From Geovibrio ferrireducens (GTDB lineage Bacteria > Chrysiogenota > Deferribacteres > Deferribacterales > Geovibrionaceae), in NCBI RefSeq assembly GCF_026226615.1, contig NZ_JAJAPB010000019.1:1-33340 (forward strand): a stretch of 33,340 nucleotides of DNA, written 5' to 3'. Under the pieces are notes generated by a model, which saw nothing but the letters and a program-made list of their open reading frames with translations, had not been told where the DNA came from and ran no database searches. The stretch's first letter is position 1. Each line of letters starts with the position of its first letter. Made by a program: the position numbers and the translations under genes. Of the stretch, positions 1 through 33,340 are shown one piece after another.

Positions 1-41
1 GTGCGGAGCGAAGCCTTGCTCTGCAAGGCGCGAGCGTGTGA
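1..41 (-). repeat. Dispersed hairpin repeat, copy A
   Basis: Read on the minus strand this is an 11-base block ACACGCTCGCG, a six-pair stem CCTTGC/GCAAGG with loop AGA, then CTTCGCTCCGCAC. The same arrangement occurs at 27909-27942 with different stem bases that still pair. A second inverted repeat follows at 44-68, where AAACGG pairs with CCGTTT. The copy touches the window edge, so its full extent is not visible. Confidence 0.65.
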
Positions 42-92
42 GAAAACGGACAGGATGTACCGTTTGCGAACTATGGAAGAAGGACAGCATAA

Positions 93-1214
93 ATGAGTAT
101 TGAAGAATCACAAAGCTTATTCTGGGAACTGAAAGAGCAGGTCAAGGGCTTTTATCCTGTGGTCAATGAGGAAGACATAACCGAAAGAATCCGCAGGGTG
201 GACGAAATGTCCATTAACGAGCCTGACTTCTGGACAAAAAAAGAGTCAAAAGCGCTGCTTAAAGAACAGTCAAACATGAAGAAATTCCTTGAAGAATGGA
301 AAGAGGTAAAAGGCCTTGTTGATGAGGTTGAAACCCTTATAGAACTCTACGGCGAAGGTGCGGAAGAGGTCGGCGAGGAGATTGTCGCTGTAACTGATAA
401 ACTGGAAACCACTATCAGACAGTTTGAGCTTAAGCTCATACTGGACGACCCCCATGACCCTAACAACGCAATCCTCACCATTCACTCCGGAGCGGGCGGA
501 ACAGAGTCCAACGACTGGGCGCAGATGCTTTACCGCATGTACACCAGGTACGCAGAGAGAATGGGATTCAAGTGCGAAGTTATGGATATGGTGGAAGGTG
601 AGGAAGCGGGCATAAAATCCGTTACTTTCAACATCATAGGCGCTTACGCCTTCGGTTATCTCAAAGGAGAGATAGGCGTTCACAGACTTGTGCGGATCTC
701 CCCGTTCGATTCCCAGAGCAGAAGACACACATCATTCGCCTCCGTATTTGTTCTCCCTGAGATTGATGACGACATAGAAATAGAGATCAACGAATCCGAA
801 CTCCAGATAGATACCTACCGGGCCAGCGGCGCGGGCGGTCAGCACATCAACACCACGGACTCCGCAGTGCGCATAACCCACCAACCCACCGGAATAGTGG
901 TCACATGCCAGAACGAGCGCAGCCAGCATAAGAACAAGGCTCACGCTATGAAGCTCCTTAAAGCGAAGCTCTATGACCACGAAATGAAAAAGCGCAACGA
1001 AGAGCGTGACAAGCTGGAAAGCACCAAAACCGACATCGGCTGGGGCAGCCAGATACGAAGCTATGTTATGCATCCGTACAAAATGGTTAAGGACCTGAGA
1101 ACGAGACACGAGACCGGAAACGTGGACAGTGTTATGGATGGCGGACTTGAACCCTTTATCAGATCATATCTTCTTCATTCGGCAGGTATAGAAAGTGATG
1201 CAAAAGAAAATTGA
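93..1214 (+). CDS. prfB: Peptide chain release factor 2
   Basis: RF2 recognises UGA and UAA stop codons in the ribosomal A site and triggers release of the finished peptide. The 373-residue protein has the stop-recognition tripeptide SPF (in RISPFDSQSRRH) and the catalytic GGQ loop (RASGAGGQHINTTDSAV). Its N-terminal helical domain lines up in length with E. coli RF2. The reading frame runs straight through the position where many bacteria carry a programmed +1 frameshift at an in-frame UGA near codon 26; here the codons read Gly-Phe-Tyr-Pro with no stop, so autoregulation by frameshifting is absent. AAGGA lies about nine bases before the ATG. It is the first gene of a plus-strand run, and alr overlaps its last 17 bases, which suggests translational coupling. 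Confidence 0.97.
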   Translation: MSIEESQSLFWELKEQVKGFYPVVNEEDITERIRRVDEMSINEPDFWTKKESKALLKEQSNMKKFLEEWKEVKGLVDEVETLIELYGEGAEEVGEEIVAVTDKLETTIRQFELKLILDDPHDPNNAILTIHSGAGGTESNDWAQMLYRMYTRYAERMGFKCEVMDMVEGEEAGIKSVTFNIIGAYAFGYLKGEIGVHRLVRISPFDSQSRRHTSFASVFVLPEIDDDIEIEINESELQIDTYRASGAGGQHINTTDSAVRITHQPTGIVVTCQNERSQHKNKAHAMKLLKAKLYDHEMKKRNEERDKLESTKTDIGWGSQIRSYVMHPYKMVKDLRTRHETGNVDSVMDGGLEPFIRSYLLHSAGIESDAKEN

Positions 1215-2286
1215 GTCTCTACGGCCTACATACGCTCAGATAGACTTAAACGCATTTGCGCATAACATAGAACAGGCAAGAAGCTTAAGCGGAACGGATA
1301 TAATAGCCATCATAAAGGCCGACGGCTACGGCCACGGGGCGCTTCCTCTGGCGGAATACGCATGGAAACGCTGCGGGGTGAAACGCTTCGGCGTTGCCAC
1401 TCTGTTTGAGGGGATCATACTGAGGGAGCATCTCGGCCGTGAGCCTATGATATTCCTTCTGGGATATGTGGATCAGTATCTTCATGACGAAATGTTCAGC
1501 AATAACCTGATCCCCGCGGTTTTTGACGATGAAATAGCCTCGGCTTACCATGCCTATCTCGCGAAACATGACCGCACAGCGGATATAACCCTCAAGATAG
1601 ACACCGGAATGCACAGGCTGGGCTACCAGCCGGATATGGACTACTACAGCTTTACTGTGAAGTACCCCCGTTTCCGTGTATGCCATGTGATGAGCCATCT
1701 TTCCAGCTCCGACACGGATCCGGAGTACAGCAATTACCAGAAAGAGCGTTTCAGCACGTTCATAACGAAAAATCATATCAAATCAAACACCAGCCTGCTG
1801 AACTCATCCGGCATCGCAAACATCAGGAATGAATTCTCCCTCGTGCGGCCCGGTATCATGCTCTACGGTTATCTTTACGGCAACAATGAGGTTGCCTTAA
1901 AGAAAGTTATGAGGATATACTCAAAAGTGGTTCATATAAAACAGATAGCCGGAGGTGAAACCGTCAGCTACAACAGGCGCTTCACCGCGGACAGGGATAT
2001 GACCATAGGGGTTGTCCCCATAGGATACGCAGACGGCTATTCCAGACGCTTTTCAAACCGTGCTGAGATGCGCGTAAACGGTGTTAACTGCCCGGTTATC
2101 GGAACCGTCTGTATGGATATGACAATGATAGATCTCTCAAATGTTCCTCTTAACGGCTCATACCCGGAGGTGGAAGTTCTGGGAGATAATATAACTGCTG
2201 ATAAATGGGCGGAACTTGCGGACACTATCAGCTATGAGGTTCTATGCGGTATTTCTGACAGAATACCCAGAATCTACAAAGACTAA
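1198..2286 (+). CDS. alr: Alanine racemase
   Basis: This PLP enzyme interconverts L- and D-alanine and supplies D-alanine for peptidoglycan. Near the N-terminus, AIIKADGYGHGA carries the lysine that forms the Schiff base with PLP; the C-terminal domain has VPIGYADGYSRRF with the catalytic tyrosine and GTVCMDMTMID, also typical of the family. The length of about 362 residues is normal. The start is ambiguous between GTG at 1195 and ATG at 1198; I use the ATG. The gene overlaps the end of prfB in another frame, and mlaE follows after 18 bases, so it is probably co-transcribed with both. Confidence 0.96.
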   Translation: MQKKIESLRPTYAQIDLNAFAHNIEQARSLSGTDIIAIIKADGYGHGALPLAEYAWKRCGVKRFGVATLFEGIILREHLGREPMIFLLGYVDQYLHDEMFSNNLIPAVFDDEIASAYHAYLAKHDRTADITLKIDTGMHRLGYQPDMDYYSFTVKYPRFRVCHVMSHLSSSDTDPEYSNYQKERFSTFITKNHIKSNTSLLNSSGIANIRNEFSLVRPGIMLYGYLYGNNEVALKKVMRIYSKVVHIKQIAGGETVSYNRRFTADRDMTIGVVPIGYADGYSRRFSNRAEMRVNGVNCPVIGTVCMDMTMIDLSNVPLNGSYPEVEVLGDNITADKWAELADTISYEVLCGISDRIPRIYKD

Positions 2287-2304
2287 AGGAGAAGTTCCTT
2301 CACA

Positions 2305-3075
2305 ATGAACGGAATTCTGGCATTCATAGGCAGACCCTTTACAGTGATGAGCGTGGGCGCGGGCAGACTGTTTCTGCTTTTCTGGGAAACGCTGCGTGTA
2401 GCTTTTGTTCCCCCGTACAGATTCAGGCTGTTTATAAAGCAGGTTGAGTTCATAGGCGTAAACTCGCTTTCCGTCATAATACTCACCGGAAGCTTCACCG
2501 GGATGGTCTTCGCCTTTCAGAGCTATATAGGTTTCAGTAAGTTCGGCGCGGAATATCTGGTGGGAACGGTTGTAACCCTCGGTATGGCGCGGGAACTGGG
2601 GCCTGTTCTCTCAGCAATAATGGTGGCCGCGAGGGCAGGCTCTGCCATCACAGCCGAAATAGGCACAATGAAAGTTACCGAGCAGATAGACGCACTCTCC
2701 TCACTGGCGGTTGATCCGGTGCAGTATCTCTTTGTACCCCGCATCCTCGCGGGTGTTTTTGTGATGCCTCTGCTCAATGCTGTTGCCGTGTTCTGCGGTA
2801 CAGTCGGGGGTATTTTCGTCGGGGTAACTATTCTGGGAATAAACAAAACTCTCTATATGGAGAATATGTACCGCTACATAGACCTTTCAGACTTCATAAA
2901 CGGAATGGTAAAATCTGTTGTGTTCGGCCTTCTGGTAACCCTTGTGGGCTGCTACAAAGGCTACTACACATCGGGCGGAGCGGAAGGCGTGGGCAAAGCC
3001 ACCACAGAGTCCGTGGTTCTGGCATGCATTCTTATACTTGTTTTTGACTATATCCTCACGGCATTCATGTTTTAG
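2305..3075 (+). CDS. mlaE: Mla-type ABC transporter permease
   Basis: This is an inner-membrane permease of the MlaE family (256 residues), the transmembrane part of the MCE-linked ABC system that moves phospholipids between the inner membrane and the periplasm. It has several hydrophobic segments and the strongly conserved stretch GMARELGPVLSAIMVAARAGSAITAEIGTM, where the EIGTM turn contacts the ATPase. The Shine-Dalgarno-like AAGGAG lies 13 bases before the ATG, which is long, but no better in-frame start is seen. The ATPase and MCE genes follow directly; no mlaC or mlaB is visible in the window. Confidence 0.93.
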   Translation: MNGILAFIGRPFTVMSVGAGRLFLLFWETLRVAFVPPYRFRLFIKQVEFIGVNSLSVIILTGSFTGMVFAFQSYIGFSKFGAEYLVGTVVTLGMARELGPVLSAIMVAARAGSAITAEIGTMKVTEQIDALSSLAVDPVQYLFVPRILAGVFVMPLLNAVAVFCGTVGGIFVGVTILGINKTLYMENMYRYIDLSDFINGMVKSVVFGLLVTLVGCYKGYYTSGGAEGVGKATTESVVLACILILVFDYILTAFMF

Positions 3076-3083
3076 GCGGTCTC

Positions 3084-3839
3084 ATGGAATTTGCGATAGA
3101 ACTGAAAGACGTACATAAAAGCTTCGGTGAATACAAAATCCATAAAGGGATTAATATTCAGGTTCATAAAAACGCCATAACCTACATTATAGGCCCCTCC
3201 GGAACAGGAAAAAGCGTCCTCCTCAAGCAGATGTGCGGCCTCATGCCACCCACGAAAGGGGATGTGCTTGTGGATGGCAGAAGCATAGTGGGGCTTAAGG
3301 GAAAGGAACTGCTCGAACTGCGTAAGAAATTCGGCATCCTTTTTCAGAATGCCGCACTGTTTGACTCCATGACAGTTTTTGAGAACGTAGCCTTTCCCCT
3401 TTCGGAGCATACAAAGCTCAGTAAAAAACAGATCCATGACATAGTTATAGAAAAACTCCGCCTGGTTGGTCTGAGAAATATTGAAAACAAACTGCCTTCT
3501 GAGCTTTCTGGCGGCATGAAGAAAAGGGTCGGCCTGGCAAGAGCCATAGCGCTGGAGCCGGCAATAATACTTTACGATGAACCCACCACAGGCCTTGACC
3601 CTATCATGTGCGATGTGGTGGATAACCTGATAAACGATACACAGAAGGAGCTTAAGATAACCTCCGTAGTCATTTCGCACGATATAGACAGTGCCCTTAA
3701 AATTGCTGACTATATCGCAATGCTTTATGACGGAAAGGTTGTTCTCTTCGGCACTCCGGATGAGTTTAAATCCACGGATAATCCTTACGTGCGTCAGTTC
3801 CTTTCCGCTTCCATGGAAGGGCCCATAAAAGTAATATAA
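3084..3839 (+). CDS. mlaF: Mla-type ABC transporter ATP-binding protein
   Basis: This is the cytoplasmic ATPase partner of the MlaE permease, 251 residues. Visible motifs in order are Walker A (GPSGTGKS), a Q-loop region (FGILFQNAALFDSMTVFENV), the ABC signature (LSGGMKKR), Walker B (IILYDEPTTGLDP) and the switch histidine (VISHDI). The FQNAALFDSMTVFENVAFPL stretch is characteristic of MlaF rather than of amino-acid or antibiotic ABC proteins. It starts eight bases after mlaE ends and is followed after 14 bases by the MCE gene, so the three form one unit that would power lipid movement across the envelope. Confidence 0.95.
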   Translation: MEFAIELKDVHKSFGEYKIHKGINIQVHKNAITYIIGPSGTGKSVLLKQMCGLMPPTKGDVLVDGRSIVGLKGKELLELRKKFGILFQNAALFDSMTVFENVAFPLSEHTKLSKKQIHDIVIEKLRLVGLRNIENKLPSELSGGMKKRVGLARAIALEPAIILYDEPTTGLDPIMCDVVDNLINDTQKELKITSVVISHDIDSALKIADYIAMLYDGKVVLFGTPDEFKSTDNPYVRQFLSASMEGPIKVI

Positions 3840-3853
3840 GCGAGGGGTAATAG

Positions 3854-5404
3854 ATGAAAGCAGGACTGGAAGCCAAGGTTGGCGCCTTTGTAATCATATG
3901 CTTTGCATTGATAGGTTTTATGTCCCTTAAGGCCGGCTCATTTTCAGTGGGCAGTCACAAAGGCATGGAAATAAAAGCGGAGCTCCGCAACGCCGCAGGT
4001 CTCACGGCGGATTCCGCTGTTATGTTCAACGGTGTTGAGGTCGGCAAGGTCACATCAGTGAAGCTTGTAAACGGAAAGCCCATTGTTACCATGGTGATAG
4101 ACAAACAATATGAAATTCCCTCAAATGTCATACTCGCTGTACGCTCAAGCGGCTTCCTCGGTGAAAAATACGCCGAACTCCAGATGAAAAGCGATGAGTT
4201 TATCGGAATGCTGCAAAAAGATGATGTGATAAGGGAATCTGCAAGCTCCACGGATTTTGACGAACTCGGAAACAAACTGGGTGATATAGCGGGGGATGTA
4301 AAGGAGATAACATCCGCGCTGAAAGAGGTTCTCGCCACGGCAGAAGCTAAAGATCATATGAAGATGACCCTTGAAAATGTACGCTATACAACAGATATGC
4401 TCCGCGAAATCCTCGCTCAGAACGAGATGCGCGTAAACGCCATAATGCGCAATGTTGAATCACTCACAGGCTCGCTCAACAGCATTGCTGTGGGCAACCA
4501 GCAGAATATGAATGAAATAATAGCCAACATCCGCCTGATAACGGAAGATCTGCGGATGCAGACCCCGGTTATAGCAGAGAACCTCAAAAATGTTACAGGC
4601 GACATTGACGATATAGTCGGCGGCAACAAAAGCGACATAAATGATACGATAAAAAGCCTCCGCGCCGTCACAGCAAAGCTTGAAACCACTGTGGACAACA
4701 TGAACGACATCACCGGACAGATAAAATCCGGTGAAGGCACTGTGGGCAAGCTTATCTATGACAACAAAACCATTGATAACATGAACGAGACGCTCACAAG
4801 CCTTAAAAACACCATGGGCAAGCTTGACAAAATGAAAGTCTATCTCTCATTTGAAGGGCAGCATAACTTTGAGGAGAGCGAGAACAAAGGCGCATTCAGG
4901 CTCAGACTTGTCCCTAGTGATAAGAGATACTACCTCCTCGGACTTGAAACACATCCGAACGGCAGGGACAGCACTACAAAAGTGTCCCGCAAATACACTC
5001 AGCCGGGCTACGGTGAGCATTCGCAGGATTATGCTTACACAGAAACAGTCAACAAAGATGAGCTTACATTCACAGCAATGTATGCCCACAGGTTCTTTGA
5101 GAATTTCTATTTCCGCATAGGGCTTATGGAGTCTGATTTCGGCGTGGGGGCGGATATTTACCCTATACCCAAAAACAAAAACTTCGAGATAAAGCTTGAT
5201 GTTTACGATTTCCCCGACAAGGACGAAGACAGAAATGCCAACGTAAAAGCATACGCGAAGTATAAATTCTTAGAAAACTTCTTTGTGACCGGCGGCGTGG
5301 AAAACATAGCAAACAGCGACACGAGAACGCTTTTCCTCGGCGGCGGCGTTGAGTTTAATGATGATGACCTCAAGTACCTGCTGGGAAGTATTCCGTCATT
5401 TTAA
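3854..5404 (+). CDS. mlaD: MCE-domain (MlaD-like) protein with beta-barrel-like C-terminal region
   Basis: The first 30 residues contain a single membrane anchor (GAFVIICFALIGFMSL), followed by one MCE domain at about residues 36-117 (AELRNAAGLTADSAVMFNGVEVGKV, then VRSSGFLGEKYAEL). Residues of about 130-325 look helical or coiled, with repeated heptad-like segments. Residues of about 330-516 are different: about ten alternating polar/aromatic stretches separated by short turns, ending in phenylalanine, as expected of outer-membrane beta-strands. E. coli MlaD is only 183 residues and lacks this part. Seen: the anchor, the MCE domain and the strand pattern. Inferred: the protein could span from inner to outer membrane as a one-piece lipid bridge. 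GAGGGG precedes the ATG by seven bases. Confidence 0.9.
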   Translation: MKAGLEAKVGAFVIICFALIGFMSLKAGSFSVGSHKGMEIKAELRNAAGLTADSAVMFNGVEVGKVTSVKLVNGKPIVTMVIDKQYEIPSNVILAVRSSGFLGEKYAELQMKSDEFIGMLQKDDVIRESASSTDFDELGNKLGDIAGDVKEITSALKEVLATAEAKDHMKMTLENVRYTTDMLREILAQNEMRVNAIMRNVESLTGSLNSIAVGNQQNMNEIIANIRLITEDLRMQTPVIAENLKNVTGDIDDIVGGNKSDINDTIKSLRAVTAKLETTVDNMNDITGQIKSGEGTVGKLIYDNKTIDNMNETLTSLKNTMGKLDKMKVYLSFEGQHNFEESENKGAFRLRLVPSDKRYYLLGLETHPNGRDSTTKVSRKYTQPGYGEHSQDYAYTETVNKDELTFTAMYAHRFFENFYFRIGLMESDFGVGADIYPIPKNKNFEIKLDVYDFPDKDEDRNANVKAYAKYKFLENFFVTGGVENIANSDTRTLFLGGGVEFNDDDLKYLLGSIPSF

Positions 5405-5413
5405 GGAACCTGA

Positions 5414-6202
5414 ATGAACTTTAACATCGGCATATCCACATGCCCTAATGATACATTCATATTCGGGGCGCTTCTTGAGGGGCATATAAAGACCCCTCAC
5501 AGCTTCTCTGTGTTTATGGATGATATAGAAGTGCTTAACAATAAAGCACTTAACCGTGAGCTCGATATAGTTAAGGTCTCATACGGAATGCTCCCGCTGG
5601 TGCTGGACGACTATTCAGTGCTTAAGGCTGGCGGTGCTTTGGGCTTCGGCTGCGGACCTTTGGTAGTGGCGGCAGCGGAGACTGACTTATCATCAGCCAA
5701 AGGCTCTGTAATAGCCATTCCCGGAATACATACAAGCGCATTCAGGTTCTTCAGGCACTTTTTCGGTGAGGATTATAATTTCATTGAAATGCGTTTTGAT
5801 GAAATCATGCCCGCAGTAAAAGAGGGCAGGGTAACCGCCGGAGTGGTGATACATGAGGGCAGGTTTGTCTACAGACAGGAAGGGCTTGTGAAGCTCTGTG
5901 ATCTGGGCGAACTCTGGGAGGAGAAGTACAAGGCTCCGATACCTTTGGGTGCGATACTCATCAGGAAAGAATATGCCTCATACGCTGATGAAATAAACGG
6001 ACTCATCAGGGAATCCATAAACTTTGCAAAGACAAGATACCCGGAGATCGAGCAATACATTAAAAAACATGCGCAAGAGCTTAATAATACAGTGATAAAA
6101 AGCCATATTGACCTTTACGTCAACGATTATTCCAGTGATATGTCGCAGGCGGTTCACGGGCTGTGCGGTTTTCTCGGCTGCAAGCCGGAGGATTTTATTT
6201 GA
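5414..6202 (+). CDS. mqnD: 1,4-dihydroxy-6-naphthoate synthase (futalosine menaquinone pathway)
   Basis: MqnD converts cyclic dehypoxanthine futalosine to 1,4-dihydroxy-6-naphthoate, a late step of the alternative menaquinone route. The 262-residue protein opens with ISTCPNDTFIFGALLEG and contains KVSYGMLPLVLDDYSVL and GGALGFGCGPLVVA, all hallmarks of this periplasmic-binding-protein-like cytoplasmic enzyme. The length fits the family. AAGGAA stands upstream of the ATG, and the gene begins nine bases after the MCE gene, so it belongs to the same run. Its presence implies that menaquinone is the main quinone. The MtaD-like deaminase at 14990-16270 could also serve this pathway. Confidence 0.93.
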   Translation: MNFNIGISTCPNDTFIFGALLEGHIKTPHSFSVFMDDIEVLNNKALNRELDIVKVSYGMLPLVLDDYSVLKAGGALGFGCGPLVVAAAETDLSSAKGSVIAIPGIHTSAFRFFRHFFGEDYNFIEMRFDEIMPAVKEGRVTAGVVIHEGRFVYRQEGLVKLCDLGELWEEKYKAPIPLGAILIRKEYASYADEINGLIRESINFAKTRYPEIEQYIKKHAQELNNTVIKSHIDLYVNDYSSDMSQAVHGLCGFLGCKPEDFI

Positions 6203-6262
6203 AAACAGCATTATCAAACCGGAATTTCTGCTTGCACATAACCCTTTGAGGCTCTAAAATCA

Positions 6263-8380
6263 ATGGCTATGAGAAAAATTGAACTTCTGCTTGAAATCAG
6301 CAATATCATTCTTGATGCGGAAAGCATGGAAGATGTCCTTACCAGAACCGTAACTCATCTCCGGCGCGGTCTGGGCAGTGATGTATGCTCTGTTTACCTT
6401 TTAAGCAAGTTCAAGAAGGACACTCTGACTCTCATGGCGACAGACGGCCTCAGCCCCTCTGCGGTGGGCAATGTCACCATGAAAACCTCAGAAGGACTAA
6501 CAGGTCTCAGTTTCACAAGCGGTGAGTACACATTCATCAGAAACGCCACCAAACACCCCGGATTCAACTACTTCCCCGGCATAAACGAAGAGCCTTTTCA
6601 TACTTATATAGGTGTGCCGCTCAAAGGACGCTCACACACCATAGGTGTTCTGGTTTTCCAGTTTCAGAAGGATAAAAAAAATACCGATGCGATGAAAGCG
6701 CTGATCAAAGCAGCAGCAGCGCAGGTTTCCACCATAATGATGAAGCATTATCTCTATGAACCTCATAATGATGATGATATGTACGAAGGCGAAATCAGCA
6801 TCCGCGGTATACCGCTCTCAGGCGGAATAGCCATAGGTTCTCCGGCGATGGTGCTTTCAAGGTTCGTGGAGAAAAACACTGGGGTTCTGGATGTTGTGCT
6901 GGAACTCAGCGAGCTTGAGAATGCCTTTCTCAAAACAAAGGCTGATCTAATTAAGCTTATTGATGATCTTGATAAAAACGGCGACAGTATAGATTCTGAA
7001 ATATTCCAGACACACCTGCTCATGCTGGAGGACAGCATGTTCAGAGAAGATATTAAAAGGCATGTGTCCGAGCACAGAAAGAGCGCCGCATTCAGTGTGC
7101 GCCACGTTGCCGATAAGGTCATAAAGAGATTTATGTCCATCCCTGACAGATACTTAAGGGAGAGGGCAGGGGATATTGAAGACATCTCCAAGCGCCTTCT
7201 CAGCCATCTGGGTGTTATGAAAAGGGATGTGGAACTTGGAGAAAACAGCATCCTGATTGCGGATGCGCTCACTCCCGGCGAAACAGCGTCCCTTGATTTA
7301 GAAAAGGTTACAGGCTTCATCACCTCAAAGGACGGTGCAACAAGCCACACAGCGATACTGGCAAAAAGCAGACACATACCTGCGGTAAGCGGCGTAAAAA
7401 AGCTTTCCGAGTTTATGGAAGTAGCCGAAACTATCATCCTTGACGGCGACAGCGGGGAGATTTTCATTAACCCCACTCCGGAGAGATTGAAGGAATATAT
7501 AGAAAAAATAAATAATATCAAACAAAAGCCGGATCTCGGCGAAGCTGACCCGAATATAATACTCCCTAACGGGGAAAGAGTGTACTTTTACGCCAATGTC
7601 TCCAGCCTTCTGGATGCGGAAAGGGCACGCAGCCTCAAAGCTGACGGAATAGGGCTTGTGCGTACTGAGATTTTTTACCTCCAGAATCCTGCGGGCTTCG
7701 GTTTCGGGGAACAGGTGAAAACCTATGAGGAAATCCTCTCAATGTTTCCCGGAGATGTTGTTTTCAGGCTGTTTGACATAGGCGCGGATAAGAAAAGCAA
7801 TCTGGAAATTCCCGAAGACAACCCGGCACTGGGCAACAGAGGGATAAGGCTTCTTCTGGACAGCAAACGTATGCTTGAGGAGCAGCTCAGGGCGCTTATC
7901 GAGGTATATTCGTCATACCCGTCGCTTAAGATAATGGTTCCGTTCGTCTCCACTCCGGAGGAACTGCGGGATGTGGTGCTCCTCGGCAGACAGATAGCCG
8001 AGGAAAGAGGCGTTAAGGCTCCCTCCTTTGGAACCATGATAGAGATTCCCTCTGCGGTGTTTTATATCGAAGAACTGGCTGAATACTGCGACTTTTTCAG
8101 TATAGGCTCTAACGATCTGTTTCAGTATTTCTTTGCTGTGGACAGAACCAACCCGGCGGTCAGCTCATTATATCCCACTAATAATAAAGCATTTCTGGCT
8201 CTTCTTGAGCATATATACCAGAGAGTGGCAAAGACAGGGCGAAAGCTTGAAATCTGCGGCGAAATAGCAGCGGACGAGCGCATACTCAGCCACCTGATAA
8301 AAACCGGATACAGGATTTTCAGTCTGAACCCTTATGTTATTAATGATTTAAGACACTTTGTAAGGAATACTCTCTGCTGA
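6263..8380 (+). CDS. ptsP: Phosphoenolpyruvate-protein phosphotransferase with GAF domain (PtsP/EI-Ntr type)
   Basis: This is an enzyme I homologue that takes phosphate from PEP and passes it to an HPr/NPr-type carrier. Residues 1-160 form a GAF domain (EGLTGLSFTSGEYTFIRNATKHPGFNYF), the mark of the nitrogen-type PtsP. The swivelling phosphohistidine domain carries GATSHTAIL with the active His at about residue 362. The C-terminal PEP-binding barrel has GIGLVRTEIFYL, RLFDIGADK, FFSIGSNDLFQYFFAVDR and EICGE with the catalytic Cys at about residue 665. The length of 705 compares with 748 in E. coli. No HPr or EIIA gene is nearby. The signal sensed by the GAF domain is unknown. It closes the plus-strand run begun by prfB. 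Confidence 0.94.
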   Translation: MAMRKIELLLEISNIILDAESMEDVLTRTVTHLRRGLGSDVCSVYLLSKFKKDTLTLMATDGLSPSAVGNVTMKTSEGLTGLSFTSGEYTFIRNATKHPGFNYFPGINEEPFHTYIGVPLKGRSHTIGVLVFQFQKDKKNTDAMKALIKAAAAQVSTIMMKHYLYEPHNDDDMYEGEISIRGIPLSGGIAIGSPAMVLSRFVEKNTGVLDVVLELSELENAFLKTKADLIKLIDDLDKNGDSIDSEIFQTHLLMLEDSMFREDIKRHVSEHRKSAAFSVRHVADKVIKRFMSIPDRYLRERAGDIEDISKRLLSHLGVMKRDVELGENSILIADALTPGETASLDLEKVTGFITSKDGATSHTAILAKSRHIPAVSGVKKLSEFMEVAETIILDGDSGEIFINPTPERLKEYIEKINNIKQKPDLGEADPNIILPNGERVYFYANVSSLLDAERARSLKADGIGLVRTEIFYLQNPAGFGFGEQVKTYEEILSMFPGDVVFRLFDIGADKKSNLEIPEDNPALGNRGIRLLLDSKRMLEEQLRALIEVYSSYPSLKIMVPFVSTPEELRDVVLLGRQIAEERGVKAPSFGTMIEIPSAVFYIEELAEYCDFFSIGSNDLFQYFFAVDRTNPAVSSLYPTNNKAFLALLEHIYQRVAKTGRKLEICGEIAADERILSHLIKTGYRIFSLNPYVINDLRHFVRNTLC

Positions 8381-8522
8381 ATAAGCTTCCTGAGTTGCAG
8401 CCCAGCAGCTTTTTATTTGTCATATATATTTTAACAATTTATTCAAAATTATATCGTATGATAGTTTTTCACTCAATGCGCTGTGTTATCTTTCCTTCAT
8501 ATCTTATATAGGAGGATGCACA
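8381..8522 (+). promoter_or_regulatory. AT-rich upstream region of the secreted flavoprotein gene
   Basis: This 142-base gap separates ptsP from the reductase cluster and probably holds the cluster promoter. I see an imperfect 24-base dyad at 8445-8468 with arms AAAANTAT and ATANTTTT, a TATGAT at 8457-8462 inside it and a TTAACA at 8431-8436; the spacing between these two boxes (20) is too long for a normal sigma-70 promoter. A strong AGGAGG at 8512-8517 sits seven bases before the ATG. The dyad is a plausible site for the Crp-type regulator encoded downstream, but that is inference. Confidence 0.35.
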
Positions 8523-10064
8523 ATGTTGCGTAATTTATTCATTTATTTTGTGATGATAGCACTATGTGCAACATCTGCTTTTGCGGCGCCTAAGCGTCAG
8601 ATTATCGAAACGGATGTTGTTGTCGTCGATTCAGGCCTTGCCGGGCTTTCTGCTGCTGCTGTTGCAGCGGAGAACGGTCTGAAGGTTTATCTCATTGAGA
8701 AGATGCCCACACTCGGTGGCGCAGCTCCGTTTGTTGAAGGAACATTTGCCGTTGAAAGCTATATGCAGAGGCAGTCTTCAGACAGGATTACAACAGATCA
8801 GGCATGGAATATGGCAATGGAGTTCAGCCACTGGAAAGCAAACGGCGCAGTTCTCAGAGCATTAATTAACCGCTCAGCGGAAAATGTGGACTGGATGAAA
8901 GAGCGCGGGGTAGTCTTTGAAAAAGTTCACACAGTAATATACAACGGCCCGAAGACCTGGCATTTGTTTCATGAAGGCTCAGGCGCTACAGCCGTTAAAA
9001 CCCTTGTTGATATAATCCATAAATCAGGCAACAAGACAATGACAGAAACAGCAGGGAAAAAACTCATTACGGACGGCAAAGGTAATGTCGTCGGGATAGT
9101 TGCAGAAAATACCGACAGCGGTGATGAGATTGAGTTCCGCACAAAAGGCGGTGTAATTCTCTGCACAGGCGGGTTTGCAAATAACCTGAATATGATGAAA
9201 AAATACATCGCAAACGCTGAACAGCTTGTAGCAGGCCCCAAAGCCGGACGTGCAGGTGATGGGATAAACATGGCAATGGCTGTTGGTGCAGGTACAGAGA
9301 GTATGGGTTCCCTGTTGGTGCTGGGCGGCATTCCCATAGGTCAGGATCCTAACCAGACTCTTACTGATACAACACCGCTCGGACAGATAACAAGTGTTCT
9401 CCGTCAGCCGCTTCTTTGGGTAAGCAAAGCCGGTAACCGCTTCTTTAATGAGCAGCACTCATCTGACTGGACAGTTTCTCAGAATGCAATTGAACGTGTC
9501 GGAAAAAGATATTTCGTCGTTATGGATCAGAACACTGTTAATGAGCTCAAAACATCAGGAACTTTAATGCCTTACAGTGACTGGGTTCCCGCAGGGACAA
9601 AACTCAATCTTATTGATGACGGTATTAGGGAAGGTGAGAAAAAAGGCTACGCTTTCAAAGCCGATACTATAGATGCCCTTGCAAAAAAAATAGGGGTTCC
9701 TGCCGAAAATCTTAAAAAAACTGTCGCAGATATTAACAAATTCACTGAATATAACTATGATGAGGTATTCGGGAAAGACAGAAGATTTCTCCGCAAAGTA
9801 GAAAATGGTCCTTTTTATGCAGTTGAAGGTGAACCGTCATTCATGAGTACAATAGGCGGTGTAAGGATTAACGCCAATATGCAGGCTGTCACAGATGATG
9901 ACACTCCCATAAGCGGTCTTTACGCAGCTGGTATAGATGCCGGAGGCATGTTCGGTGATACTTATGATCTTATAATGCCCGGTTCCCTGTCAAGCTATGC
10001 GGCAACAGGCGGCAGAATCGCTGCGGAGCATATTGCTGTAAAACTTGGTAAAATTAAAAAATAA
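8523..10064 (+). CDS. Periplasmic FAD-dependent reductase of the fumarate reductase/flavocytochrome c flavoprotein family, substrate unknown
   Basis: This 513-residue protein has a Sec signal peptide (residues 1-21, cut near AFA-A), an FAD-binding Rossmann start (about residues 30-60), a capping domain in the middle and a second FAD contact near the C-terminus (IGGVRINANMQ, then GLYAAGIDAGG). By family it should be the FAD subunit of a periplasmic reductase. The residues that define fumarate reductases are gone: the proton-donor Arg of the RD motif is Ser at about 314, the substrate His before the T-M/I-G-G motif is Met at about 441, the HPT histidine has no counterpart, and the NRLG arginine segment reads GDTYDLIMPGS. 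The dinucleotide motif begins Asp-Ser-Gly instead of Gly-Ser-Gly. No haem motif or FMN-binding domain is present, so electrons probably come from the cytochrome at 11904-12275. I cannot name the substrate; an unsaturated aromatic or steroid-like compound is possible. Confidence 0.85.
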   Translation: MLRNLFIYFVMIALCATSAFAAPKRQIIETDVVVVDSGLAGLSAAAVAAENGLKVYLIEKMPTLGGAAPFVEGTFAVESYMQRQSSDRITTDQAWNMAMEFSHWKANGAVLRALINRSAENVDWMKERGVVFEKVHTVIYNGPKTWHLFHEGSGATAVKTLVDIIHKSGNKTMTETAGKKLITDGKGNVVGIVAENTDSGDEIEFRTKGGVILCTGGFANNLNMMKKYIANAEQLVAGPKAGRAGDGINMAMAVGAGTESMGSLLVLGGIPIGQDPNQTLTDTTPLGQITSVLRQPLLWVSKAGNRFFNEQHSSDWTVSQNAIERVGKRYFVVMDQNTVNELKTSGTLMPYSDWVPAGTKLNLIDDGIREGEKKGYAFKADTIDALAKKIGVPAENLKKTVADINKFTEYNYDEVFGKDRRFLRKVENGPFYAVEGEPSFMSTIGGVRINANMQAVTDDDTPISGLYAAGIDAGGMFGDTYDLIMPGSLSSYAATGGRIAAEHIAVKLGKIKK

Positions 10065-10076
10065 CTCAGAACAGGA

Positions 10077-10099
10077 GCGGCGGTTTGACAGACCGCCGC
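10077..10099 (+). terminator. GC-rich intercistronic hairpin after the flavoprotein gene
   Basis: GCGGCGGT at 10077-10084 pairs perfectly with ACCGCCGC at 10092-10099 around a seven-base loop. The bases that follow are A-rich (AATTTAAAA), with no long T run, so this may be a weak terminator or an mRNA 3'-end stabiliser that lets the flavoprotein message accumulate above the regulator message. Confidence 0.55.
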
Positions 10100-10121
10100 C
10101 AATTTAAAAAAACGGTAGATT

Positions 10122-10811
10122 ATGAGACAGGTATTTTTTCAAAAACCGTGGATCTACATTGAAGAACCGCCTCAACTCCGTGAAGTTTATTTAAAATATG
10201 GTTCTCCGGAATTATTAGGGCGCGGCACTCCCCTGATAAACGGAGGATCCGAAGGGAAATTTTATTATCTGAAAAAAGGATTGGCAGCATTCTCATTTCA
10301 GGACAAGCACGAACGAAGCTTTATTTTCAGCTTAGTTATTCCCGGACGTGCACTTGCCGATATTGACGGTCTGACAAGAGAATTGGTCAATGTAACTGAC
10401 AGTGTGATAAGACCTTCGGAAGTTTTAAGCATCACTTACGATGTATGGCAGAAACATATCGGCAATAATCCTGAGCTCATGCTCCTTTATACTAAGGGCG
10501 TGGTAGCAAAGGAGGAAACCCACATGGAAGCCATGATCGCAAACTATACTCTCAGTGTTCCGGAAAGACTGCGGGTATTCTTAAAAGTGCTTCTGACTTC
10601 GTATAATCCGGAAATTAAAGACGGCTGGAACATGCTCCCTATCTACCTTAGCCACAGGGAATACGCACAGATACTCGGAGCATCGGAAGTCACGGTTTGC
10701 CGCACGGTTGTTGAAATGTATGAGAAGAAATTAATGAGCAGAAACAAACGGAATATCTACGTTCATTCGTCACTCTTTGAAGACATATACGATTGGACCG
10801 AAATACAGTAG
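10122..10811 (+). CDS. Crp/Fnr-family transcriptional regulator
   Basis: The protein has 229 residues: an N-terminal cyclic-nucleotide-type beta-roll (about 20-115, including FYYLKKGLAAFSFQDKHERSFIFSLVIPGRAL), a long dimerisation helix, and a C-terminal winged helix (LSHREYAQILGASEVTVCRTVVEM, about 177-200). No N-terminal Fnr-type cysteine cluster is seen, so it should sense a small molecule rather than oxygen through an Fe-S cluster. The overall plan resembles effector-binding members such as the halophenol sensor CprK, but I do not claim orthology. Its place between the reductase and channel genes suggests it switches this cluster in response to the reductase substrate. The start follows a short weak ribosome-binding site (ACGG). 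Confidence 0.88.
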   Translation: MRQVFFQKPWIYIEEPPQLREVYLKYGSPELLGRGTPLINGGSEGKFYYLKKGLAAFSFQDKHERSFIFSLVIPGRALADIDGLTRELVNVTDSVIRPSEVLSITYDVWQKHIGNNPELMLLYTKGVVAKEETHMEAMIANYTLSVPERLRVFLKVLLTSYNPEIKDGWNMLPIYLSHREYAQILGASEVTVCRTVVEMYEKKLMSRNKRNIYVHSSLFEDIYDWTEIQ

Positions 10812-10851
10812 CCCGCTGCTTCTGCCCCGCTAAGCATTAATTTTTCTTCTT

Positions 10852-10870
10852 TTTTTTGACAGTGAAAAAA
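10852..10870 (+). promoter_or_regulatory. 19-bp dyad overlapping a TTGACA box, candidate operator
   Basis: TTTTTTGAC, one central A, GTGAAAAAA: eight of nine positions are symmetrical. It includes a perfect -35 hexamer TTGACA at 10856-10861; the best -10 match about 17-18 bases on (near 10879-10885, CATAGA) is poor. The site lies 51 bases before the outer-membrane channel gene and just after the regulator gene, so it is a plausible site of Crp-type control. The assignment is inferred. Confidence 0.4.
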
Positions 10871-10920
10871 TGCATATCTCATAGAAACCACATAAAACTT
10901 TATTAATATAAGGATTTTTT

Positions 10921-11838
10921 ATGTTATCGAGAAACATATTCACAACTTTTATAAATGCCGGAAAAATATCGGCTGCGCTCTGCCTGCTTTTACTGGCATG
11001 CACTTTTTCACCCGCAAATGCGCAGGATTATGCCCTTGGCTCTGAAGGTATCAAAGCAGCCAGTATACCGGGGCCGGGCTTTTACTACGTTATGTACAAC
11101 CAGTACTATTTTTCAGATCAATTCAGAGACAGCAGCGGTGACAAAATTGACAACTCACCTGAGATAAAAACATTTGCGAATGTCCACCGTTTCATATGGA
11201 TGACAAAAAAGAAATTCCTTGGCGCTGATTACGGAATGAATCTTATAATTCCTGCTGTTTATGCTGATATTCAAACCACTGCCGGCAATGACGATACATT
11301 TAACATAGGTGACACGACAATCGAACCTCTGACTCTTGCATGGCACGGCAAAAGGTATGACGCTGTCTTCGGAGTTGCCATGTATATCCCGACCGGAGAG
11401 TACAGCAAATCGGACTTAGCAAATACAGGCAGTGACCACTATACGCTGATGACAACATCCGGCGTAACCTTTTATCCGGATGAGGAAAAATTATGGAGCA
11501 TCTCTGTTTTGGGCAGACATGAGAAACACTTTGAAAACAGGGAGCTCGATATTACCTATGGAGATGACCTGAACCTGGAGTGGGGAATAGGGCGGATAAT
11601 AGGAACTTTCGATGTTGGTGTTTCCGGTTATGCTCATTGGCAGGTTACTGATGATTCCGGTTCGGATGTATCATGGGACAAATCTGTCCATGATAAAAAA
11701 TTCGGAATAGGTCCGGAGATCAACGCTTTCGTTCCCATGATCAACGGCCAAATAAAAGTAAAATACTACAAAGAGTTTGACTCAAAAGATTCAACAGAAG
11801 GCAATGCTCTCTGGATGACATTCTCAACAAAGCTTTAG
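10921..11838 (+). CDS. Outer-membrane channel of the PF13557 (MetA-pathway of phenol degradation / SphA-like) type
   Basis: This 305-residue protein starts with a long signal peptide that ends near ANA-QDY. The mature part alternates polar and hydrophobic residues in beta-strands and ends with FSTKL. GPGFYYVMYNQYYFSDQF near the mature N-terminus, GDTTIEPLTLAWHGKRYDAVFGVAMYIPTGEY and the following DHYTLMTTSGVTFYPD are typical of the PF13557 group, which is often found beside pathways for aromatic or other hydrophobic compounds. The likely role is entry of the reductase substrate, or exit of its product, across the outer membrane. A possible operator and -35 box lie upstream at 10852-10870. The cytochrome gene follows after a strong hairpin. 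Confidence 0.8.
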   Translation: MLSRNIFTTFINAGKISAALCLLLLACTFSPANAQDYALGSEGIKAASIPGPGFYYVMYNQYYFSDQFRDSSGDKIDNSPEIKTFANVHRFIWMTKKKFLGADYGMNLIIPAVYADIQTTAGNDDTFNIGDTTIEPLTLAWHGKRYDAVFGVAMYIPTGEYSKSDLANTGSDHYTLMTTSGVTFYPDEEKLWSISVLGRHEKHFENRELDITYGDDLNLEWGIGRIIGTFDVGVSGYAHWQVTDDSGSDVSWDKSVHDKKFGIGPEINAFVPMINGQIKVKYYKEFDSKDSTEGNALWMTFSTKL

Positions 11839-11848
11839 GAGCATCAGC

Positions 11849-11881
11849 GGGCAGTGCGGAATAACCGCCTCCGTGCTGCCC
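11849..11881 (+). terminator. Intercistronic hairpin before the tetrahaem cytochrome gene
   Basis: GGGCAGTGCGGA at 11849-11860 pairs with TCCGTGCTGCCC at 11870-11881 over 12 positions, two of them G-U pairs, with a nine-base loop. No T run follows (TAATTCACA), so it may be a partial terminator or a processing or stabilising element within one transcript. Confidence 0.5.
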
Positions 11882-11903
11882 TAATTCACAAGTGGAGATA
11901 TAA

Positions 11904-12275
11904 ATGTTTAATAATAAATATATAAATACTATTGTAATGTTTTCTGTAATGATGTTCATATCCTCTTTTGCAGGAGCAGATGACAAACATATAAATAAAA
12001 AGCATTCTGAAGCAGGGATCACATGCATTGACTGCCATCAGACAGAAACTCCTATTAAGGCAGCGCCTCAGAAGTATTGCATAGAATGCCATGCCGGTAT
12101 GGAAGCCAAAGAAATAACTACGCTGAAAAGCACTGACGGAAAAGAATATTCTGTAAACCCACATAATGCTCACACAGGTTCCTTAAGGTGTACATTATGC
12201 CATCATATTCATTCCCCTTCAGTGCTCTACTGCAATAAAGAGTGTCACCATTCATTCACAGTAAGCGTACCGTAG
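11904..12275 (+). CDS. Periplasmic tetrahaem cytochrome c (flavocytochrome c haem-domain type)
   Basis: This small secreted cytochrome (123 residues) has a signal peptide ending near FAGA and four haem-attachment sites: CIDCH (41-45), CIECH (59-63), CTLCH (96-100) and CNKECH (110-115). Spacing and surrounding residues resemble the N-terminal tetrahaem domain of Shewanella flavocytochrome c3 (PF14537), here a separate protein. The last site has three residues between the cysteines (CX3CH), which is unusual; the codons TGC AAT AAA GAG TGT CAC show this directly. It is expected to pass electrons to the flavoprotein at 8523-10064. A GGAG ribosome-binding site precedes the ATG. The MFS gene follows after eight bases. 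Confidence 0.9.
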   Translation: MFNNKYINTIVMFSVMMFISSFAGADDKHINKKHSEAGITCIDCHQTETPIKAAPQKYCIECHAGMEAKEITTLKSTDGKEYSVNPHNAHTGSLRCTLCHHIHSPSVLYCNKECHHSFTVSVP

Positions 12276-12283
12276 GCAAAAGT

Positions 12284-13468
12284 ATGTTTATGCAGAATAA
12301 GTTGCAAAAGCAGAAGTTTCTGATACTTTTTGCTGTAAATTTTTTAATCACACTGGCTTTTGCCGCAAATGATGCGCTTTTTCCATTGTTCTATAATGAG
12401 TTTTATTCGCACGGAGTGATGTTTGGGTTTGCTTTTGCTTTTTATGCTGCATCAAAAATACTATTTTCGCCGCTGGCAGGCAGTGTTATTGACAGATACG
12501 GTCCGCGAACAGTTCTTTTTTACGCAGTTGCGCTGTTTACCGTGGTTTCGGTCATGTTCAACTTGGCGCAGGATGAAAAAGTAATTTTAATATTAAGAGT
12601 GTTTCAGGGAATCGCGTGTGCTGTATTTCGCCCTGTAATATACTGTCTGCTTGAGTTTTCAGAAAAGCAAAAAGGAAAAGCTATCGGTATCTTTGACTTA
12701 TCGTTTTATTCTGCCGTTGCAGCAGCACCTTTGATCGGCAGTATTATTGTCGAAAAAGCCGGATTCAGCCATTTATTTTTATTTATAATGATTTGTTGTT
12801 TATTAAGTTTTTCACTTGCCTTTCTCATAGGCAAAACTAAAGAAACACCCGTTATCAAAGCAAAAAAAATACTCTGTAAAAAAGCGGCTGTCAGTATTTT
12901 AATGATTTATATCTTTTGCAGGGCATGGGGAATCTCCGCCATCACGGTTTTTCTTCCAATATACCTTAGCGGACAATCTGTATCAGTCAAAGAAATAGGC
13001 TTGGCCTTAAGTTTGTCAGCGGCTGTAACGGCTTTATTCCTGCCTTTCACCGGGAGATTAGCGGATTATTTTCATAAAGAGCTGCTTATCACCTGCGGAG
13101 GAGTGGCTGTGTCGCTTCTGCTTATTGCGACTGTGTTAGTTAACAGTTATGTTCATCTGCTTGCCGTACTTCTTTTCAGCGGAGTATTCAGCGCTGTTTC
13201 ACAGCCGGCCTGCACAGCCTTGCTGTTTGAACACAGCGAAGCAGGTTCAAGGGGCAGCATTATTGGACATTTTAATATGTTTATGGGGCTTGGATTTGCG
13301 TGCAGCCCTGTTTTTAGCTCAATACTCTTAAAATATGCCGGGATTAAATCAGTTTTTGTCTTTTCAGGGCTTATGGGATTAGTGTCAGCAATTGCTTTCT
13401 GTTTAATAACATACAGCAGAACTTCAGCGCAGAACCTATGGAACGCGGGCAAAGCCGCCGGAACATAA
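12284..13468 (+). CDS. Major facilitator superfamily transporter
   Basis: This inner-membrane protein has about 12 predicted hydrophobic helices and 394 residues. The loop motif between helices 2 and 3 (GSVIDRYGPRTVL) matches the MFS signature, and a related form recurs in the second half (GRLADYFHKELLI). The frame stays open to a GTG at 12242, but that would overlap the cytochrome; ATG 12284, seven bases after AGG, is the better start. Its position at the end of the reductase cluster suggests transport of the substrate or product. Direction and substrate cannot be read from the sequence. Confidence 0.85.
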   Translation: MFMQNKLQKQKFLILFAVNFLITLAFAANDALFPLFYNEFYSHGVMFGFAFAFYAASKILFSPLAGSVIDRYGPRTVLFYAVALFTVVSVMFNLAQDEKVILILRVFQGIACAVFRPVIYCLLEFSEKQKGKAIGIFDLSFYSAVAAAPLIGSIIVEKAGFSHLFLFIMICCLLSFSLAFLIGKTKETPVIKAKKILCKKAAVSILMIYIFCRAWGISAITVFLPIYLSGQSVSVKEIGLALSLSAAVTALFLPFTGRLADYFHKELLITCGGVAVSLLLIATVLVNSYVHLLAVLLFSGVFSAVSQPACTALLFEHSEAGSRGSIIGHFNMFMGLGFACSPVFSSILLKYAGIKSVFVFSGLMGLVSAIAFCLITYSRTSAQNLWNAGKAAGT

Positions 13469-13494
13469 AAAAAAGCGGGCTGATGCGCCCGCTT
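13467..13494 (-). terminator. Intrinsic terminator of the purB operon, shared with the MFS gene
   Basis: AAGCGGGC at 13473-13480 pairs with GCCCGCTT at 13487-13494 around loop TGATGC. On the minus strand the stem is followed by eight T residues, a strong intrinsic terminator for purB. On the plus strand it can stop transcription from the MFS gene less efficiently. Confidence 0.85.
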
Positions 13495-13504
13495 CGCTGT
13501 TTCT

Positions 13505-14938
13505 TTAAACCTTTATATCCACATCCAGACCGATGCAGTCCTTATATTTATCCAGCACAGGCTGAACCTCGCCTTCTATGAAGTCCACAACCTGCTCAGG
13601 GGCTCTGCCTACGAACTTGGACGGCTCCAGAAGCCTGTCTATCTCCTCGCGGGTGAGCGGCACTCCTGTGTGGTTTGCCAGCCTGTCAAGCAGGTCATTG
13701 TCCAACCCTTCGGATTTAACCCGTTTTCCGGCCTCCATGGAAGCCTCTCGGATGACTTCGTGCAGTTCCTGCCTGTCGCCGCCTCGCTTTACAGATTCCA
13801 TTATTATGTTTTCAGTCGCCATGAAGGGCAGTTCGTCCATTACGCGCCTGTGGATCATTCTTTCGTAAACCACGAGGCCGTCGGTTATATTGTAAAGCAG
13901 TTCCAGAACCGCATCCATGGTGAGGAATGCCTCTGAATTACTGATTCTTCTGTTGGCGGAGTCGTCCAGAGTACGCTCAAACCACTGTGTGGCGTGAGTC
14001 ATGTAAGGGTTCACGCTGAGCGCTATCACATGCCTTGAGAGTGAGCAGACGCGCTCGCTGCGCATTGGGTTGCGCTTGTAGGCCATTGCGCTGGAACCTA
14101 TCTGATTTTTTTCAAATGGTTCCTCAACCTCCTTGAGATTAGCAAGGAGCCTGATGTCTGTGGCCATCTTGTGTGCGGATTCCGCAAGGGAGGCGAGGGC
14201 GGCGAGAACTCTTGAATCCTGCTTTCTGGTGTATGTCTGCCCTGTGATGGTGAGAACCTTATCAAAGTCCATCTTAGCGGAAACTGTTTTGTCCAGCCTG
14301 CGCACTTTGTCATGGTCGCCTTCAAAGAGGTGAAGGAAAGATGCCTGAGTGCCTGTGGTTCCTTTAACACCGCGGAAGCGGAGGTTTTCAATGGCGAACT
14401 CCAGAGCTTCGAAATCCAGCATAAAATCCTGAAGCCAGAGGCAGGCACGCTTGCCCACAGTGGTAAGCTGAGCGGGCTGAAAGTGGGTGAAGCCGAGTGC
14501 GGGCATGTCTTTATACTTCATCGCGAATCTGGCTATATTATTCATAACGCTGACAAGTTTCTTGCGCATCAGAACCATGGCCTCTTTCATCACGATAAGG
14601 TCAGTATTGTCGCCCACATATGCGCTGGTTGCGCCGAGGTGGATTATAGGCATAGCCTTGGGGCATACTTTGCCGAAGGTGTGGACATGCGCCATAACAT
14701 CATGGCGGAATTTCCTTTCCATTTCAGCAGCATAGGCAAAATCTATATTATCAACATTCGCCTTCATCTCGGCTATCTGCTCATCAGTGATGTTAAGCCC
14801 CAGTTCCTTCTCTGACTCTGCCAGAGCAATCCAAAGCTTTCTCCATGTGGAGAATTTTTTGTGAGGGGAGAAGAGATAAAGCATCTCTTTGCTTGCGTAC
14901 CTCTCGTTAAGAGGGTTTGAATAGGTGTTAATGTCCAT
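13505..14938 (-). CDS. purB: Adenylosuccinate lyase
   Basis: PurB cleaves SAICAR and adenylosuccinate, releasing fumarate, in purine synthesis. The 477-residue protein carries the fumarase/aspartase superfamily signature [17 protein letters not shown], in the form seen in the animal/clostridial branch rather than the E. coli type, and [13 protein letters not shown] near residue 105. The start has AAGGA six to seven bases before the ATG. It is the last gene of a minus-strand operon with the deaminase and phosphatase genes, all of which fit nucleotide or nucleoside metabolism, and it ends at a strong terminator. Confidence 0.96.
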
Positions 14939-14989
14939 TTTATGTCCTTCTTCAGTATTTTATACGGTTTCCGGTCTCAGCAGTCTTGG

Positions 14990-16270
14990 TTATCCTTTGA
15001 TCTTAGCTGCCCATGAACGGGCTTTGTCCTTTATCTCATGCTCATCAATAACGGTAATAACCCCGTTTTCCATCAGGCATTTACCGTTTACATACACGTC
15101 AGTTACATCCCGCTGGCTTGCGGAATACACAAGGTGGGAAACCGGATTATACACTGGTGTGACATTGACCGCATCAAAAGACAGAACAAAGAAATCCGCC
15201 TTGTAACCGGCCTTGAGCTCTCCGCATTTTTCAAGCCCCAGAGCCTTTGCGGCGTTTTTCGTTGCCATATCCAGAACAGTTTTAGCATCCAGAACAGTGG
15301 CATCCATGTTAAAAGCCTTATGGAACTTAGCAACGGTGCTCATTTCCCCAATCATATCAATGTCATTATTGCTCGCTTGACCGTCAGTGCCGATGGTGAC
15401 GTTCATTCCGGCATCCAGCATCTTTTTCACAGGGGAAAACCCGCTGGCAAGCTTCATGTTGCTTTCCAGACAGTGGGCGGTGCACACGCCTTTGCTGCCC
15501 ATGAGCCCTATCTCCTCATCGGTGGGATGAATGGTATGGGCGAAGATTGATTTAATGTCAAAAGCGCCCACCTCATTCATAAGCTCAATAGGGGATTTAC
15601 CGTATCTCTCTGTTATATCGGCTCTTTCAGTTGGTGCTTCCAGAAGGTGAGTATGCAGAAGTATGTCATGTTTGCCGCAGAACTCAACGCACTTGCGGAA
15701 GTTATCCGGATTAACCGTGTACGGAGCGTGCGGGCAGAGGGAAATATCTATTGTTTCGTGATCTTTATATTTCTGATAGAGGGCAGCGCCTTTTGCTATG
15801 TAATCGTCAGCACCTTTGCCGGTTTTGGTGGGGAAGTCCAGCACCCCGACACCCACTACACCGCGAAGCCCGCATTTGATAAGGGCTGAGGCCACATGAT
15901 CGGAGAAAAAGTACATATCATTAGCGCACACAGTGCCGCAGCGGATCATCTCCACAGCAGAAAGCAGAGTGGCATCATGCACAAAAGCGTCAGAAAGCCA
16001 TTTTGATTCCACTGGCCATATGTGGTTTTTCAGCCAGTCCATGAGGGCAAGGTCGTCCGCAAGCCCCCTGAACATAGACATGGGCAGGTGAGCATGGGTA
16101 TTTATGAGACCCGGAAAAACAGCCGAATTTTCCCGGCGGATAATCTCGCATCCGTTTTCAGGTGCGAGTGAAAGGCCTTCTATTATATTATCATTGATTA
16201 TAAGGTATTTATTCTGCTCAATCTTTCCGTCATAGTAGATCCAGTCTGCGTAGATTGCCTTTTTTGTCAT
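14990..16270 (-). CDS. mtaD: Amidohydrolase: 5-methylthioadenosine/S-adenosylhomocysteine deaminase-like
   Basis: This is a metal-dependent amidohydrolase of 426 residues. Metal ligands appear as NTHAH (His59, His61), HTHLLE in the middle and GTDGQASNNDIDM with the catalytic Asp. The LPMSMFRGLADDLALMDWL segment after HAH is typical of MtaD enzymes, which deaminate the adenine moiety of methylthioadenosine, SAH or related nucleosides. In organisms with the futalosine pathway a relative deaminates 6-amino-6-deoxyfutalosine; since mqnD lies at 5414-6202, that role is possible but sequence alone does not separate the two. The start codon overlaps the stop of the phosphatase gene as ATGA, which indicates tight coupling, and purB follows 51 bases later. 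Confidence 0.88.
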   Translation of the reverse strand: MTKKAIYADWIYYDGKIEQNKYLIINDNIIEGLSLAPENGCEIIRRENSAVFPGLINTHAHLPMSMFRGLADDLALMDWLKNHIWPVESKWLSDAFVHDATLLSAVEMIRCGTVCANDMYFFSDHVASALIKCGLRGVVGVGVLDFPTKTGKGADDYIAKGAALYQKYKDHETIDISLCPHAPYTVNPDNFRKCVEFCGKHDILLHTHLLEAPTERADITERYGKSPIELMNEVGAFDIKSIFAHTIHPTDEEIGLMGSKGVCTAHCLESNMKLASGFSPVKKMLDAGMNVTIGTDGQASNNDIDMIGEMSTVAKFHKAFNMDATVLDAKTVLDMATKNAAKALGLEKCGELKAGYKADFFVLSFDAVNVTPVYNPVSHLVYSASQRDVTDVYVNGKCLMENGVITVIDEHEIKDKARSWAAKIKG

Positions 16271-16902
16271 TTCAAACCTGCTATCTGAGGGATTTCCGAA
16301 GGTGAACCTATGAAAAAGTCCGCCTGAACAGACCTCAATTTACCATAGCCGTATTTACAAAAGCAAGTTTTTATGCCCGCTCCGGCGCCGCTTTCTATAT
16401 CCGTGTAGTTGTCGCCGATCATAAGGGCATCATCAACGGAAAAACCCTTTTCCTTCAATATCTCACGGACGGGCAGGGGGGAGGGTTTTTTCTCATGGAA
16501 ACAGTCAAATCCGTACCATCCGTCCAGATACCTGTCGAGCCCGAAATGACGCACTATAGAGTCAGTATATTCCGTTGCCTTGTTGGAAAGCACCACCTGA
16601 CAGGCTCCGGCAGCCTTAAGACGTTCCATAACATCAGTAATTCCGTCATACGGCTTCGTGGTTTCAACCAGCCTTTTGTTATAAATTTCCCTAAAGTAAT
16701 TCTCTATATTCTCGCTATATTTATCTGGTGATACTGCTCTTTCTATGAGCTTTCTAATCCCGTCGCCCACAAAGGTTCTGGTGGTATCAATCCCGAATTT
16801 CTCCAGACCGAACTTATCCAGAGTATCCATAAGCGAGGAGTGAATATCATCCAGAGTATTGAGAACCGTACCGTCGAGATCAAAAATTATCATTCTAAAC
16901 AT
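16267..16902 (-). CDS. gph: HAD-superfamily phosphatase, phosphoglycolate phosphatase-like
   Basis: This 211-residue HAD hydrolase has motif I FDLDGTVLN (nucleophile Asp8, acid/base Asp10), motif II VVLSNKAT, the lysine in KPSPLPV and motif IV IGDNYTDI, with a helical cap between residues of about 15 and 80. It most resembles Gph/PGP proteins that remove 2-phosphoglycolate; other small phosphates are possible. A second in-frame ATG at codon 4 could be the true start, since no strong ribosome-binding site precedes either. It heads the minus-strand operon with the deaminase and purB and shares a divergent intergenic region with the Rrf2 gene. Confidence 0.8.
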   Translation of the reverse strand: MFRMIIFDLDGTVLNTLDDIHSSLMDTLDKFGLEKFGIDTTRTFVGDGIRKLIERAVSPDKYSENIENYFREIYNKRLVETTKPYDGITDVMERLKAAGACQVVLSNKATEYTDSIVRHFGLDRYLDGWYGFDCFHEKKPSPLPVREILKEKGFSVDDALMIGDNYTDIESGAGAGIKTCFCKYGYGKLRSVQADFFIGSPSEIPQIAGLK

Positions 16903-17022
16903 TGCATTATCCGTTAATTTTTTTATTTTAAATTCAAGTGTATAGGATATATATTATATGAGCGCACTGATTTTTTGGAAGTTCAAAATAGAAAAAACAA
17001 ATAAAAATTATGGGGCATTGTA
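16903..17022. promoter_or_regulatory. Divergent promoter region between gph and the Rrf2 regulator
   Basis: This is a 120-base AT-rich gap. On the minus strand a perfect -10 (TATAAT, written ATTATA at 16953-16958) could serve gph, with only a poor -35 match. The same AT block (16947-16960) offers -10-like bases for the plus strand. Rrf2 proteins often regulate their own divergent region, so a site here is likely, but no clean dyad was identified. GGGG lies about seven bases before the Rrf2 start. Confidence 0.4.
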
Positions 17023-17460
17023 ATGAGGATGTCGAAAAAAACCGAGTATGCGGTGCACAGCCTGGTGATTATAGCATGCGGCGGAGGAAACCACATTCAG
17101 CTTGAAGAGCTTGCAGAAAAACAAAACATATCAAAATCTTATCTTGCAAAAGTTATGCAGGAGCTCTCTAAAACAGGAATAATAAAGGCAAGTCCCGGTG
17201 TGAACGGCGGGTATTATATGGGAAAGGAGCCGTCATGCATCACCCTTGCGGATGTTTTCCGCATATTTGAAGACACGCCCAAAAGCGTATGCTGTCAGTT
17301 CGCCAACAGAAACTGCGACGCGGAAGGAGTCTGTGAAATAACCCAGCGTGTCAGCAAAGGATTTGAAAAGCTATATGAGGAGCTTGAAAAAACTACCTTT
17401 GCGGATCTGGTGGTCAAAGCGGATATTTCGAGGTTTGCACTGAACTGGCTTAAAGGATAA
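17023..17460 (+). CDS. Rrf2-family transcriptional regulator, probable Fe-S type
   Basis: This is a winged-helix regulator of 145 residues. The N-terminal MSKKTEYAVHSLV and the recognition region ISKSYLAKVMQELSKTGIIKASPGVNGGYYM are classic Rrf2. Cysteines at 90, 91, 98 and 104 (C-x6-C-x5-C from Cys91) match the place of the cluster ligands in IscR (92, 98, 104) and NsrR, so it probably binds an iron-sulphur cluster and senses cluster status, nitric oxide or redox. No isc or nitric-oxide gene is adjacent, so the regulon cannot be read from context. It is transcribed alone and ends at a hairpin terminator. Confidence 0.88.
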   Translation: MRMSKKTEYAVHSLVIIACGGGNHIQLEELAEKQNISKSYLAKVMQELSKTGIIKASPGVNGGYYMGKEPSCITLADVFRIFEDTPKSVCCQFANRNCDAEGVCEITQRVSKGFEKLYEELEKTTFADLVVKADISRFALNWLKG

Positions 17461-17471
17461 AATATCATATT

Positions 17472-17504
17472 CGGTGCTGTACTCAGAATGCAGCGCCGTA
17501 TTTT
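17472..17504 (+). terminator. Terminator of the Rrf2 gene
   Basis: CGGTGCTG at 17472-17479 pairs with CAGCGCCG at 17491-17498 (one G-U pair), with an 11-base loop, followed by TATTTT. It lies 12 bases after the stop codon. Confidence 0.7.
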
Positions 17505-17702
17505 CCTCTCACAAGCGAGAAAACTCCCCGACCTTTGTCTTTGCCTGTCCATGATCTCCAAACACGGCTTACAGCCGGAAATATAAAGCATTCCTTCCTT
17601 TGCCATCGTATAAAACTGAAAGCAGGGCAGCAGCAGGACCGGACAATCTGCACCCAGATGATTCTTCTTTTGATTCTTCTTCCTTTTGCTTTATATTTGC
17701 CG

Positions 17703-17708
17703 TATAAT
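17703..17708 (+). promoter_or_regulatory. Candidate -10 box of the structured leader before yigI
   Basis: A perfect TATAAT; the -35 position 17 bases upstream (17680-17685, TTCCTT) is weak. Transcription would start near 17715 and make a leader of about 270 bases before yigI. Confidence 0.45.
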
Positions 17709-17714
17709 TTAACA

Positions 17715-17951
17715 TAATATATCTTATCAGACGTTTTTAAAATAGAAATACCACTTCCCTGCCGGAAGTGCAATAAGGAACTTTTAAGGGGAGAAAAAAC
17801 GAGCCTCAAATTTCATTTCTGAGCAAATATAAAATAAAAAGGAAGGCAAAGACCTTCTAAACAGGTCTCCGCATTGGAGAAAGGATTTCTGCCCTTTATA
17901 AAGGAAAATCCCTGTCCGGCAAATTTCAGAGAGCCTTCCGGCTCAGTTTTT
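17715..17951 (+). ncRNA. Candidate structured leader or small RNA ending in an intrinsic terminator
   Basis: The 526 bases between the Rrf2 gene and yigI contain no convincing coding region. From 17715 on I see: a seven-pair hairpin (CACTTCC 17752-17758 with GGAAGTG 17764-17770); a hairpin at 17883-17911 whose core is the 12-base palindrome CCTTTATAAAGG; and a terminator at 17931-17951 (GAGCC, TTCC, GGCTC, then AGTTTTT). GCCGGAAG at 17761-17768 is perfectly complementary to CTTCCGGC at 17935-17942 inside the terminator, so the first hairpin and the terminator could be replaced by one long-range pairing. That is the layout of an attenuator or riboswitch. I recognise no known aptamer class. A free small RNA is the alternative. 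Confidence 0.45.
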
Positions 17952-17986
17952 GTTATACTGACACGTGATTTATGAGGAAAAATGAT

Positions 17987-18436
17987 ATGGACGAAATTAT
18001 TGAACGCTTTAAAGAACGATTTGAAACACTCAGCCCCTTTCAGCGCTTTCTGGGTATGAAACTTGAGGTAACAGAGAGCTTCACCCCTGTAATAACCTTT
18101 GATATGAGAAACGAGCTCATAGGCAACTTTGACTACGGGATACTCCACGGCGGAGTCATAGCCTCCGTCATGGACGTGACAGCGGGAATATCTGCCCTGC
18201 TCTGTCTTCCTGTGAAATATCCCACTGAGACGGCGGATCAGATAATGAAACGTGTCAGCAAGGTGGGAACTATCGATCTGCGTGTGGACTACATCCAGCC
18301 CGGCAGAGGAAAGTCATTCACCGCCACGGGTGAAACCCTCCGTGCCGGCAACAAGATAGCTGTCTCTACTGCAAAGCTGCACAATAACGAAGGTCTGCTC
18401 ATAGCCGCCGGAACAGGAACTTATTTGATAGGGTAA
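17987..18436 (+). CDS. yigI: YigI-type acyl-CoA thioesterase
   Basis: This is a hotdog-fold thioesterase of 149 residues. ILHGGVIASVMDVTAG (helix and active-site region) and GTIDLRVDYIQPGRGKSFTATG, followed by LRAGNKIAVS, closely follow E. coli YigI, which hydrolyses medium- and long-chain acyl-CoA. An upstream in-frame ATG at 17972 exists, but the AGGA at 17975-17978 sits eight bases before ATG 17987 and favours the latter. It is a single gene preceded by a structured leader with a terminator, which suggests its expression is conditionally read through. Two hairpins follow it. Confidence 0.88.
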   Translation: MDEIIERFKERFETLSPFQRFLGMKLEVTESFTPVITFDMRNELIGNFDYGILHGGVIASVMDVTAGISALLCLPVKYPTETADQIMKRVSKVGTIDLRVDYIQPGRGKSFTATGETLRAGNKIAVSTAKLHNNEGLLIAAGTGTYLIG

Positions 18437-18505
18437 AAAAGCTACCCTTATCAGTAGATTACGCTTCGCAAACTTAGACCGGGCAGAGTGACACCCTGCC
18501 ATTTT
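18430..18505 (+). terminator. Hairpins after yigI, probable terminator
   Basis: AGGGTA 18430-18435 pairs with TACCCT 18443-18448 across the stop codon. A second stem, GGCAG 18482-18486 with CTGCC 18496-18500, is followed by ATTTTATGTCATTTTATT and is the likelier terminator. Confidence 0.5.
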
Positions 18506-18673
18506 ATGTCATTTTATTGTCATGGAAACATCAAATTTCATAATCCTATCAATCGTGTATAGCGTTTCAGAACAAAACTGCTCATTTCTGCATACTTAAC
18601 ATCTCCATTATATTTTTATGCCCCGACTAATTATTGTGATGTATCAGTAACTAACCAATCACTCCTGCTTTAT

Positions 18674-18695
18674 GCTTGTGCAGAACTGCACAAGC
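18674..18695. promoter_or_regulatory. Perfect palindrome upstream of the sigma-54 promoter, candidate enhancer site
   Basis: GCTTGTGCAG and CTGCACAAGC are exact reverse complements separated by AA. The centre is about 76 bases upstream of the predicted sigma-54 start at about 18761, within the range where bacterial enhancer-binding proteins bind. It is followed by TGATTTTT, so a terminator reading is also possible. Confidence 0.5.
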
Positions 18696-18734
18696 TGATT
18701 TTTCAATATCCTTATTTATAAATGAATTAGCAAT

Positions 18735-18750
18735 TGGCATATACCGTGCT
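18735..18750 (+). promoter_or_regulatory. Sigma-54 (-24/-12) promoter of the porin gene
   Basis: TGGCATATACCGTGCT: the invariant GG at 18736-18737 and GC at 18748-18749 have the required 12-base register, with TGGCA and TGCT matching the consensus well. Transcription would start near 18761, giving a leader of about 200 bases before the porin ATG. A sigma-54 activator gene lies just beyond the porin. Confidence 0.65.
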
Positions 18751-18830
18751 TTTTAAGCAGCGAAAGTTAACGGTTCAAATGAATGCCTGATGTGAAACAT
18801 TTGACCGGAGTACACAGCAAATCACTTTCC

Positions 18831-18898
18831 AAAAGCTATCCGCTTCCACAGATAGCCTTTTTCCCCTGGGTTCGACAGACAGCTTCGGCTGTCTGTCG
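18831..18898 (+). promoter_or_regulatory. Two hairpins in the porin 5' leader
   Basis: First, GCTATC 18835-18840 pairs with GATAGC 18851-18856, followed by CTTTTT, a terminator-like structure. Second, CGACAGACAGC 18873-18883 pairs perfectly with GCTGTCTGTCG 18888-18898 around a TTCG tetraloop, an exceptionally stable 11-pair stem with no T run. They may attenuate transcription and protect the porin mRNA, respectively. The rest of 18437-18961 shows no credible coding region. Confidence 0.5.
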
Positions 18899-18961
18899 GA
18901 TTGGGGAACAACACCTACAAGGGAACGGGATCAAAATTTTACAACTAAGGAGTCCATTTTT

Positions 18962-20098
18962 ATGAGAAATCTGTTACTTTTAGCAATTTTGGTATGCTTT
19001 TCCGCGAACGCATACGCAGCACAGTTTGACACTCCGGCCGGGAAGCTGGAAGTTTACTCCAGCATAAGAGGCTACGCCGGTTTCTCCGAAGTCAGCGATG
19101 TTCCGGGAAAACGCGACGATTCACAGTTCAAAATTGCTCTCCAGAGCAACACGAGATTCGGAACCAAGTTCAGCACAAGCAAGCTCACAGGTCACGTTGA
19201 ATTCGGCGGACTCGGAAGCGAAACCTCAGATAAAGCAGATCCTACTCTTCGTCTCGCTTACGGCGACTACAAACTTGACAACGGCAACACATTCAGATTC
19301 GGCCAGTTCGCCACAGCATCTCAGGCTTCTTACAACAGGGTCGGCGATGAGGACGGCGGGCTTGACGGGTTCGGTAACCTTAAACAGGTTCGCCGTACAG
19401 GTTTAGGATATTACGCAGGCAATCTTTCACTGCACCTCTACACTCTCTCGCAGGATGCATGGAAGCCCGTATATACTGCTCCTGACAACTCTAAACCCAC
19501 AATCCGTTTTCAGGCGCTTCTTCCCAGATTTGAAGCAGCATACAAGCTGAAAGATGTTAAAGTTTACGGCTCTTTCGCTGTGTTCAACGCTGAAACTGAG
19601 AGTGAAAGCGTGGCTGAGAAAGAGTTTGATGCTACTGCATACCACTTCGGCGTAAACCTTACTCCCAAGTTCGGCAACGTTGGCCTTAACGTGAACGCTT
19701 TCTATGCAAGCAACGCCGCGCTTTACGGCATGGTTGTTGACGGTGCAGGAAAAGGCACAAACAAAGACAGGCTTAAACCCGCTCTTAAAGCAAACAGCGA
19801 CGAAGTTGAAGATATAACAACTTTCGGCGGCGCTTTAGGTGTAAACTTCAAAATCGATGACAGCAAAGCTCTTGAAGTTGGTGTAGGCTATCAGGTATCT
19901 GATCAGGATGGCTGGGATGAAGATGCTGAAACTCTTGCAATATATGCTCAGCTCCCCATCACTGTTATGAAAGGATTCAAAATCACTCCCGAAATCGGAT
20001 ACTTTGACTACGGCAGCAGCGTAATGCACACCGGAGGTAAAAAAGTTGATGAGCCCAAAGTTATACAGGCTCTTGTTCAGTTCCGTTTTGACATCTAA
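18962..20098 (+). CDS. Outer-membrane porin
   Basis: This 378-residue secreted protein has a clear signal peptide (MRNLLLLAILVCFSANAYA, cut before AQF). The mature part is built of alternating beta-strands with charged turns (GKLEVYSSIRGYAGFSEV, TLRLAYGDYKLDNGNTFRFGQFAT) and ends VIQALVQFRFDI, consistent with a 16-strand-type general or specific porin. The R-x-GQ segment resembles porins whose strands face a narrow pore. No substrate can be assigned. AAGGAG precedes the ATG. It probably depends on the sigma-54 promoter at 18735-18750 and the activator encoded convergently at 20213-21193, which would make it a regulated rather than a constitutive porin. Confidence 0.8.
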   Translation: MRNLLLLAILVCFSANAYAAQFDTPAGKLEVYSSIRGYAGFSEVSDVPGKRDDSQFKIALQSNTRFGTKFSTSKLTGHVEFGGLGSETSDKADPTLRLAYGDYKLDNGNTFRFGQFATASQASYNRVGDEDGGLDGFGNLKQVRRTGLGYYAGNLSLHLYTLSQDAWKPVYTAPDNSKPTIRFQALLPRFEAAYKLKDVKVYGSFAVFNAETESESVAEKEFDATAYHFGVNLTPKFGNVGLNVNAFYASNAALYGMVVDGAGKGTNKDRLKPALKANSDEVEDITTFGGALGVNFKIDDSKALEVGVGYQVSDQDGWDEDAETLAIYAQLPITVMKGFKITPEIGYFDYGSSVMHTGGKKVDEPKVIQALVQFRFDI

Positions 20099-20108
20099 TA
20101 AAAACCGT

Positions 20109-20205
20109 CCCCTTCCCTGAAAAGAAGGGGATCTGAATCACACTCACATCAGGCAGATTGCAGCATTGAGCGGCGTAAGGTTTTCCTTGCGCCGTTCTTT
20201 TTTTT
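20109..20205 (+). terminator. Porin terminators
   Basis: A first hairpin (CCCCTTC 20109-20115 with GAAGGGG 20124-20130) lacks a T run. A second, CGGCGTAAGG 20171-20180 with CCTTGCGCCG 20185-20194 (one G-U pair) and loop TTTT, is followed by a T-rich tract to 20205, a strong terminator. Confidence 0.85.
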
Positions 20206-20212
20206 GGCAGAT

Positions 20213-21193
20213 TCAGATACCGTATTTGCGGCGTTTTCTTGTGAGGGTTGAAAGGTCTATACAGAGTTTTCCGGCTGCATCCAAAAGAGTCCGGGATTTT
20301 TGCAGAGCATCTTTTATCAGTTCTTTTTCGTATTGCTCAAGCCTGTATTTAAGAGAGTCCCTTATCTTTTCCCCTTTTAAAGCGGTTATTCCGCATTCCG
20401 AATAAATATAATCCGGCCTGATGCACGGCACAGGGCTCAGCAGAACAAGCTTCTCCACCACATGCCGCAGTTCACGGATGTTGCCGAACCACTCATAAGC
20501 CGTAAGCAGCTCTATGGATTCCCTGTCAAAGAAGACATTCTTCTTGTATTTGTTATTATAGACTTTGCAGAAATAATTGATGAAATGAGGAATCTCCTCT
20601 TTTCTATCCTTCAGCGGAGGAAGCTCAATTTCAACGGTACTGAGCCTGTAGTACAGGTCTTCTCTGAAAAAAGCGTTTTCTATCTGAGTTTTGATTGCTT
20701 TATTTGTTGCCGCGATAATCCTCACATCAGCAGACAGGGTCTTTTTTCCGCCTATTTTTACAAACTGCTTATGCTCAAGAAATGTAAGGAGCTTTGATTG
20801 AAGCTCAAGGGGCATATCCCCTATTTCATCCAGAAAAAGCGTTCCTCCGGCGGCCTGTTCGATAAAACCTTCATATCCGCCCTTCAATGCACCTGTAAAT
20901 GCGCCCTGTTCGTAGCCGAACATTTTGGACTCAAAAAGCTGTTCGGGGATAGCACTGCAGTTTATATGAATGAAGCTGCCGCCCATGCGGCTTTCGTTAT
21001 GGATAAAGTAAGCTAATTTATCCTTCCCGGTTCCGGATTCGCCGGTAATCAGGACAGATACATTGTAAGGAGCCACATGCGCGGCCTTGGAGTATATCTT
21101 CCGCATACTGCCGCATTCGACAACGAAACCATCGCCGAAGGAACAGGCGGTGTGCTCTGTCCTGAAACCGCTACCTGAAGCTGAAACAGACAC
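20213..21193 (-). CDS. Sigma-54-dependent activator lacking a sensor domain (PspF-like size)
   Basis: This 326-residue enhancer-binding protein has only about 20 residues before its AAA+ domain. Walker A is GESGTGKD (about 51-58), the sigma-54-contact loop is GAFTGA (97-102), Walker B is TLFLDEIGD (118-126), and a Fis-type helix-turn-helix lies at the C-terminus (LLDAAGKLCIDLSTLTRKRRKYG). There is no receiver, GAF or PAS domain; the upstream in-frame sequence runs only to a stop 60 bases before the start and shows no domain, so this is not a recent truncation inside the window. The start is GTG with AGGG upstream. Activity is probably controlled by a partner protein or by amount. The convergent porin with a -24/-12 promoter is the obvious target. 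Confidence 0.9.
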   Translation of the reverse strand: MSVSASGSGFRTEHTACSFGDGFVVECGSMRKIYSKAAHVAPYNVSVLITGESGTGKDKLAYFIHNESRMGGSFIHINCSAIPEQLFESKMFGYEQGAFTGALKGGYEGFIEQAAGGTLFLDEIGDMPLELQSKLLTFLEHKQFVKIGGKKTLSADVRIIAATNKAIKTQIENAFFREDLYYRLSTVEIELPPLKDRKEEIPHFINYFCKVYNNKYKKNVFFDRESIELLTAYEWFGNIRELRHVVEKLVLLSPVPCIRPDYIYSECGITALKGEKIRDSLKYRLEQYEKELIKDALQKSRTLLDAAGKLCIDLSTLTRKRRKYGI

Positions 21194-21287
21194 AATAAGA
21201 ACCCTGAAAGCCTGAAAACATACGAACCCCTTTTTACAGCACAGAAATTTTCACAACTGCCGTTATCCGTCAGGCTGCAAATACGAT

Positions 21288-21316
21288 TTTATAAGGGTTA
21301 TTTTATTAGGCATCAA
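21288..21316 (-). promoter_or_regulatory. Sigma-70 promoter of the sigma-54 activator gene
   Basis: On the minus strand TTGATG (21311-21316) and TATAAA (21288-21293) are separated by exactly 17 bases. The -10 has five of six and the -35 four of six consensus bases. The leader to the GTG is about 90 bases. Confidence 0.6.
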
Positions 21317-21356
21317 ACAATTTATCAATGCATAAAGCTTTGAAATAATTAAGATT

Positions 21357-21376
21357 TTTGACAGGAAAAAGTCAAA
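21357..21376 (+). promoter_or_regulatory. Inverted repeat upstream of hicAB, candidate operator
   Basis: TTTGAC and GTCAAA are reverse complements separated by eight bases (AGGAAAAA); a TTGACA -35-like hexamer is included at 21358-21363, but no good -10 follows at the right distance. HicAB systems are usually autoregulated through HicB, so an operator in this gap is expected. The other bases of 21194-21476 hold only the activator promoter. Confidence 0.35.
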
Positions 21377-21476
21377 TGGCAGCAGATTGGTTTCAATGGA
21401 CAACAGTAGGCGACAGTTTACGTCAAATCCATTCAACTTTCTCTTGAAATGATACTATTAAGTGATATTATTATTT

Positions 21477-21749
21477 ATGCAGAATATTAGCGCCAAGCAT
21501 AGAAAAACTTTGAACGCTGTGTTTCACCTTCCTGTTAAGTCAAATATCATCTGGCAGGATGTTGAAGCTCTTTTTACCGCTCTGGGCGCAGAAGTTACAG
21601 AAGGCAGCGGCTCCAGAGTCAGGATTTATCTGAACGGTGTCAGAGCCGTGTTCCACAGACCACACCCAGAAAAAGAAAGAAATAAAGGAGCTGTAAAAAG
21701 CGTTCAGCGTTTTTTGACAGAAGCAGGAGTAAAAGATGCTGGAATATAA
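21477..21749 (+). CDS. hicA: HicA-family toxin
   Basis: HicA is a small mRNA-cleaving toxin with a double-stranded-RNA-binding fold. The protein, about 90 residues, shows the family pattern KHRKTLNAVF, WQDVEALFTALGAEVTEGSGSRVRIYLNG and FHRPHPEKERNKGAVKSVQRFL, with the conserved histidine in FHRPHP. The frame extends to GTG 21462, but ATG 21477 (MQNISAKHRKTL) agrees better with the family N-terminus; neither has a clear ribosome-binding site. The antitoxin gene overlaps its last 14 bases. It lies between the sigma-54 activator and pyrD, a typical single insertion of a toxin-antitoxin pair. Confidence 0.9.
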   Translation: MQNISAKHRKTLNAVFHLPVKSNIIWQDVEALFTALGAEVTEGSGSRVRIYLNGVRAVFHRPHPEKERNKGAVKSVQRFLTEAGVKDAGI

Positions 21750-22056
21750 AGGTTACGTTGGTTCAGTAGTTTTTGATTCAGATGCCGAAATTTTTTATGG
21801 CGAGGTAGTCGGTCTGCGTGATGTAATAACATTTCAGGGGATGACTACACAGGAGATTAAACAGGCTTTTCAAGAATCAATTGATGACTATCTTGATTTT
21901 TGCAAAGAAAGAGGCGAAAAACCGGAAAAGCCATACTCTGGCAGGTTTGTGCTGAGAACCTCCGCAGAGCTCCATAAAAAGATCGCAGCCCAAGCTGCAA
22001 CAGAAGGCAAAAGTATAAATGCCTTTATCAACGAAACTTTGGAGAAAGTAATATAA
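21736..22056 (+). CDS. hicB: HicB-family antitoxin
   Basis: This 106-residue antitoxin has an N-terminal partly degraded RNase H-like HicB fold (YKGYVGSVVFDSDAEIFYGEVVGLRDVITFQG) that binds HicA, and a C-terminal ribbon-helix-helix DNA-binding part (SGRFVLRTSAELHKKIAAQAATEGKSINAFINETL). It should neutralise the toxin and repress the operon. AGGAG lies six bases before its ATG inside the hicA end, so the antitoxin has the better ribosome-binding site, which favours excess antitoxin. Confidence 0.92.
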   Translation: MLEYKGYVGSVVFDSDAEIFYGEVVGLRDVITFQGMTTQEIKQAFQESIDDYLDFCKERGEKPEKPYSGRFVLRTSAELHKKIAAQAATEGKSINAFINETLEKVI

Positions 22057-22204
22057 GAGATAAAAAAGGATCGGAAGACGGTGCATTTTTAGCATTGTGT
22101 AAAAAGAAGTTATTATTGATAAGTATATTGACTTTGAAATGGGAAAACCAATTAAGGCTATTCAAGAAAATATATAAATAAAACTAATACATCAATAATC
22201 TCAT

Positions 22205-22235
22205 CCCCGCAATGATCTCAAAAATCATTGCGAGG
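22205..22235. repeat. Inverted repeat between hicB and pyrD
   Basis: CCCCGCAATGAT (22205-22216) and ATCATTGCGAGG (22224-22235) pair at 11 of 12 positions with a seven-base loop. The TCATTGCGAGG arm resembles the start of a REP-like element near 33222. Without a T run it is a weak bidirectional terminator at best. The rest of 22057-22261 shows nothing recognisable. Confidence 0.5.
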
Positions 22236-22261
22236 ATTATGAAGGTTAAGAATTGCCTCAT

Positions 22262-23179
22262 CTATTTACTCAAATCCACCTTTCCGGTGAGTTCTGATAT
22301 GTTTGAGAGTCCCTGACTTTCGGCATATTTCTCAAGCCCGTCAACGATTTTCAACGTGAGCTCCGGATCAACAAAGTTTGCCGTACCCACCTGAACTGCT
22401 GATGCGCCCACAAGAAAGAATTCCGCTGCGTCCTCCCATCTGATTATACCGCCCATACCGATTATGGGGATCTTCACAACTTTTGATACCTCGTGCACCA
22501 TGCGCACGGCGACAGGCTTTATGGCAGGACCGCTGAGGCCGCCTGTAACGTTTGATATATAAGGCTTTCTGGTATGGATATTCACAGCCATGCCCAAGAG
22601 GGTGTTTATAGCGCTGATTCCGTCCGCCCCGCTGTCCTCACAGGCTTTGGCGAAGGGCTTAATATCTGTGACATTAGGTGAAAGTTTCACCAGCAAAGGC
22701 TTGTTACTGATGGCTTTTCTGCATTCGCTCACCACCTTTGCCGTCATGGACGGATCAGAACCGAAGGCTATTCCGCCTTCCTTTACATTGGGGCATGAGA
22801 TATTCATTTCAAGCATATCAACATCAGCGTTATCAAGAACTTCTGCCACCTGAACATATTCCTCTATGGTTTTGCCCCAGAAGTTTACTATCACTCTTGT
22901 GTCATACTTTCTTAAAAGCGGCAGTTTCTCCTTGAGAAATTTGTGAACACCGACATTCTGCAAGCCGATTGCGTTCAGCATGCCGGAGGTGGTTTCCATG
23001 ATTCGGGGCATAGGGTTGCCCTTAACTTCGTTGTATGAAATCCCCTTAACCGAGATTCCGCCGAGTTTTGATATATCTATGAAGCGCGCGTACTCCAGCC
23101 CGTAGCCGAAGGTTCCGCTTGCCGTGATAACGGGGTTTTTGAATTCCACCCCGCAGATGTTTACTTTCAGTACGGACAT
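22262..23179 (-). CDS. pyrD: Dihydroorotate dehydrogenase, class 1B catalytic subunit
   Basis: This FMN enzyme oxidises dihydroorotate to orotate in pyrimidine synthesis. The 305-residue barrel has the N-terminal ITASGTFGYG, the catalytic cysteine in MNISCPNVKEGG, the substrate loop AINTLLGMAVN and the FMN-phosphate site GMGGI plus GASAVQVGTA. The Cys base and the presence of pyrK mark the class 1B (NAD-linked, heterotetrameric) form, as opposed to the membrane quinone-linked class 2. It follows pyrK by six bases and is the last gene of the carB-pyrK-pyrD operon. Confidence 0.96.
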   Translation of the reverse strand: MSVLKVNICGVEFKNPVITASGTFGYGLEYARFIDISKLGGISVKGISYNEVKGNPMPRIMETTSGMLNAIGLQNVGVHKFLKEKLPLLRKYDTRVIVNFWGKTIEEYVQVAEVLDNADVDMLEMNISCPNVKEGGIAFGSDPSMTAKVVSECRKAISNKPLLVKLSPNVTDIKPFAKACEDSGADGISAINTLLGMAVNIHTRKPYISNVTGGLSGPAIKPVAVRMVHEVSKVVKIPIIGMGGIIRWEDAAEFFLVGASAVQVGTANFVDPELTLKIVDGLEKYAESQGLSNISELTGKVDLSK

Positions 23180-23185
23180 TTCAAC

Positions 23186-23968
23186 CTACCTGCAAACCGA
23201 TTCCCAAACGACCTTTGAGCCGTCAAACACGGGGCCTTCCACACAGCATCTTTTCTGCACTGTTTCCTCCCCTTCCCTCACATAGATGATACAGCCGAGA
23301 CAGGCGCCCATTCCGCACGCCATGCGTTCATCCAGAGAGACATCCACCGGAACGCCGCCTTTGACACATATTCCGCTGACCGCCTCAAGCATACGTTTGG
23401 GGCCGCACGCATATACACGGTCGAACCCTTTTACATCCTGCCCGAAAGGCACAGTCACAAGGGCTTTATCCCCCACGCTGCCGTCATCAGTGGTGATAAC
23501 GAGCTTGTCTATATGCGGGCGGAACTCGTCAGCCAGAATTATATCCTCCTGATTCCGTCCGCCGAAATACAGAGTAACGCTGCATCCGTCATCCTTCAGA
23601 AGCTTCGCTATCCAGAGCAGAGGGGCAATGCCCACTCCGCCCGCAACGAGAGCCACTTTTTGGTTCTTAACCGACTTAAAGCCGTTTCCGAGACTGGATG
23701 AAAATTCTATCACTGATCCGGCGGGGCTTTCCGTCATGAGACGTGTTCCCTTCCCCACAAGCATGTAAAGCAGGCGGAAGGTATTTCCGCGGACATCCAC
23801 CAGACCAAACGGCCGCCTGAGAAGCGGATCAGCCAGATAGTCCTGCAAACCTGTTTTCACCATGACGAACTGACCGGGCTTGGCTGTCTGCACAAACTCA
23901 GGCGATTCGATTTCCATAAGGCGGTATTTATCATTAAGTCTTTCGTTTTTAAGGATAATTCCCTTCAT
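23186..23968 (-). CDS. pyrK: Dihydroorotate dehydrogenase electron transfer subunit
   Basis: PyrK carries FAD and a 2Fe-2S cluster and passes electrons from PyrD to NAD+. The 260-residue protein has a ferredoxin-reductase-like FAD domain (DPLLRRPFGLVD), a nucleotide-binding part (VALVAGGVGIAPLLWIAKLL) and the C-terminal cluster ligands in ACGMGACLGC followed by RCCVEG. It begins one base after carB stops and precedes pyrD by six bases, so translation is probably coupled. Confidence 0.95.
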   Translation of the reverse strand: MKGIILKNERLNDKYRLMEIESPEFVQTAKPGQFVMVKTGLQDYLADPLLRRPFGLVDVRGNTFRLLYMLVGKGTRLMTESPAGSVIEFSSSLGNGFKSVKNQKVALVAGGVGIAPLLWIAKLLKDDGCSVTLYFGGRNQEDIILADEFRPHIDKLVITTDDGSVGDKALVTVPFGQDVKGFDRVYACGPKRMLEAVSGICVKGGVPVDVSLDERMACGMGACLGCIIYVREGEETVQKRCCVEGPVFDGSKVVWESVCR

Positions 23969-23969
23969 A

Positions 23970-26900
23970 TTATTTCCCGAAATATTGCTGAATCGGTTTA
24001 ACTGTCATGCCCTTGTGGATTTTGGATTCAATGGCGGTAACAACAGCCTGAACAGCTTCAAGGGTTGTGGCGTAAGGCACGCTGTAGCTGAGGATCGCCC
24101 TGCGGATAGATTCCGAGTCCAGCCTTGAGCGTCTGCCCGCGGGAATGTTCAGGCAGAAGCTGATCTCCCTGTTTTTCACCGCGTCCACAATGTTCGGTCT
24201 GCCTTCGCTGACCTTTTTGATGCGCTCAACATCTATGCCGTGACCGGCGAGGAAGTCGTATGTGCCCGCAGTGGAAACAACAGTGAAGCCCAGTTCCACA
24301 AATTTCCTGGCGACAGGGAGCACACCGTCCTTGCAGGCATCCTTAACGCTGATGAATACCTTGCCTTTTTCAGGCAGCTTATTGCCAGCAGCGAGCTGAG
24401 ACTTGTAGAATGCCATGCCGAAGTCGGTATCTATGCCCATAACCTCGCCTGTGGACTTCATTTCGGGTCCGAGGACAAGGTCAGTTCCGGGGAACTTGAC
24501 GAAGGGGAATACAGCTTCCTTAACCGTATAGTATTCGGGATAAATCTCTTCCGTGAAGCCGAGTTCTTTCAGTTTTATACCCACCATCACCTTGCTTGCG
24601 ATTTTCGCAAGAGGGCGGCCGATGGTTTTGCTCACATAAGGTACGGTTCTGGATGCTCTGGGGTTAACCTCAAGAATGAAAAGCTCATCGCCTTTGATTG
24701 CCCACTGAACATTCATCAGACCTATTACATTAAGTTCTCTGGATAACTTCTTGGTTTCGCTGATTATTTTAGCCTGCATCTCCTTAGAGATAGTGCGCGC
24801 CGGAATGGAGCATGCGGAGTCGCCGGAGTGGATTCCCGCTTCTTCGATATGCTGCATTATTCCGCCGATGACAACCATATCGCCGTCACTCACGGAGTCC
24901 ACATCCACCTCAATGGCGTTTTCAAGGAACTTGTCAATGAGCACAGGGTGGTCGTCACTGGCTTCTACGGCGTATTTCATATAGTTTACAAGGGCTTCAC
25001 GTTCATAAACGATCTCCATCGCCCGTCCGCCGAGTACATAAGAAGGACGCACAACCACCGGATAGCCTATTTTATCGGCTATTTCAAAGGCTTGCTGGTC
25101 ATTCTTGGCTATGCCGTTGGGCGGCTGTTTGATATGCAGCCTTTCTATGAGGTCTTTGAACCTCTCTCTGTCTTCTGCTATGTCAATGCTGTCAGGGGAC
25201 GTACCGAGGATCGGTACACCTGCTTTTTCAAGAGGTACAGCAAGCTTGAGGGGTGTCTGCCCGCCGAACTGAACAATCACTCCGATCGGTTTTTCCTTCT
25301 CAACAATGTTGAGCACGTGCTCTTTCGTGAGCGGCTCAAAGTAGAGCCTGTCCGAGGTGTCATAGTCGGTACTGACCGTTTCCGGGTTGCAGTTGACCAT
25401 GATTGTCTCGTAACCGGCCTCTTCCAGAGCGAATGAGGCGTGAACGCAGCAGTAGTCAAACTCTATACCCTGCCCTATCCTGTTGGGCCCTCCGCCGAGG
25501 ATGATAACCTTCTTCCTGTCAGTGGGTTCCGCCTCACACTCATCCTCAAAGGTTGAGTAAAGATAAGGTGTGTTGGACTCGAACTCTGCGGCGCAGGTAT
25601 CGACCCTTTTATAAACTGCCTTGCGGCGTGAGTTTCTTACTTCGTCTTCGTTTGTTTTAAGGAGTTTGGCAAGCCTCTTGTCAGAGAAGCCGAGCCTTTT
25701 CGCACTTTCCATCATATCAGCGTTTACAGCCTTAAGTGAACCCTTAGCCCTGAGTTCCGCCTCGAACTCTATGATCTCCTTGATATTGTCAAGGAACCAC
25801 GGGTCTATCGCACTGATTTCATGTATCTCTTCCGTTGTGTAGCCCGCCCTGAAAGCATCACCTATGTACCACATACGTTTGTCTGTGGGGCGGCGGAGAT
25901 ATTTCTCTATCTCCTCCCTTACGGATTCCCTGCCGAGCTCTTCCGCGGGGAAAACTTCGTCAAAGCCTGTTTTGCCTGTTTCAAGGGAGTTGATGGCCTT
26001 CTGGAGGGATTCCTTAAAGGTTCTGCCTATGGACATAACTTCGCCCACGGATTTCATCTGGGTTGTCAGCCTGTCATCCGCGCCGGGAAATTTCTCAAAG
26101 GTGAATCTGGGGAATTTCACCACACAGTAATCTATTGTGGGCTCGAATGATGCCGGGGTCTTTTTGGTGATGTCGTTGGGTATCTCATCCAGAGTGTAAC
26201 CGACGGCAAGCTTGGCGGCAATTTTGGCTATGGGGAAACCTGTTGCCTTGGATGCCAGAGCGGAGCTTCTGGAAACTCTGGGGTTCATCTCGATGATTAT
26301 CTGGCGGCCGTTGGCAGGGTTCACCGCAAACTGAACGTTTGAGCCGCCCGTGTCCACGCCTATCTCACGCATAACCTTGATTGAGGCGTTGCGGAGTTCC
26401 TGATATTCCTTGTCTGTAAGTGTCTGTGCGGGTGCAACAGTGATGCTGTCCCCTGTGTGAACACCCATGGGGTCAAAGTTTTCTATGGAGCAGATAATAA
26501 CCACATTGTCGTTCAGGTCGCGCATTACTTCAAGCTCGTATTCCTTCCAGCCGAGGGCGGATTCCTCCACGAGGATTTCATGCACTGGCGAGGCCTCAAG
26601 CCCCCACTCAACATAGCTTTTGTATTCCTCTATGTTATAGGCAACGTTTCCGCCTGTTCCGCCCAGAGTGAACGAAGGGCGTATGATGGCGGGAAAGCCT
26701 ATGCTGTCTATACAGTCCATAGCCTGCTGATATGTGCGGACTATTTCGCTTTTCGGCATATCAAGGCCTATTTTCGCCATAGCCTCTTTGAAAAGCTCGC
26801 GGTCTTCCGCTTTTCTGATAGCCTGAACATTCGCGCCTATGAGCTCAACCTTGTGTTTTTCAAGCACACCTGCATCGTAGGCGGCCAAAGCAAGGTTGAG

Positions 26901-27185
26901 GGCTGTCTGCCCGCCGACGGTGGGAAGAATGGCATCGGGTTTTTCCACGTCCAGAATTTTGTCCAGAATCTCAACTGTGAGAGGCTCTATGTATGTGGCA
27001 TCGGCTATTTCGGGATCTGTCATGATCGTAGCGGGGTTGGAGTTTATGAGGACAACTCTGTATCCTTCCTCCTTAAGGGCTTTTACAGCCTGTGTTCCCG
27101 AATAGTCAAACTCGCAGGCCTGGCCGATAACAATGGGGCCTGAACCTATAACCAGAATGGTTTTGATGTCGTTTCTTCTTGGCAA
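23970..27185 (-). CDS. carB: Carbamoyl phosphate synthase large subunit
   Basis: CarB makes carbamoyl phosphate from bicarbonate, ammonia (supplied by CarA) and two ATP, feeding pyrimidine and arginine synthesis. The 1071-residue protein has the two homologous ATP-grasp halves ([23 protein letters not shown] at the N-terminus and [21 protein letters not shown] near residue 560) and a C-terminal methylglyoxal-synthase-like regulatory domain. The start codon is TTG at 27185, five bases after GGAGG; no in-frame ATG fits, and MPRRNDIK matches the family N-terminus. carA is not in the window. A sigma-70 promoter lies just upstream. Confidence 0.97.
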
Positions 27186-27219
27186 CTCATCCTCCGAAAT
27201 ATATGGGCAAAATTGGAGT

Positions 27220-27248
27220 TTTATATCAGAATTATTTCCCTTTTACAA
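27220..27248 (-). promoter_or_regulatory. Sigma-70 promoter of carB-pyrK-pyrD
   Basis: On the minus strand TTGTAA (27243-27248) and TATAAA (27220-27225) are 17 bases apart. The predicted leader is only about 30 bases, too short for a PyrR-type or translated-leader attenuator. Confidence 0.55.
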
Positions 27249-27274
27249 CACTTGATGGCGAAAAAAAATTATAC

Positions 27275-27306
27275 AAAAAAAAGCCCCTGAAATACAGGGG
27301 CTTTTT
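27275..27306 (-). terminator. Terminator of the SWIM-protein gene
   Basis: AAAAAGCCCCTG (27278-27289) and CAGGGGCTTTTT (27295-27306) are perfectly complementary with a five-base loop. On the minus strand the stem runs into eight T residues. Confidence 0.9.
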
Positions 27307-27317
27307 AAGCTTAATCT

Positions 27318-27854
27318 CTATTTTTGGCTGCACAGCAGGTACAGGCACGCAATCTTTAAAGGATCGGTCAGCACATGGTTCTTGCCGTTCAGATCCTCTT
27401 TAACTATGGAGGAGAGCTGCTGGATTGAAACTCCCGCAAGTTCCGCCACCTGAGAGGAGCTTATATTTTTGCCGCGCACATCGTCAAGGAGAGACTTAAG
27501 CGTGGTTGTTTTGATGTAAAATTTAATATCGTCAAAAGTTGTTATGCTTTTTCTATCCAGTTTGCGGCTGCTGGCGAAAACCCACGGTGTATAGATGTAA
27601 GTCAGGCCGAGGGCAGCGGCATGCTTGCAGAAAACCTCCTTGGAGTTGGAACATTCGCATGAAAACTTTATGGGGTCTGAATCGATTTGGAGAGTGGTTA
27701 TGTAAGCACCGTGGTTACCCTTGATTGTTCCCTTCAGAAGAGAACCCTCAACAGAGCAGTCGATAAATTTACCGACATAGTTTTCCGCCCTCTGCAAATT
27801 CAGAGGAGTGGAAATGTTTCTAAGCTGTTCTTCACTAAGCTTTGGCATCTGCAT
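27318..27854 (-). CDS. SWIM zinc-finger protein with a helix-turn-helix-like C-terminal part
   Basis: The protein has 178 residues and unknown function. A SWIM zinc-binding motif (C66-x-C68, then C76-x-H78 in SCECSNSKEVFCKHAAALGL) is plain. After a linker, residues of about 130-160 (ISSSQVAELAGVSIQQLSSIVKE) read like a helix-turn-helix. SWIM domains occur in DNA- or protein-binding proteins, including Swi2/Snf2 helicases, but no helicase is attached here. The frame extends upstream to 27947 through repeat sequence; ATG 27854 has a perfect AAGGAGG six bases ahead, so I take it as the start. It is monocistronic, with its own terminator. Confidence 0.8.
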   Translation of the reverse strand: MQMPKLSEEQLRNISTPLNLQRAENYVGKFIDCSVEGSLLKGTIKGNHGAYITTLQIDSDPIKFSCECSNSKEVFCKHAAALGLTYIYTPWVFASSRKLDRKSITTFDDIKFYIKTTTLKSLLDDVRGKNISSSQVAELAGVSIQQLSSIVKEDLNGKNHVLTDPLKIACLYLLCSQK

Positions 27855-27875
27855 CGGCGACCTCCTTAATTTATG

Positions 27876-28095
27876 ATAAAAATTTTCCCGTCCATGGAAA
27901 ATTTTTATACACGCTCGCGGTTTGCAAAGCAAACCTTCGCTGCGCACGGCGCATTTCCTTCCATGGAAATGCTAGGGGTTAATGAATAGCATCCCTCACG
28001 GGGAAACTTCTGTACACGCTCGCGGGCAGATAAACCGCCCTGTTAAACCGTCATGCTGAACGAAGTGAAGCATCTCAATTTCACGCAGAGATTCT
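27876..28095. repeat. Cluster of hairpin repeats between recG and the SWIM gene
   Basis: The 280-base gap at 27855-28134 is packed with inverted repeats. In order: ATAAAAATTTTCC/GGAAAATTTTTAT (27876-27908); copy B of the dispersed element (27909-27942), ACACGCTCGCG, stem GTTTGC/GCAAAC, CTTCGCTGCGCAC; GCATTTCC/GGAAATGC from about 27950; a second ACACGCTCGCG near 28015; and a REP-like element GTCATGCTGAACGAAGTG with GCATCTC and GAGATT (about 28050-28095). No coding sequence is credible here. Confidence 0.65.
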
Positions 28096-28134
28096 CCGCC
28101 CTGCTCAAGCCTGCCCTTTTGACTGTCTGACCGT

Positions 28135-30429
28135 CTAACCGATGTTAAGGAAGTCAATCCCTTCCTTCCATCTGGTTTTAAGGGCTTCCAGAACAGTTTT
28201 ATTAACCGGTTTTGCCAGTTCGGGATCTTCTGCGAGAAGCTCTTCCGCTTCCGCTCTTGCCCTATGTAATATTTTGACATCTTTTACGATATTTGAAAAC
28301 CTAAACTGCGGTAAACCTGATTGTCTTGTACCGAAAAAATCTCCGGGGCCCCTCAGCTCCAGATCAATTTCGCTGAGCTTAAAGCCGTCAGCATGCTGTT
28401 CCATGGCTTTAATGCGGGCTTTTCCGTCCTCGCTTATCTGTTTGGAGTACACCAGCACACAGTATGACTGCTCCGCACCTCTGCCCACTCTTCCCCTTAG
28501 CTGATGAAGCTGAGAAAGTCCGAACCTTTCTGCGTTTTCTATTACCATCACAGTGGCATCCGGCACATCCACCCCGACCTCAATAACCGTTGTGGAAACA
28601 AGAACTTTCAGCCGTCCGTGCTTAAAGGCGTTCATCATTTCACGCTTTTCGTCCGCCTTCATCCGTCCGTGAAGCAGCCCTGTCACATCCTCTCCGAAAT
28701 AATGAGCAATCTCCTCATATCCTTCGGTTGCCGCTTTCAGGGCGAGTTTATCGCTGGTATCTATCAGCGGGTATATAAAATAGGCCTTATGCCCCTTATC
28801 CAGTTCCTTCTTCACCGAATCAAATATCCTGTGACGGGAGCTTTCGGGAAATGCCTTGGTAATAATCGGTTTTCTGCCGGGCGGCATAGCGTCAATCACG
28901 CTTATGTCAAGATCGCCGTAAAATGTCAGTGATAATGTTCTGGGGATCGGTGTTGCCGTCATAAGCAGAATATCAGGTGTATACCCTTTTTCCACCAATG
29001 TCTTGCGCTGTAAAACGCCGAAGCGGTGCTGTTCGTCTATCACCACAAAGCCGAGAGCGGCAAACTCAGTGTCCTCCTGAATAAGGGTGTGTGTACCCAC
29101 CACAAAATTAATATGCCCTTCCCTTACAAGCTCTTTGGACGCTTTTTTATCCTTATCCGCCGTGGAGCCTGTGAGCAGAGCAGCCGTATATTTTGTTCCG
29201 TCCAGAAAATTCAGCAGGCTGCGGAAGTGCTGCTCTGCCAAAACCTCCGTGGGTGCGATTATTGCCGCCTGACATCCGTTTTTCACAGCAACCATGGCAG
29301 CAGTGAAGCAAACTATGGTTTTTCCGCTTCCCACATCCCCCTGCACCAGCCTGTTCATCTGCTTCGGACGCTTCATATCATTAAAAATATCCGCCAGAAC
29401 CCTCTTCTGGGCGGAGGTGAGCCTGAAGGGCATCATCCCTGCTATCTCTTCCAGAAACTCAGGCTTCACATCAAACGCAATGCCTGAAACCTCCTGATAT
29501 GTCTTCTTTTTCATCAAAAGCCCAAGCTGGAGATAAAAAAGCTCCTCAAACACAAAACGCTCATATGCGGGATGGCTGCGGGTCTGGAGTTTTCCGAGCT
29601 GGCTTATATCGTCAGGGTAATGAAGTGTCTTCACTGCGGAGCGTACATCAGGGTATGAATATTTATCCGCCAGACGAAGCGGCAGAGTATCGGGCATGTA
29701 TTCCAGATAGTCATGCACAGCACGGAATACGGCGGATGCGTAAGTCTTATGGCTGACCGCTGTGGGCAAGCTGTAGACTGCCCGGATTTTACCTATGTCG
29801 GCTTCACTTATCATTTCAGGGTGAACTATGGAGTATGAGCCGTCCATCCTGCCGATATTTCCGTAAAGGTGGTATCTGGAGCCAATGGTGAGCCCCGATG
29901 CGGGGTATGACTTTGAGAAGTTAAACCACAGGGCGGAGAAAAACCCTGAATCAGAGCGGAAAACAGCTTTGTATATCCGCTTTTTCCCTCTGGTGAATGT
30001 CGGGCCGTGTGTCTCCAATACTCCGGTGAGAACGCCCTTCTCCCCGCCTTCATAGCCTATGGCCTCGTAACGGAAAGGAAAATGAAGAAGAACATCCTCC
30101 ATATTCACTATACCGGCTTTTTCCAGCGCTTCGGCGGTTTTGCCGCCTATTCCCTTAACTGTTGCCACCGATGTATGCAGAAGAGCAGCCGCCTTTGTGC
30201 TGCCCGAAGCGGATGCTATGAACATAGCCAGTTCATGAACAACAGCGTCAAGCTCCGTCAGGGACGGTTTCTCCTTCTCCGCGGTGCGTGCGGCCATGGC
30301 GGAAAGTGTAGGGTTAAGCTTTGCTGTGTATTCAGATACGGATAAAAGATAAGAGGCCGGATTTTTGATGAAATCCGACCTGTTTTTTCCTATGGAATTA
30401 AGGAGTTTGCGAAGATTGCCAAGCTCCAT
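28135..30429 (-). CDS. recG: ATP-dependent DNA helicase RecG
   Basis: RecG reverses stalled replication forks and migrates branched DNA. The 764-residue protein has an N-terminal helical extension of about 85 residues compared with E. coli RecG (693), a wedge/OB-fold domain (about 100-260, including VLLHFPFRYEAIGYE), Walker A in LVQGDVGSGKTIV, the DEQH box in VIDEQHRFG, MTATPIPRTLSL and the C-terminal QLRGRVGRG helicase motif. Such extensions are common outside Proteobacteria. It starts nine bases after cheW stops and closes the pan-cheW-recG run. No T-run terminator follows; the repeat cluster may fill that role. Confidence 0.97.
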   Translation of the reverse strand: MELGNLRKLLNSIGKNRSDFIKNPASYLLSVSEYTAKLNPTLSAMAARTAEKEKPSLTELDAVVHELAMFIASASGSTKAAALLHTSVATVKGIGGKTAEALEKAGIVNMEDVLLHFPFRYEAIGYEGGEKGVLTGVLETHGPTFTRGKKRIYKAVFRSDSGFFSALWFNFSKSYPASGLTIGSRYHLYGNIGRMDGSYSIVHPEMISEADIGKIRAVYSLPTAVSHKTYASAVFRAVHDYLEYMPDTLPLRLADKYSYPDVRSAVKTLHYPDDISQLGKLQTRSHPAYERFVFEELFYLQLGLLMKKKTYQEVSGIAFDVKPEFLEEIAGMMPFRLTSAQKRVLADIFNDMKRPKQMNRLVQGDVGSGKTIVCFTAAMVAVKNGCQAAIIAPTEVLAEQHFRSLLNFLDGTKYTAALLTGSTADKDKKASKELVREGHINFVVGTHTLIQEDTEFAALGFVVIDEQHRFGVLQRKTLVEKGYTPDILLMTATPIPRTLSLTFYGDLDISVIDAMPPGRKPIITKAFPESSRHRIFDSVKKELDKGHKAYFIYPLIDTSDKLALKAATEGYEEIAHYFGEDVTGLLHGRMKADEKREMMNAFKHGRLKVLVSTTVIEVGVDVPDATVMVIENAERFGLSQLHQLRGRVGRGAEQSYCVLVYSKQISEDGKARIKAMEQHADGFKLSEIDLELRGPGDFFGTRQSGLPQFRFSNIVKDVKILHRARAEAEELLAEDPELAKPVNKTVLEALKTRWKEGIDFLNIG

Positions 30430-30438
30430 GAGCCTTTG

Positions 30439-30891
30439 CTAGAAGTAGCTGAGCGCACTGGCTTCGTTGGGGTTGAATATCCTGTGAACATCAAGGATAA
30501 TGATCATGCCGTGCTTGGTTCTGGCTACGCCGTCAATATAGCCGGAGTTTGTACCTGTGGAAGCGCCGGGAGCCTTGTCTATGACTTCGGGATCAAGCCT
30601 GAGCACTTCATCCACACAGTCCACGACAAAGCCTATCTTCTTCCCTTTTATATTAACATTGATGATTCTTGTCTGTCCGCTTTCTTCCGGAACGGCAATA
30701 CCGAGCTTTTTACGAAGGTCAACAATAGGAATAACCTGACCGCGCAGATTTATTATCCCCTCCACAAAAGCGGGAGCCTTGGGAACCTTGGTGATGTCCA
30801 TCATACGGAGAATTTCTTCTATATCCATGATATTGATGCCGTATTTCTCACCGCTCAGCATCAGACTGACTATCTGTCTCATTTCAGCCAT
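30439..30891 (-). CDS. cheW: CheW-type chemotaxis coupling protein
   Basis: CheW links chemoreceptors to the CheA kinase. This 150-residue protein is a single CheW domain: YGINIMDIEEILRM, then VEGIINLRGQVIPIVDLRKKLGI and the C-terminal half with GFVVDCVDEVLRL. No receptor, cheA or other chemotaxis gene is in the window, so it is an isolated cheW between panD and recG. AGAGG precedes the ATG by seven bases. The 73-base gap from panD contains no obvious hairpin terminator, so it may be read from the pan promoter. Confidence 0.93.
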   Translation of the reverse strand: MAEMRQIVSLMLSGEKYGINIMDIEEILRMMDITKVPKAPAFVEGIINLRGQVIPIVDLRKKLGIAVPEESGQTRIINVNIKGKKIGFVVDCVDEVLRLDPEVIDKAPGASTGTNSGYIDGVARTKHGMIIILDVHRIFNPNEASALSYF

Positions 30892-30964
30892 GTGTAAACC
30901 TCTAAGCCCGTTTTATAAATAAATAATAACAGGATAACGAGTTATTGGCAAGATCGAGGTTCGG

Positions 30965-31333
30965 TTATACCAGAACCCCGTCCTTTGATACGATTCTGTT
31001 GTGTTCATCAAGCTGGACAACAGTAGGCTTGAAGCCTTCAAGCTCTTTTTCGTCCATCATGGCAAATGTGGCGATTATTACCCTGTCCCCCACCTGAACA
31101 AGCCTTGCCGCGGCTCCGTTGAGGCAGATTTCGCCGCTGCCTCTGCGCCCTTCAAGGACATAGGTGGAAAAACGGGAACCGTTTGTTATGTTCCAGATGT
31201 CAACCTTTTCAAATTCAAGTATGCCGGATGCGTCAAGAAGGTCTTTGTCAATGGTGACGCTGCCTTCATAGTTGAGGTTGGCATCAGTTACCGTAGCTCT
31301 GTGGAGCTTTGCTTTAAACATATTTCTGAGCAT
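30965..31333 (-). CDS. panD: Aspartate 1-decarboxylase
   Basis: PanD makes beta-alanine from aspartate for pantothenate. The 122-residue proenzyme cuts itself between Gly24 and Ser25 (YEGSVTID) to form the pyruvoyl group; Tyr, Lys9 and the downstream [15 protein letters not shown] stretch are conserved. Its ATG follows the panC TAA without any gap, and AAGG of the panC end acts as ribosome-binding site, so translation is coupled. Confidence 0.96.
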
Positions 31334-32182
31334 TTACATCACCTTAAAGAGATTATTGTCTATCAGCCTTGCCTTGCCGATATACACAGCAAGAGCAAGC
31401 AGGAAATCCCCGCTGAGATCCTTAACAGGTTTCAGCGTTTCGGGGTCTACAAACTGTACGTAGTCTATTCTGGTGTGCGGGTGATCCTTGATGAAGCTTT
31501 CAACTATATGCTTCACTTCGGAAACCTCCGTCTCTCCGCCTTCAACTGCCTCATAAACCAGAGCAAATGACCTGCTGAGGCAAAGGGCGGCTTTGCGTTC
31601 CTCACTGTTGAGGTAAACGTTACGGGAGCTCATTGCCAGCCCGTCCGCCTCTCTCACAATGGGCATTCCTATGATTTTTGTATTCATATTAAGATCAGCC
31701 ACAAGCCTTTTGATAACCTGAAGCTGCTGATAATCCTTCATTCCGAAATATGCCTTATGGGGCATTATTATATTAAGAAGCTTGGTGACTACCAGAGCCA
31801 CACCGTCAAAATGGCCGGGTCTGGAGCTTCCGCAGAGGCCGTCACTCACGCCGGAAACACTTATGGTTGTGCTTGAGCCCGCAGGGTAAATCTCCTCGAC
31901 TGACGGTGTAAAAAGGAAATCCGCCCCGGCTTCCAGAAGCATGGCCGCATCCTTTTTCATATCCTTCGGGTAGTGCTCAAAGTCTTCCCCCGCGCCGAAC
32001 TGAGTGGGGTTAACAAATATGCTCACCACCACTATGTCATTCTCCTCTCTGCATTTTTTAACAAGGCTCAGGTGTCCTTCATGCAGATACCCCATTGTGG
32101 GCACAAAGCCTATTCTCTTGCCCACGCATCTGTAAATATTAATCTCTTCTCTTGATTCTGAAATCTTGGTTATGATTTTCAC
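31334..32182 (-). CDS. panC: Pantothenate synthetase
   Basis: PanC joins pantoate and beta-alanine using ATP. The 282-residue protein shows FVPTMGYLHEGHLSLV (HIGH-like nucleotide motif), FVNPTQFGAGEDFEHYP, KAYFGMKDYQQLQVI and VREADGLAMSSRN (KMSKS-like loop), all standard. The start is GTG at 32182 with GAGG seven bases ahead. It lies nine bases after panB. Confidence 0.96.
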   Translation of the reverse strand: MKIITKISESREEINIYRCVGKRIGFVPTMGYLHEGHLSLVKKCREENDIVVVSIFVNPTQFGAGEDFEHYPKDMKKDAAMLLEAGADFLFTPSVEEIYPAGSSTTISVSGVSDGLCGSSRPGHFDGVALVVTKLLNIIMPHKAYFGMKDYQQLQVIKRLVADLNMNTKIIGMPIVREADGLAMSSRNVYLNSEERKAALCLSRSFALVYEAVEGGETEVSEVKHIVESFIKDHPHTRIDYVQFVDPETLKPVKDLSGDFLLALAVYIGKARLIDNNLFKVM

Positions 32183-32191
32183 TCAAACACC

Positions 32192-33001
32192 TCAGAAGCT
32201 GTGTCCGCCGTCAGGAAAGACACCGCTTTTAACCTCTTTAACATAGTTTTCCGCGGCTTTTACCGCAACCTCTTTGAGGTTAGCATATCTTTTAACAAAT
32301 TTTGGCGTAAAGTCATCAAATAAGCCGAGAACATCATGATAAACCAACACCTGTCCGTCGCAGTGCACACCTGCACCTATGCCTATTGTGGGTATACCCA
32401 CGGCGGCGGTTATCTTTTTAGCAGTTTCCGCCACAACTCCTTCCACAACAATGGAAAATGCACCGGCATTCTCAAGGGCTATGGCATCAGCGGCAAGCTT
32501 TTCGCTTCCGTCTTTGCCCTGAATCCTGTACCCGCCCATCACATGGACAGACTGCGGCATGAGACCAATATGCCCCATAACGTTTATGCCTGATTTGACA
32601 AGTCTTTCCACGAGAGGAGCAATCTCCGCCCCGCCCTCAAGCTTCACAGCCTCTGCACCTGTTTCTTTGATGACACGGACACAGTTTTCGATCGCCTTTT
32701 CATGGCTCACGTTATATGTGCCGAAGGGCATGTCAGTGACAAGAAATGCTCTCTGGAGCCCTCTTTTCACTGACTTAGTATGATAAATCATCTCGTCCAA
32801 AGTCACGGGGATGGTGTTTTCATAACCGTTCATCACCATTCCGAGGGAATCACCCACAAGAACAATCTCTATACCTGCCTGATCGAGAATTTTGGCGGAT
32901 GTATAGTCATATGCGGTAATGCAGGTTATTTTTTCATTTTCTGATTTCATTCTGCGGATGTTGGAGACGGTGATCTTCTTGATTTCAGCGTGTTTGCTCA
33001 C
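32192..33001 (-). CDS. panB: 3-methyl-2-oxobutanoate hydroxymethyltransferase
   Basis: PanB transfers a hydroxymethyl group from methylene-tetrahydrofolate to 2-oxoisovalerate, the first step to pantothenate. Visible family features are CITAYDYTSAKILDQAG, VLVGDSLGMVMNGYENTIPV with metal ligands, KLEGG, GHIGLMPQSVHVMGGYRIQGK and GIGAGVHCDGQVLVYHD. The open frame extends to 33097, but the extra residues do not match the family; GTG 33001, with GGAG nine bases ahead, gives 269 residues (E. coli has 264). It is the first gene of the pan operon. Confidence 0.94.
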   Translation of the reverse strand: MSKHAEIKKITVSNIRRMKSENEKITCITAYDYTSAKILDQAGIEIVLVGDSLGMVMNGYENTIPVTLDEMIYHTKSVKRGLQRAFLVTDMPFGTYNVSHEKAIENCVRVIKETGAEAVKLEGGAEIAPLVERLVKSGINVMGHIGLMPQSVHVMGGYRIQGKDGSEKLAADAIALENAGAFSIVVEGVVAETAKKITAAVGIPTIGIGAGVHCDGQVLVYHDVLGLFDDFTPKFVKRYANLKEVAVKAAENYVKEVKSGVFPDGGHSF

Positions 33002-33106
33002 TAAGGCACGCTCCCATGATTTTTTGCGCAGATCCGCAAACGGGAGGCTTAACGGGAGATATTGAATTGTTAAGTCTCGGTCTTTTGAGGGATCCAAGCT
33101 GAGTTA

Positions 33107-33135
33107 CATATATGCAGTTATGAACAATATGTCAA
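33107..33135 (-). promoter_or_regulatory. Sigma-70 promoter of the panBCD-cheW-recG run
   Basis: On the minus strand a perfect TTGACA (33130-33135) and TATATG (33107-33112) are 17 bases apart. Transcription would begin near 33100, about 100 bases before the chosen GTG start of panB, which also argues against the 33097 start. Confidence 0.7.
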
Positions 33136-33217
33136 GGATAAATAAGGGCGCGGAAACGTGAGCCGCCCCACCGAGCTTTATCTGAACTCCAGCTTCATTC
33201 TATACAAGCGTTTCTGT

Positions 33218-33302
33218 GTCACTGCGAGGAGCGGGAGCGACGCGGCAGTCTCTGAATATACTGAGAGATTGCTTCACCATTTCATGGTTCGCAATTGTAT
33301 AT
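33218..33302. repeat. REP-like intergenic repeat
   Basis: GTGTCACTGCGAGGAGCG, then GAGCGACGCGGCAGTCTC, a short AT spacer and GAGAGATTGCTTC form the familiar dispersed stem-loop type with TCAYTGCGAGGAGCG and AATCTC ends. The last 40 bases of the window show nothing recognisable. Confidence 0.5.
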
Positions 33303-33340
33303 GTCAAGTAATTCGAGGACAAATATCGTTTAACTGCTGC

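Follow-up and report, generated by a model that had tools for sequence, protein, structure and literature searches.

What does a flavoprotein of the fumarate-reductase family do once the residues that bind and protonate the dicarboxylate have been replaced? The question is raised by a gene in the window, i.e. the whole stretch of 33,340 nucleotides of Geovibrio ferrireducens DNA analysed here. A sequence-only reading of this DNA had described the replacements, and it had predicted an enzyme without the classical mode of dicarboxylate binding, with Tyr481 as a possible new acid. Its open reading frame was exact in frame, length and coordinates (Table 1).

Table 1. Features of the flavoprotein gene and its operon (positions in the window; Fcc3, flavocytochrome c3)
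Feature	Position	Strand	Basis or remark
Terminator-like stem between the upstream gene and the operon	8392..8411	+	number of regional matches at chance level
Ribosome-binding site GGAGG, ATG 7 nt downstream	8511..8515	+	read from the sequence
Exported VprA-like FAD_binding_2 flavoprotein, 513 aa	8523..10064	+	VprA clade, dN/dS
Predicted N-terminal signal peptide, residues 1-21, ending AFA	8523..8585	+	sequence inspection only
Codon 36, GAT = Asp, at the first Gly of GxGxxG	8628..8630	+	62-sequence alignment
W146-H147; W146, family mark common to VprA; H147, aligned with Fcc3 H245	8958..8963	+	alignments
Ser314; aligned with Fcc3 R402 and KstD1 Y318 in a column that is hypervariable across the family	9462..9464	+	alignments
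Met441; column of Fcc3 H504, His in no family member	9843..9845	+	alignments
D479-T-Y481-D-L-I-M-P-G487, replacing N-R544-L-G; Y481/G487 aligned with KstD1 Y487/G491	9957..9983	+	alignments
Crp/Fnr-family regulator	10122..10811	+	homologues adjoin 15/38 family members
Outer-membrane protein PF13557 (Phenol_MetA_deg)	10921..11838	+	homologues adjoin 14/38 family members
Exported tetraheme cytochrome c (PF14537), probable electron donor	11904..12275	+	linkage in 37/38
MFS transporter	12242..13468	+	homologues within 5 kb of 31/38 family members
Terminator-like stem between MFS and purB	13472..13495	both	9 pairs, 6 GC

The gene and its product

The flavoprotein scored 161.7 bits against PF00890 (FAD_binding_2), far above the gathering score of 20.4. 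Its leader looks like a Sec signal peptide, as predicted by inspection, and the N-termini of the homologues are alike in this region. Comparison with two orthologues gave a dN/dS of about 0.03, synonymous sites being nearly saturated; apart from codon 36 the gene is under strong purifying selection. An AlphaFold2 model, for which the flavoprotein and its orthologue from L007 were the only two input sequences, had a pLDDT of 31. Further homologues were sought in viral contigs and none were found.

Codon 36 is GAT in the query and GGT in its two close orthologues. The first position of the GxGxxG motif was Gly in 61 of the 62 aligned sequences, Asp36 being confined to the query genome. The intact dinucleotide-binding motif of FAD_binding_2 proteins is thus missing from this allele, and the earlier view that the FAD-contact motifs remain was wrong on this point. 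Asp36 can be explained as an error in the sequence, a lesion of this strain or a change that the protein tolerates; it may impair FAD binding in the query allele.

Replacement of the fumarate-reductase residues

Residues were mapped in a multiple alignment of 62 sequences and in a profile-profile alignment with Fcc3. Family columns were read from 37 aligned Deferribacterota homologues, some of which are near-identical and hence not independent. The translation reads S313-S314-D315, M441-S442-T443-I444-G445-G446 and D479-T-Y-D-L-I-M-P-G-S488, and so agrees with the losses described before: Ser at 314, Met441 two residues ahead of T-I-G-G, no HPT, and DTYDLIMPGS at 479-488. Both alignments paired R402 of Fcc3 with Ser314, H504 with Met441, H365 with Leu267, T377 with Ile289 and E378 with Thr290. 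R544 was paired with Tyr481 in the profile alignment and followed by the small insertion suspected near the N-R-L-G segment, while the multiple alignment placed Tyr481 in an adjacent insertion. Thus the proton donor of Fcc3 (R402) and its substrate contacts (H504, R544, H365) are replaced by Ser314, Met441, Tyr481 and Leu267. Against the flavocytochrome c model TIGR01813 the query reached 216 bits, below the cut-off of 285.

These replacements do not mark a single odd enzyme, they belong to the family. The R402 column held ten different residues in the 37 members, Arg only once, and among the positions of the protein it ranked near the 95th percentile for variability. Residues in the H504 column were limited to L, F, Y, M, C and I, with no His; the H365 column had His in three members. 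On the other hand, Tyr481, Gly487, Gly475 and Tyr432 were invariant, and His147 and Glu310 were each kept in 36 of 37. With His never at H504, a single Arg at R402 and an invariant Tyr481/Gly487 pair, the losses exceed chance.

Two alternatives bear on this pattern. One is a degenerate copy that lost its function together with the catalytic residues, none of the classical set being left; Asp36, seen in no other genome, would fit such decay. Yet the open reading frame is full-length, its dN/dS is low, the operon is conserved, Tyr481, Gly487 and Tyr432 do not vary throughout the family, and Asp36 itself is possibly a sequencing error. We consider an inactive copy very improbable. The other is that the enzyme is still a dicarboxylate reductase, with an Arg and a His supplied from elsewhere in the chain. 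In the 37-member alignment no family-conserved Arg was found that could replace the lost ones: the only conserved ones, R306 and R498, are shared with Fcc3. As for His, His103 is conserved in 31 of the 37 members and in VprA and is the sole conserved family-specific His, which speaks for this reading. The conserved His147 was rejected as a relocated catalytic His because the same column holds a His in Fcc3 (H245) and it is therefore ancestral. Positions 441 and 314 are hydrophobic or variable, and monocarboxylate reductases of the superfamily retain the clamp (PMC4427408, PMC7921117). We consider a dicarboxylate reductase of this kind very improbable as well. With clamp and acid residues gone from query and family alike, and no conserved Arg in their place, the prediction that a dicarboxylate should not be bound classically is supported.

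Tyr481 and Gly487

A Tyr/Gly pair like Tyr481/Gly487 is also found in VprA, KstD1 and AcmB, and the Tyr alone also in TcuA. In the profile alignment two extra residues lie between Tyr481 and Gly487 as compared with Tyr487 and Gly491 of KstD1. Tyr487 of KstD1 hydrogen-bonds the 3-keto group of the substrate (PMC8220720), the KstD Tyr thus binding the keto oxygen (PMC8220720, PMC9736390), and in AcmB the carbanion is stabilised by three tyrosines, Tyr536 among them (PMC9736390). In Cgr2, mutants showed Gly536 to be important, but not the matching Tyr532 (PMC5953540). Because Tyr481 aligns with the keto-binding Tyr487 of KstD it is not new; judged by the alignment, it is a known alternative anchor. 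Of the proposed new acid, the novelty is therefore lost, while the acid role is possible but speculative. The catalytic base Tyr318 of KstD and Tyr363 of AcmB share a column with R402 of Fcc3 and Ser314, so that the query has the KstD pair but Ser in place of the base.

Relationship to vinyl phenol reductase

The best NCBIfam model for the query was vinyl phenol reductase VprA (NF053717) with 375 bits, far short of the equivalog cut-off of 600; identity to VprA was 33%. L078, a protein encoded on a plasmid of Lactiplantibacillus plantarum, reached 784 bits with the same model, i.e. above the cut-off. It carries the motifs TWH and GDTYGPNMPGT, the query TWH and GDTYDLIMPGS, and both also have N321 and D472 in common. 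One clade of the tree (98/89) united the query family with VprA, an Agrobacterium protein and a Rhizobium protein, the branching order within it not being resolved, while Fcc3 with UrdA (100/99) and KstD with AcmB (100/99) fell outside. The query thus has all features of a VprA-like clade: TWH, N321, D472, [ST]-Y481, G487 and the grouping with VprA. A tree had been proposed as the way to find characterised reductases with this motif, and VprA is such a reductase, with GDTY..MPG and in the same clade. Its substrates are vinylphenol, vinylcatechol and vinylguaiacol, from all of which a carboxylate is absent (PMC10295242).

One Deferribacterota genome (G026) has more than ten VprA-like flavoprotein genes, most with a cytochrome of their own (L044, L046, L052-L055, L062-L064). 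Tat-exported FAD_binding_2 proteins at L038, L052, L067, L074 and L075 form a separate clade, sister to the VprA-like one, and adjoin a four- or five-haem cytochrome. In the family member at L067 (G018:C1:1644659-1646176) an in-frame TAG near the start splits the open reading frame.

Operon and cytochrome linkage

The flavoprotein gene is the first of five same-strand genes of an operon, followed by those for the Crp regulator, the PF13557 outer-membrane protein, the tetraheme cytochrome c and the MFS transporter. Promoter and terminator scans of the region yielded nothing beyond chance level. A multiheme cytochrome c gene lay within 5 kb of the family member in 37 of 38 loci and within 1.3 kb in 33. 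PF14537 has 15 matches in the 2.97 Mb of the query genome; roughly estimated, a randomly chosen place would have a match equally near in about 6% of cases. The pairing of an exported flavoprotein with a separate multiheme cytochrome c gene, as in Mrd/Mcc, is thus found here and in nearly all family loci. The query genome has one NapC/NirT-type protein, which could pass electrons from quinol.

The neighbours vary. An OprD-type porin adjoins some other family members. In the orthologous operon of a congener (L041, G021:C13) the PF13557 gene is absent, compared with L040 and the window; PF13557 genes with 51-56% identity adjoin the Tat-exported proteins of L038, L052 and L067, and the gene seems to move between modules. 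Solved structures gave no clue to the substrate of the PF13557 protein. Phenol sensing of the CprK type by the adjacent Crp protein found no support, the PDB matches being NtcA and CRP only. In the subfamily of L060 and L062-L069 the partner cytochrome is not tetraheme, having 215-227 residues and about seven haem motifs, with a PF13557 neighbour; Mcc of the methacrylate system is likewise a seven-haem protein. Elsewhere in the window, 2305-5404 holds an ordinary row of MlaE/MlaF/MlaD-like lipid transport genes, and 20213-21193 encodes a sigma-54 activator-like AAA+ protein with a GTG start and no obvious sensor domain.

Proposed function

From the observed replacements, clade, operon and conserved cytochrome linkage we infer direction, substrate class and proton donor. 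The flavoprotein is probably a periplasmic, cytochrome-fed FAD ene-reductase of the VprA-like clade, acting on a substrate whose double bond bears no carboxylate. Of the classical residues, methacrylate reductase retains two Arg and one His (PMC4427408); in UrdA the carboxylate contacts are kept along with the proton donor, Arg411 (PMC7921117). Whereas these enzymes keep their clamp, the query lost it jointly, which argues for a non-carboxylate substrate.

Quinol electrons would enter a periplasmic cytochrome pool, from which the tetraheme cytochrome would reduce the FAD. N5 of FAD would then deliver a hydride to a conjugated C=C of a substrate without the carboxylate of fumarate, urocanate or methacrylate. 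Tyr481 and the backbone of Gly487 would hold or polarise an oxygen of the substrate (phenol or keto), like Tyr487 and Gly491 of KstD, and position 314, once the acid site, would now belong to a variable pocket that sets specificity. Candidate proton sources are Tyr481, the conserved His103 or His147, and solvent.

The flavin could also work in the oxidising direction, as a periplasmic dehydrogenase like KstD or TcuA that passes substrate electrons to the tetraheme cytochrome. The Tyr481/Gly487 pair shared with KstD1 and AcmB, the Tyr shared with TcuA, and neighbours that would suit nutrient uptake (outer-membrane protein and MFS) are in line with this. But VprA, the closest characterised enzyme, is a reductase, the base Tyr318 of KstD is absent and its position hypervariable, and low-potential tetraheme cytochromes of such kind usually supply reductases, e.g. 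Fcc3 and Mrd (PMC4427408). Hence a dehydrogenase is improbable.

As to the substrate of the proposed ene-reductase, a vinylphenol-like phenolic alkene is our leading guess, albeit a tentative one. A narrower form, namely a true vinylphenol reductase equivalent to VprA with 4-vinylphenols as natural acceptors, is rather unlikely. VprA is the closest characterised homologue, shares GDTY..MPG, and the neighbouring outer-membrane protein belongs to a phenol-degradation family (PF13557); against this, score and identity are low, and the many paralogues with varied pockets make it probable that substrates differ. Moreover, a PAD gene, the product of which makes vinylphenol, was absent from the four genomes checked, so that no endogenous vinylphenol source via PAD was found there.

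More broadly, it is conceivable, though short of an even chance, that Deferribacterota diversified periplasmic respiratory reductases that use carboxylate-free alkenes such as phenolic styrenes and enones as terminal acceptors, built on a VprA-like scaffold with a fixed Tyr/Gly anchor, a hypervariable former proton-donor position, an own cytochrome and usually an own transporter. If true, anaerobic respiration on organic acceptors would reach past unsaturated acids to carboxylate-free compounds, and this in a poorly studied phylum of which a single genome (G026) has more than ten such genes. It would also provide a practical rule for proteins misannotated as 'fumarate reductases': those that have lost R402, H504 and R544 and carry [ST]-Y...G would act on a non-carboxylate substrate. 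Since the column of the old proton donor is hypervariable, the family allows one to test how specificity evolves while the scaffold stays fixed.

Comparison with known systems

Separate flavoprotein and cytochrome gene pairs are already known from 147 clusters in 108 genomes (PMC8238504), and so is VprA. The branch of VprA-like proteins that are exported, linked to a cytochrome and repeatedly duplicated appears to be new; no description of it was found in the literature, our coverage of which is incomplete.

Fcc3 and UrdA share the FAD_binding_2 fold with the query, are its best PDB matches and resemble it in cytochrome- or flavin-linked respiration. However, they form a separate clade, and their carboxylate and acid residues are all replaced in the query. 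Mrd/Mcc of Geobacter sulfurreducens AM-1, with homologues in Denitrovibrio, consists like the query system of an exported flavoprotein and a separate multiheme cytochrome c gene, and it reduces a C=C bond in respiration (PMC4427408). Yet Mrd has a Tat signal and keeps R353, R501 and H461 (PMC4427408), none of which the query has. KstD1 and AcmB match the query in the Tyr/Gly pair, but they belong to another clade, have a base, Tyr318 in KstD1, that is missing in the query, and their loop is two residues shorter. Cgr2, the digoxin reductase of Eggerthella lenta, resembles the query by description: it lacks six of seven fumarate-reductase residues, has the KstD Tyr/Gly pair and is encoded with Cgr1, for which a role in electron transfer was proposed (PMC5953540). 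Unlike the query it requires [4Fe-4S] clusters and is Tat-exported.

The closest characterised relative remains VprA, which has TWH, E310, N321, D472, GDTY..MPG and G487 in common with the query and has lost the residues at the R402 and H504 positions as well. vprA adjoins the LysR-type vprR. The plasmid copy (L078) adjoins a LysR regulator too and has no signal peptide, while the query is exported; VprA of Lactiplantibacillus has no neighbouring cytochrome, whereas the query has a Crp regulator, a tetraheme cytochrome, an outer-membrane protein and an MFS transporter beside it. Because VprA is without signal peptide and adjacent cytochrome, its physiology differs from that of the query.
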